In this document: piece after piece, positions 1-64,000 of the stretch
Layout of the letters: each line of letters starts with the position of its first letter
Position numbering within the stretch: position 1 is the stretch's first letter
From: Dioscorea cayenensis subsp. rotundata
Lineage: Eukaryota > Streptophyta > Magnoliopsida > Dioscoreales > Dioscoreaceae
Reading direction: 5' to 3'
Length of the DNA: 64,000 nt
Assembly (NCBI RefSeq): GCF_009730915.1
Contig: NC_052489.1
Coordinates: 23,181,916-23,245,915, forward strand
The notes under the pieces: generated by a model
Databases searched by the model: none
What the model was told of the DNA's origin: nothing
The model's input: the letters and a program-made list of their open reading frames with translations, nothing else
Translations under genes and position numbers: made by a program

Positions 1-1293
1 GCGACTCTCTCACCCTTTTGTAGTAATAAATTATCCTTATGACTAAATTATAAATGTGTAATTCAAACATATATACGTGTGTGTATTAGAAGTACAAGCT
101 TTTATATGTCGAACATTTTCTTTTCTTGTTGACTGTATCTGCAATTTGTAATAATGTCATTCGTATGTCTTAAAATTGGAAGAGAAGGCGAAATATTTTT
201 GAAAAAGATTAAATTCAAAGGACTGTACTGTACGAGAGTCTCTTTAATTTTCTTCCAAATTACTTTCGATGTTTGTACGGACGAGACGCCAATGAATTCA
301 CATATAATTGCAGGGTTAATGAACCAAATAAATCCAACCGAAATTCTAGGGCATTTGCGTTTCTCATTTATATACAAATTGCAAAATCATTTATTATATA
401 GGTTGAATCATTAAATAACTTTATTAAATAAACATCATTTCTCTGGCTTATATTATAATCACTTTTTCCAAATCTAAATAAAACATGTTTCAGACATAAT
501 TTTTTTATAAATATATAATTCAAAATATAATGCTAAATCATAAATAGGCATATAATATAATAGGATAGAGTAACTTCATAAAGATGTATATAATAGGATA
601 GAGTTACTTCATAAAGATATATATATATATATATATAAATTTCATGAATCACAAGAGGCAATGAAACAGATCCGGAGACAAACCACACAAGGGGGACAGC
701 CACACAAAGCCACCTAGCCGTGTCGACAGAGACCTGATGAAAAGCGCTCTTACTATGGATTTGAGGCCTACCCACCGATGATGCTGCAACGCGACGCCAC
801 CAGTGGGTTTCATACACAAAGAAGAAGTGAACCAAGTAACCCAACCCCAAACCCAACAAACAAGAAGGCTCCCACCAAACCAAACACCCAAATGGACCAC
901 AACAACAAACAACGCCAAAAGGAGACAATAAGCAAAATCCCAATTAAAAGCAGCACCTGCTCAGCTGTGCCCTCACATGCCCTCCTCATGTACCACTCCC
1001 TCTTTCTCTCTCTCTCTCTTATGAGTTATGATTCCCTCCCACCACCAATCCCACTCGCTTAACACATTTTTATCAAACACCATGCCTGCCTGCCTGCCTG
1101 TCTGTCCTCAAGCGTCAATCACAACACAAGTGGGCTTCTTTTCAACTACGCCGTAGAAAAACGAACAAATCAAAATCAAAATCCACAGACCACTCGAATG
1201 CTAAGCGAGAAAATTAAAACCGGAAAATATAAAAAAAGAAAAAAGAAAAAAATAAAAATAACAGCACGAATTATCGAACAGGGAACGGAACGC
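1..1293. other. Intergenic, AT-rich, no gene seen
   Basis: No coding region is supported here. The stretch holds a two-copy tandem repeat of period 33 bp (about 556-619, core TAGGATAGAGTWACTTCATA) that ends in an (AT)n run near 618-638. It also has a CT run at 1004-1019 and a short TGCC/TGTC repeat at 1083-1106. The right part is downstream of the minus-strand FLA gene and would contain its 3' UTR. I saw no clear polyadenylation signal there. Confidence 0.6.
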
Positions 1294-2580
1294 TCACAAA
1301 ACGGAAACCAGTGCCACGATGATGGAGATAAGAGAAATTAGGGTTCCGGCAAGCATCGCCGGAGCTGCGGATTTGTCGTCAGCTGCCTTCTCATCAGCTG
1401 CTGGGGCATCTGATGGTGATTCAGTTGCAGGAGAAGAAGCTGGCGGCGCGGGTGGAGAGTGATGCTTTTTCGGGTGGGCTTTTGCCTTTTTCGGTGATGG
1501 AGCTGGGGCCTCGACTGGCGACGGAGTCGGTGATGGCGGGGTTGCTGCTGGTCCTGGTGCTGGGGCCGGCGAGGGTGCTTTGCCGAAGAGCTCGACGGGC
1601 AGGAGAATGCTGTCAACGGTGAGTACACAGACAGGGGTGTCATCCAGAATGGTGCTGGCGACGCGGGAGCTGTCAACGCCGGTGCTAAGGCTAACATCGT
1701 CGCCTCGAGTGACGACACCGAGGTCGTACTTTCCGGCTCCGCTGGAGGCCATAGTGGCAAGCCGACCAGTCGCCGTCTTCAACGACGCTTTGGGGGTGTA
1801 AGACGCCAGCGCATGGTACTGAAGGACCGTGACGAGCTCTGCACTAGAAAGGGATGCCAGATCGGGGATGCCCGGAGCCTTGAAGGCCTCGTCATTGGGA
1901 GCGAAAAGGGTGAGGCCCTTAGTCATGGCGGACTCGAAGATCTTGAGGACACCAGAGGAGGAAAGAAGGGAGGCGAAGGTCTTGCACCCGGCCTTCTCGA
2001 GAAGCCCGGTGAGGTTGGAACCGGAGGCGGTGGGGGCGTCAAGAAGGCCTGGGAAAGTGATCGGCGCGGAGATCTCGACGACGGAGAGGTTGTACGGTTC
2101 CTCTTTGATGGCTTTGGTGTAAGTAGCATCAGGTTTGGAGCCGGGAGCGGCGGAGGCGAAGGCGACCTTGCCACCGCGCTGATTGGTGATGTTCACAAAC
2201 CCTAGGTTACCGGGCTCGTTGCCGGTGGTCTGGAGGAGCGTGGTGGAGAGGACGGCGCCGCCCTGGAGGTTGTGGAGCTTGGCGGGATCGAAGTAGTCGA
2301 GGAGAGTGAGAAGCTGGAGAGCGTTCTTGATGGCGGCGAGAGGGCGTTTGGCGGCGAGAGCCGCCATGGCGGCATTGGGAAGCACGAGGCACGTCACCGT
2401 ATCACGGGAGTTGATCTCGTCGGCGACCTTAGTTTGCGTGAGATAACTATTATACAGGCTGTAGTCCGGGAAGCCATCGAGGATGGCGGTGATGTTATGA
2501 GCGTCACCGGCCGGTGACCACACCACCACCATTAGAGATACGAGAAGGATCGAGAAGAAGGTATGCTTCCCTTCCGCCAT
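1294..2580 (-). CDS. Fasciclin-like arabinogalactan protein (FLA8/FLA10 type)
   Basis: Single-exon gene of 428 residues encoding a GPI-anchored cell-surface proteoglycan thought to act in wall adhesion and signalling. Residues 1-27 form a signal peptide ([17 protein letters not shown] core). Two FAS1 domains follow (roughly 28-170 and 185-330). The first starts HNITAIL and contains GFVNIT; the second contains [15 protein letters not shown] and a YHAL motif. A proline/alanine-rich AGP-glycomodule segment (about 333-395, with repeated APAPSP-like units) leads to a hydrophobic C-terminus ([20 protein letters not shown]) typical of a GPI signal. Several N-x-S/T sites occur in the FAS1 domains. 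Domain order and length match Arabidopsis FLA8/FLA10 as I remember them. The ATG is the first in frame after a CT-rich leader. GC content is much higher than the flanks. Family assignment is secure; the exact orthologue is not. Confidence 0.95.
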
Positions 2581-2630
2581 TGCTATGAACTCCAGAAGCT
2601 TAGCTACTCTTGCTTCTTTGCGAGGGTGAA

Positions 2631-2654
2631 AGAGAGAGAGAGAGAGAATATAAG
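2631..2654 (-). promoter_or_regulatory. CT-rich leader and weak TATA-like box of the FLA gene
   Basis: On the minus strand a TATA-like CTTATATTC (2646-2654) sits directly before a (CT)n tract (2631-2647), 50-70 bp upstream of the FLA start codon. The arrangement fits a short pyrimidine-rich plant 5' UTR. The TATA match is weak and no transcript evidence is available. Confidence 0.3.
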
Positions 2655-2659
2655 GTTGG

Positions 2660-3645
2660 GGTTGGGTTAGGTTAAGGTAACCAGGGTTAAGCGGAGAGTT
2701 AGTGTGGGGTTTAGGAGCAACGGCACGTGACGTTGCCGAAAGATGAGAGAGGAGATCTGGCCGTTGATCAATTCTAGCCGTTGTTGGAGGTCATCCACCG
2801 TTAGATTTGCCTCGGAAGTAGTACTACGAAGAGGTTCATTTCCCGAGGCGGGATGGATTTGAAGGAACGCGTCGGTAGCTAGTGCTCAGCCGGAAATGGA
2901 CAACACTGCCCCCATGTGCTTGTGTTTGTGTGAATGAACTTTTATTTGGTTATTTAAATAATATATATATATATATTATTATTTTTTGTTTTCATCGTAA
3001 CAATTATTTTTCATTATTTAAAAAATATGTAAAATTAGTTGGATATTGAGGAGAGTTGTTAACTTTAGTGGTGGATGACAGTGTGGCTTCTTCACTGGTG
3101 ATGAAAGGTGGAGTGATAGCGCTTTTTCTTTGTTTAAGCTTTTTGGATTTGACAAAGAGCATGGGATAGAAATGTGAGGTTGATTGGTGTGTGATATCAT
3201 GATTTGTGATGTCGACTAAGAAGTTCTTTCAGAATCTATACTTTTTTCAAGATTTATTTAGGCTTTTTTGGGATGTTGATTCTGTTTGTTTTGTTCTTTA
3301 AATTTTTAAGGTAAAAATAAACTTCATCTTTACACTAGGAAATTATGAATTTGTTAAAACTTAAATATTTGAAATTCAAGTAACTGACCAAAACTCATGG
3401 AGGCCCCACAGAAAAGTGTATGTTCTTGTAAATTTTTATTACATCTGATTATGTTAGTAGTTGCACCAATCTCTGTGCAAGCATTTTATTTTGAAATATT
3501 AATGTTGCTTTGTGTGAAGATATAGTAATAACATATTTTACTAGCATTAACTTGTTCACATGGTAACACCCATGCTAGGGCTACAAATGATCCAAGACAT
3601 TTGCAACCTACTCAAACCTCAGCTCGGAAAAAACTCATTAATTAA
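2660..3645. other. Intergenic between FLA promoter and a MITE
   Basis: Upstream region of the minus-strand FLA gene, then ordinary AT-rich sequence. An (AT)n run lies near 2961-2976. No coding region is supported; the short open frame near 3018-3200 has no recognisable domain. From about 3580 the sequence belongs to a degenerate repeat with CAGCTCGG-type motifs that continues at 4514-5030 beyond the inserted element. Confidence 0.5.
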
Positions 3646-3805
3646 AGCACTGTTTGGTTATCTATAACCAAAATTATATATAATACAGTGTAATTGATGT
3701 TAGTTTTGTTGTAACTAAGAATGATATATTTATTTTTTATTTGTTTGGTTTGATATAAGTTTAAATGTATAGTTACCATATAAGTGAGTCGGTGAGATTA
3801 TCCCC

Positions 3806-3837
<32 letters not shown>

Positions 3838-4513
3838 TATTATTAATTATTTAATACTTTTCATTAAAAATAATTTATTTAAAAAATAATTAATAAATTT
3901 AATAAATTAAAAAATATTTAATATTTCTTTAATTTTATTACTTGAAAAAAATTATAATTAATTTCATTAATTTTATAAAAACAATTATGATAAAATATTT
4001 AATTATATAAATACTAAACTATAAAAAATATAATATTTATTTAATTTATTACTTAAAAATAATTTTTAATTAATTTTTAAAACAATATAATATTTTCAAT
4101 ACTAAAAAAATATTTTTTCATAAAAATATTTAATCATATAAATAGTAAATTATTAAAATATTTAATATTTATTTAATTTTATTACTTTAAAATATTTTTA
4201 TAATTATTTTTAAAAGAATATAATATTTTCAATAAAAAAATATTTTTGTCATAAAAAATTATATTTGTTTAATTTTATTACTTAAAAATATTTTTATAAT
4301 TAAATTTAAAGATAATTTACTTTATTAAATATTTTAGAATTAAATACATGATGAGTGGATATCACTTAATTTTACTATATCGGTAAAAGTGGATGAGATG
4401 TAAGTTCACTTACATATAAGTCGAACTTTTACATCAAACTAAATACTCACTTGCATGTAAAACCACTTATATTACAACTATTTTTAGTTATTTACATGTA
4501 ACCAAACAATCCC
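3646..4513. mobile_element. Tourist-like MITE (PIF/Harbinger type)
   Basis: The element is 868 bp and AT-rich. Left end AGCACTGTTTGGTTA (from 3646) and right end TAACCAAACAATCCC (to 4513) are imperfect terminal inverted repeats. Each is flanked by TAA (3643-3645 and 4514-4516), the usual 3-bp target duplication of PIF/Harbinger elements. The interior is low complexity (TTTA repeats at 3811-3840) and has no coding capacity. It interrupts an older repeat rich in GAGCT/CGAGC words, which resumes at 4514. Confidence 0.6.
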
Positions 4514-5030
4514 TAAATGAGCTGAGTTTGAGCTTAACTTTTGAGTGAATTATTAAACAAACTGAAGTTGAGCCACTTGTTGCTCAGCTCGTTAAGACTT
4601 GGAAACCTTGTCAGAAGCTTGATAAACGAACAAGCTCGTGAGCAAGCTTTACAAGCCTACTAACGGGCTTACTCTTGAGCTTGCTAAACAAACTTAACTC
4701 ACTAGACTACTAACTATTATGTTAAACAAACCTAATAATGAACTTACTAGTCGCAAACATGCTAAACGAGTTTGCTAAATGAATATTCTTTTCTAATGGA
4801 TTTATGTATTAAAAATAATTTATTAATAATAGTTATTATGATTTATTATTTTTTATACTTCTTTTGAGGCAATCTTGAAGTGAGCTCGAGCTTAGTTTGT
4901 TTTTACCATAAACGAGCTTCTTTTCGAGCAAAGTTTGAATCGAGCTTGAGCTTGTAGCTAGCCTAATTCTGTCGAGCCGAGTTTAAACACTTCAAAGCTC
5001 GACTCGACTCAGCTTTGTTATAGTCATAAT
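4514..5030. repeat. Degenerate GAGCTCGAG-type repeat interrupted by the MITE
   Basis: The flank is full of diverged copies of words such as GAGCTTGAGCTT, GAGCTCG and TTCGAGC, ending in a cluster with CGAGCCGAG and CTCGACTCGACTC. Matching words occur just left of the MITE (3600-3630). I read this as one older dispersed element split by the MITE at 3646-4513. Its class cannot be told from sequence alone. Confidence 0.35.
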
Positions 5031-5795
5031 CCATATTGTGGCCAGAAAAGAAGACTGGTTTGCGTTAATAATAATGTCTCACTTTTAATTTTGCGTTAAG
5101 CTAGAACAAAGCCTGATTTAATTGAATATTTATCTAAACAAATAGAAAACCACTCAAACTAAATTGCTTTTTTTTATTAAAATATAAAATAAGAAAATAA
5201 GTATAGAAACATTATGATAGTCGCCTTATGTATAATGTAGTAACTCATCCAAGACAAATTTCAAAATAATATAAATTAAAAAGGTTGACGGTTTCATGCC
5301 GGTGCAGTCAAGCTTAAAACTAACCTCAGCTGGCGTAACTCATTAGCCAACTCACTCAACCCTAATCCAAACAGCAATAGCAAGTAAATCAACCTCGATC
5401 TTTACAACTAAACATATCAGTAACATTCCTATACACACCACGATGTAAATTAACGTATGCAGATACTCCTAAATATTCTAATAGCAATTATTCTATTTAA
5501 AAATTTAATTTTAAAGTCAATATATATTTTTTTTAAGTTATGCATTTAAACAACCATTGATTCAAAAATGTATATATTTATCATAGTAGCTTATTCTAGT
5601 TGTTCATATACTCTACTATATAGTTAATAGCTGTGAGTTCACCCTTGATTCCGGGTATAATCAAGCTAATAACGAGTGAGAGTTTAGCCCAACACAGGGG
5701 GAAAGGTTAAATATCTTGAACATTTTTTATTTTTTAATGAGAGGTAAATTGGTTCTTTTTCTCTTATTATAGATTATTTATTTCAAGAAAAAATT

Positions 5796-5837
<42 letters not shown>

Positions 5838-5838
5838 T
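5031..5838. other. Intergenic, AT-rich, with (TAA)n microsatellite
   Basis: No gene is seen. A (TAA/ATA)n microsatellite runs at about 5803-5835 and abuts the Mutator-type MITE that starts at 5839. The rest is ordinary AT-rich sequence. Confidence 0.5.
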
Positions 5839-6215
5839 GGGGTTTTTGCAGGCATACCCCTAAAAAATTTTGAAATTACATATTTACCCCTGAATAAAAG
5901 TTAATTGCATACATACCTTTGAATAATATACATAATTGCGTATATACCCTTGCATTAACAAACAACAAATATATAAAATTACCATTATACCATTGCATAT
6001 ATACCCTTGAAAAGTTTTTTTAAGTTGTACAAGGGTTATTTTGGACCTTTTGTATATCTTAATCCAAGTTATAACCATACTTTGATTACCGAAATCTAAC
6101 TATAGGGGCATACCCGTAATTACTTATATTTTTCAGGGATATATATATAATTATATTTTTTCTAGTGTAAATATGTAATTATAGAACTTTTGATGTGTTT
6201 ATAACTAATTCTCCC
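5839..6215. mobile_element. Mutator-type MITE with 9-bp target duplication
   Basis: This 377-bp element begins GGGGTTTTTGCAGGCAT and ends TAACTAATTCTCCC. Both ends read inward through similar words on opposite strands (AATTACATATTTACCCC on the left, its diverged reverse complement near 6155-6185 on the right). The nonamer TAATAAAAT flanks it on both sides (5830-5838 and 6216-6224). A 9-bp duplication is the Mutator signature. The left flank is a TAA microsatellite, which weakens the duplication evidence. There is no coding capacity. Confidence 0.6.
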
Positions 6216-6417
6216 TAATAAAATATGAGAATGAGATTTTGTTTGTTTCTTTTTTTTAATTACATTGTGTTCGGTTATCAATTATGAAAATTAAGTAATG
6301 GAGTATAATGAATCACCAGTAGATCAATGCATTCATTTCCATATTCAATCCATTAGCCTGTTAACGGCCCAGATTGGTCCTTTTTCCAATCTCGTGGATT
6401 CAAGTTCAACCATGCTG

Positions 6418-6424
6418 ACGTGTC
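6418..6424 (+). promoter_or_regulatory. ACGTGTC (ABRE/G-box-like) upstream of NEET gene
   Basis: An ACGTGTC word lies 107 bp before the NEET start codon and about 65 bp before the probable TATA box. It matches the core of ABRE/G-box elements bound by plant bZIP factors. Function is inferred from the motif and position only. Confidence 0.3.
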
Positions 6425-6487
6425 CTCATTCTCAGCCTCCTTTTCCCATTCGTATATCCAACCGCCATCCAAAACAAGCTCCACAGA

Positions 6488-6493
6488 TATAAA
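6488..6493 (+). promoter_or_regulatory. TATA box of NEET gene
   Basis: TATAAA inside GATATAAAGAG lies 38-43 bp before the start codon and immediately before a (GA)n leader (6509-6525). It would place transcription start near 6518 and leaves a very short 5' UTR. It supports 6531 as the translation start. Confidence 0.45.
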
Positions 6494-6530
6494 GAGAGAC
6501 CCAGAGAACGAGAGAGAGAGAGAGAATTTA

Positions 6531-6979
6531 ATGGCAATGGCGTCTTCGATCGTGGTTGGGATGAAGCCAAGTTTGGGCTACTACGGAGTAGCAGAGGTCC
6601 TCAGATCGAGACAACAGCAGCCGCAGCCGCAGCCGCAGCGGCAGGGAACCCGAAGAATGGCGGTTCTGGTGCGAGCCCAAGGAACGATAAACCCCGAGAT
6701 CCGCAAGGACGAGGCCAAGGTCGTCGATTCCGTCCTCGTCTCCGACCTCTCTAAACCTCTCACTGCGTATTGCCGGTATAAATATAATAACCTCTCGATT
6801 TCAATTGCTTCTCTTGTTTTCCTCCCTTTTGGTTTGGATTGCTTGATTCTATTGGGATGAGGGTTTTGGTTTTCAGGTGCTGGAGATCGGGGACATTCCC
6901 TTTGTGCGATGGAAGCCATGTGAAGCATAATAAGGAGACTGGGGATAATGTTGGGCCTTTGCTTCTCAAGACTAAGTGA
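6531..6979 (+). CDS. NEET (CDGSH) iron-sulfur protein, At-NEET-like
   Basis: Two exons, 6531-6775 and 6877-6979, with a 101-bp GT-AG intron, give a 115-residue protein. The splice joins ...TAYCR to [14 protein letters not shown] in frame. The 3Cys-1His 2Fe-2S ligand set (C-x-C, then C and H of CDGSH) is complete and spans the intron junction. The first 45-50 residues are rich in Q, P, R and S and look like an organelle transit peptide. The plant homologue is reported in chloroplasts and mitochondria and acts in Fe-S/iron and ROS homeostasis. The conserved [16 protein letters not shown] segment precedes the cluster domain and the protein ends [19 protein letters not shown]-rich stretch encodes QQQPQPQPQ. 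Length and motifs match the family well. Confidence 0.93.
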
Positions 6980-9900
6980 TTGCAAGATAAGTCCTTTTGA
7001 TTTTTTAGGGCTTTTAATGAATTGAGCTATATATTAATTTATTATGCTGTTATTGTTTCTTATGACTATCACTTTAATTACACTTTTATTTTGAGGTTTT
7101 TGTCCAAAAATTTTAGATTAGGCCATGTGTGATTGTTGTGCTTTGAAGTGTCTAGCATTTAGAAGATTGGATTGGTAGAGGAGTAATTGGAATTAAATTT
7201 ACAATTTTGAGGGATTGGGGATTGGAATTTGAATTTTTTTTTTTTAAGTAACCTTTAACACCTGCCCTATAATTGGGAGGCGTTTATTTCGGTGGGAGCA
7301 GAGAGAAATTGGCGAAGTCAAATCATTTTCCTCCGTTGTTTTGGTGTTTTTTTTTTTCATAAAGGGAGAGAAGTGTGATTTCCACTACTTCAAACTAAAG
7401 TGGAATTTTAACTAAATCAACTTCAATAATTTTTTTTTACTAAAATAGGTGAAAGTGAGTTATAAAAAAAAAAACCAACTTCCCTCCACTTATAGTCCTT
7501 TTTTTAAACTCACAAAAAATCATCCAGGCCAAAATCTCAAATTTCATTCTCATTTCTTGACAAATACATATCAAAAATATTAGAAGTGATATCAGTTCCC
7601 CCACTTCAAAGAAGTTGTTGAAGATTTGCCTTGAATTTTTTAAAAAGCCAATGGCCTAATTATTTTTTGAAGAGACAGTTACATATAACCCTTATTTTAT
7701 TTTTTATTTTTTCTGAGGGTGTTGAATATTTGTTTATATATATATATATTAACCACCCAAAATTAATTAGGGTTTTGAAGAAAGCTTCTTAAAGAGGTAG
7801 GAATCTTGTTTTTTCTTGGAGTGCTCTTCTTTGTTCCGGATTACTTCTCCAGCAAGACTCCTTGTTTTTCGAATTATCTCTCATATTTTTGTAAGTCTCT
7901 CTTATATTTTTCCTCTTCTTCACAGAGTGGATTGCTTTGGGTTGTGTCATCCGTGGTTTTTCCCTTTTGTGAGTTTCCATGTAAATCTGTGTGTTATTTA
8001 TTTATTCTTCTGATTTTTTGGCTTGTATTGGTGATTATCTGCTTGTCTGCTAGATTTGGATTATCTTTTTGTGTTCTTTGATTGCTCTTATATTATTCAC
8101 TGCACATATTGGATCACCCTATTTCCATATAGAAATAGAGGGAAAATTTTCTAATTTCATTCTAACTTTCTGACAAATGAACACTAAAAGTACTATAATA
8201 AGTGATATCATTTCCCATGACATTTTCCTCTACTTCCCTGCAATGATTGCTCCCTTGATGACATTGTTGTTATTTTAGCTTTTCGTAGAAATCTGAAATG
8301 AATATAACAATCGAGTAATGGGAATTAAAATTAGAATAGATTTGTGATAGGTTGTTTCTTTAGGGAGTATATTGATGGAAGATCAAGGGGGTGAATTAAA
8401 TTCATTAATTTTTTTGAATTCTCAAAATTTGAGCAAACACGAGTTTTTTTAAAAAAAAAAGAGCTTTAATCCTGATTAAGTACTTCCATCTCAATCTAGG
8501 AGCAGCTTAGGCCAGATTAAGAGGTATAAAAATTCCTTTGTATCCTTTTCGTGTCACATCTTTTTCTTCTCTTGTTCATCAACCACAATTCATATAATTG
8601 ATTCTTATTAACATGTTCATGTAGTTTTGTTTCAATATACTATTGTGCTTTACTTTATGTATAATAATATCTATTTTGTAAATAATATATACAATGTAAA
8701 TATATTCAACAATAATTAGATTTTTTAAATGATAACATGTGCAATTATAAATATATGAATGATGTTAATATGAATATAATGACAATTATAATTATAATTA
8801 TTAATTATTATTTTTACTTAATGTATAACATTTATGTGCAATGAGGTGTAAACTTGTTAAATTTGGAAAAAAAAAAAACTCTTGAATCAAAATCTCCACT
8901 TTGACTCCTCTATCAAACACTAAGCGAGGATTAAAGGCTTTTACTGCCTTAATCCAATCCACTTTAATCCTCCATCCAAATACCCTCTTGCTGCCTTGCA
9001 GAACATGAAACTGGGGTTGAAAGCCTCATGACATTGTTGTTAGTGTAAATCAATGTTGAGCTTGCCTGAGAAATCTAAAATGAATAAGTTGTTCTGCAGT
9101 AATAAATGTCAAAGTGACGATAAACAATTTAGAAATAGTGATTAAATTTACAATCCTGAGACTTTTCAATTTGGGTTAATTCAATGAACATGATCATCTG
9201 AGATGAATGTTAAGGGATTGTTGTTACTGCTAAACAATAGTGCATTGCATGAATGATGACATTGTTGTTCAGTAATAAATCTCAAGTGACCAGGTATCAT
9301 GCAAATAACTATGACAGCATTTGTGTACTTGTCAATTGTTGAATAAGGAAAGAAGAAGATTGTGGTTTTCCTGCTTTCAATTAGTGAGGCTGTTAAGGAA
9401 GGTTTTGTGCCATGATTCATTTTTTGAATTATGCTCAAGTTTTATCTAGTCATGGAATTTAATGAGGTTGATCAAAGTCCATTTGAGCCGTGCAATTAGA
9501 AAAGCTCACAATGAATTAGTACATTTAACAGGTGCTAAGCTACCAACCACTTTCAAGCTAGTCCTGATCATCTCTCATAAGTAACAACAGGACATCTTCA
9601 ACAAAGAGAAGAAAATGTTTTGAGTGTTTAGAAGTTCTTTGCAAGTGTCTTTACTAGTGTGATTTTGCTTGCAAATGGTGTTTGAGGTTATTATTGGACA
9701 ATTCTCAGTTGAGTTGTTTCATTTATGTCAATTGAAGATGAAATATTTAGGGATCTGGCACTGGCACAAGTTGAAATTACTTCAATAGTTATAACCCATG
9801 AAAGAAAGAAAGACACTTCAATGCCCAATATTGTCTAGTTGTTATATTTAGCACTTTGTACTATGTGAGTGTGGTTGAATGCATTGGAATAGTACACCAC

Positions 9901-12730
9901 TTTCGAATCTAGTACGAACACAAAGGTTGGAGGAAAAGTACATGAAGTAGGCCTTCTGAGTTCTGATCTAAAGTTATGACAAGAGCATTATGTCGGTGTT
10001 GATAGCCTTGTTTTTAAAGGGTCAATAAAAAAATGAATAAATTATTAAAATATATTAAAAGTAAAACAAAGGCATACAGAAGAGATTGATAAAAGGTAGA
10101 TCAAGTGAGAGACACTTCAGTGTTTTTTTAGCTTGGGTAAAACGTAAGCTCAATTCTTCACCCTCGTTTAGGGTTGAGAGCACTAAGTGATTGAATGCGC
10201 TCTTTATTAGTTAAATAAATCTTTTCAGTAGAGTCCGTTCGCTACAGATATCTGTGATCACAGATTTGATCAAATTGAGTCTCCTTTGTTAAAAAGACTA
10301 AAGAAAAAAAATTTAAATAGATGAAGTTTTATAAAATGAGATTGCAATAAATAGACTGTAAATCAGAAAATTTCACTTTTAGAATTGCCTTGTTATGAAT
10401 GTTTAAATCTCTGATTCGGGGAAATAGTCACCACTAGATCTTCTTCTGTGAAGGCAGTCTCATCACTTGGTAAATTTCCTTCCAAACAAATAAGTTTTGG
10501 TGAAGTTAGCTTCCAACTCAGTCATCTTTTCGAAAACATATAAGATCAACTTGATAATCCTAAGATTCTCCAAACCTCTCATAATAATAAGTTAACAACC
10601 AATAAATCATCAGCATAATGCAAATTATACTGCTGGCATACTCCCCAAGAGGACACCCACCAAAATTTTGAAATGCGTATGTATGAACATTTCAGAGTAC
10701 ATTGGTTATCAGAACGAACAACGGAGGAGAAAACAGGTCATCAATATCTTACATTGTTTTTTTTAATAACATGTTCTAAGTGAAATTGTTTTCATAAACA
10801 AAAAAAAAAAAAAAACTTTTGGAAAGTGGGCAAAAGGACATGTTAATCTTTTGGTTTTGGAATGGAAAGGAAATGGGTATGGAAGAGGGTTTTTTCTTTA
10901 TTAAATTTTGTTTTTATCTCCTTTTCGCTGCCACGCTTGCTTCTGGTATGAGTTGTCAATGAAGTGACCCGAAGCATCCACCAAATTGTCCCAATTCTTT
11001 ACACTTCTTTCTAGACATCACAATAGAGCTGCAGATGATAACATAAATGCATTAATGTTTACACTATTAACTATAATAGAGTTTACAAATAGTGTATGAA
11101 AGTTTGATTAGATGCAATTTTCATTTTATTTTTATTTATTTCTTTATTTCTTTATTTCTAAAGATTTCATAGCAGGAAAAAAAAAATATACAAAAATAAA
11201 TAAAAGCATGCAAGATAAAATAAAAGGCAGAAGAAGTGTTTAAGTTGGCATGATGATGAGAAATGATGTAGGTGAACATGGGTAAGGATGAGCGAGGACG
11301 GAACAGGCCATGTGGACTCATGTTTGTAATAAAACGGGCTGTTTATTGATCATCAATTTGAGTCGCTTTCCACGGACCAGACTATTCCCGGATCGGAACC
11401 ATATTGGGACCAGCCCGGACTAGCCCGGACTTTGGTAATCTAGTGAATGATTTCCCCTCATTCAATGCCATTTCTTGTGCATTATTAACTCTTGTAGTTG
11501 TTCAATCATCCTTTATTAGTTGATTTGTTATTGCAAATGTAGTTCTAGTTTTACTTCAATGTTGATTATGACTTCAAAATTATGAACTAGGAGTTATAAT
11601 CAAACTCAAAACAAAGACATGTTAGTGCATATGGGAATTCCCCCACCGTCAGACAAAAAAAAAAAAAGAAAAGAAAAGAAAAAAAAACCTGTTTTAGTTA
11701 AATAATTTATGATATTGCCGTGAAAGAATATCTATATATATATTGGTGAATTAAGATTCAATAAAACCGTTGCATCACGTAGTATTTTATCTTCTTCAAA
11801 TTAATTTTTTTTTATTTTTTGAAATAAAATTTTTATTATCTAAATCTGTAAATTATAAATTAATGTGAAAACTATTGACATCATGTGATTTTGATGTATA
11901 TAAAATCTAATATGATGTTACCGTTTATACAATCATTCCTCATTGTAAATTATATAGTAGGAACCCGTGAATAAATAATTTTTTTTGATAAATTTGACCA
12001 TTTTTAAAAAAAAATAATTATTTACATATCCTGTGAAAAATGGATAGTTATTAATACACCTAGTAAAAATCATGGCAATATATATATATATATATTAAAA
12101 TGAATAAATCACTAAAATTATTAAAAAAAACAAAAAACAAATACATACCAGCATGGTAGATAAAAACAAATAAAATAGTTGTGATACAAATTGCTCCATG
12201 ACCCATCAGTAGTGGCGATTGGCATATATGTATAAAATATTTTTGAACTTTGTGTTTGTGTTTTTTCTGCTTCTGATATAAATGCATAAAAAAAAAAAAA
12301 AATTTAGTCCACACAGTAGCAAAATTTACTTTTAAAATTTTTTGGTCTTCTAAGATAAAGACCAAAATACTTTTGGTCTTTGTGATTGAAAGAGAAACAA
12401 TAGCAAAATTTACTCCCACAAAATAGTCCACAGAGTCATTTTTAAAATATTTAAATCCTCAAATAAAAACTCAAAGTTTCTGTTAAAAAAATTTAGCAAG
12501 ATATAACAACATACTCTTTTCTCTAATAAAACACTTATTATTCTCCATTTAATTACCATTTGTTCCATTTTTATTTCGACTTTTATTTCCATTATTATTA
12601 TTTATTTTTAAACTTAGTTACTGATATAATATTACATTTCAATCCTGCTTTGATTGCACCAGCTTTCCCTTCGCGTGTCTGGTACCGTCCCCACTACACC
12701 TCCAGCTCTACCGATCCCCACATCTACGTC
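6980..12730. other. Long intergenic region without a supported gene
   Basis: AT-rich throughout, with many short homopolymer and AT tracts (7734-7752, 11735-11745, 12078-12095). I found no conserved domain in any open frame. Two segments, 7539-7606 and 8152-8218, are diverged copies of one another (AATTTCATTCT...TGACAAAT...AGTGATATCA...TTCCC). The word GACATTGTTGTT recurs near 8260, 9029 and 9258. The 11330-11450 segment has repeated GCCCGGACTAGCCCGGACT. These look like old decayed repeats. The end (12560-12730) is the distal promoter of the GT47 gene. Confidence 0.5.
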
Positions 12731-12845
12731 CACGTGTTAAAATCTCCCACCACGTCCTCAATTCCCGTCGGTGCACCGACACGTGTCCATTCAGTTCCAC
12801 AAACCGACTTCGATTCCTACCTCTTCTCTCCCGCTCCATATAAAA
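12731..12845 (+). promoter_or_regulatory. GT47 promoter: two G-boxes and TATA box
   Basis: CACGTG palindromes occur at 12731-12736 and 12780-12785. A CATATAAAA TATA box is at 12838-12845, 42-49 bp before the ATG at 12887. G-boxes are bHLH/bZIP sites in plants. The TATA position argues that the open frame upstream of 12887, although continuous with the gene, is untranslated promoter. Confidence 0.5.
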
Positions 12846-12886
12846 CCAACCCCAAACCCCCGGTCCGAGATCCCGTCACCACCTCG

Positions 12887-14353
12887 ATGCTTCCGCGGTC
12901 CAATTCTCCGCCCTCCGGGGCTGATCCCCCTCACCATTCTCTTCCCGGTAAACTCACCCCCTCTCTTAACCTCCATCTCCATCTTCCTCTCTGCCACCGC
13001 GTCCTCCTCGTCGCAGCCGTCCTCTCCGTCCAGCTCCTCCTCCTCCTCCTCTTCTCTGATCGTTCCATTTCTACCACCCGTCTCCATCCTAGCACTAATG
13101 CCGGCGACCACCGAAACTCCCGCAATACAACCTGCGATCTCGGCACTATCTACGTCTACGACCTTCCGCCGGAGTTCAATTCCGATCTCATCGCCGGCTG
13201 CCATCATCTTAACCCCTGGACTTCCCGTTGCTCCGCCCTCTCAAACTATGGCCTCGGCCCCTCCGCCGCCGATCTCGCCGGCATTGTTCCCGGTCCTCTC
13301 CTCCCGTCTTGGTTTAACACCGACCAGTTCTCCTCGGAGATCCTGTTCCATCGCCGCCTACTCTCTCACCCCTGCCGCTCCCCCGACCCCTCCACCGCCT
13401 CCGCTCTCTTCATCCCCTTCTACGCCGGCCTCGCCGTCGGCCAACATCTCTGGTCCCCCAACGCTACTTCTGGCGATCGTGACCGCCTCTGCGCCGCCCT
13501 CCTCCGCTGGATCTCAAGCCAACCCTCCTTCTTGCGATCCAACGGCAGCGACCACTTCATCGTCCTCGGCCGCATCACCTGGGACTTCCGCCGTTCCAAG
13601 AACGAGGACTGGGGAGGGAGCTTCATCTACATGCCGGCGATGTCGAACGTCACGCGCCTCCTCATCGAGCGAAACCCTTGGGACGAGCTGGACGTCGGAA
13701 TCCCCTACCCCACCGGATTCCATCCCCGATCCGCCACCGATCTCCGATCATGGCAGAAATTCGTCCTCTCCCGTCGCCGGCGGACAACATTCGGCTTCGC
13801 CGGAGCGGCGAGGGTGGGGATGAAGAACGACTTCAGGGGTTTGCTCCTGAGGGAGTGCGCGGCGGCGGGAGGGTCGGCTTGCAAGGCGGTGGATTGCAGT
13901 CACGGGCGGTGCGCTAACCGGAGCGCGGAAGCGGTGAGCTTATTCCTAGAATCAAAGTTTTGTTTACAGCCACGTGGCGATAGCTTCACCCGGCGGTCAA
14001 TGTTCGACTGCATGATTGCCGGTGCGATCCCCGTCGTGTTCTGGAAGCGCAGCGCTTACTTACAGTACGAGTTATACTTACCGCCCGGTGAGGAGGAGTG
14101 GTCAGTGTTTATCGATAGAAAGGAGGTGCGTTCCGGCGCGGTGAGCGTAAGAGATGTGTTGGAAAGCATCGGGGAGGAGAAGGTGAGTAGAATGAGAGAA
14201 AAGGTTGTGGAGCTTATCCCGAGGATCGTTTACGGCCAAGATAGGCTTGATGAAGGGGTGATGGATGCTGTGGACGTAGCGGTTGATGGTGTTCTTAGGC
14301 GGTTCCGGGAAAGGAGGGAACGGACGGACATGGGCATTGGGGGAGTTCGTTGA
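12887..14353 (+). CDS. GT47 exostosin-family glycosyltransferase (MUR3 clade)
   Basis: Intronless, GC-rich gene of 488 residues. It is a probable Golgi type II membrane enzyme of plant GT47 subgroup A, the clade of xyloglucan galactosyltransferases such as MUR3. Residues 1-38 are a proline-rich cytosolic tail and 39-56 a transmembrane anchor (VLLVAAVLSVQLLLLLLF). The lumenal domain begins with IYVYDLPPEFN (about 88-98). Further hallmarks are SALFIPFYAGL, the DHFIVLGRITWDF segment, and the donor-binding signature LQPRGDSFTRRSMFDCMIAGAIPVVFW starting at residue 360 (shown across 360-386). The frame stays open upstream to 12560, but that part is low complexity and contains the TATA box, so the ATG at 12887 is chosen. 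It probably transfers galactose or a related sugar to a hemicellulose. The acceptor cannot be read from the sequence. Confidence 0.9.
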   Translation: MLPRSNSPPSGADPPHHSLPGKLTPSLNLHLHLPLCHRVLLVAAVLSVQLLLLLLFSDRSISTTRLHPSTNAGDHRNSRNTTCDLGTIYVYDLPPEFNSDLIAGCHHLNPWTSRCSALSNYGLGPSAADLAGIVPGPLLPSWFNTDQFSSEILFHRRLLSHPCRSPDPSTASALFIPFYAGLAVGQHLWSPNATSGDRDRLCAALLRWISSQPSFLRSNGSDHFIVLGRITWDFRRSKNEDWGGSFIYMPAMSNVTRLLIERNPWDELDVGIPYPTGFHPRSATDLRSWQKFVLSRRRRTTFGFAGAARVGMKNDFRGLLLRECAAAGGSACKAVDCSHGRCANRSAEAVSLFLESKFCLQPRGDSFTRRSMFDCMIAGAIPVVFWKRSAYLQYELYLPPGEEEWSVFIDRKEVRSGAVSVRDVLESIGEEKVSRMREKVVELIPRIVYGQDRLDEGVMDAVDVAVDGVLRRFRERRERTDMGIGGVR

Positions 14354-15595
14354 TTGTTTCCTCGTCTTGTACAGTGAGATGAGATTTTTTTGGTATTCTT
14401 TTTTTTTTTTAGCTATTAATTATATTTTAAATATAGGGAGGGATATATATAATATATATATATATATACACTGCATATTCATTTATTTATAGAATTAATA
14501 AAAATATATAATTATAGGGTGTGGGTCTGCATCATGTATATATATACATATATGCATGCATGCATGCCATGTAAAATACCTTCTTGTATTACTACTACTA
14601 CCTGCTAGTGCATGTATACTTGTGACTTGTGAGCGTTAATGCATGGTGTAGGGGAGAGAAATTTGGATGATATCTTTTTGGCTTGGGAGTTGGGATGGTA
14701 GAAAGAATGGTGGAGAATCACTTTGGAGAAAGGCAACAAAAAGAAGGGGGTCCTTAAGCTTTTAACACTATTGATGGGAATGATAAATTCTCATGCCATT
14801 TGTTCGGGATTTTCAAAACTTTGCATGATTGATGTTTGTGAAAATTGAGTAATGGCGACAAAGAGACAATACTGTTCAAAGGACACGGACTGTTCGAAGG
14901 GCATGGATAAAAGTTATGGTGATGGATGGGTGAGTGTTCTATTCTTTATTAATACATAGTTAAAATCTAATAATAAAAAAATATGTGTAACAAGAGATAG
15001 ATGTATTTTTTACATTGAGGTATTTGATGTATAGTATTAATAAGGTCTTTAATTTGTGTTGCTTGCATACCTATTGAAAAAAATATTGCAACCGCATGAT
15101 AAATATTTATTTATTTATTATTTTATTCAAAATCAGTTAAACAATTTCTGGTAGATAATTTTTCCCCACTTCATTATTTTCCAAATAAATAAATAAAACA
15201 AAATATTCATCTATATTTTTATAAAATTTGTAAATTAAAATTTACTCATAAAAATATATAAGTTAATATGATTATAATTACAATATGTTAGCAACTACTT
15301 ATTTTCATGGCGGTATATTGAAGCAATTTCTTCTATTAATAAGAAAAAGTAAACATCTATTTTTTTTCAATATATTTTGCCATATCAGTGCACAAGTAAA
15401 AATTATACATGCATATATTATTTTTATTTAAAAAATAATTTATACGGATAGCCAAGTCTTCTAGACAAAATATACAAGATTAAATAATAATAATAATAAT
15501 AATTAACTTTTGTCCTGAAAATAAGAGCTGCTTGAAGATAAAGGCATAGTCTTGGGCACTACTAACATAACATTCAGGGGCGTGGGAGAAGATGG
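14354..15595. other. Intergenic with microsatellites
   Basis: 3' flank of the GT47 gene. It contains a T-run (14397-14411), AT runs (14443-14468, 14535-14552), a (GCAT)n stretch at about 14553-14568 and an (ATA)n run at 15485-15501. No coding region is supported. Confidence 0.5.
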
Positions 15596-15603
15596 GGGGT
15601 AGA

Positions 15604-16358
15604 CAGTGGCGATGCCAGGACTCATTAGAGGGTGTGGCAAAAGTTGACAGAAAAAAATTTTCAGCCGTTGAATAAATATTTCGACCAGTCAACAAAAAAT
15701 CTGGCATAAAATTTCCAGCCGTCGAGTGAGAAATTTTTGATTTAATTTTTTCTAATTTTTTCAAAAAAATCTAAATTTTTTAAGTTTTTAAAAAAAGACA
15801 ATCAAAAGATTTAAACAATAAAATGAATACAATTAAAATAAAAATATATATGAACCAATTTGAACCTAATAGATATATGAAAGAAGTCTGGTGTAAGTTG
15901 AATGTGTTTTTCCGTTGAAATTATGGAACTTTCTCGGATGTTTGCGTGTATTTGTAATCATGTACGCAGATCAAAAATCTATAACCTTTGTAATTTATAA
16001 TTATGAAATTTTTCAGGGTTGTTTTGGTAAAATAATCCCAAAATCGGCTATCTTGAGGCCACGTGTTAAAATGAGTTCGCGACGACCCGTTCAAAGAAAG
16101 CATGTGATCCACGCTGAGTCGGTTTCGGGAATTCTTCGCTTCCACACCTCCACGCTTCTTCATATTCTAAACCGACTTAAATAACTATTAAAAAACCTAA
16201 TAATTAATCTGATCGTTCAATCCCACTCCAATCGTTTAATCTCCACCGTTCGTCTGTTGCACAACTCAATCCTCAGAAGTTATAAGCTAACAATTTTTTT
16301 TTTTCCGGCGAAGGGTGTGGCGGATGTCCATCCTCGCCACACCTCGGTGCCGCCACTG
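15604..16358. mobile_element. Non-autonomous hAT element with perfect 8-bp TSD
   Basis: This 755-bp element starts CAGTGGCGATGCCAGGA and ends CCTCGGTGCCGCCACTG. These are terminal inverted repeats whose first eight bases (CAGTGGCG) are identical. The octamer GGGGTAGA directly flanks both ends (15596-15603 and 16359-16366) without mismatch, as expected for hAT transposition. No transposase domain is visible inside, so it must have been mobilised in trans. The intact duplication suggests a comparatively recent insertion. Confidence 0.85.
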
Positions 16359-16366
16359 GGGGTAGA

Positions 16367-18225
16367 GGGAGGCACTGCCAACTTTTGGCTTGGCCCGGTT
16401 CATCCAAATTTGTCGGTTCAGCGGATTCAATAGGTGGACCGGTAACCCATGATCGACCTATACTGTAGCGGGCGGGACCGGTTACATATTGGGATATCCC
16501 AACCCAGTAAATTGACTCAGGCGAACACGCCGGATCACCCGGATTGGGCCTTTTTTTATTATTTTTATTTTAAAAATCAAAACATCATGTTTACAACCAC
16601 TCAAGATTCAAACCAAGACCTCCGATTCACCCATCAAACATTTTAACCACTCAACCAAACTTTTTTTTTTTTGTTAAATTAATAAAACATAAAAACTAAA
16701 AACATATTCTAAAACGAATACAAAATTATTTTTCACTTTCTTTTTAATTATACATACCCCTTTACATCCCATTATTTTTATGTGTTAGTCAACACTATAA
16801 TCCATTATTTTTATATGTATTACCCATCTACGTTATTAATATTATTTAAAATGAATAGAAAAATATAATGTCATTGATGTGTACTAATATAATCGTACCG
16901 TTAATTTAAAACTATAATCTTTTATACACATTTTTATGTACATGTTAGGTGAAATTTTTAAAATTTTGTGTTTTTCTAAACATGTTATTAACTTAAAATC
17001 ATAATATTCCCTAAATTCTTGATGAATAAACAAATAATTTTAATTTTTCTTAAATTAATAACAAAATTTTCAGTCCAATGTAATTTTTTATATATATTTT
17101 TTAATTTATCTTCGTTAACAAGATATTTCAAAAATAAATTAAATTAGGATAAAATATTCATTAAAAACTATTAATGCTTTAAAATTTTGAATTTTTTAAA
17201 ATTATATTTGCTTTTTGGAAAAAAAAAAATTCAACAATGTACTGGTGAAAGTTTGAACTCAGGACCCTATGAATACTTTAATAACAACAATACTTTAACC
17301 AACTTAACTAGAAGTGGTGTTACTCTTTTTGTAAAGGATATAAATAGTAAATAACTCTTATGATATATAATTTTAGTTCCACATCAGCTAATCTTTTAAA
17401 AACAACAAAATAACCTTATATAAAAACAGTCATAGGTTTACAAGTAACGCAATTTTTATTATTTTTATTATTTTTAATATTTCAATTAGTTGTAATATTT
17501 AAAACATAATTTTATTTTTAAAAAATAAAATCCCGCGAGTCAATCTAGAAACCAGCAGGTTTTAGTCTGGCCCACCAATTATGGGAGGAGGCTCGGACCG
17601 GTTCTGGGTCATGCCCGACTGAATCGGCCCATGCCCACCTCACTAGTGGTAGGGGAGAGGGGCGTCCGCGGCCCTTGTCACCTACAAGTCCATTTTCTCT
17701 TTCTTTCTTTTTCTACTCTCTCTCCCTCCTCTCTTTTTAATATTTTACTCACCCTGTCGGGCCTGTCCTCTCTCTAGTTTCTCCTTTTACTCTCTCTCTC
17801 TTATATTTTTATTTTGTAAAAAATATATATCTTTTTTTAAGGTTTTTTTTTTAAATTTTTTTTATAAAATATTAATTTATTAAATGAATACCTATAATTT
17901 AAAACATAATAAATTTTTTTAAAAAAATTATTATATGATCTATTGATATTTTATAAATTATTTTATACATTATATATATTTTTTGAAAATTTTATAAATT
18001 ATTTTATATATTATATATACTTTTTGAAAAATTTATGTTTTAGTTTTTGGCTCTTTACAAATTAGTTTATATAATATATAAAATTATATTTTTAACAAAA
18101 ATATTTGTAAAAACATCCTGATTTTAATAAACTAAACAATAAATTAATTTATATATATATATATATATATATAAATTTTTATTAATTATTATACAATTCA
18201 CACTCAACCAAAAACATTTTTCACC
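16367..18225. other. Intergenic, decayed repeats
   Basis: No gene is seen. The parts at 16380-16545 and 17530-17660 are rich in ACCGG/CCGGTT and GGCCCA words and look like the two ends of an older repeat with AT-rich filling. CT-rich tracts occur at 17696-17805 and an (AT)n run at 18152-18172. Two tRNA-like segments within it are listed separately or in the findings. Confidence 0.4.
16575..16665 (-). mobile_element. Possible tRNA-like SINE fragment
   Basis: Read on the minus strand, GGTTGAGTGGTTAAA resembles a pol III A box. It is followed about 40 bp later by GGTTTGAATCT, close to the B-box consensus GGTTCGANTCC. An A-rich stretch (AAAATAAAAATAATAAAAAAA) follows. A similar arrangement occurs at 17237-17325. 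I found no convincing target duplication, so this is only a candidate. Confidence 0.35.
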
Positions 18226-19155
18226 ATGTTTTTAAAAACCGGACCGGACCGGCCGGTCGGACCGGAAAAACCGGGAACCGGCCCATAGCCAGTCCGGTTT
18301 TAGAATTAATGTTGACCGAATTTTGAACCGGTCAAACCCGGCCAAACCCGGTAAACCTGTCAGTCGGACCAAAACCGGATGGAACCCGGTTTTCATTTTT
18401 TTATTTTGTTTTTGTTTTGTTTTTTTGTTTTTTGTTTTTTGTTTTTTTGTTTTTGTTTTTTTGTTTTTGTTTTTCTTTTGTTTTTGTTTTTGTTTTTTTG
18501 TTTTTTTAAGAAAGGACTTAGGGGCATGAATTGGCTCTTTTTTTCTTTATTTCATGATATTCTTTGAGTCTTGATTTGTCGAAAAATATTATTTGGATTT
18601 TTTTGGAACTTTGGAGTTTAGAGGTATGAAAAAAAGAAACTTTAGTAAATTGTTTAAGAGGTATAGATCATTTTAGGATTTATTTTATTTTTATACTTTT
18701 TATTTTTAATGGTAATGATGATCAAATATGAGAATTAAATTAATCATACTTAGTTCTAGTTTTTGTTTTTGAATTTTTTTCATGCCTTGTCTTATCCTCA
18801 CATAATTAGTAATTTAATTAGTTGTTTAATTTATGTAGTTATCATCATCCATTTATGATTAATAGATTAAGAAATAAAAGGTTTAGGGAATTGTATTTGT
18901 TGCTTTATCTAGATTAATTATTTGAATCTTCAACCATTTTGATAAAATCATAATGATATTAAAATAAATATTTAAGATAATTATGATTAAAAATATAATA
19001 AAGTTTGTTATTATATATATATATATATAATATTTAAGATAATTATTTATTTATGACGTCATCCGGTCCGACCAAAACAGGTTATCCGGTTGAACCGACT
19101 GACCCGTGACCCAAATATGAGACCAGTTCGCTATCCGGTCCGGTTTTAAAAACAT
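18226..19155. mobile_element. TIR element with ACCGGACCGG ends
   Basis: The left end ATGTTTTTAAAAACCGGACC and the right end GTCCGGTTTTAAAAACAT form near-perfect inverted repeats. Both sub-terminal regions are packed with CCGGT/ACCGG words (18234-18390 and 19065-19147). The interior holds a long GTTTTT-type low-complexity run (18398-18507). No transposase is visible. I could not define an exact target duplication. The end structure resembles that of the larger candidate at 28240-33334. Confidence 0.55.
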
Positions 19156-19337
19156 TGATTTTCAGCTCCGACTATGGTAATAATTACATTTGATGGTAAA
19201 CTCTCCATAACAAGTCAACCAAAATTTCCATACTTGCTTGCTTTCCAAGGTTTGAATGATAAAAATCATAAAAACACATCTGTTTCATGATCTCATCGCT
19301 GACCTCAATGCCTTGCAAATTGCAACTCTCCTCCATC

Positions 19338-19356
19338 TATAAAAACCTCTCTCTCT
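19338..19356 (+). promoter_or_regulatory. TATA box and CT leader of the GST gene
   Basis: TATAAAAA at 19338-19345 is followed by a CT run (19347-19357). It lies 45-52 bp before the ATG, a spacing that fits the first ATG at 19390. Confidence 0.5.
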
Positions 19357-19389
19357 CCAAACACAAACAAAGTCACATTTTGTAAAACA

Positions 19390-21165
19390 ATGGCAACATC
19401 AAGAGAAGCAGAAGAAGTGAAGGTGCTGGGGCTTACAGTGAGCCCTTTTGTGGTGAGAGTCAGGATAGCACTGAACCTGAAAGGAGTGCAGTATGAGTTC
19501 TTGGAAGAGCAATTTGGGAATAAGAGTGAGTTGCTGATCAAGTCCAACCCTGTTTACAAGAAGATGCCAGTCTTGATTCATGAAGGCAGACCCATTTGTG
19601 AGTCCATGATCATTGTTGAGTATGTGGACCAAGTTTGGGCTGATGATTATGTTTCTCATTCCATCCTCCCTTCTCTTCCTTATGACCGTGCTGTTGCTCG
19701 CTTCTGGGCACACTACATTGATGATAAGGTACATGATTTTTTTTTTTTTTTTAAAAATTGGTTAGTTTAATGTTGATTTTGTTTGTGAGTAATTATTGTT
19801 TTTAGCTTTATTTATTCATGGATGGATGGATAATATTAAATAAACTTTCTCATGTATCATTTTGTTAGTTATTGAATGCGTATACAGGATATAATTTAAC
19901 AATAGCCTGAATAAAACAAGAAGAGAATTGTTTGATTAGATGATGTACTATCACTTGCATATGTCTAGCTTGTTGGCTATTCAGATAGCATACATCATTC
20001 TTGCTTTGTTGCTAATGACTTTTATACTGTTAAAGAACATCATGTGTACTTATAATAATTGAACAAGATGATGGATTAGAACATACATATTGATCATCTC
20101 AATATTGGTTTAGTTAGAAGATATGTACCATCATTAGTAAATTACATTATATGGGGTATTCAGTTTGAGGAATTTTACTAAATTTGCAGATAACTTGTAA
20201 ATGCTTGTAAGATGTTTATGTTTGCTAGATATTAATTGAGCAATATTTTATAAACATGATAATTGTTGGATTGTTAATTTTCCAGAAAATCATGGCGGAA
20301 TGGCTTGTGTCATATATCACCTTTTATTTGCTCAAAAAGTTTAAATATGTGTTTTATTTCGAAAATAGCTTGAGATATATCTTGGCATATGTTAAATTTA
20401 TGCATATATGTTATGATTCTATAAAAAAAAATTAAAGAGTTTTTAAGGTTTGCCATCTCTTTTTAATAGTGGCAAAAGCCTAATCTTTTAAGTGTTACAT
20501 ATATATATATATTATTAGCAAAACAGAGAAGTTTCTGAATTTTGTTTTGTAATGTACAAGTCATATTCTTATCTAAATTTTATGTTTACTAAACATATCA
20601 GAGTAAAATATCTATCAAATTTTAAACTGAATCATTTACAAACCAAATATGCTGTTATAACATTCTTAGAAATCAAAATTTTCAGAGTTAAATTCTCAAG
20701 AATCTGATTAGGCAAAAGCTTCTTAGAACCCATATGAACCAAATAGCTTTTATATGACATCTATCTGTCATTTTGCAGTGGTTTCCAAAACTGGTAGTAA
20801 TATTGAAAGGTGGAGATACAGAGGAAGCACATGCGGAAGCAGCAGAGGAAGTAAAGGCAGGGCTAAAACTGATGGAAGAGGTGCTTGAGAAGCACTCAAA
20901 AGGGAAGCCATTCTTTGGTGGTGATGCAATTGGTCATGTAGACATTGCCTTTGGCTCTTACTGGACATGGATCCTTGCTGCAGAAAAAATTTCTGGTTTC
21001 AAGCTTTTCCAGCAAGAACAGACTCCACTCTTGTTTGCATGGTCTCAAAACTTTTGCTTGGATGTTGCTGTGAAGGATGTGCTGCCTGATGTTGATAAGC
21101 TTGTTGAGCATGCCAAGAAGTTTAGTGCTTGGATGATTCAAAATGCAGCTGCTGAAAATAATTGA
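19390..21165 (+). CDS. Tau-class glutathione S-transferase
   Basis: Two exons, 19390-19728 and 20779-21165, with a 1050-bp phase-0 GT-AG intron, encode 241 residues. A single intron is typical of tau GSTs. The N-terminal thioredoxin-like domain has the catalytic serine motif TVSPFVVRVRIALNLKGV (Ser19), the KKMPVLIHEGRPICES glutathione site and SMIIVEYVDQVW. The C-terminal helical domain includes KPFFGGDAIGHVDIAFGSY and ends in an alpha-helical tail (ADxFVEHAKKF-like; here LVEHAKKFSAWM). Tau GSTs are cytosolic detoxification enzymes that conjugate glutathione to electrophiles and bind small ligands, and are often stress- or hormone-induced. An AATAAA signal lies at 21222-21227. The intron is AT-rich with no inserted element that I can define. 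Class assignment is firm; the substrate is unknown. Confidence 0.94.
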
Positions 21166-21523
21166 TAATATGCATCATTGTTATCTAGATATTTTCAGTC
21201 GCAGATGAATTTATTTGAATGAATAAAACTTAGTTGTTTTCTTTCTTTTGCCTTTGGGATTCTCTTTTTATTTATTTATTTATTTTTTATTTATGAAGGT
21301 TTTACATTAGAGAAAAAGATACCTATAAAATGCAACGATATGTCTCAAGCTTCATTCCGGAAGAGGATGATCCTTAAAAAGACCAGAAATTAATCTAAAA
21401 TGGAGGATTTGCCTGGTTGGTATTTGCAACTACTGCCACCAAGTGGCAGGAAATGAGGGATTCATCTATGGCGATGAGGAGCATTCAGTTCCTAAAACCT
21501 CCCTCGAGAGCAACCCCGGGTAG
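21166..21523. other. GST 3' flank
   Basis: Contains the GST polyadenylation signal (21222-21227) and a TTTA-repeat (21267-21285), then plain sequence up to the hAT target site at 21516-21523. No gene is seen. Confidence 0.5.
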
Positions 21524-22362
21524 TAGGGGTGAGTAAAAAAAATCCTGATGATCCGATCCGATATCCGATTTTTTGATCCGAATTTTTTAGCTACTCGATT
21601 CGAAAAAGAGGGCCAGGTACCCTATTTGCATTTTTAAGGTGAAAACCGGATCGGGTCGGGAGAAATTAAAAACTTGGTATCCGAATCCGATCCAGTTTTT
21701 AATATATTCATTTATATATATAATTATATATAGATAGATAATTAGATATATAATAAATTTATATATATATCTTATTAAAGGGTTTAAATGAGGGATTTGG
21801 ATTTTTTTTTCTTTTTTACTTTTTAGACCATATAAAATTTAAATTTATTATATTTATATTAATAAATTTAAAATTTTACAAGGGCGTAAGTAAAAAAAAA
21901 AATTAAAATCCCTCGTTTAAATACTTAAAGAGTTACTTATATAGTTATATTTATATATATACATATTAATAGATTTAAACTCTTCTAGGGTTAAAAGTAA
22001 AAGGAAAAAAAAAATTCCAAATTCTTATGTCTAAGATTGATGAAACTCTTTATTATTTTTTTGACTTTTTTTGTGGGGAGAATTATGTAAGGTTTTAATT
22101 CTCTTTATAAGTTACAAGTTTCTCATATTTGTTTTTTTTTTTTTATGAATATTGATGTTGTTATATAAAAAAAATCCGTGGAGTAGGTGAAACTTAAATT
22201 TGGATTCGGATATCCGATCCGGTTTAAACCGGGTACCCGATTTTTAGTACCCGGTTTAAACCGGGTCGGATACGGGTCAAGCTTTTCCCGATTCAAAAAA
22301 CGGGCCGGGTACTCGATCCGGTTTTAAAAACTGGGTCGGATACCCGGTTTTGCTCACCCCTA
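21524..22362. mobile_element. Non-autonomous hAT-like element
   Basis: The left end TAGGGGTGAGTAAAA and right end TTTTGCTCACCCCTA are inverted repeats with one mismatch. Flanks CCGGGTAG (21516-21523) and CTTGGTAG (22363-22370) agree at six of eight positions, consistent with an aged 8-bp hAT duplication. Both sub-terminal zones are loaded with ATCCGAT, GGGTCGG and CCGGTTT words. No coding region is present. Confidence 0.65.
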
Positions 22363-23704
22363 CTTGGTAGTGATACTGATGTTGTTGCTGGCTAGACTAA
22401 ACAATGCTAAGTGTCACACTCTAAGGGACTGTTTGTTTGCCAGCCTTGGAATGTTATTCATTCCTAAATCCATGCACACCCTTGTCTGGGTGTGCATCAA
22501 TGGGATTGACATAGGCATGGCATTGTAATGAAATTGTACGAATCAAGGATTCAAATGCCTTGAGAAAATGGGAGAATTGATCACTCCTTGGACTTGAAAT
22601 GACTATACTGCCCCTTAAAAAAACCAAATCATTAGATTTTGATCAAAAAATTAGGGATCTTGACCAGCAAAACAGAAGAAGAACGGTGAACTCCATCATC
22701 AACTCCGGCAAGATCTCATTCCGGTAGGATCTCCAAGCAATCGCAGGTACCGTGGATCTCTAAGCATTCCAGCAGGATCTCCAAGAATGTAGAGAAGAGA
22801 AAGTACCGCGGAGAGAAGCAATTGCAGGTTGGGAAATAACTGTGATTCGACTGATTCCTCATAAGTTCTCCTCAGCATGTGCAGATCTTATTTTAGCAGT
22901 GATGTTAGGTTTGAATGTTGTGCTTTTTCTCTATCCCTAGGTTAGCTGTTAACCAGAATTTTGGAGATACCCTCTTCATATTTGAAAATTCCAATATTTG
23001 TTTGCTTTGAAGTAGCATATGAGGTATTATTGTTGTTACGTATATATTATATGTTAATTTAATCACTGACTGATTTGATTAAATATGTTTAATTGAATAA
23101 AAGTCATTGATCTAATTACACTTTGATTTAATTATGTCAATGTTTACACTTTAATCTGAGGTGTTATTGCTGTTACCAATGCAATGTTTACACTTTCATT
23201 TAATTACGTCAAGATTCTAAGCCATTGATCTTTTTCAATGTATTATAAAAGTAATGTTGAGTTTGCAACACTTGTTGCATGTTAAGCTTGTCCTTTGAAT
23301 TTTTATTAATGTTGGACTAATTCTGAGCAATTTCATTTGTTTATATATGGATGATCATATATGTTGTTTTCTACAATACTAGTAAGAAAAAGATTTATGC
23401 CATGCTCTGTGGACCATTGTGCAACATGGCAAGTATGTACAAATAAAAGAATTGCACAATTGACTATCATCTTTTGATAAATAATCATAACTTTCCATTA
23501 ATTTGTTTTTTCAAAAATACATAAAATGGAATGTGTACAATTGACGACCGTTATTTATCAAGTTATAACTGTAAATCAAATATCATTTTGGATGAATGTT
23601 GGTCTTTAAATGGTTAATGAAAACTTGAGTGCACTTAGTAGGGCATGGCAAGAGAACCAGTCAGGAATAACACAAAATATAATCCAAAACTTTTGGACAA
23701 GACT

Positions 23705-23970
23705 TAACAAGTGAAGCAAATCGTGAAGCAGCTTGTGAAGAAGCCATTGAAACTACTCAAGCAGAAGTTGCAGAAAGGAGAAGATTATTGAATCAAGTAA
23801 TTTTTGAGGTTGATGGGTTTTCTGATGATGAGGCATTGCTCCTCTTACAAGTTTTGGCTAAAGATGACGTTCAACTACAAATCTTGTTTGACTTGCCAGA
23901 TAACAAGAGGCTACGCTTTTGTCGCATACTTCCATCAAAATTATCATCCCCCAAAAAACCCAGTGTGTAA
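23705..23970 (+). pseudogene. ORF1-like (Myb/SANT-associated) fragment
   Basis: From about 23705 an open frame runs to a stop at 23968-23970, with no start codon in a sensible context. It encodes a Glu/Ala-rich helix (EANREAACEEAIETTQAEVA) followed by LLLLQVLAKDDVQLQILFDLPDNKRLRFCRIL. The latter resembles the C-terminal module of plant Myb/SANT-like proteins carried by Harbinger elements and of L10-interacting Myb proteins. The 5' part with the DNA-binding domain is missing. The assignment is tentative and rests partly on its position inside a Harbinger-type element. Confidence 0.35.
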
Positions 23971-25175
23971 TCCATATTAGGCTATGCCATTATTTTTACT
24001 ATTTTGTTTGGAAATAGCTATGACCAAAAACTGAAACTTTTCCCAAGCACAAGTTATAATTCAGTTGAATGTTTGTTTGGTGTTGATTAGATTAACTGTT
24101 GGAGTTTGTGTATTTGAAGTTTGTGTCCACAAGTTTACAAACTAATGAACTTGGAGTGTATAATTTGTTGCTTTCGTAGTATGCCAAGTAGGTTAGGTTG
24201 TAATACTGATTAATGTATTATTTCCACTTTAACAATTATATTTGTTTATGTTTTTGTGAGTGTTGCAAATTTGATAGATAGGAAAATGAAAGGAAGTTTG
24301 TTGGTTTGTTGGCTTGTTGGGTGTGATTTTTATAACACAAGTATACGTTATCACAAACAAGTAATATAATGATAAGAGAGTATCGTCCCACAAGGATTGA
24401 GTTTATTAATCACCAAACTTACTAACCCTAATTCTACTTGATTAATGAGATTGAAGAGATTTAATTTAGAAAATCTAATTTAACGACTAGAGAAAGATAA
24501 TTAGATGAGAAGAAATCAATGCCAAGTAGTTCTAGGGTTTCCGAGTTCACCTAGACTAATTCCACCTAGATCATCTAATTCGATCAATCAATGTTGTTTC
24601 TTATGTTGTAATCAAAATTTCCTAAATTACATATTGATCTTTCTCAAGCATCAATAGCATATTCCATTAGATAAGTTAACATCATCTTTGAGATAACTGT
24701 GAACCTATGGAACTCATTAAGATCGAGAAATTTATAATGATGCATACAACCTCATAAATATCTCTATCTTATGATGATTGTACGATATTTCAACCAAGAC
24801 CTAATTTAATTATCACCTCTCGATCTCAAATCAAATTACTAATCATGCCATTGGTGATCAAGCAATCACAAGCATTAAGTATAGATTAAAATATCCAACA
24901 TAGTCTTGAAACGACCATCAATTAAATTAAACAAAGATGAATCTAGGTTTTCATAATCTGGCTATATCGTAGCCCTAGAAAAAGTATTTAGAACATAATA
25001 ATTGCAAAGTTCGACATATTAATAAGGTTTATAATCAAATAAACAAAGAAAAACTAAAGACTAAAGCCTGACAATGAATCCGCGTCAAATCTTCGCTCCC
25101 AGCCTCTTGATCTCCTAAGTTCTCCTCCTCTTTTTCGTCTCAACCTTAGCCCCTTTTATAACTTGAAATCGGGGT

Positions 25176-25255
25176 AACGCCTAGGCGCTATAGTTTTTAT
25201 TTTGCACCTCTTAATGTTGTAGCGCCTAGGCGCTGCATGCTAGCGCCTAGGCGCT
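25176..25255. repeat. Three copies of a 14-bp palindrome
   Basis: The perfect palindrome AGCGCCTAGGCGCT occurs at 25221-25234 and 25242-25255. A copy with one mismatch (AACGCCTAGGCGCT) is at 25176-25189. All lie in the non-coding part of the gypsy remnant. The GC-rich words stand out sharply in AT-rich sequence. Confidence 0.8.
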
Positions 25256-26559
25256 AAATTTTCTATTTTGCTTGTTCCTTCTTTGTTGAAACTTTGCTCT
25301 TCTTTCTCCAATTTTGTGCTTTTTACATGTTATTCCTTCAAATCATTCTTTCTTTCCTACAATGCGATAACAATAAGATTAGGAGTAAAATTGGTTCAAA
25401 ATAATTCAAATTTAATTCATTATAAGTTAAAGAAGGTCTATATATTGAGTGAAAATTATACTTATCAAATACCCCCAAATTTAGAGTTTTGTTCGCCTTC
25501 GAACAAAAGAAAGAGAAAGAAAAATATCGTGAAACAAAGAAATATGATTAACGGCAACATTAAGTGAAACTCCGGCCTTAAAGTTGGATTTTTCAAACCC
25601 ATAAAAAGAAATTTTACGCATGGTCTACAATTTCAACTGTAGAGCAAATCTTACTCCATTTAAGGTTCCATGTGTGTGTCAAGTCTTTGCTACTTCACTA
25701 TCCTTGAACCTTTATTGGTTTATGCAAAAATAAAAACTCACCTAAACTCTAATTGAACCCCCAAACTTGATTATTTATATGCATTTCGTCATTTTTTTTC
25801 ACCTTTTTTTTTTTTCATTTCATCATCAATTTTTTTTATATATATCTAAAATAGTAGCTTTCACACATCCTTTGCGGTAGCCCTTTCTCCCAATAGAGCA
25901 TACTTAGTATCCGACTTTTTAGAAGTGGCTTCACACATCAAAGGTGGTAGCTCTTTTTTGTTTTTTGTTTTTATTTTGAAACAAATGACCTAACTAACTC
26001 TAGGGTCTTTCAAGGCTTTAGTAAGCTCCTAATTTTTATAAATGATCTGTAAGTATTTGGACAGCTAAGTAGGCATAACTGGGTGTGCTAAGAGTGTAAA
26101 GGAACCAAAAATAGAGCAACACAAGCACTATAGTCAAAAGAGAGACACATCTATTGTTTTTCATGGATTAGAAAGTCACTAGGATTTTTATCATAGGCCA
26201 TCATTGTTCCACAAACCAAATAACCTTTTTTTTTTTTTTAATAAACACCACCACACCCCCAAACTTAGAAGAAAACATTGCCCTCAATGTGAGCAAAGAG
26301 AAATAAATAAATAAACAAAAGGCATAAAATAAGAATAAAAACTCCCTTGAATGTCTTGACTTTCATCTCTTCACTGTCATCCTTTAGAAGTGGGTGTTCT
26401 TGGAAAGTTGGAGCTTATGAGAGTTGAACTATAAAGTAAAATAAAATAAGATAAGAATAATAAAATAAAATAAAATAAAATGTTAAAAATGCATGGGTTG
26501 CCTCCCAGCTAGCACTTTGTTTACGTCCTCAGCCCGACGACTCCTTTGTCATGGTGGAT

Positions 26560-27386
26560 TGAAGATGATTTTCTTTTTGCCCTTGTTAAAGCTCCACCCA
26601 AAATATGGCTTCATCCGCTGCCCATTAATTTTGAGAGTTCTTTTCTCTCTATGAGTGACTCCCGCAACACCAAATGGTAACATCTTATTGATTGTGAATG
26701 AACCACACCACTTCAGCTTGAATTTTCCATGCCTAGCTTTTGTTTACTTTTTATAAGTTTTGTCATCTTTATAGGCTTCATTCCGAAACTCATCAAACTT
26801 ATTCAATTGCAAAAGATTTTTCTCATCAATACGAAAGCAACAATCACTTGCTTGAGGATATTTTATAGCATCAAAAACGTTGAAAGTCACTTCTTCCTCT
26901 TGGACCCGAAGACGTAATTCTTCCTTTTGCACATCAATAATCACTCTCCCAGTAGCCAAAAATGGTCTTCCTAGTAATAATTGCTATGTCTTTGTCTTCT
27001 TCTATGTCAAGTACAATAAAATCAGCTGGAAATATGAACTTATCTATCTTGATAAGAACATCTTCAATTACTCTTCTAGGATGCTTCAATGAACGATCTG
27101 CTAATTACAATATGACTGTAGTAGGTCGCGATTTTCCCAAGTTAAGCTTCTTGAATATTGATAAGGGCATTAGATTGATACTTGCTCCCAAATCACACAA
27201 TGCCCTCTCAAGCACCACATTGCCAATTGAGCACGAGATGGTGAAACTGCCTAGATCCTTGAGTTTAGCTGGCAACGTCTTTTGCAAGATTGTGCTACAC
27301 TCTTCAGTAAGTGTGACTCTCTCATAGTCCTTAAACTTCCTTTTGTTTGAAAGAATTTTTTTCATAAACTTCACATAGCTTGGCAT
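26560..27386 (-). pseudogene. Broken gypsy polyprotein: protease joined to integrase tail
   Basis: The minus-strand frame at 27386-27105 contains the retropepsin signature ALCDLGASINLMPLS. It is interrupted by an in-frame stop at about 27104, reopens, then shifts frame near 26960. The following frame (26959-26744) begins with a protease-linker segment (IDVQKEELRLRV, VTFNVFDAIKYP). It passes directly into residues that resemble integrase (KFDEFRNEAYKDDKTYKK), with integrase C-terminal sequence (TLKINGQRMKPYFG) further on at about 26640-26600. The direct protease-to-integrase junction shows that reverse transcriptase, RNase H and most of integrase were deleted. It is not functional. Confidence 0.7.
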
Positions 27387-27420
27387 TTGTTCAAGAGCTT
27401 CAGCAAATGGGATATTAATG

Positions 27421-28180
27421 TGAATATATATATTGTACCATTAGTCCATGATTAATATTGATTTACCTAAAAGAATTTTTACTTTTTGAATAATTATATG
27501 AAAATATGGGTAAAATAATACTAACTACTATTTATTGTTTATTATAAGGGTGAGATAATGCTAACTAATATTTAAAATAACAATTGATTCAAATATTTAA
27601 GAAATAAATAAATAAATTTAATTGTAAATAACAATTGAACTTAAATATTTCATTACACTATTAAAATTATGTTAACGAAAAAATAACACAATACTTAATT
27701 TTATTAAATAGTATTAACATTTTTTATATACGTTGTTATTGAACTTAATAATAAATAATTGTTAAAGTGGAAAATTTAATTTAAATTTTTAATTATGATA
27801 AAGGAAATAACAATACTTAAATAATATAATTAAAAAGTATTAACATTATATTTTCTACGTTTATTATTAATTTTAATAATAAATAATTGGAAAAGTGGAA
27901 TATTTAATATTTAATAGAAGTAAAACAATATTTTAAATATTTTATTATTTAAAATATGTATTATTTTATTTTAATATGTTAGTTATATATAATGTTATTT
28001 ATTCCTATAAAGGTTATAAAGGTTATTTTACAATATTTCCTTTTTTTATATTTTCCCCTTCTCAATAAACTACCCTCTTATACCTTATCAACCAAACACA
28101 TCTTTCATTCCCAATCCTCCTCCACTCCTCCTCATTTTCATTACTCCTCCATTCCTTTTCATTCCCAATATGGGAACCAA
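27421..28180. other. AT-rich filler inside the Harbinger-like element
   Basis: Between the gypsy remnant and the right terminal repeat, the sequence is strongly AT-rich and repetitive at the level of short words (TATTAACAT, AATAATTGWWAAAGTGGAA). No open frame has a recognisable domain. The last 100 bp are C- and T-rich. Confidence 0.45.
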
Positions 28181-28562
28181 ACGGCCCCTAAGAGGAGACA
28201 TTTCTACACCTAAGTATTTATTTTTTTTACTATTATTTAATGTTTTAAAAATTGAACCGGTGGAACGATTCGGTCATAATTCAACGGGTTCAACCGGATT
28301 TCCTATTTTTAAAATATATAAATTTTTAAAAGTAAGAAAAACCTGAAAAACAGAAAAAAAAAAAACAACAACAATTTATTTATTCTAATCCATCCGGATT
28401 CTAGTCAATGACAACCAGTAAAAACCTCATTTTTCATCTCCATCTCTAGAATGAAGCTTCCTCTCCTCATCTTCTCCATCTCCCAAACCAAATCAAAGAA
28501 TTCATTAATTCCAATCCATCCAAGCTTCCATCTGTTTATATAAATAATAATAATAATAATAA

Positions 28563-28593
<31 letters not shown>

Positions 28594-28635
28594 ATTAAAT
28601 ATATCTCCTAATTTAAACAAAATATTCAAATATCA

Positions 28636-29300
28636 AGACCAGCCGAGAGCACAGATCTCGAGACAGTCTAAAATACTAAAATCTCAAGATTAGCCGAGAG
28701 CACCGATCTCGAGGCGATCCAAAATATCCAAAATACACAAATCTCAAGACCAGCCGAGAGCACCGAGCTCGAGGCGATCCAAAATATCCAAAATACACAA
28801 ATCTTAAGACCAGCCAAGAGCACAGATCTCGAGTCGGTCTAAAATGCTCAAACCCCTGGACCAGCCGAGAGTGTTGATCTCGAGGAGATCCAAAATATTC
28901 AAAATACACAAATCTCAGGACTAGTCAAGAGCACTGATCTCAAGACGGTCTAAAATACTCAAATCTCAAGATCAGCCGAGAGCACCAATCTTGAGGCGAT
29001 CCAAAATATCCAAAATTCACAAATCTCAAGACCAGCCGAGAGCACATATCTCGAGGCGGTCTAAAATACTAAAATCTCAGGATTAGTCGAGAGCACATAT
29101 CTCGAGGCGATACAAAATATCCAAATCTCAAGACTAACCGAGAGCACAGATCTCAAGGCAGTCTAAAATACTCAAGTCTCAGGATCAGCCGAGAGAACAC
29201 ATCTCGAGGCGATTCTAAATACACAAATCTAAAGATCAGCCCAGGCCACACATCTCGAGGCAATCTCAATCCCAAGATCAGCTATGAATACAAATCACAG
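28636..29300. repeat. Minisatellite of interspersed 51- and 60-bp units
   Basis: About thirteen diverged units share the core GACCAGCCGAGAGCACNGAT followed by CTCGAGGCG. Short units (51 bp) continue GTCTAAAATACTMAAATCTC. Long units (60 bp) continue GATCCAAAATATCCAAAATACACAAATCTC in two parts. The order is roughly short, long, long, short, long, short, long, then short variants that decay toward 29300. Both lengths are multiples of three, so one minus-strand frame stays open across several units (28676-28909). Each unit can pair CGAGA with TCTCG around a 7-base loop. No start context or protein family supports translation. Confidence 0.85.
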
Positions 29301-30055
29301 GGCAAATTAAAAAAAATAATATATATATATAAACTAATGATAATGATAATAAAAATAAATAATACAAATAATATATATATATATAAATATTAATAAAAAA
29401 GAAAAAAAAATCTTAATAAAAAAAATCAGATAAAGATAATACAAATAAAATAAAAATAAATATAATAATAACAAAATCCAAATCAGATAGAGTTAATTTT
29501 AAAAAAAATCAAAATCAAATAAAAAAATCAAATAAAAAAAAATCAAATGAAGATAAAATAAATAAATATAATAAATTAAAATAATAATATATAAATATAA
29601 TAAATTAAAATAAAGTAAAATACAATTAAAAAATAGAAACTTGGGTAGTGGTCACCCCACGATCAATAAAAATAAATAAATAAATTTAAAAGAAAAAAAA
29701 TATATTTGTATAATCATAATGACAATGATAATAAATCAGTACTAATAAAATAAAAATAATAAAAATTATTATAATAACGAATAAAAAAAAGTATTATTAA
29801 ATATATATGTATACATATATAATAATATATAATAATATATATACCATAATAAAATAAAATAAAATAGATTAAAATAATAATAATAACAAAAAAAAATCAA
29901 ACTAAATAAATAAATAAATAAATAATAAGATATAAATAATAATAATAATAATTACAATAATGATAATAATAAAAATAATAAATAATAATAATAATAAATA
30001 AGAAAAATAAATAAATAAATTAAAAATATAATATATATTTAATTAAATTAACCTG
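29300..30055. other. AT-rich low-complexity block
   Basis: Almost entirely AATAA/ATAAA/ATAAT words, with simple tracts (AATAAATAAATAA at 29907-29923, ATAATAATA at 29937-29960). A brief exception is near 29640-29668 (CTTGGGTAGTGGTCACCCC). No coding or structured feature is supported. Confidence 0.6.
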
Positions 30056-30514
30056 AGGTGTGGTGCGCGTCGTGGTTCCCCATGTGGAACACAACCGCGC
30101 CCACGATGATACAACCGCTACCACGTTTGGTGACCAGAGATTGTTTATAAAAGTAGGGGAGACGACGAACGCCAAGAAGGACAGAAAGAAGAAGGAAGAA
30201 ATCGGCAAGAGAAAATTGAAGAAGAGTGAAGGAAAAAGACGAAAAAGAAGAAGAAGGTTCTTATTTTTCTCTCCAAACCTATATTCATATATATATATAT
30301 ATATACACATATGTAAAGAGAAAAGAAAGTCGTTGCCTGATGCCGTCGCTTGCTGTCGCTGCCGTTGCTTGATGCTATCGTTGCCGTTGCTGCCTACCGT
30401 TGGAAGGTTGTTGCTGTCACCATCGCCGCAACCGCTGCCACTATCATCGCTGTTGCCGCTGCCGCCGTCGCAAATGGAAGAAGGAGGCTGAGAGCTGTCG
30501 GATTCCTGTTGTCA

Positions 30515-30775
30515 GACTTTGAGAGTATTATCCGAATGGTCTAAGCCAGCATTTGCTTCACTTTTGCAATGATCCTCAAGGATGCGCCTATGAAGGACTA
30601 GGCCATGGTGGCTTGAGCAGTCGAGGAGCTCGTCAACAACTACTCTAATTCACAAGACGTCTTCACGCAGAACAAGGTCATGCAGTTTCTCATTGGTCAT
30701 CTCGTCGTCGAAATCATGCAAGGTGCACAATAAACATATGATCCAGTCAAAGGTAAACTCCATTTCTCTGTGTTC
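30515..30775 (+). pseudogene. ARM-repeat-only (ARO-like) gene fragment
   Basis: The translated plus strand reads FESIIRMV, then ICFTFAMILKDAPMKD, AMVA, AVEELVNNYSNSQDVFTQNK and VMQFLIGHLVVEIMQ, followed after a frameshift by HNKHMIQSK. Order and spacing match my memory of plant ARMADILLO-REPEAT-ONLY proteins (FAKILKEGPMK, QAMVAWAV, CQD.FAQNNVIRLLVGHLAFETVQEHSKYAI). At least three in-frame stops and one frameshift disable it. It is a captured or processed fragment without flanking exons. Confidence is moderate because the alignment is from memory. Confidence 0.5.
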
Positions 30776-30837
30776 GCCAAAGAGAATCGAAGCCCCGTCG
30801 CTACCTCGCCTTAGTGCAACCTCCGACAACTGTAGCC

Positions 30838-31030
30838 ATGGGTCATATGCATAATCATGGGAAGGGCATCTCTTCACCGGTGCTACTCTACAAAAGGACC
30901 TCGCCAATTTGGTTAAAAATTTCTGCACAAGATGTCAATGAGAATGAGAACGTTCATCTGCAAGTTCACTAAGAAGGGGTTAACACTGTCCCAGATCGAT
31001 GTTATCTTTCGTGATTCTCATGATATTATA
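30838..31030 (+). pseudogene. Ribosomal protein S13 (uS15) pseudogene fragment
   Basis: Starting with an ATG, the plus strand encodes [20 protein letters not shown] and then [17 protein letters not shown]. After a frameshift it continues [24 protein letters not shown]. This is the recognisable N-terminal half of cytosolic ribosomal protein S13 (MGRMHSRGKGIS..., [32 protein letters not shown]). No introns interrupt the stretch, which fits a processed copy or exon capture. Homology fades after the RDSHDI motif. It is non-functional because of the frameshift and truncation. Confidence 0.75.
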
Positions 31031-31335
31031 CCACTCAAATCTAGGTCTCAAATTCCAGTTCCTGAGATATACTTCAGCTAATATGATGGTATCGCCACCA
31101 TCTTCTCTGGTGGTGGCTTCATGTCCTCTCAGGCTACCCAGATTCATGAGCCTGGCGTTTCCAAGAGCTTCGAGGTCTAAGGCGTGATTCCTCTCATAAT
31201 GAAGCGGATCAGCAAGGCACACCATTCTGCAAGTGATGACGGAAACAACAGTGACAAGGATGATGATGGCTTAATCCCCGTTGTCGAAACTTAAGTCCGA
31301 GGCCAAAGAAACGAAGAAGAGGAGGAGGTGCTGCA
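31031..31335. other. Unassigned GC-richer segment between gene fragments
   Basis: Coding-like composition continues on both strands. A minus-strand frame covers 31225-30980 and a plus-strand frame reads YDGIATIFSGGGFMSSQATQIHEPGVSKSFEV around 31081-31180. I recognise neither. It probably represents further captured exon material, given its neighbours. Confidence 0.35.
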
Positions 31336-31339
31336 TGAG

Positions 31340-31465
31340 GATGCCAAAGACCTGAGATCCCTCCACTTGTCGCCGTGTGAATGGTTTGTGTGCGATGATC
31401 TCTGCACGTGCACATGCTACTTGGTTATCCAGGGATCGGACTCGTTAACATCATTGCCGGCACGT
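31340..31465 (+). pseudogene. PLIP-type lipase (phospholipase A1) fragment
   Basis: The plus strand encodes KDLRSLHLSPCEWFVCDDLC, then TCTCYLVIQGSDSLTS. This resembles the SPCEWFVCDD...TRxFVIQGSDSLASWQ block of plastid phospholipase A1 PLIP proteins, just before their catalytic lipase core. The catalytic GxSxG serine motif is not present, and the similarity stops at about 31460. An acidic stretch upstream (EEEEEVLHEDA) may belong to the same source gene. Identification is from motif memory only. Confidence 0.5.
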
Positions 31466-31472
31466 ATTCGAG

Positions 31473-31658
31473 ATGATTGAGATAGCGCGCTATGTATCAT
31501 ATGAGGGCTTTATGTATATTGTTGTTGCTCGCATGGGAACCGGCTTTAATATCATCGATGTTGCGGGTGTGCTCAGTAAGCTGAAATTAGAACCTGATTT
31601 GTATAACTTCAATAGTTTGATAAAAAAAACTTATAGGACGAACTTCATTAATGGTTGA
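31473..31658 (+). other. Short open frame, unrecognised
   Basis: Sixty-one codons (MIEIARYVSYEGFMYIVVAR, then MGTGFNIIDVAGVLSKLKLE and so on) directly follow the lipase-like fragment. Composition is coding-like but I recognise no family. Given its position it may be another captured exon rather than a gene. Confidence 0.25.
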
Positions 31659-31659
31659 T

Positions 31660-33084
31660 AATGATTGTACAACTTCATAAATATATTTATGCACATAAAG
31701 CATTGACATGCAAACATGTACGTATCCAAAAACAAAAAAAAAAATTATTATTATTATTATTATTATTATTGATGGAAGAAGAAAGCAAGGAATCTGACAT
31801 GCTATTAAAGTCATCAATATCCTGGTTCACTAGTAATTGACAAAGTTAGGCTCCAAAATGCAAAAATAAATAAATAAATAATAATAATAATAGTAAAGTT
31901 GAGTGGGTTCCATGTTGGTGACTAATGAATTGATAGCACCTTTGTTTCATTTGATGAAATTATAATGAAAAACCCACGTGCATGTTAAAAAAAAAAAAGG
32001 GTCCCACCATACAAAAATATATATATATATATATATTTAAAGTGCTTAAGGCTGTGAAAAGATTAATGAGAATATTTTGATATTGAAGCAACGTATCATA
32101 TTATTAGTTGAAGGAAAGTGACACATGGAAGAAAAATGAGGCCATTGAGTGGGTTTATTAGCAAAGGGTAAGCATAGAAAGCGGTGCTCAGATTCAGAAT
32201 CATACAGCAGATGACACCATCATAGGGTACAACATCAGCACTCAGGTTCTACATACAAATCAGATCGAGCAATAAACATATTTGATAAATGAGGTGATTC
32301 ATATTAAAACCGTATTGTGAAAGCTATAACTTGAAGAACAACTTTTGTGGATATTCTTGCATTTCTCATCATCACTGGCTATATGGAGTCACTAGATCTG
32401 CATCATGATTGGTTCTTTTGACAATGAGAACCGATAATTTTCTATATGTGAAACTCTTCAATAAGACGTGTGTGATGTACGATGACAAAATACCTAAAGC
32501 AGCTATAAAAAAAGATGCTCATTCCGAATAAATGACAATAATGCTCATCTTGAGGCAACGGCAACATTTGTTAGAAAATATACAAATTACGAGGCGGTAA
32601 TGAGATACATATCTCAAGGCAGCAATAAGACATATATGCAAGACAACAACAAGGTGTACAACGTAGTAACAAGGCACAGGCGGCAGCAGCAGTGATATTA
32701 TATATATATATATAAATTATATGTTCACATATGAATGATGTAATATAAAATAAATAATAAAATTTATAATTCGTAAATTATCTTGCCTTTATTTGTACTT
32801 GAGCCCGTAATCGGAGGTTCCTAAGATTTCAGTCTAGGATAATTAATAATAGAGGCTTGCCTCTATTAGGAAAGAAAGAGTCTGCAAAGATAATAATAAA
32901 TAAAAGAGAATAACATTTGTGATTCGATATATCGCCTGATGTCCCTTCACCGACACGATGCCAGGGTACATATTTTCGATTCCACACCATCTATGGCCGA
33001 GTGAGTCCTCTCTTCTTCTTCTTCTTTTTCTTCTTCTTCTTAGATTTATGTTCTAAATCCTCCAATCTCATTACAACTCATCAG
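31660..33084. other. AT-rich segment without recognisable gene
   Basis: Contains an (ATT)n tract (31744-31770), AT runs (32017-32036, 32699-32714) and a block at 32560-32690 with repeated (A)GGCARCAA words. A perfect inverted repeat TAATAGAGGC-TT-GCCTCTATTA lies at 32847-32868. A TTC-rich tract (33012-33041) precedes the next gene fragment. No domain-bearing frame was found. Confidence 0.45.
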
Positions 33085-33275
33085 ACCTAGATGACAAGGA
33101 CACCGGCGCCAAACCCATCATCGTCTAGATCCATCCTCGATCAACCACAAGCATCCACATCACAGCTCTGGACGGTCTGGTCAACGTCAACTCCCTCTAC
33201 ACGATTGTCGTCTTTGTCAGCCTCTCGCTCACCACATCGGGCCAGTGAAGCCTTGAAGGGATCATTGGGTCATCT
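33085..33275 (+). pseudogene. MEE60-like membrane protein gene fragment
   Basis: One plus-strand frame reads DLDDKDTGAKPIIV, stop, then IHPRSTTSIHITALDGLVNV and NSLYTIVVFVSLSLTTSGQ before another stop. The HITALDGLVNVNSLFT...FVGLSLTTPGQ block is characteristic of a plant family of small membrane proteins (MEE60 group) of unclear function, as I recall it. Two in-frame stops and loss of the rest of the protein mark it as a fragment. The longer open frame in this place (33091-33333) is in a different phase and is not the ancestral one. Confidence 0.45.
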
Positions 33276-33334
33276 GGTCCAGTCTAACCAGTTCACCGGT
33301 TTCCGGTCCAACTGCAGTTCAATCGCGGTTTAAT

Positions 33335-35130
33335 AAAGGACCTGTTTCATCTATTTTTTTTTGTTTGGTTGGAAGAAGGAGTGAGGAGAGATGTAATGTG
33401 TATTTTACTAATTTGCTCTTTTATATAAAATTTATCATAAAATTTTTTTATACGTATCTAAGATTATTTTGTACAAACTTTGTTAATATTAATATTAATA
33501 TTACTAATAATATTATTTGTGCAATAATGATATTATTATACAAATTGATAAAGGGTAATTTGGTAAATGGTTGTAGAAGGATAATATAGTTGTATAAAAT
33601 ATCAGCGATAACATACAAATGATTGGTTTTTTTGAGCTCAAAATATCTAAAATGTTGAGACCCCAAAGGCCTAAGATTTTATTATTTGAAAAACCACAAA
33701 ATATGATTTTGGCCAATACTGTCCTTTAGTGATCTTTGAATTTTTACGAGCTTTAATGGGCCCAAAGGATGATTAAACCTCAAAATGGATCTTCACTTGT
33801 TGCATTTTGCTTGAGGGATAGACGTCAATGTGTCTTTATGGGCCTTCGAGGTTTAGAGATGTTTTTGAGTAAAGCCCCAAATTTGAAGGACCATCAAAGT
33901 ATTGGATTGGTTTGGTCCTACAAGGACTTCAATGAGTATTGGTTGAGATGAGGTGATCGGACACTAAGAGAGTACTGGGAAAAAATTGCACTTGAAGAAC
34001 ACGGGTGTATAAATTAACATGATTATTGTACATGAGTCTGCGACTATACGTCCGCGCAATTCTCTGAATTTGGTTTTAATTAAGAAACAATACGATAAAC
34101 ACGGTTGTGTTTAAGCCCCGTGTTTAAGCCCGTCTAACTTTTTATACGTCAGCATTATCTTCAATGAGAGTATGTATAGACTCTTGTATCTCTGTATACC
34201 AACACAATATAACACGGCTGTGTTTAAATATATGCATCACTCTCTATATCAGAACAACTACAAGCAAGTGCAAGCTTTCCCATTTTGTGTGTTCAAATAG
34301 AATATCCTGCAAATGCTAACTAAATTAATCAACCGTATAATTGCAAGACACAATTTTAGCATGGAAAGCTTCTCAGATTAACAGATAAAAAAATCATGAG
34401 ACCCTTAGGCAATTTAAAACTTCACTATATCAAATGGAACTGTAAGATTTTCTCTAGATACAAACTAGAGATTCGTAATAACGTAGGCATCGTCATCATC
34501 ATAAATAAGGATGAATAACAAATTACAATACTAAATAAGAATGCCTAAGAGAGTGCTAAAAAACAGACCAAATGAGAAATCAAATATGGTAGATGAGAAA
34601 CACAACTTATAAGAATTCACCATTTAAAATTTGAGCGAAAATCGACCTGATTTCAAAATTTAATTATCCTCCCAATGCTCAAAACCCTACCCTTGTTTCT
34701 CTTCTTCCTCCCTCTCATTCTTTTTTTTTTCTTTTTTCTTTTTTCTTTTTCTCTTCTAATGTCTTCTAGTAGCATATCTTATAATTCCATTGTCTTTTAA
34801 TCTTTTCATTTTAGTTTTTGAGCTTAAAGTCCCATGATTCCCAGCCTGTTAAGTGGGGTTGAACCAATAAAGAGATGAGAATTTTAGGTATTAAGAAATT
34901 GGAGAAGCAATGAAAATTACATCGGATGAAATAACACAAAATTGGACATAAAGATCATACACTGGATGTGGGACCCAACGGTAGAGATGAATGACAATAT
35001 TTTTTTTTTTTGTTATTTTCTTTATTCTCTTTATTAGTAACTTGATTAATCTCTTCTAAGCTTAAATTTCTTCACTCCTCTCTGTTTTCTTCTTCCACTC
35101 ATTTTTTCTTCTTGTTTTCTTATATATTCC

Positions 35131-35161
<31 letters not shown>

Positions 35162-35309
35162 TTTCCTTGTCTTTCTTTTTCTACCTTCTCTATTTCTTTT
35201 TTTTTTTACATCATCCTTCTTCCTTTTGACTTTTCCCTCTTCTTTTGTTATTGTCATTCATCTTATTTGAAATTATTTTTTTCTATTTTTTTCATTTCTT
35301 CTTTTCTTT
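33335..35309. other. Intergenic, decayed repeat sequence
   Basis: No gene is recognised. The word AACACGG(G/T/C)TGTGTTT or its variants appears near 33998, 34097 and 34213, reminiscent of LTR-retrotransposon UTRs. From 34660 to 35309 the sequence becomes a T/C-rich block with TTC, CTT and ATT tracts (ATT repeats at 35130-35162) that forms the left flank of the Mutator-like element. Confidence 0.45.
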
Positions 35310-36036
35310 GGAAATTGTCAAAAAAAAACCCTGTAAGTTTGTAATATTGCCAAAAACACCCTATTAGTTTTATAATCCCTAAAAACCCCCTCCTTTTTAA
35401 ACACTATATTTTTTTCAAACCCCCAAAAGTCCAGTAGCGGATGTGAGCGGAGTGAGTTTCAAATTTTATGGACGAAAAATGCCCTTGCATAGGGAGTCGT
35501 GGCTGCAGTCATCTCGGCGATTTGAGAGGAAGTGGGATGGGTTTCCGTAGGGTAACCCCAGAGACAATTTATTGGAGCCGATTTGCTTTTTTTCTCAACT
35601 CGCGTCTTGACCTTTCCATTTCGAGTCGTCCCCAAAGTTGTCTCTACCAGTGAAGCCTCAGTAATTGGCATTTCATCGACTTTTTTTCCTTTCCACCCGG
35701 TATCTCGAAGGAGAAGTCCCCAGCGCAACTAGTTGGCATTTCATCGGGTTTGCAATCTAAGGTATTGAGTATGGTTTTTATGTTAATTGTTACATTACAA
35801 CGAAAGATTTTTTTCGGTTTTTATTTTTGTGCTCTGTTTTTTTGTTGGAAGATATTGAAGTCTGCAGGGGATTTCTCGGCTAAGGTTTTGTTAGTCGTCA
35901 GGGAGATTTCTCGGCTAGGGTTTTGTTTTTGTTTTTGCATTTTCATATGTATACACTATCGAAATAGTTTTTTCGATTGTTATGATTTGTGTAATATTTA
36001 TAATGTACATTTCCCCTTTCGTTTGATATGGTTGCA

Positions 36037-36208
36037 GTTTTACAAATGAGATTGACGTTTAAGAAATGAGATGTTACAGTTTAAACTTTGTTGTCTCTGT
36101 TTAAGTATTCCCGTCTCTGTTTAAGAAAATGGGTCTCTGTTTAACATTTGATATCTCTGTTTAATAATTGGGAGGTTACCGTTTAAAACCTTATATTTCC
36201 GCTTAAAA
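36037..36208 (+). repeat. 20-bp-period GTTTAA array, left of ORF2
   Basis: GTTTAA-type cores start at 36037, 36057, 36079, 36099, 36119, 36139, 36159, 36181 and 36201. The spacings are 20, 22, 20, 20, 20, 20, 22 and 20 bp. Several units share the longer core TCTCTGTTTAA; the bases between cores are diverged. It lies between the left MULE end and the plus-strand ORF. Confidence 0.85.
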
Positions 36209-36260
36209 TTTTGTCAATATTGCATATTGAATGTGTTGTTATTGTCGCAGGCCTGTGATT

Positions 36261-37020
36261 ATGGCGGTCAACCTAGTTAATGGGCGATGCTATTTGACAC
36301 CAGTTGTGGAGACCTTAGCTGAATTGAAAGATAACATGACCCCTCGACACTGGGAGATTATTCGAAGGACACCGTTTGCAGCGTTCACTGAGCTGGAAGC
36401 TATATACCAAGAGAGAGCCCTTCTTGATTCTCTTTTGCAAAGGTATGATGGTCGCACCAATAAATTCAGGATCGGGGAAAGCCTGCTGAGTTTCAGACCT
36501 TAGGATGTGGGCCTCGTTCTTGGTCTGCGTTGCGATGGCGACGCAGTCGTGTTTCAGAAGAAGAAGACCCGCTCAGCGTTCGAAGGGTGGTATTTATCAA
36601 AAACCTACGAGCGACACAAAGACTCCATCAAGAGCATTCAGTGCGACTTGTTCGACGGAGGGAGAAGAAGATAATTTTTGTCAAACTCCCGATGGTGTAC
36701 CTCATGGGTGCAGTCCTCTTCCCAAATACATCATGCTCGGTTCGAGCGGATCGTTGATTACGTCGATGATCTACCAGATGAATGGGGCGATACGCATGGG
36801 CGCGAGCTGACGCACAAGTGGCTTATGGAGGATATTCCCCAGCGACCGCCCGAGTGCAAGATAGATGCGCCGGGTAGAAGACCAACACAGGGTACATTAA
36901 GGGTTGCTCGGTCACGCTTAACGTCTGGTTTTACGAGCTGACCGGAATGGGGAAGAAAGTCCGCTTTGGCAAGGTCCCAAGGATGCTGTGCTACGGTGAA
37001 AGTACTTACCAGAAGCAAGC
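36261..37020 (+). pseudogene. Plant-mobile-domain / DUF1985-like ORF of the MULE
   Basis: After a splice-acceptor-like GTCGCAG the frame opens at ATG 36261 and runs 80 codons (MTPRHWEIIRRTPFAAFTEL ... FRIGESLLSFRP) to a TAG at 36500-36502. The same frame then continues DVGLVLGLRCDGDAVVFQ, and other frames carry VYLMGAVLFPNTS, IVDYVDDLPDEWG and WFYELTGMGKKVRFGKVPRML. These blocks resemble the plant-mobile/DUF1985 domain found next to Ulp1-like proteases in large plant MULEs. A nonsense codon and at least two frameshifts disable it. The protease part itself is not recognisable here. It is transcribed divergently in intent, convergent in layout, to the transposase. Confidence 0.6.
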
Positions 37021-37044
37021 GACGGTAGAAACCAGTACATTTCC

Positions 37045-37210
37045 GTTTAATTTACGTTGTAATTGTGTACATTTCCGTTTAATTGTTTAAATATACCATA
37101 TATCGTTTAAACATCAGTTGAAATATTTCAAATTACAGTGTATCCGTTTAAAATAACAATGTCTCTGTTTAAATACATTCAATTCGTTGTAAAGATTAAG
37201 AGTTTAAATA
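37045..37210 (+). repeat. 20-bp-period GTTTAA array, between the MULE genes
   Basis: Cores GTTTAA or close variants fall at 37045, (37065 degenerate), 37085, 37105, 37146, 37167, 37186 (GTTGTAAA) and 37202. They keep an approximate 20-bp register with one unit (near 37125) decayed. The array separates the decayed plus-strand ORF from the 3' end of the transposase. Confidence 0.65.
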
Positions 37211-37819
37211 TGGAAATTTGTCCATCAGTACACAATGTTTCCCTGTCATGGTCGGCTTATTTACAATGCCTAGTCGGCGACAGTTTCATTGCAAGATCGT
37301 CGATTGTGATCGGATCCATGGCGGCTAGCAGATGTAACTCGCGGACATCAAACGCTGTGACTCGATCCTCTTTCGTCTAGGCCGCCCAGTCGCCTTCGTC
37401 ATGACGGTCGCATGAAGCGAAGCTCACGATTTCCGTCGATGGCCTCGTCATCGTCGGGTATGGGGAATATAGCTTCCTTATCGCCCGGTTTATAATTGTC
37501 GACGGTGAAGTACCCGCTAATAAATCGATGTACGTTGGTGTGCATGCGCATTATTGCGGTATGAAAGCGTGTTCTGCAGGGATACCATAAACTTGCCACC
37601 TCTCGACATGAACAAGTTCGATGGCGATATCTACGAGTTCTGCTGACCGGTCGATCACTCGTAGCGATCATCGACACAACGACCAACACGAAGATTTCGG
37701 CTGTCCTCAACAATGATATCTACCTTCGAATGTACGTCTGGGCATAAGTAGGTCTCCCATTTGTTCGCTTGATCACGCCGGTTACATAACATGCGCATCA
37801 ACTTGAACCTTGCAAATAA

Positions 37820-37970
37820 GGTTAAACAAAGACAGTGATGGTTAAATAATTCGTAAACATGTTTAAACATTATTGTAAATATTTAAACGAAAGTATTAAT
37901 ATTTAAAGATAGACAAGTGTAATTAAACAAAGATTGATAATGTTTAAAGGGTAACACTAAATGTTAAGTG
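37820..37970 (-). repeat. 20-bp-period TTTAAAC array filling transposase intron 2
   Basis: In the 181-bp intron (37809-37989) the cores GTTAAAC, GTTAAAT, GTTTAAAC, ATTTAAAC, ATTTAAAG, AATTAAAC, TGTTTAAA and ATGTTAAG begin at 37821, 37841, 37861, 37881, 37901, 37921, 37941 and 37961. That is eight units at exactly 20 bp. The bases between are not conserved. Practically the whole intron is this array. Confidence 0.9.
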
Positions 37971-39296
37971 TAAACCAACATTCGCAGACCTTATGGAGTC
38001 GACCATTTTCGTCGCCGGTAAATGACGAGCTTCCTTGATCCAAGCATTGAACGACTCCGCGACGTTTGAATACATCTCGCCCCAACGATCACCTCTGAAC
38101 AGATAATTCGACCAATGTGCCATATCCAATTTATTAATTAACCAGTGATGAGCTTCGGGTGATGTGGCCTGCAGTTCATTCACGGTATCATCAAAATCTT
38201 TAGCCGTGGATGCCCACGCAATGCGGAAGCATATAGACCAGCACTCCTCCCTCAATGCCTTCCCAAGTCTGACATTGGCTTTCATAAAATTGGCCTCCAA
38301 ATGTCGAAGACGATATGCATGTGGCGAAGAAGGGAAGACTCTCGCAATTGCGCTCACAAGGCCCTTGGACCTGTCCGACACGAAAGTAATTATCTCATGA
38401 TAATCTCCATCCTCGTATAAAGCATCGCCTAACTTAGATATGAACCAAGTCCAATTGGCATCGGTCTCGTTGTCGACTATACCGAAGGCGACGTGGAAAA
38501 AACCATTGTTTCCGTCTTTCCCTGTGGCACCCAGTAGTGTACCCTGATATTTTCCAAGTAGGTGGGTACCATCGAGAAACAGCAGCGGCCTGCAAGCCCT
38601 CTTGAATCCCACAATACATGCGCTGAAAGAAAAGAATGCACATTTAAAACGATCACCGTCTCTTTCCACGATCGCAACGCTGCCGGGATTTGTCTTAGCC
38701 ACCTTATCCACATACCAAAGCAAACAGTCGTAGCGTGAGATGTCACTGCCATCGAGGACCACCCGGGCATGCTCTTTTCCCAACCAAGCCTGCTTGTATG
38801 GTATGTCGACACCATGTTCCCGCAACATGTCCTTCTGAATGTAGATGGCCTTGTACAAGGGACGGTCCTTGAGCTTCTGAATCACTCGTGCGCTAACCCA
38901 TTTTTTGGACGCTTTCGGATGCGACGCCGAACCTATGCCACCACCGCAAGTGTGTGACGGATTGATTGCCTTGATTCTGAAAGTATTTTTGTTATACTCT
39001 TTTGATGCATGAAGGCGCCAATGACAACCATCGGCAGCGCATTCCACAGTCACCCGATGTTTTTCGTTCTTTATGAATTTGAAGTCAAAATTCCTTTTGA
39101 TTGCATGATTTCGAAGTACATCCCTGAAATGTTCGACACCGTCAAAACGTTGTCCAATATCCAACGACAGCACTTCAGAATGATCTGACGAGGAAGGAAG
39201 ACATCCCACACCGTCAGGGTCACCATGGGGATGAACTGGAGCACTCGCAGAATCTGAATTCCTGCCAACACTTCAGTCAAATGAAAAGATCAATAT

Positions 39297-39423
39297 GTTA
39301 AGCGGAGAATATAATGTTTAAGTGATAATGACAATATTTAAACGTCAAATTAAAAACTTAAGCAGTTAACTAATAACGTAAACGACTAGTACAAGATGTT
39401 AACTAGTGACGGACATATTTAAA
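39297..39423 (-). repeat. 20-bp-period array filling transposase intron 1
   Basis: Cores GTTAAG (39297), GTTTAAG (39316), ATTTAAAC (39336), CTTAAG (about 39358), GTAAAC (39378), GTTAAC (39398) and ATTTAAAC (39417) are spaced 19-22 bp. They cover most of the 210-bp intron (39262-39471). Exons on either side lack the core. Confidence 0.8.
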
Positions 39424-40086
39424 CACTAATGACCCCAGACAACTGGAACAATTAAAAGAGAAGGAACTTACAACGAGTAAAACTCGTTTTCATTAGGATT
39501 CGGCAATGGCACATTTTCTGTCTCGACGACAAGATCAACTACAGCACATTTGAAGATGGAGTGCACGTGACACATCCGCTGGAAGTCAACATCGTTTTCT
39601 ATTGGGCAAACCGTTTTATATCCATCTGGTGTGATGAACTTAACCCTGACAAGAGAAACTTCGAGACCCCATCGCTCACATATCTCAGCTAACACCAACT
39701 CCCAAGAAGTCTGAGCCGTGAACATTAGCACTCTTCCCTCCCCGTTGAATCTAGCAATACCACAAAAACTCTCCATAATATATCGGCCGAAAACCAAATC
39801 GTACAAACAAAATGAAATGAAGAACAAAAATAAGCCGAAGAAGAAGAAGAAGAAGAAGAAGAAGAAGAAGAAGAAGATGTAAACAACAAACAGCAGTCAG
39901 ATAGGCAAACAAAAAAAGTGCATATATATATATCACTGTCGCGATGAAGACCAAAAAGTGCATAGAGGTTAGACTAGACGTGATGTGATTGGGCGGTATT
40001 TTTCCCTCCATCAGAAGGGCAAAAAAGGAAAAATATATGCCACTGTCGCGATGAAGACGTATTATCATCGCTCGACATGAGTATCT

Positions 40087-40425
40087 GTTTAACCGTCAAG
40101 TTTTTTATGTTTAAACAGATACATATAGTGTTTAACATAACGATTAACGGTTTAAATAAAGTCTATATCATGTAAATAATACGTAAAACGTTTAAATATA
40201 GTGACTTAACTGTTTAAAATATATGTTATTGTTTAAATTGAATGCTTTCACTGACATCGCGTTGAAGATGGTACCTCCTGGGTCACTGTTTAAACATCTT
40301 TACGTATTTTCTTAAACACCGTTGTCATTGTTTAAAGAGTAACTTGAGTATTGTTTAACTTTTTCTATTGTTTACAATGACGTTCTTTTGTTTCCCACAT
40401 TGTTTTTACTAGGTCTCTGTTTAAA
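40087..40425 (+). repeat. Approximately 20-bp-period GTTTAA array upstream of transposase
   Basis: Cores at 40087, 40109, 40130, 40150, 40172 (GTAAAT), 40190, 40212, 40231, 40288, 40311 (CTTAAAC), 40330, 40353, 40370, 40390 and 40419 are mostly 18-23 bp apart, with one gap around 40250-40270. The array covers the region just upstream of the transposase start, where a promoter would lie. Confidence 0.75.
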
Positions 40426-40439
40426 TTTCAGAAGTTCAC

Positions 40440-40540
40440 ATTCAAATAAAACATTCGTTTACAACATTTACAAAACATTTACAAAACATTTATAAAACAT
40501 TTACAAAACATTTACAACATTTACAACATTTACAAGGACT
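40440..40540 (+). repeat. ACATTTACAAA tandem repeat
   Basis: Eight or nine units of ACATTTACAA(AA), 9-12 bp each, run from about 40450 to 40536. They directly follow the 20-bp array and look like a separate local expansion. Confidence 0.85.
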
Positions 40541-40595
40541 TTGGACACTCACGACTCGACTATCGTATAACGAAACAAGTGTCTGTACATTCGAA

Positions 40596-40680
40596 TGCTC
40601 ACAGCGGTTGCATAACATGCGCATCAACTTGAACCTGCACAACGTACAACATTAAAAAAAAGGTTAAACAAGCACATTCA
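40596..40680 (-). repeat. Second copy of the transposase exon-3 start
   Basis: The word CATAACATGCGCATCAACTT followed by GAACCT at 40612-40637 duplicates 37787-37809 (the intron-2/exon-3 boundary). Similarity continues into the following GGTTAAACAA. It lies upstream of the gene, out of order, so it is a rearranged second copy. Confidence 0.6.
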
Positions 40681-40815
40681 TGAAAATGACTATTAATCAA
40701 TGTGTCATGGTCGGACTTAAGCGAAGATACTCGATAGTTAAACACGTAGCGACATAGTTGTACATCGACGTAATGTTCTTAAACGGTAACAAAAAGTCTC
40801 AGTGATAAATATCAA

Positions 40816-41088
40816 CCCTCGTCTTAAAGGATGTTTTCCCGACCTCCCTCCTCTGAGAATCCTCCGCAATCACGCTAATCACGTGAAAAACTTTCTTTTC
40901 TTACCCAAGTCGAAAAGCTCGCTTAATTGCTTGCCTCGTCCATCCATCCCGGAGAATCTTCCGCATTCGAGCGATTATGCGAGTATTTCGACTCAGGCGA
41001 AAAAAAGATAGTTTAACTTGTTGCGTGATTACGGCTGATTGATTCTCAAGATAAGGAAGGAGGTTCACGAAACATCCTTTCAAATAGA
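40816..41088. repeat. Long imperfect foldback with about 110-bp arms
   Basis: The left arm (40816-40935) contains, in order, AAAGGATGTTT, ACCTCC, GAGAATC, AATCACGC, AGTCGAAA, CTCGC and AATTGCTTG. The reverse complement of 40962-41088 contains AAAGGATGTTT, ACCTCC, GAGAATC, AATCACGC, AGTCGAAA, CTCGC and AATCGCTCG in the same order with similar spacing. The loop is about 30 bases. RNA from either strand would fold into a long mismatched hairpin. It lies in the tail of the MULE, next to a GAG/GAT-rich tract (41101-41155). Confidence 0.8.
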
Positions 41089-41303
41089 GTGGTTGTCCAT
41101 GGGAAGAGGAGGAAGAGGACGAGGAGGAGGAGGAGGATGATGAGGATGATGACGAGTGGTTATCCATGGGAAGGGTTCTTCCTGGTTATTTATGGTGTGA
41201 AGTCCACAAGCAGGCTGACTCTTCATATCCGAGAAAAAAATTAAACGCACAGTGGACCGACATTGACTGATTACAACGAACGGGTGTTCGGATATTTATG
41301 TTA

Positions 41304-41345
41304 CCGTGCATAAGAATTAATGCCGTCATTAATTCTTATGCACGG
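41304..41345. repeat. Perfect palindrome, 19-bp arms, 4-base loop
   Basis: CCGTGCATAAGAATTAATG (41304-41322) is followed by CCGT and then its exact reverse complement (41327-41345). No mismatch occurs in the arms. It sits within the MULE tail just before a copy of SWIM-region sequence. Confidence 0.95.
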
Positions 41346-41830
41346 GATACCATAACCTTGCCACCTGCCACGTGCCACCTGCCAACAATTCAGATCAAAC
41401 ATAAAAGATCACCGTTTTACGCAGAGACTTTGAGAATTTAAACGTTAATATGAAAAGTTATACATGTAAAGATAATGTTAAACGGAGATGACAAGTATTA
41501 AACGAATATGACAATTATTAAACATATTAGTAATATATTTAAACGGATAATAGCAAATAGTTAAACATTATTTAAAATATACAAAAAAAGATAACCATAA
41601 ACGAGAAGAACTTTTACAACGAAATGAACTCGCTTTTCAAACGGAGACGACAATGGCACATGCTCCGCCTCGACAATAAAATCGACTACGACTCATTTGA
41701 AGATGAAGTGCACTTGACCAATCCGATGGAAATCAACTTCATTTTTACGTTGGAGAAACCGATTTATATATTTCGGGTATGATAAACTTCACCCGGACTA
41801 CCACAAATGAGTCGCCATAATAAACTCCCT
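41340..41830 (-). pseudogene. Degraded second copy of MULE transposase pieces
   Basis: On the minus strand 41830-41605 is a diverged copy of transposase exon 1. It shares words such as AATGGCACAT, CTCGACRA, TTTGAAGATGRAGTGCAC, and GATTTATAT/GTTTTATAT in order with 39480-39700. The stretch 41346-41372 (GATACCATAACCTTGCCACC) matches exon-3 SWIM-region sequence at 37581-37600. Exon 2 is missing. A 20-bp-period array (ATTTAAAC, GTTAAAC, ATTAAAC cores at 41437, 41477, 41497, 41517, 41537 and 41560) lies between them. It is a deleted derivative joined to the main copy. Confidence 0.65.
41437..41580 (-). repeat. 20-bp-period TTAAAC array in the MULE tail
   Basis: Cores at 41437, 41458 (GTTATA), 41477, 41497, 41517, 41537 and 41560 keep a 20-bp spacing, several followed by CGG/CGA (GTTAAACGG, ATTAAACGA, TTTAAACGG). 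It is the counterpart of intron sequence between degraded exon copies. Confidence 0.8.
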
Positions 41831-42214
41831 GCCTGAATGGTCAAACCGATAGCAACGAAGAGATTCTCACCAGTATCACTGCAAACCGGCGAACCCGAAG
41901 TCGAACAACTCAAATGAGGAGAAATGAGGAGAATAACAAGATGTAATGCAACTCCCTAGGTATTGTCTATCGAAACCAAGCGGAAAGCCCCTCGAAAAAG
42001 GTTGAACATGATGTGATTTGGCGCTTTCCTTTCCCACCAATTTCAAGGCCAAAAATGGGATTTCACAACATGGACCCATTTGAAGTGAACGGTAGGGGGT
42101 AATAGGGAAGTTAAACACTAACGGAAGGGCTGTCCGGGGTGTGTAAAAGTAGGAAGGGGGTTTTGGGAAGTTTGGAAAATTACGAGGGGTGAACAGTAAT
42201 TTTCCCTTTTTTTT

Positions 42215-42435
42215 TTCAAAATGTTCTTTTCTTATCTTTATCCAAAACTCTTTCCTTTTTTGAAGAAGTCAAAATATTAGGGAATAAAGGTCAATGAAAT
42301 TTCCTCTTATTTTTTTTTCTTTTTATTTTTGTCAAACTTCTGAATATATCTTTTGTTGTTTTAGATTTCTAGGGGGTTTTTCCTAATAATGAAAATTTTG
42401 CATATTTATTTATTTTAAAAAATCAAGCTTTATCG
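42215..42435. other. Flank between MULE and Harbinger-like element
   Basis: T-rich sequence that continues the composition of the left MULE flank (35160-35300), consistent with one host segment split by the MULE. No gene. Confidence 0.5.
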
Positions 42436-42789
42436 TAAGGGCATCTTTGATGGGGCAGTTTTGTTGCTCATTGTGTGTATAGAATTCAAGCGCTTAATAA
42501 CAAGTGTTTAGTGGCTACTAAGCACTCAAATGCGGGATACATCCATTTTTTTTTTCAAATGAAGATTGTTGTCATTTATTTATTTTAAATGAAAACCATT
42601 GTAATTTCGGTAGCATTTGGTTGAATATAATTTTAAATGCAGTGGATTTCTAATTATAATGTAAGTGAAATTATTTGGTTTTCAAAATACAGTGCAGTCA
42701 AATTTTGTATTTGGTTAGATGTTACTGAAATTATTGTATCATAAAATTTTAGGTTTGTTTGGAAGGATTTGTAAATCTGGAATTGAAAA

Positions 42790-43130
42790 ACACATGTGTA
42801 TATATGTATGTATATGTGTGTATATATGCATATATGTATATGAGTATATATATGCATATATGCATATATGTATATATGTGTATATGTATATATATACAAA
42901 TATGGATATGAGTGTATATATATACATATATAAGTATATATGTATATATATATGTATACATATAATTATATCTATATATACATATACGTATATATATACA
43001 TGAGTATATGTATATGCATAAAAATACCTATATATGTTTATATAAATATATAAATGTATATGTATGTGTATGTGTATATATATTTCTATATATGTATGCA
43101 TGTATGTATATATATATATATATACACACA
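42790..43130. repeat. (TATATG/TATA)n microsatellite
   Basis: About 340 bp of TATATGTATATATG-type alternation interrupted by CACATG and single substitutions. It creates several overlapping long open frames of Tyr/Ile/His/Met on both strands (42654-43222). These have no protein-like composition and are not genes. Confidence 0.9.
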
Positions 43131-44014
43131 TTGGTTTTCAACTCCCGGGATTTGGTTTTACTCCCAATTTGGGCGTGTGTAAAACCAAATACACCAAAAA
43201 AGCTATTGTAATGTGATCCCAATTACATCAGGGTTTGCAGATACACCCAAACAAAAAAAAAATTCATAAAGTGAAATATTTGGTTTTATATGTAAAACCA
43301 AATACACACAAACAAACAAACCCTTCATGCAACTGCATAATTCTTTTCCTAGTTTTTATTTTTAAATTTTTGCCTATAAATCCACCCACATTCTCAAAAA
43401 ATTTACGTTCCTCTTCACTTTTTCACACTCTTTCAATCTTTCACAAATTCCAAATTCAAGCAATTTTCAAATTTTTAAAAAATTATCATACTCTTTTTTC
43501 TATCAAATATGCAAAATTCTCAATACCCTCAACAATTTCAATTCTCCAAAATTATTCAAATTCACAAAATTTTTCATATTAATTTAATCAAAATATTCAA
43601 AATCGACAAGGTTTTTTTTTAATTTGTGCATGACAAATCAACATTCCAATGCAAAAATCAATGCATGATAATATTAGCGTGAAGAACAAGTTGAAAAACA
43701 TCAACCATATATGGAGCATAAATAGATGATAAAATGCTTATAAGTGCATGGCTTACAATTTCAAGTAATAATACTGTAGTCATTAGCTAGTACTGCAATC
43801 ATTAACGGAGTATTTCAATGAAAAAAATCAATGATTTGGTCCAAGAAAAAAATAACTAGCGGTAAGCAACATTGATTCTGAATGCTTCCGATTGTTAATG
43901 AGCTCAACCGATTACACAAAAAATTATGGAGCAACAAAGTAAATAGAGTAATGACCAGTTGAAGACTGGTCATACTCTATATTATCAAAATTGTAATTAA
44001 AACCATTTCTTTCA

Positions 44015-44300
44015 CAAAGCATTTTTTTGTGTTGTTAAAAGATGATCCAAGATTTACTTATGTTTGTAGGTCTTCAAAGAAACCAAAGATCAATGAAAAC
44101 GATGCCTACACCTCTTTATCTAATGCAAAAACAAGTCTCGATACATATGACAATAAAGTTGAAGTTTGTTTGATCAATTAGAAAGCCGCAAAGCAAAAGT
44201 AAAAGCAAAGTCAATGGGGAAGCCAAATGTAACTAATAAGAATGTGGTTGAAGACATAAGAAAGATGGGTTGAATTATGAGAATGGAAGAAAAAAAAATT
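44015..44300 (+). pseudogene. Harbinger ORF1-like (NAM-associated/GST-T3-like) relic
   Basis: The plus strand encodes, across frameshifts, LLKDDPRFTYVCRSSKKPKI, NENDAYTSLSNAKTSLDTYD, and a RKAAKAKVKAKS-type basic motif. This is the layout of the C-terminal part of the Myb-like ORF1 of plant Harbinger elements (acidic/serine linker followed by RPxGRKAAKxK). Stops and frameshifts make it inactive. Its position inside a TAA-flanked element supports the reading. Confidence 0.45.
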
Positions 44301-45153
44301 AGCTTAGGTGTGGAATTTGAAGAAATCTTTTGAGATGGTTGCTTATTATCAAATTTTGACCATGGATGCTAGCCACATCAATGCATAGTAACTTGAGAAT
44401 CACCGTTTAACATGGATTGTGATAAAAACCAAAACGCAATATTAAATATTTCTCGCTAGTAAGACTTTGTTATAATGTAATTTGCAATTGATGTATTTTA
44501 TTATTAATGTAATTTAATTAATGTGTAATTTTAAGGCAATGTAATTTAACTTATGAATGTATCCATTAAGAAACTAGATGTTATAAAACTAGCCATTGTA
44601 GAATTAACCATTATGAAATTAGCTATTGTAAAACTAATCATTATGTTATTAGCAGTTATGAAGTTGAAAATTAGTGCTTCGCTATAATATTTCTACGCTT
44701 TATGTTATATATTAATAATCTAATTAATTATGTGATATTTATAGTCACTCTTAATTTATATTAAATTGTTCCTTATTTTTTTTTTGTCAATTTGGCAAAC
44801 TATTTTTACATTTTTTATCAACTAAGAATTAAATAGTTTTTAAAAGATTAATGATTTATTATTTTATAGAAATTCATATGATTTTGTAAAGGTATTTTAA
44901 TAATGTATTTTGAAAATATAAATTATTTTGAATATATTATTTATTATTTTTATTAAATAATAAAATATTTTTGTGAGGTAAATATATTTATAACCAAATG
45001 TATATTGTGAATACTTTAAATGAGAAATGAAATCATGTCCCATACGACAATATTTCTATTATAGAAGATAGTTTAAATGAGAAGAGGTTAATGGATTGAT
45101 AAAGTGAGATAGACATCAAACTCTTGGACATCTAACTATTAAAAATGCCCTAA

Positions 45154-45560
45154 CCATGCATCATTTAAATTTCAAAATTTAAATTATTTCTAAAAAAATT
45201 ATAGTGGATTTAAGTTAAGCTATTTCATGTTTAATTTTATTTTAAAAATGATTATGAAGAATAAAATTACAATAATACTGTGAGATGGAATTCAAACATA
45301 TAAGATTTAATTAAAAAATAAATTTTATACATTTTAAATTATAAAGGGATAAAATATCAACATCTAATATTTAATATAAATAAACTATTAAATTTATCTT
45401 CGAATATTTAGAGTGGCATTTTATTTCCTCCAAAATTTAAGATTAGAGTGGCATTTTATTTCCTCCAAAATTTAAGATTAGAATCCCTCTATAACTCATT
45501 ATTGAAAATTTGTGATTTATTTATATTAATAAAATATTATATATATATATATATATGTGT
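45154..45560. other. AT-rich flank with a 36-bp tandem duplication
   Basis: TTTAGAGTGGCATTTTATTT followed by CCTCCAAAATTTAAGA occurs twice in tandem at about 45408-45480. One end of a 41-bp direct repeat (45186-45226) also lies here. An (AT)n run at 45540-45556 precedes the LTR-like region. No gene. Confidence 0.6.
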
Positions 45561-47478
45561 GGTATTTCGGTTTTCTTTCTTGTGTAGAGTGCGAGATTTC
45601 GGTCTTTTCTTGTGTGTTGACTGGATGTTTTAATCGAGTTCTTCTTGTTTTTTTCCTGGGTACAGCTTACCGAGCTTTTTGGAGTGTGTGGATTGTGTTG
45701 CGAGAGTCCAAAAACTGTATGTGGGTTGTGTACATGCTGCACAAAGTTTGTGCGGGCTGTGCACAAGCCGCACACCACGATTTGGTGGGTGTGCGACCTC
45801 CTGCGCGGGTCGTACACCAGGCCGCACACGGGCGTGGGGTGTCTTTTTTAGCCTTTTTGAGTGCCTTTTTCTTGAGTTTCTTCTCCCTCACTCTCTCATC
45901 CTCTCCTATTCTCATCTAATGCTATTCTTTGGAATATTAAGGGTTGGTTTGGTCGATCTTTTAGTCTTGCTAGTGGTGCTTGAAGATTAATCCCTCTTTG
46001 CTCAAGGTAAGCTCTCACTCTCTCCTGTCTTCTTCATTGCTTGGAAGGCTGGATGAAGCTAGGGTTAGATTGTGAGCTTAGAATAAAGCTTGAATCTCGT
46101 TCTTCTTCTTGCTTATTGCAGTTAGAACTTGAGAGGAGTGCTTGGATGGTATTTATTCCTTCGATCTAATGGAATCATTGAACATTCTTCTTCCTTGTTT
46201 CACGTTTAATTCATTTCTAAAAAAATTATAGTGGATTTAAGTTAAGCTTTTTCAAAAAAAGCGTAGCTAAATATAAATTTTATAAATTTAAAATTCAAAA
46301 ATATCAAGAATTTTTGCGGCGTTTTACTTCCAAATGACACTAAATTGAAGTACCGTAGTGCCATTTGTTAATAAACACAGCTAAATTATGATTTTAGCGG
46401 TGTTTATGGAAAAATGTTGCAAAAACCATAAATATAGCAGCATTTGTTAAAAATGCCACAATATAAAAGCCACTAAAGACCCTTTATGGTGTAGAGATTC
46501 TTGTTATTTTAATGTTGTCCTAGTTATAAACTCTTTGATAAGGTATACATGTATTGCATTATGTGGATGGTAACATCCTACTGTAGTAGCTGGTCTTCAT
46601 GGCCAGGCTTTTGAGGTGGCGTGTAAGACCGCTAATCTTTTTTGTCCAATTCAGAAAGAGGTTTATAACTCTGATTGGATGGTCATTGGGGAACTAGAGT
46701 TATTATATGGTGAACCGATGGGCCAAGGTCAAGGGCATAAGAACCTTGATGGCTTTGAACCTAGCCGCGACTAGACGAAAGTTTAGAGGGTTTTCTAGAC
46801 CATGAATGCAAGAATCGAGATGAAAAATTGGTATTTGAGAGCTCATGCTTCTTATGTTATACTATTCTTGCATTGATTCATTGTTTTCTTTTGAAGAGAA
46901 AAGAATGAGTTCTATGACGAGTTTTATGGTTTAATGTTTTAAAACTCGTATTATTCTTGAAGATGATTTCTTAATGTGAACTCTTTTGTGAATCAAGTGA
47001 TTTATTTATGATCTTATGGTCTTCACCTACATGTTTATGTTATGTAAAATGTTGTAACATTTTCAATTGTTGTATTTCTTTCGTAAAAGCTTGAGCATTG
47101 TTATTTCTTCTTCTGGTTTTCATATTTTTCTAGAATTGTGCTAACCCTCTCATCAAGTGACCTAGATTACTCACCCTTTCCTTTCTTTCCAAATTTTAGC
47201 ATCTAGTGGCATTACGGTGAGACGGAGTGCTAAGCATACCTTTCTTGTCTTTCTTCACTTTTAAATCCTTTGTATGTATATTGTTGTGCATGAACTCATT
47301 GTATCAAGACTATGGATCCACTAGAGTGTTTGCTTCCCTTGTGTACCTTTGTGTTCCTTATTTGTATATCTTGAACTTGTAAATTATGTTCAGTATTGTT
47401 TAATCCATGGTAATTTGGTTAGCCTTGCGGTGACTCAAGGGTTTAGCGGCGTGGGTGTCCCTCCTCTGGTTGTTACAG
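45560..47478 (+). mobile_element. Truncated LTR of a Tekay/Del-like gypsy element
   Basis: The region has GC-rich alternations typical of such LTRs (CACACGGGCGTG and related words at 45740-45840) and a CT-rich transcribed leader (45880-46040). A GCGACTAGA/CTAGACCATGAATGC stretch (46770-46810) precedes a right boundary GGTTGTTACA (ending 47478). I saw no matching left TGTTACA boundary and no internal coding domains, so it is read as a partial or solo LTR. The short open frames at 45557-45990 are retrotransposon UTR, not genes. An embedded segment at 46210-46490 looks like a different element. Confidence 0.4.
46210..46490. mobile_element. CACTA-like terminal fragment inside the LTR
   Basis: The segment has sub-terminal words TTTTTGCGGCGTTTT, TTTTAGCGGTGTTTATGG and CCACTAAAGACCCTTTATGG followed by TGTAG. 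These resemble the GCGGCGTTTT repeats and CTACACCATAAAGGG-type ends of plant CACTA elements. It is short, has only one plausible end, and carries no coding region. Confidence 0.35.
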
Positions 47479-47960
47479 TGGTTGTTGCGTCACAGGGCCC
47501 ACGGGTCCGGACACAACCTGTGGGCCCCGAGAAAAATGCGAATGAAAAATTTGTACAAAATACTTATATATATAGATAAGTACAAATAAAACAAAATAAG
47601 ATCTTAACATCTAAACATCAATGAAAAATTTATCTAAACATGTTTTTATTGGCACCGAGGTTTTATGTATACGATGTTTATGTTTTTACTGAGTTTTTTT
47701 TTTTCTTTCTATTATTTTGTGTGTATGTGCGCTTGGGGGAGGGGATTAGGGTTATTTAAAAAGAATACTCCTACAAGCTTATTTATTGATTAATTTATTT
47801 ATTTAAATGCCATGTCTATTTCACAAACTAAAACGCTAAAGTCATTTGGTTCAAGTATTTAGAGGTATTATTAGTTTTTTGTGTAACGTACAAAGTGGTG
47901 AGAGTTCTTCGAATCTTTATTAGAGGAATTATTTCACTGGGTGATATTGCACAACCCATT

Positions 47961-47991
<31 letters not shown>

Positions 47992-48363
47992 CCGCACCCA
48001 AAATGAGTCGTAGAGTGGGATAAGTTTTGATTATCTAAACTCTAGTCACTTTCCAATTGCTAACAATGTATCTTGGATTATAATTTTTACGGACATATGA
48101 AAACTCAAAAAGTGACATTAACATAAATTGATATACCAGATAAAACGATGTCATACATGTGGGTCCTACTTCAATATTTCATGCGGTTCCTACTTCATCT
48201 GTGATGTGTGGGCCACTATTTGTAATTAATGAGTTTGAAAAATTCGTTTATCTAACAGTCTTGCTATATCTTGATGCTTGAATATATATATATATATATA
48301 CATAATTCATGAAATTAATGGTTGATTTCGTTAAAGTTTTATAGCTAGAGAAAGAAATCAGAG
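47479..48363. other. Intergenic and reductase promoter
   Basis: Contains an inverted repeat GGGCCCAC (47496-47503) / GTGGGCCC (47521-47528), a (TG)n/(AT)n tract (47960-47990) and an (AT)n run at 48284-48301 about 65-80 bp before the reductase ATG that could serve as its TATA region. No gene is seen. Confidence 0.45.
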
Positions 48364-51128
48364 ATGCAGAAAGCCTGGGTTTATGAAGAATATGGGCCCA
48401 AAGAAGTGTTAAAATTGGGAGAAATACCAATCCCTACTACGCTTGAAGATGATCAACTCTTGGTTCAAGTTAGAGCTGCTGCTTTGAATACAATTGATTC
48501 CAAGAGACGCCAGCTTGCCATCTTCCCTTCCGGCCTTCCAGTGAGTTTTTTTTTAATGTGTGTATATATATTGAAAAATAAATAAAATTACGAGATATAA
48601 ATAATATTGTAAAGAAATCCAATAATTAATGAGTTTCAGACCATAGCAGACAAAAAAAATCATAAAAACAATATTTTAATTAGTGGGTCAGTCAAATTTA
48701 TGAGTGTAACAGCTATATATACTAAATGAACTATAAAATTATGTTTCAAAAGAGTGCAATTAATTTGTATGCTTTATTATTATTATTATTATATGAAATG
48801 TTGAAATCAGTGTATGGAAAATCTACTATGCTTTTATAAAATCAATTTTTTATTTTTATTTAATAATAAAATAGTTTTTATTTTATTACATACATAATTA
48901 TCGGTATTATATTTATCATATTTAATGATATATTTTATTTTTAGGTTGTATCGTTCATAAATCAAATAAATGATAATAATAATTAAACTAAGACATGATT
49001 TTCTAAACTCTTGTCTTATAAACTTAAATAGTTTTTGACTTATAATTAGATAAAATATAATTTTATATTTATTATTGGTTGTCACATATTATAAAGTTAT
49101 ATGCCATAGAGTAGTATGTTTTATTCATTAAATTGGATACTCATAGTAAAATTGTGACTATTTGTAATTAATAAATGTTCTTCTTTCCTCCATTCTTTGT
49201 ATGGTGGATATTAAACTAAACCATTATAGAACTTTTAAACTAGATACTACTATGCAAAAAATGTGTCAATCGATTTATAGAAGGTTTTATTATTTGAGGT
49301 ATTATTAAATCTTATGTATAAATTATAGTACTTTAATATAGTTAACCGGTGATGCCTAATTAAAAATTTTATATAGACATTGGGAGATAGTAGGTGATAA
49401 TGAATACATGAAGTTAGCAGTCATTCTAAAAAAAAAGATGTATATAATATATATCGCTCTTATTATAGGACAACTTTCTAGACTGTGTTCATTATATATT
49501 AGATGAAAAATAGGCTGATTAATTTTGAAAATATTTTATTATATAAAAACATATAACTACTTATTATAAATGTTTTAAAATTATTTTATGTCTAATATAA
49601 CTAAAAAGAAACACACATAAATTTAGATCAACACTGTTATTATTCATGGTCTAATCATAACTTCTTATATATAACATTTATTGATAGAAGAACTAATATG
49701 TAAAATATTACATTAGTCTCCCTTATAAATATTACACTGGGGGCTCACACATATATAAACATTTAATTTTTGAATTATATTACACTTTGTTAATGAACAT
49801 AATTATGATTATTAAAATTAGTAAATCTAATTTGCTAAAATGCAAATATTCTGACCCAATATATAGGACTATCCTGAATATGTGATATGAGATTATATAT
49901 ATATATATATATTAATGCAAACATTGCTTTTAAGAGATAGCTACAAGAAAAACCATGATATTTGTATTAGAAAGAAATTATTTTTTTCAATTGCCAAAAA
50001 GTTGAAGTATATGCCGTCGTTGGAAGATTTTGCACTTATGAAATCTTTGTCACATTATGTCCATGTGATTCTCAACAACTAATCAATTATTGATTAAACA
50101 TAAAAAAATTTATTTATCCAAATTAGATTATAAAAATGTTTACATATATGACTTTAGAATTCTGTTATATATACATACATATATATATATATATATATTG
50201 AAATATATTTAAGCTTCCTTTGTTTTGTTTGCTTATTCAACTCTAATGAAAGACTATTCATATACATATACAGGCAGTTCCAGGATGCGACATGGCCGGA
50301 GTGGTGGTGGGAAAAGGAAGCAGAGTGGCAAAGCTTGAAGTAGGTGATCAAGTGTATGGAAATATTCAGAACTTCAATGAACCTGAAAAGTTGAAAAAAC
50401 TAGGAACACTTGCAGAGTATGTGGCAGTGGAGGAGCAGCATGTTGCACTGAAACCTAGCCAACTTTCCTTTGAAGAAGCTGCAAGTCTCCCACTGGCACT
50501 TCAAACAGCCATTGAAGGGTTCAAGAATGCAAAGTTCAAGGAAGGAGACAGTGTGTTTGTTGTTGGTGGAGCTGGTGGTGTTGGCACACTAGTTGTTCAA
50601 TTGGCCAAACAACACTTTGGTGCTTTTAAAGTGGTGGCAACTTGTAGCACCAGTAAGGTTGAGTTTGTTAAGAGTTTGGGAGCTGATATGGTTGTGGATT
50701 ATACCACTACCAAGTATCAAGACATTGAGGAGAAGTTTGATTTTGTTTATGATACCATAGGTCAGTGATTAGTCTCTTAATTAATGATCATATTTTGTTT
50801 GCTATTATTATGATATTAAACAAATATAGATTTGATTCCTTAATGAACAGGAGATAGCAAGAACTCAATTGTGGTGGCTAAAGAAGAGGCTCCTGTGGTG
50901 GATATAACATGGCCTCCGTCAAATCCTAAGGTTATCTATTCAAGCTTGACAGGAAGAGGGGAAAGTCTAGAGAAACTGAAGTCATGCTTGGAGAGTGGGA
51001 AAATCAAAGCTATGATTGATCCTTCCGGACCATATCATTTTAAGGATGTCATTAGTGCTTTTGGACATTTGGAAACTGGGAGGGCAAGAGGGAAGGTTGT
51101 AGTCACTTCTTTCCCTTTATTTGGTTAG
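48364..51128 (+). CDS. Zinc-free MDR reductase (enone/alkenal oxidoreductase-like)
   Basis: Three exons, 48364-48540, 50274-50760 and 50851-51128, join in phases 0 and 1 through GT-AG introns to give 313 residues. The start MQKAWVYEEYGPKEVLKLGE and length match plant NADPH-dependent quinone/2-methylene-furan-3-one reductases (FaQR/AOR-like) of the medium-chain dehydrogenase superfamily. Residues 1-125 form the GroES-like domain (RAAALNTIDSKRR, VPGCDMAGVVV, VGDQVYG). The Rossmann nucleotide site is VVGGAGGVGTLVVQLAK (about 156-172). Cys/His zinc ligands of classical alcohol dehydrogenases are absent, as expected. It would reduce C=C bonds of reactive enones or quinones. No chloroplast transit peptide is present, so a cytosolic location is likely. 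Intron 1 (1733 bp) is AT-rich without a defined element. The exact substrate is unknown. Confidence 0.93.
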
Positions 51129-52736
51129 CTAGTATTGTTATATATCTTTGAGGTTAGACTTGTATATTTATATTTACTCTGCTTGTATTAATTGAAGTAT
51201 AATGAAGTAGCGCATGCATGTTTTTGGTATACTAAACTTTTGCTATGTACGTTATACTGGTACAAAAATAAAATAGATAATCTGTTGTTACTACAAACTT
51301 AATTATATGTATGTATATATATATATATACCATTAAAACACAAATTTAAATATAAATATAAAAAAATATCAAATAAAGAAGTACATGAGTAACTTTTATC
51401 ATTACTGTAAATAAAAAAAATAAAATATTTTTATTATTGTATGTATATATTTAGATATTTTTATTATTATGTGTCATTCATATATTGAAAGATAATTAAA
51501 CTTTTTACCTCTTGTATGGGAGTGAACTGCTTTAATCATTCGATTGTGACCACAATTGTAAATATTATCAAATAAAAATTAGTTATATCAAATAAAAAAA
51601 TTATTTTGTTTTGTTTTTTTGGCTTTGTCACAAATAAAAATAATATTATGAAATTTATATTATAAATATAATGTTTGAAGCAACCTTAAAATATGATATT
51701 TTATTATTAGATTTCCCCTTTCAAGGGAATATATCGGTCATTATTATGGAAGGAATCACATTCATATGAATAATTATATGAGAATCTACACTAAAAAAAT
51801 ATGCCACATGTCTACTAATATCATACGAACAAAATCCCACCTCTCTTTCTACAAAAGTGGTAAAGAGAAAAGGAATAACAAAAGCAAACAAGAAGCAGCA
51901 AATAACCGAGGGCAGTGCACCCATAGACGGTGCCATAAACCCATTGTCATTTCATAGAACAGAGGAGGGATGGCTTAACCAGACACAGAGAGGGGCCCGG
52001 TGTAACACAACCATTAAATGGCAGCAGAGGGCGTGGGTGGTGTCCATTAATACTACTTTAAAGTTAGGAGGTGGTAGTTGTCATCACTCACTCTTCAACA
52101 TGGCAAACCGTGCAGTGGAAAAGCAAAATAAATAAATAAATAAAAACCAATTAAAAAAAAAAAAAATTCTGATGTACTTTTCCATGAGGGTATAGATGTT
52201 AGCGTTGGATTCAAGAGTACACAGGGCTCTGTTGCTTTATAAAAATCTCAAGCTTTTTTTTAAGTCATCAAAACTGGACACTAGTATACGGATATGTCTT
52301 GGCTGATTTGTTTTGGGCAATTAGCTGGACATGAGAGAGCTATTTGGAGGGGCTATAATTTATAGTAAAAAAGAGAGGCCATGTCATGTTTGCTGGTTTG
52401 ACCCGTGAGCAGATGAAGCCATGGCTGCATTGCCAACAAGGGCCACAGTTTCAGCTTCTTTTGTCTCTTAATAAACCACTGTCTGTGTGTGCTGTTTCAA
52501 GCTTAATTAAACACCTGGAGCAAGATCCAATCTCTCAATTTCTTTCAACAGTTATGTCTATCAAGATCTTGTAATTGTTTATAGAGTTTCCTAGATAGAG
52601 AGATTAAAGCATTTACCAACCACCTCTACCATTATTGCACCTCCAACGCAGTGCACTGCTCTAAAAGACCACCACCATGTTCCACTTCTCTTGATCTCAT
52701 CTTCTCCTAGCTTTGATTTTTGATTCTCTATCAGCT
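51129..52736. other. Intergenic, subtilase upstream region
   Basis: AT-rich to about 51850, then more balanced sequence. The open frames at 51766-52135 and 52386-52574 show no recognisable domain and no coding bias I can defend. A CTATAATTTATAGTA stretch lies near 52351-52365, more than 350 bp before the subtilase ATG. No firm TATA box was identified. Confidence 0.45.
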
Positions 52737-55043
52737 ATGGCTGGAAGATCATGTCTCTCGTTGTTGTTGTTGTTCTTGTTGTTGATATCTTTAGTAGTAG
52801 CAACAGTTGCTAAACAGACATACATAGTTCACATGTCTAGATCTCAAATGCCAAGCACTTTCACTCATCATCTCCAGTGGTACATCTCCACTCTCCAGTC
52901 CTTGAGTAGAGAAACAACTGAAGAAGGTGATGATGAAGCGATCATCTACAGCTATGAAACGGCTTTCCATGGCTTTGCTGCTAAGCTGAGTGAAAAGGAA
53001 GCAGAGGAGCTGGAGACCAGCCATGGCGTCTTGGCGGTACTACCAGACACTGTCTACCACCTTCACACTACTCGGAGCCCAGAGTTCCTCGGACTTGAAC
53101 CAGAGACGAGTAACAACGCCTGGTCATCAACAGTGCGAGATCACGACGTGATCGTTGGCGTGCTCGACACTGGGATATGGCCGGAGAGTCCAAGCTTCAG
53201 TGACAGAGGAATGGGACCGGTGCCGGCACGATGGAAAGGAGCTTGCGAGACTGGTCGGGGATTCACTACAAAGAACTGCAACAAAAAGATCATCGGCGCA
53301 CGGATCTTCTACCGTGGCTACGAGGCTTCAACGGGCGCTATTGACGACAAGGACGAGTTTAAGTCACCGAGAGACCAAGACGGGCACGGGACGCACACGG
53401 CCGCAACAGCCACGGGTGTGCCCGTGTCGGGTGCCAACCTACTCGGCTACGCGCGTGGCACGGCACGCGGCATGGCGCCGCGCGCGCGCGTCGCGGCGTA
53501 CAAAGTTTGCTGGTCTGGTGGATGTTTCAGCTCGGATATTCTCGCGGCTGTGGACCGCGCGGTGGCTGATGGGGTTGATGTTCTCTCGATCTCGCTCGGT
53601 GGGGGAGTCTCGTCGTACTACCGTGATAGCCTGTCCATAGCCGCGTTTGGCGCGATGGAGATGGGAGTGTTCGTCGCGTGCTCGGCTGGGAACAGTGGTC
53701 CGGATCCAATTAGCCTCACCAATGTCTCGCCGTGGATTACCACGGTCGGGGCGAGCACTATGGACAGGGATTTCCCGGCGGTGGTGAAACTCGGCAATGG
53801 GATGAACATCACCGGTGTTTCTCTCTACCGTGGTCGCCGGAATCTGGTCGTCGGGAAACAGTATCGTCTTGTTTCCATGGGTAGTAACCTCACCACCCCT
53901 GATCCGAGATCTCTCTGTCTTGAAGGAACTCTAGATCCTCACCTCGTCGCCGGGAAGATCGTGATCTGTGATCGTGGTGTCAGCCCTCGTGTTCAAAAGG
54001 GACAAGTCGTGAAGGACGCCGGCGGTGTCGGTATGATACTCGCCAACACCGCCGCCAACGGCGAAGAGCTTGTTGCTGATGCTCACCTCCTCCCAGCCGT
54101 TGCCGTCGGTGAGACCTCCGGGAAAGTCATTAAACACTACAGCTCCACTACTCCACGCGCCACCGCAACCTTAACTTTCGAAGGAACTAAGGTGGGGATC
54201 CGGCCATCGCCGGTGGTGGCGGCGTTCTCGTCCAGAGGACCCAACTTGCTTACCTTGGAGATCTTGAAACCGGACATCGTGGCTCCCGGTGTGAACATCC
54301 TCGCTGCATGGAGTGGCCTCGCCAGCCCGTCGAGTTTGTCGACGGATCACCGGCGGGTGGGGTTCAACATCCTCTCCGGCACCTCCATGTCTTGCCCGCA
54401 CGTCGGAGGCGTTGCAGCGCTCATCAAAGCTAGCCACCCGGAGTGGAGCCCGGCCGCCATTAAATCAGCTCTCATGACCACTGCTTACGTGCATGACAAC
54501 ACCTACCGTCCTCTTAAAGACGCGGCCACCGGCGAAGCTTCATCCCCCTACGATCATGGGGCCGGCCATATACATCCGACCAAAGCCATGGACCCTGGTT
54601 TGGTGTTTGATATCAGCCCTGATGACTACTATGACTTCCTCTGTTCTCAGAAACTAACTCCATTGCAGCTCAAGGCCTTCACCAAAACCATGAACAGGAC
54701 TTGCCGGCGCACTCTGGTTACCGCCGGGGACCTGAATTATCCGGCCATCTCTGTTGTCTTTCCTGAGAAAAATGCGGCGGAGCTGACGGTTCACCGGACT
54801 GTCACCAATGTAGGACATGCAGTTTCAACGTACCATGTGAAAGTGTCACCATTCAAAGGTGCTGATGTTGTTGTTCAGCCTGATACCCTGCATTTCAGTC
54901 ACCAGAACCAAAAGATGACCTTCAAGATTATCTTCAAAACTAGGAAACCTCAAATGGAACCAGAATTTGGAGGTTTGGTTTGGAGTGATGGAGTTCATAA
55001 GGTTAGGAGCCCAGTTGTGTTGACATGGCTGCCACCCATGTAA
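52737..55043 (+). CDS. Subtilisin-like serine protease, SBT1.3-like
   Basis: Single-exon gene of 768 residues encoding a secreted subtilase (S8 family). The start is the ATG at 52737; upstream codons in frame lack ATG. Signal peptide 1-24; I9 propeptide about 26-110 (TYIVHMSRSQMP to VYHLH); mature enzyme begins near TTRSPEFLGL (111). The catalytic triad is Asp144 (GVLDTGIWPE), His217 (DGHGTHTAA) and Ser550 (GTSMSCPHVGG); the oxyanion Asn is 319 (CSAGNSGPDP). A PA domain is inserted at about 375-465 and a fibronectin-III-like domain closes the protein (HRTVTNVG ... VRSPVVLTW). Near-colinear similarity over the entire length to Arabidopsis SBT1.3 (from memory) supports the subgroup. It acts in the apoplast, with unknown substrates. 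AATAAA lies at 55144-55149. Confidence 0.95.
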   Translation: MAGRSCLSLLLLFLLLISLVVATVAKQTYIVHMSRSQMPSTFTHHLQWYISTLQSLSRETTEEGDDEAIIYSYETAFHGFAAKLSEKEAEELETSHGVLAVLPDTVYHLHTTRSPEFLGLEPETSNNAWSSTVRDHDVIVGVLDTGIWPESPSFSDRGMGPVPARWKGACETGRGFTTKNCNKKIIGARIFYRGYEASTGAIDDKDEFKSPRDQDGHGTHTAATATGVPVSGANLLGYARGTARGMAPRARVAAYKVCWSGGCFSSDILAAVDRAVADGVDVLSISLGGGVSSYYRDSLSIAAFGAMEMGVFVACSAGNSGPDPISLTNVSPWITTVGASTMDRDFPAVVKLGNGMNITGVSLYRGRRNLVVGKQYRLVSMGSNLTTPDPRSLCLEGTLDPHLVAGKIVICDRGVSPRVQKGQVVKDAGGVGMILANTAANGEELVADAHLLPAVAVGETSGKVIKHYSSTTPRATATLTFEGTKVGIRPSPVVAAFSSRGPNLLTLEILKPDIVAPGVNILAAWSGLASPSSLSTDHRRVGFNILSGTSMSCPHVGGVAALIKASHPEWSPAAIKSALMTTAYVHDNTYRPLKDAATGEASSPYDHGAGHIHPTKAMDPGLVFDISPDDYYDFLCSQKLTPLQLKAFTKTMNRTCRRTLVTAGDLNYPAISVVFPEKNAAELTVHRTVTNVGHAVSTYHVKVSPFKGADVVVQPDTLHFSHQNQKMTFKIIFKTRKPQMEPEFGGLVWSDGVHKVRSPVVLTWLPPM

Positions 55044-56109
55044 ACAGTTTTGGCAGAGATGAAAAAATATATATATATACATGCCATCTGGTCATCGGAG
55101 TTTTCATGTTTATCAAGTCTCTGTTTCTCTCCAATCCATCACAAATAAACAATGTTTCTAATGTGGATTCATTTGTGTATTGTTATTATTATTAATTTAT
55201 TTGATGATAATATCCATTGAAGGCAAACAAACATGACAATGTTCTTAGTTTGCTTGTATGGGATGACATAACAAGAGACAAAATCAATCAAACTGAAGCT
55301 TCGTCCACTGGATTTTCAGCAATATGGCAACACTGTAAGTTCATAACTCTGATCTAATTTTCATATCGGTTGCACTGAGGAAACGGAAGTAGTCATTGTG
55401 ATGGAATGTCTTGAATTGCAGAGGATGTTATGTTCTTCAGCCAAAAGCTCATCCCAAGGGCTAACAATATATGTATGTGTCCATCTTTGGGGTACACTGG
55501 GAAATTAGCAGCATATATATATATATATATCCTTTTTTCATTCCCAATGGTAACCATCTCCATCCTCTCATTAGTCCAAAGTTGGTTTATCATAAATTGA
55601 TGAATTGGTTTGTCAATTATATTGATGTGACATTTTGAGCCATTTAGGAGATGGATTTTTAACCATATTTGGGCCATTTAAATTCACTCTTCAAAGTTCA
55701 AACATGCCTAAATCAGCCCATTGGGCTTGAAAGCCACCAAAAGAACTTGCATTTTGTTAGCTGATTGATATATGCATTTTTGATGTTTTTGTACATGAAT
55801 GGAAGAAGTTGAAAAGAAAAGAAAAACTTAACGAACCTGGATATCTTCTTTGTTCTTGATCTTAGTATTATTGTAAGTAATCAAATTCCTCTATTTTCTA
55901 GAGGTAACTTTTTTTATCTTTATTGGTTTACAATATGTTTCATATGATTTTCAATTGAGTGAATTTAGTGATGTTATCTTACATTAGTTGTTCATTAATG
56001 GTCATTCATTGTCACTGAAAATCTAACAAAAATAACATTAGAAGTAAGTGATTTTCTCATGGATTTTGATATTTGAAATATACACTCCAATTAATTTTTT
56101 GTGTGGGCT
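55044..56109. other. Subtilase 3' flank and intergenic
   Basis: Contains the probable polyadenylation signal at 55144-55149 and AT runs (55066-55078, 55512-55530). No gene is supported. It ends at the LINE target site. Confidence 0.5.
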
Positions 56110-56128
56110 ATGTATTATTCCTTGTAAA

Positions 56129-57464
56129 GGGCGGTTCTTATCGCTTGGGGGTCGTCTTACGCTGATTAATTTGGTGTTATCTGCGATGCCAACGTATTGG
56201 ATGTCGGTGTTTAAACTGCCTGCGTGAGTTACTAAAAAAATCGATCGGATCAGAAGAGATTTTTTGTGGTCGGGTCCGGACATTGAGCAACCATCTTACA
56301 GGCTTGTGTGTTGGAAAAACCTCTGCAGGCCTCGTGCGCAGGGTAGGTGGGGGATTTTGGACCTGAATGTTTTCAACCAAGCGCTGCTTGGGAAGTGGTG
56401 GTGGAAGTTCTTAATGGACAATAGTTGTTGGGGTGCTGAGGTTATTCAATTCAACTATAATATGTCTCGTCGGGATTTATTTCCTAGATGCCCGGGTGGT
56501 ATCTCTTTTTTCTGGAAAGGGGTGATCTCTTGTTTGCTGGCCCTACGATGCTGCATGCATCTGGAATCTAGTGAGGGGCTTCCTTCCTTCCGGTGGAAGC
56601 TAACTGGCAATGGGACGTTTACGGTTAAATCCTTCTACAACTTTATGCAGGATGGTTGCCTCCGTTGCCCGGTGGCAAAGTTCTTCTGGCGTGACGGATG
56701 CCCTAGGAAGATTCTTCTACTTAATTGGATGGTGTGGAAGAACAAAGTTCTGACGTTGGCGAATCTGGAGATGCGTCGGTGTAATAGGTTGCTTACGGCC
56801 ACGTGCGTGCTCTGTCACTCAAAGATCGAGATTGTGGATCATCTGTTCCTTCACTGCCTTTTTGTCCGACCTATTTGGACTTATTTTACTAATTTGTTAC
56901 ATATCCCGGATCCCCGGGAGGAGATGTCCAGTATTTGGGGTTCGTGGCGTCTTTCTGTGAGTCCCCCGTTAAGAGAGATGTGTGATTTAGTGATGAAAGC
57001 TATTGTGTGGAACGTTTGGTTTATTAGAAATGATTGTATTTTTAATGCCAATGTGTTACCCGGCTATGCTATGATCTTGAAGATTGACCGTATGCTTTTA
57101 CATTAGTTCTCTGCAGTTTCTGCTAGTGGGCAGTTGAAGCTGGAGGACTCCATGTCGAGCGTCCGTCGCAACTTGGAGTTTTTGGGACCCCGTGCAGGGA
57201 GACTCTTGTGTCTTTGGCTTTGGAGGAGGTGCACGTTCTGATCGAGGAGTAGGGGCCTTTGTTGTCTGGTTTTGAGGTGGCTGCGTCCCCTCTCTTTATG
57301 TTCTTTTGCTTTTGTGGTTTTGTGTCTGGTCTTGTGGCTGTTTGATCACTTCTTGTGGTTTGTTTGGGTTTTTTGTCGGTCTCTACCCGTCTTTGGATAG
57401 GAGGTTGTCTCTGTTTCTCTTTTAATAGATCTGTGGTTTATCCACTTTTTCAAAAAAAAAAAAA
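56129..57464 (+). mobile_element. 5'-truncated LINE with poly-A tail and 19-bp TSD
   Basis: The insertion carries the 3' end of a plant L1-type LINE. It includes the last part of reverse transcriptase (LSLGGRLTLINLVLSAMPTY in a frame starting near 56131), the zf-RVT domain, a 3' UTR of about 350 bp, and an A13 tail (57452-57464). The 19-mer ATGTATTATTCCTTGTAAA (56110-56128) recurs after the tail (57465-57483) with one mismatch. The target duplication and tail define the insertion completely. 5' truncation is typical of target-primed reverse transcription. Confidence 0.9.
56264..57106 (+). pseudogene. LINE reverse-transcriptase C-terminus with zf-RVT domain
   Basis: An open frame of 280 codons encodes the end of an L1-type polyprotein: the DFLWSG-type junction, PRAQGRWGILDLNVFNQALL, WRDGCPRKILLLNWMVWKNK and the zinc-binding pattern CVLCHSKIEIVDHLFLHC, then IWTYF. 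Upstream in frame, near 56227, a stop interrupts the RT sequence, and the catalytic palm (FADD) is outside the truncated insertion. It is not a host gene. The first ATG has no significance because the element is truncated. Confidence 0.85.
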
Positions 57465-57483
57465 ATGTATTATTCGTTGTAAA

Positions 57484-57977
57484 TCAATATAAATCTAATT
57501 AGTTTGGTATTCAAATGAGTCGATTTAGTTGACTGTTATAAATTCAACTAAACTAACCAAATAAACTAATCGTTTAGAAAGTTTCTAGTTACGAACCAAG
57601 AATGATAAACTGAATAAATCAAATCTAAGTTTAGTCTTCCCTTAGCCCCTTCTCTTATAAACTATCAAATATATTGAAACAAACTAACCAACTGATAATT
57701 TTATTAAAATTAGTATTTTAAAATAAAAAAACCCAAATTCTTTGGAGTTGACTGGATATATCACATATTATTTGTTGTTTTTCTAGTCATACTTGTGAGA
57801 TCAGAACAATTCTTTTTGATGGTCAATTCGGTGAATATTATTTAAATATAAGGAATTTGCTGCAAGCAAACTGTTTTGGGTTTCAATGGATACTTTTGTT
57901 TGCCATCAAATTTATGCCTTTTATAAAAATATTTGTGAGAAACTCAAACTTATCTCTTTTGATAATTTTAAATTTAG
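57484..57977. other. AT-rich sequence before the beta-glucosidase relic
   Basis: Short repeated words around CTAACCAAATAAACTAATC and TTTAGTTGACTG resemble those at 61190-61330 in front of the intact beta-glucosidase gene. This could mean that promoter-side sequence was duplicated with the relic. No coding region is recognised. Confidence 0.35.
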
Positions 57978-58310
57978 GAAAATATTGAGTTGATGCATTT
58001 CTTTGTATTGAGGTTTACACTTTATAAATAATATTTTAAATAAATGATGGGAGATATGATGGAGTTAACGCTTTGGGGATTGAATTTTACAATAATTTTA
58101 TTAATGAACTCCCAAAAAAAGCATTGACTACTAAATTCTATTTGACGAGGCTTTAAATTTCTATCATAGTTGAATATTTTTAAAAATACAACATTCATCA
58201 CAATGAATCATTATGACATTTCTATTTTTTTTTTTAATAAATCATTATGATATTTCTCAAGAGGTTGAAGATCAATATGGTGCAAGGTTGACTGTCAAAA
58301 TACAATATGT
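57978..58310 (+). pseudogene. Beta-glucosidase pseudogene (exons 4-6 remnant)
   Basis: Three segments align in order with exons 4, 5 and 6 of the intact gene at 61607. 57978-58015 (after TTTAG, AAATATTGAGTTGATGCAT) matches exon 4. 58045-58113 (AGATATGATGGAGTTAACGC, GGGATTGAATTTTACAATAA) matches exon 5. 58240-58308 (AATCATTATGATATTTCTCA, GAGGTTGAAGATCAATATGG) matches exon 6. The intervening introns are shortened, exon 4 loses homology after about 35 bp, and the frames are broken. It is a decayed tandem duplicate lying 3.3 kb upstream in the same orientation. Confidence 0.8.
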
Positions 58311-58554
58311 ATGCTTTTATATAAGCATTGACCAAGATTTTGAAGTCTAAATATTAACTTTGTAGTAATTAATTAGATTTGAACATTAATCTAGCATGTA
58401 ATTAACCAGAGATGACAAACTGTGATCAATATTTGACCCATTAAAACTCATAAAGGCAGATAAAGATTAGGCAAAAACTTAAACCGTACCAATTAAATTG
58501 AAAAGAGTAATCTAAACACCTTTTAAATAGGGTTTTTCTATAAGTGTACTTATC

Positions 58555-58784
58555 ATTTTTGGGAAGAGGAGTGGGGCGAACCCACTAGAGACCCCAGGGA
58601 CATGCACAAGCCTCGGTGGAACAAGTAGGGACGAGGCCGCGCTCACATGGACGCTGGAATCACTCGTACACAACCACTATTCACAACTCCCATAAATGTG
58701 CCATCAGCCGAGAATCGAACTCTCACCACTCGGTGAGAGCTCTATCGGTGACCCGTGTACCAATAGACCCACAGGTCGTTGGTA
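58555..58784 (-). mobile_element. tRNA-derived SINE with perfect 15-bp TSD
   Basis: Read on the minus strand, the 230-bp body begins CCAACGACCTGTGGGTCTAT. It has a tRNA-like head with a B box GAGTTCGATTCTC (minus strand, near 58707-58719) followed by an unrelated body, and ends in CCCAAAAAT. The 15-mer ATAAGTGTACTTATC flanks it perfectly on both sides (58540-58554 and 58785-58799). A pol III-type head, small size and a long direct duplication together define a SINE. The A box is less clear. The perfect duplication points to a young insertion. Confidence 0.75.
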
Positions 58785-58799
58785 ATAAGTGTACTTATC

Positions 58800-59991
58800 T
58801 TAAGCTACTAGAAATTAAGAAGGCAATGTGTCACTAGCAGTTTAGCAATTAAAAACCTAATAAATGAATCTATATACATGTTTGAATAGTAATAGAATGA
58901 ATTAATGCAATTATGTTAAATAATTATCAAATTTTTTTATTTAAATCTATTAACATGCTTAAAATTTTTATTAGAAAATATCAAAAATAGATCCCTAATA
59001 GTTCTTAAAATGATGTTATAACGTTTTGTTAATGGAAATTTGTGCATGTATGTGTGTGTATATATATATACGAAGATGCATCATTTGCGGAAGTTCGTAG
59101 TCCGTAGATGCACTAATTATTAGGGATGTTTGTTGATAACTATTTAATCATCTAAAGACTATTATTTATATAGACACTGTATAAAAAGTACTGTATATGA
59201 CCATTATTTACTATTGTTGTATATTGTGTATAAATAAATTATAACCATTGAATGTACATGCAATGACAACTGTAGATATCCTTAAATTTGAAATGTAGAG
59301 ACGTCTCTATATGATGGGTTCTATATATGTGTATATATATATATTATTAAAAAAACAACAGTATTTACATAAAAAATGATTTTTTTTTAACATGGTCTGT
59401 GTGTAGATATATAGATAGACCGTATTAAACAAATTCATTTTTTATGTCAATACTGTTGCTTTTTTTAAGGATGCATAAGTGTTAGTTTTTATAGGAGTAT
59501 ACTTGTAACCATACACTTCTTTCATAATTTTATTTGATGTTTTAATTGTTTATGTTAATACATATTTTTGTAATATATGAACTATATCGATAGATTATAA
59601 TACAATACTTGTAATTTATAAAAAACAAATATAAAAACGTACAACATTGCATCAATAATTTTTACAAGTTAATTATTTATGAATTTTTAATCAATAATTA
59701 ACACTCATTGACTTTCATTTTATTAATTTTTGGGTTAATCTTATATTTACAGATGATGATAATGATGTATCGGCGACAAGGAAGGTGCAATTGTGAGATT
59801 TTTTTTTTAATGGTCTCTTATTTAGTTCATCTATAATTAAATGTGTGAAGTTGACAATATATTAAAACGTCAATAACAGAATTTAATTTAATTTAAGAAT
59901 GACTCTCCATCGAGATTTGCGGATGAAATAAGCCAATCGAATTTATTATTATTTTTTATAAAAATATATAGATAATAATTTTGTTAAACTT
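58800..59991. other. Intergenic, AT-rich, with a foldback
   Basis: No gene is seen. An (AT)n run occurs at 59058-59071. An inverted repeat with arms 59346-59398 and 59417-59470 (arm words AACAACAGTATTTACATAAA and its diverged complement) can form a hairpin of about 125 bp around a GTGTGTAGATATATAGAT centre. Confidence 0.6.
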
Positions 59992-60363
59992 GGGTAAATT
60001 TTTTACTAGATCACTAAACTATTCCTTATTTTTATTTTGATCATCGAACTTCAATTTGTATCAATTTGGTCACTCAACTTTAATTTGATTTCACCGAGCA
60101 ATAAATCAAGAATTTCAACTCCTAATTGATTGCATAGTTGTTTGAAAATCCGAATTAGTCCTCCCTATGACATATTATTAAGTCTATTGGAGGTGTCTAT
60201 GTCATTGAAAAATAACTATATCATTTATTTGGGGGTCAAAATCCTTTGATTTATTACCTATTGAAATCAAATTAAAGTTGAGTGATCAAATTGATACAAA
60301 TTGAAGTTTGATGATCAAAATGAAAATGAGTCAAAGTTTAGTGACCTACTAAAAAATTTACTC
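59992..60363. mobile_element. MITE with about 100-bp inverted arms
   Basis: The left arm (GGGTAAATTTTTTACTAGAT, then CACTAAACT, ATTTTGATCATCGAACTTCA, ATTTGTATCAATTTGGTCAC, TCAACTTTAATTTGATTTCA) recurs in inverse on the right with few mismatches, ending CTAMTAAAAAATTTACTC. The arms enclose about 170 bp. There is no coding capacity. No clean target duplication was found. The end sequence resembles Mutator-type MITEs. Confidence 0.75.
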
Positions 60364-60757
60364 GACAAAAGAGATTATCACAAACTAATAAAAAAAATAT
60401 AAGTTACTAATTAAACTAAAGTATAACATGTGGCCTCAAATTTTGGTGATGATGCAAGTGATGCTCAATAAGATAGATATAAGATAGGTGAAAACTACTA
60501 GTGACATCTAAAAAATAACTGTCGATGGTGAATCAGTTATCATGGGTGATAATGGGAGAATACAAAGTAATATCCTTCTTAACTGGTTCCAGATTTAGGT
60601 GTAATCATTTTACTAGAGGCAATGGTGAACGAACTAAAGTTAACTTTATTTGATTGTAGAGATGAAGCCTTTAACCAAGTCTAGAGCTACATATATTTAG
60701 AAAATGAGATTGATTTTTATTATAATCAACATAGGTGGGAAAGAATTGCAATTGAAG
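60364..60757. other. Intergenic between MITE and LINE fragment
   Basis: No recognised gene. The sequence has fairly balanced composition with no domain-bearing open frame. Confidence 0.4.
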
Positions 60758-60769
60758 ATGCTGTTAAAT

Positions 60770-61043
60770 GCCTTGAGAGTGATCCAATTTTGCCCGCCTG
60801 TGTCGACCTCTATTGCCTTTTGATGGGCCTCATCTGTGCAGCCGTTGTTTGTCTATTTTGTTGTGGTTGTTGTCCTTTTTGTTGTTTTTTTTGTAAAACC
60901 TAGGGTGCTTCATCTCTGGTGATGCCTCTCTAGCTTCTTCTTGTGTTATGTTTGTTCTTGTTTTTTTGTTTCAGTTATCTCTATTTTATCTTCGTTTGAT
61001 TTTTTTAAATAAATTGGTGATTTATCCACTTTATTAAAAAAAA
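60770..61043 (+). mobile_element. LINE 3'-UTR fragment with 12-bp TSD
   Basis: A 274-bp T-rich segment ends ATTTATCCACTTTATT plus an A-tail, very like the 3' end of the LINE at 57464 (GTTTATCCACTTTTTC plus A-tail). It is flanked by ATGCTGTTAAAT (60758-60769) and ATGCAGTTAAAT (61044-61055). It is therefore an extremely 5'-truncated insertion from the same LINE family. Confidence 0.75.
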
Positions 61044-61055
61044 ATGCAGTTAAAT

Positions 61056-61564
61056 CTTTCCAACTAAATATTTCAAAATATAGCTCCTACCTTTAAAGTA
61101 AGTTTTAAATTAAGCCTCCAAACAAAATAAATAAATAAATAAATAAATAACACCTCCAACCAATATTTGAGCAAAATGATTACACAATAAATTAAATCAA
61201 TTTAATTATTCAGTTAGTTTTGTATTCAGATTAGTCAGTTTAATTTCATATATTAAAATTTATATTTATTTGATGTAAGTTTAAGTTTTATAGATCCAAC
61301 TAAAATAAACTAAATCAACTTATAAATTATATTCAAAATAAAATTTATAAAAAATAACAAATCCACTGTTTGCTTCGAAATCATTTAGAATTCATGAGAT
61401 GAGTATAGGTTTCTACAACACGAAAAGCAAAGTTGACAATGGAATTAACATATGTTATTTTACATGGTTGGGTTGTGGTACACGTCTCAAGTATTGATAT
61501 ATTTTTTCTTGTTGCAATATAATTGGATATTTGGATGAGAAGAGTGAGTAGGTTTTGCAAGTTC
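61056..61564. other. Beta-glucosidase upstream region
   Basis: AT-rich, with an (AAAT)n tract at 61128-61150. No coding region. It holds the promoter of the following gene. Confidence 0.4.
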
Positions 61565-61572
61565 TATAAATA
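61565..61572 (+). promoter_or_regulatory. TATA box of beta-glucosidase gene
   Basis: TATAAATA lies 35-42 bp before ATG 61607 and only 5-12 bp before the alternative ATG 61577. This spacing puts transcription start near 61595-61600, downstream of 61577, so 61607 is the more likely translation start. Confidence 0.5.
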
Positions 61573-61606
61573 ATAGATGTCTAAATTATTATCATGTAGC
61601 AAGAAG

Positions 61607-64000
<2,394 letters not shown>

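Follow-up and report, generated by a model that had tools for sequence, protein, structure and literature searches.

VANC protein (DUF1985) of the Arabidopsis VANDAL transposons is described as binding short motifs arrayed in tandem within non-coding DNA and as removing methylation (PMC5735166). The layout of the VANC21 targets is a short motif in a single orientation, at high density, in tandem and in non-coding DNA, and the motifs differ among VANDAL families (PMC5735166). As far as the available parts of the sources go, experimental proof of such sequence-specific anti-silencing was found for Arabidopsis only (PMC5735166, PMC10398659). We describe here a Mutator-like element (MULE) of the yam Dioscorea cayenensis subsp. 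rotundata, a monocot, located in a window of 64,000 nucleotides, the whole stretch of DNA that was analysed.

VANDAL21 (Hi)/VANC21 shares with the yam element the MULE type with weak terminal repeats, a transposase accompanied by a DUF1985-type second gene, dense one-orientation short motifs in the non-coding DNA of introns, intergenic stretches and termini, and arrays that expand and contract (PMC5735166, PMC10398659). It differs in its motif (YAGTATTAY vs (T/C)GTTTAA here) and in its host, and the yam system is a putative one. VANDAL6/VANC6 likewise has a related protein and another short tandem non-coding motif, but that motif (AGTTGTCC/AGTTGTAC) is a different one (PMC5735166). Neither published motif characterizes the yam element, in which 0 YAGTATTAY and 1 AGTTGT(C/A)C were found. 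As the VANDAL families differ in motif among themselves, this mismatch lowers the identity with VANC21 and VANC6, not the likeness of mechanism. Among other MULEs with short or no terminal inverted repeats (TIRs), KI-MULE/Kaonashi bears an Ulp1 (C48) domain on the strand opposite to its transposase gene mudrA (PMC2528002, PMC13317346); the yam Ulp1-like match has this orientation too but lies below the Pfam cut-off. A PMD gene, sometimes antisense, has already been noted in the MULE-Monocots clade and fits the yam companion gene, a likeness by gene content, whereas phased motif arrays are not reported in the available part of that source (PMC6446971). The features of the yam element are listed in Table 1. 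A eudicot origin and a helical periodicity have reportedly been treated by Sasaki et al. 2022.

Table 1. Features annotated within the yam element (positions refer to the window).
Feature	Position	Strand	Remarks
Mutator-like element (MULE)	35309..42207	.	Short degenerate ends; internally deleted copy
GTTTAA array preceding the VANC-like start codon	36037..36208	+	7 GTTTAA, 1 TTAAAC in 36030-36215
VANC-like gene (PMD/DUF1985 group), 5' part	36261..37035	+	Broken by stops and frame changes
Junction of a ~2.5-2.7 kb deletion	37036..37044	.	Lost: remainder of the VANC-like gene, including an array in its inferred intron
GTTTAA array between the convergent genes	37045..37215	+	7 GTTTAA, 1 TTAAAC
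Transposase C-terminal part	37330..37810	-	SWIM-like CxC..C stretch (by eye); limits approximate
GTTTAA/TTAAAC array, inferred transposase intron	37820..37975	.	Eight units 20-21 bp apart
Main transposase exon	37990..39262	-	MuDR DNA-binding and MULE domains
Array in inferred transposase intron	39297..39430	.	1 GTTTAA, 2 TTAAAC; looser units
First transposase exon, PB1-like	39470..39775	-	PF00564 E 5.3e-4
Longest array, 5' of the transposase gene	40087..40425	+	11 GTTTAA, 3 TTAAAC
Array adjoining the duplicated PB1-like exon	41437..41580	-	0 GTTTAA, 6 TTAAAC

Ends and genes of the yam element

Alignment with other copies placed the ends of the element at TGGAAATTG (left) and CAGTAATTTTCCC (right). 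The inverted ends are imperfect and of about 10 bp only (by eye), and a 9-bp target site duplication was seen by eye in two (L021, L029) of the five elements for which both ends were inspected, being absent in L015 and L018 and ambiguous in the window copy. Short or degenerate inverted repeats and a 9-bp duplication are the terminal features of a VANDAL-type MULE, and the yam family shares them. Between 37035 and 37045, the window copy lacks a segment of about 2.5-2.7 kb that is present in 12 of the 20 fetched copies, and in L013, L022, L023 and L027 an additional array lies inside this segment.

The main transposase exon harbors PF03108 (E-value 4.4e-23) and PF10551 (E-value 1.5e-17), both above cut-off, and the element encodes a MuDR/MULE transposase, as VANDAL-type MULEs do. 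The PB1-like first exon scores 20.3 bits for PF00564, below the cut-off of 23.6, and is duplicated within the window (41598-41798 vs 39453-39650, 76% match). The C-terminal part is split over two reading frames in the window copy (37655-37882 and 37399-37719). A cut-off of E <= 1e-10 yields 99 database relatives of the transposase; almost all of them carry PF10551 and/or PF03108 and many the PF04434 SWIM domain, and the closest named matches are from Dioscorea. Twelve of the 20 aligned sequences of the main exon are free of in-frame stops (indels ignored), with a pN/pS of 0.36.

The second gene lies on the strand opposite to the transposase, belongs to the PMD/DUF1985 group with an Ulp1-like tail, and is broken in the window copy. 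Its head piece contains stops at 36501 and 36675, the later pieces being in other frames, and it reached E-values of 0.0076 for PMD and 0.19 for DUF1985, both below the cut-offs. The same piece has 69% identity to P0105 and 62% to P0004. It has five database relatives, three of them with precomputed DUF1985 (PF09331); in a second search all three relatives carried PF09331, the query including letters of P0004, itself such a relative. DUF1985 kinship of the second gene is given by these relatives: P0107 of D. alata exceeds the DUF1985 cut-off (43.0 vs 35.1 bits). The PMD cut-off is exceeded by P0105, P0106 and P0004, which for DUF1985 reach E-values of 6e-8 to 7e-6 but fall short of the cut-off for that domain. 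The Ulp1-like tail was found by tblastn in 16 of the 20 fetched copies, with a pN/pS of 0.37 in five of the 16; in L013 it is antisense to the transposase and scores 17.9 bits for PF02902 (E-value 0.0029, cut-off 20.7). Peptide repeats were seen by eye in the middle region of L014, L022 and L023. Head and tail were not found joined in one database protein, the three matches spanning 49-59% of the query with PMD and DUF1985 only. No intact second gene was present among the frames read (L013, L014, L022, L023 and the heads of L015, L017, L018 and L019).

Phased GTTTAA arrays in non-coding DNA

The original prediction placed a core in at least six separate intervals, and the six that it listed were all confirmed, jointly holding 44 GTTTAA/TTAAAC in 1099 bp. 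Across the element there are 52 such words in 4064 non-coding bp and 0 in 2835 exon bp (exon limits drawn by eye), in agreement with the near-absence from transposase exons that had been claimed, while the window outside the element has 65 in 57,101 bp. The arrays are located in inferred transposase introns, in intergenic DNA, and beside and inside the opposite-strand second gene, and TRF also reported short tandem runs. One orientation is dominant in four of the six intervals (36037, 37045, 40087 and 41437) and orientation is mixed in 37820 and 39297. A short tandem motif, mostly in one orientation and in non-coding DNA only, is the arrangement of a VANDAL-type MULE with a VANC system, and the yam arrays show it. 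The core had been written as (G/A)TTTAAAC; a logo of 1022 sites from related copies is better fitted by an oriented word, (T/C)GTTTAA(A), than by a palindrome.

Autocorrelation over 35310-42205 against 500 dinucleotide shuffles revealed raised spacings of 20-22, 40-42 and 60-62 bp. This region contains 29 GTTTAA sites vs 3.7 expected, with six pairs at lag 20 vs 0.01 expected, and the values at lags 20, 21, 22, 40, 41, 42, 60 and 62 were matched by none of the 500 shuffles. One pair was found at lag 61, none at lags 9-12 and two single pairs at lags 28-33. TTTAA gave a similar result (lag 21 matched by 2 of 500 shuffles), and the looser word TTAA had six pairs at lag 8 and also six at lag 33. 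A period close to 20 bp therefore stands, but not an exact one, as the spacing is 20-22 bp, with unit starts in the 37820 array at 37822, 37842, 37863, 37883, 37903, 37923, 37944 and 37964.

The arrays are also widely present in the genome, where GTTTAA triplets number 16,808 at 19-23 bp, 19 at 24-28 bp and 47 at 29-33 bp, adjacent triplets within one array being scored separately. At three helical turns there is no enrichment (47 vs 83 in the backward control), so the period is two turns rather than whole turns in general. Since three-turn spacing is not used, the placing of all cores on one face of the DNA, as first proposed, falls short as a sufficient description. Every one of the 11 triplets in the window falls within the element, and five of five other fetched triplet-bearing stretches match it. 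The same core was present in all five extra stretches (L029-L033), every one of them chosen by motif. L029, a 1.7-kb relative in which neither a transposase nor a DUF1985 match was found, has 26 GTTTAA, with 20 of the 25 consecutive gaps at 20-21 bp.

Core and spacer in related copies

Alignment of related copies gave a divided answer to the claim that nothing but core and period survives. In close copies, diversity is lower in the TTAA columns (0.059) than in the remaining A/T columns of the arrays (0.097; Mann-Whitney p 6e-4, columns not independent). The outer G and C of GTTTAAAC (0.179 and 0.121), however, are as variable as the spacer (0.1295) or nearly so, and as a whole word the array TTAA (763/853) is retained no better than ATTT (350/387) in the other non-coding DNA of the element. 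Overall, the core is modestly conserved among close copies. In the 5' array, the window copy and L031 agree at 34 of 35 core and 49 of 93 spacer positions. When core and A/T spacer were compared by Fisher test, the values were 3.6e-5 (window-L031), 4.5e-6 (L030-L013), 0.006 (L013-L031) and 0.098 (window-L030), but they are uninformative because ten non-homologous array pairs show the same contrast when aligned (core identity 0.77-1.00, spacer 0.38-0.59). The contrast between diverged elements was accordingly rejected as proof of selection.

The result from non-homologous pairs also fits the possibility that the arrays are functionless, decayed 20-21-bp tandem repeats spread by slippage and capture. 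Tandem units do grow and shrink, as in the 43-bp gain of the VANC-intron array of L031, short runs were detected by TRF, and word conservation between close copies is unexceptional. Neutral decay, however, would remove core and spacer alike, whereas the core is met again and again next to different spacers (judged by eye, in a set of places all on one contig); for the same reason a fresh tandem repeat was discarded as a sufficient explanation, in line with the original prediction. The single spacing class (16,808 triplets vs 19 and 47), the lower diversity of the TTAA columns and the exons devoid of the core also argue against decayed repeats, which we consider rather unlikely.

A putative anti-silencing system

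The anatomy of the element matches that of the Arabidopsis VANDALs and therefore leads us to read the arrays as probable targets (probability about 0.7) of an anti-silencing protein of the VANC type, which the MULE family itself would encode and which would keep or free the DNA of methylation. Phased sites for protein binding, as initially suggested, are the best-fitting reading, but the product of the second gene (PMD/DUF1985, VANC-like) is a likelier binder than the MuDR-type transposase domain then put forward. No observation, spacing included, pointed to the nucleosome-related signals that the original prediction also named. We infer that the PMD/DUF1985 head, the repetitive middle and the Ulp1-like tail form one protein. 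Within non-coding DNA it would occupy neighbouring (T/C)GTTTAA units, two turns apart, and binding would prevent silencing: the bound regions would stay or become free of DNA methylation, permitting expression of both the transposase and the second gene itself. Gene-less copies (such as that of the window) and short non-autonomous ones (L029) would remain reactive in trans, because they retain the arrays. Counted for this reading were the phase of the arrays and their location in inferred introns, intergenic and upstream DNA with none in exons, the PMD/DUF1985 kinship of the companion gene, its Ulp1-like tail and peptide repeats, its KI-MULE-like orientation against the transposase, the layout shared with VANC21, and the persistence of arrays in L029, which lacks transposase and DUF1985 matches. 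Counted against it were the window head piece and the Ulp1-like tail below the Pfam cut-offs, the failure to find a database protein joining head and tail or an intact second gene in the frames read, a motif unlike both published ones, core outer G and C as variable as the spacers with TTAA retained no better than ATTT, and the monocot host.

That the arrays serve the transposase itself, as subterminal or internal sites for transposition or autoregulation, is improbable: the element does encode a MuDR DNA-binding domain and a short relative without transposase retains the arrays, but these are intronic and mid-element rather than terminal, and it is at the termini that a transposase has to act. 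The outermost arrays are some 730 and 630 bp away from them, with only single core-like sites (35395 and 42109) nearer. Host-factor sites, or nucleosome exclusion or positioning as in enhancer or promoter DNA, would suit the AT-richness, the two-turn phase and the arrays upstream of both genes, but are very improbable given that arrays are also intronic and intergenic, that the core is fixed and oriented, and that all window triplets and all the fetched triplet-bearing stretches belong to or match the element.

If the arrays are VANC-type targets, anti-silencing of this kind may be at work in a monocot, and a single yam motif may serve many diverged MULE families through a shared genome-wide network of over 16,000 phased target triplets, where Arabidopsis has a separate motif for each family, a proposal which we advance tentatively. 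Such a system would be older than the monocot-eudicot split, or would have arisen twice. Finding the same array design in a crop monocot, with another motif and strictly two turns per period, would show that the arms race of transposons against DNA methylation reaches far past Brassicaceae. The contrast between 16,808 triplets and the 19 and 47 of the longer spacings represents an unusually clean genomic signature of what may be a binding-geometry rule. The yam arrays would offer a natural experiment on the co-evolution of motif, spacing and protein, and the system would add another pair of protein and motif, the second, to the means of removing DNA methylation at chosen sites.

Phased GTTTAA arrays in the element and in the genome

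The Mutator-like element (MULE) extends over approximately 35309-42207, its ends being set by comparison with other copies. The original prediction described its phased core correctly: the six non-coding intervals in question together hold 44 GTTTAA/TTAAAC in 1099 bp. The total non-coding DNA of the element (4064 bp) holds 52, the rest of the window (57,101 bp) 65, and the exons none in 2835 bp (exon limits by eye), which bears out the predicted scarcity in transposase exons. Autocorrelation of word positions against 500 dinucleotide shuffles gave the anticipated peak near 20 bp, as GTTTAA lags 20, 21, 22, 40, 41, 42, 60 and 62 were matched by 0/500 shuffles, with one pair at lag 61, two single pairs within lags 28-33 and no pairs at lags 9-12. 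TTTAA behaved similarly (lag 21 matched by 2/500), and the looser TTAA added pairs at lags 8 and 33 (six each) and 12 (four). The window has 11 phased GTTTAA triplets, i.e., three words at a given successive spacing, and every one of them lies within the element. Two details had to be amended: the spacing is phased near 20 bp, but the unit is 20-22 bp rather than exactly 20, and the core, proposed as (G/A)TTTAAAC, is present in an oriented form, (T/C)GTTTAA(A).

White Guinea yam (Dioscorea cayenensis subsp. rotundata) is a monocot with a genome of 584,211,761 bases, and most named database relatives of the transposase belong to it. From 1956 first-look candidates, 40 were scored, with matches of 94-100% to a 1-kb piece of the transposase region, the window itself giving the 100% match; 20 other copies were fetched. 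In these 21 related and non-independent sequences, same-strand GTTTAA pairs numbered 327 at 19-23 bp, 11 at 24-28, 12 at 29-33, 3 at 9-13 and 2 at 14-18 bp. Among 6-mers seen >60 times in the family, GTTTAA shows the strongest over-representation (997 vs 152 expected). Genome-wide, with overlapping triplets within one array each counted, there were 16,808 triplets at 19-23 bp (52 for the pattern read backwards), 19 at 24-28 bp (51 backwards) and 47 at 29-33 bp (83 backwards). The rule is therefore a spacing of two helical turns specifically, rather than of any integral number of turns.

Genes of the element and related short copies

Features of the element and neighboring repeats
Feature	Position	Strand	Remarks
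Transposase gene		minus	PB1-like first exon (below cut-off), main exon, C-terminal part
GTTTAA array	39297-39430		in inferred transposase intron
GTTTAA array	37820-37975		in inferred transposase intron
Second gene	start 36261	plus	broken in window copy
PB1-like first exon	39453-39650		
Diverged duplicate of PB1-like exon	41598-41798		near right end; 76% identity in window
11-bp unit AACATTTACAA	40463-40535		seven copies; adjoins longest array
Tandem array, 51-60 bp unit	28618-29266		higher-order periods 111/171 bp
35-bp direct repeat	45408-45482		perfect, 2.1 copies

The main transposase exon encodes MuDR DNA-binding and MULE domains, has a pN/pS of 0.36 and is free of in-frame stops in 12/20 aligned sequences (indels ignored). 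The C-terminal part contains a SWIM-like stretch (by eye), split over two frames in the window copy. A GTTTAA-type array adjoins each of the two PB1-like exon copies.

Regarding the second gene, the window copy lacks ~2.5-2.7 kb that 12/20 copies have, and with it an array located in the gene's inferred intron. In other copies, a middle part is found whose peptide repeats are visible by eye; 16/20 (tblastn) have an Ulp1-like tail, which stays below the Peptidase_C48 cut-off (E-value = 0.0029) and has a pN/pS of 0.37 (5 of the 16 copies). Through its relatives, the head falls in the PMD/DUF1985 group. The window's own head piece falls below the cut-off of that group; the relatives P0003, P0004, P0005 and P0105, 56-69% identical to it, carry DUF1985, P0107 (D. 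alata) lies above the DUF1985 cut-off, and P0105, P0106 and P0004 pass that of PMD. The database search found no protein with both head and tail, and none of eight copies, with frames read in part, had an intact second gene.

Among the stretches picked by motif, L029 carries 26 GTTTAA in 1.7 kb, with 20/25 consecutive gaps of 20-21 bp. Its element (1625-3355) has ends 76-79% like those of the window element, dense arrays, and neither a transposase nor a DUF1985 match; an acid-rich open frame at 2226-2615 is perhaps a captured fragment. In L033, several element-end matches within 3 kb (1-954, 993-1205, 2504-2680) suggest nested or neighboring insertions. Positions 1396-1545 and 1964-2137 of L033 resemble the transposase exon start, with an array directly before each.

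Conservation of core and spacer

Pairwise diversity in an alignment of 20 sequences (the window plus 19 copies, without L019) was 0.044 for transposase exons, 0.119 for arrays and 0.129 for other non-coding DNA. Array columns gave 0.059 for TTAA, 0.097 for other A/T (p = 6e-4, columns being non-independent) and 0.210 for G/C. The G and C at either end of GTTTAAAC (0.179 and 0.121) were no better than the spacer mean (0.1295). Within arrays, TTAA was retained in 763/853 cases and TAAA, part of the core, equally (0.894), with the other eight A/T words tested at 0.82-0.86; outside arrays, ATTT (0.904) and ATTA (0.894) were retained as well as TTAA in arrays. The commonest changes per base among copies are C-to-T and G-to-A, as expected for methylated cytosines, and in the copy alignment of 37045-42207 array G/C columns are ~2x as diverse as A/T columns; together, these suggest past methylation of array cytosines.

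In the diverged elements L030 and L031, arrays are likewise found 5' of the second gene and inside its intron. Cores there are 80-100% identical and spacers 51-67%, and one array has been extended by 43 bp (~two units). Since ten non-homologous array pairs gave similar values (cores 0.77-1.00, spacers 0.38-0.59), this contrast is mostly an aligner effect for any two arrays. Of the predicted conservation of core and period among varying spacers, the part left standing is the persistence of array, period and position, against spacers that turn over.

A probable VANC-type anti-silencing system

PMD genes have already been recorded in monocot MULEs, sometimes antisense (PMC6446971), and Ulp1 domains in melon, rice and grape MULEs (PMC2528002, PMC13317346). 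Neither GTTTAA arrays nor a VANC-type system is described for Dioscorea or any other monocot among the open-licence papers listed (e.g., the best 10 of 212 matches), which, given this coverage, is weak evidence of absence. Sasaki et al., in 2022, are said to have placed VANC systems as eudicot in origin and reportedly mentioned helical periodicity of motifs.

VANC21, the DUF1985 protein of the Arabidopsis MULE VANDAL21, binds YAGTATTAY, copies of which lie densely packed and pointing the same way in the element's introns, between its genes and at its ends; expression of VANC21 leads to loss of DNA methylation at these motif arrays, and VANC6 has another motif (PMC5735166). Non-coding regions with VANC motifs are also targeted by RNA-directed DNA methylation (PMC10398659). 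The yam element is alike in the main features readable from sequence (transposase, weak ends, DUF1985-type second gene) and in motif arrays confined to non-coding DNA, and its second gene has a repetitive middle and an Ulp1-like tail and lies opposite to the transposase. Because of these shared features, we consider the arrays to be probable docking sites of the second-gene product (probability about 0.7), whose binding would serve sequence-specific anti-silencing. Two-turn spacing would set neighboring molecules on one DNA face at contact distance, and gene-less copies retaining arrays, such as the window copy and L029, may be served in trans.
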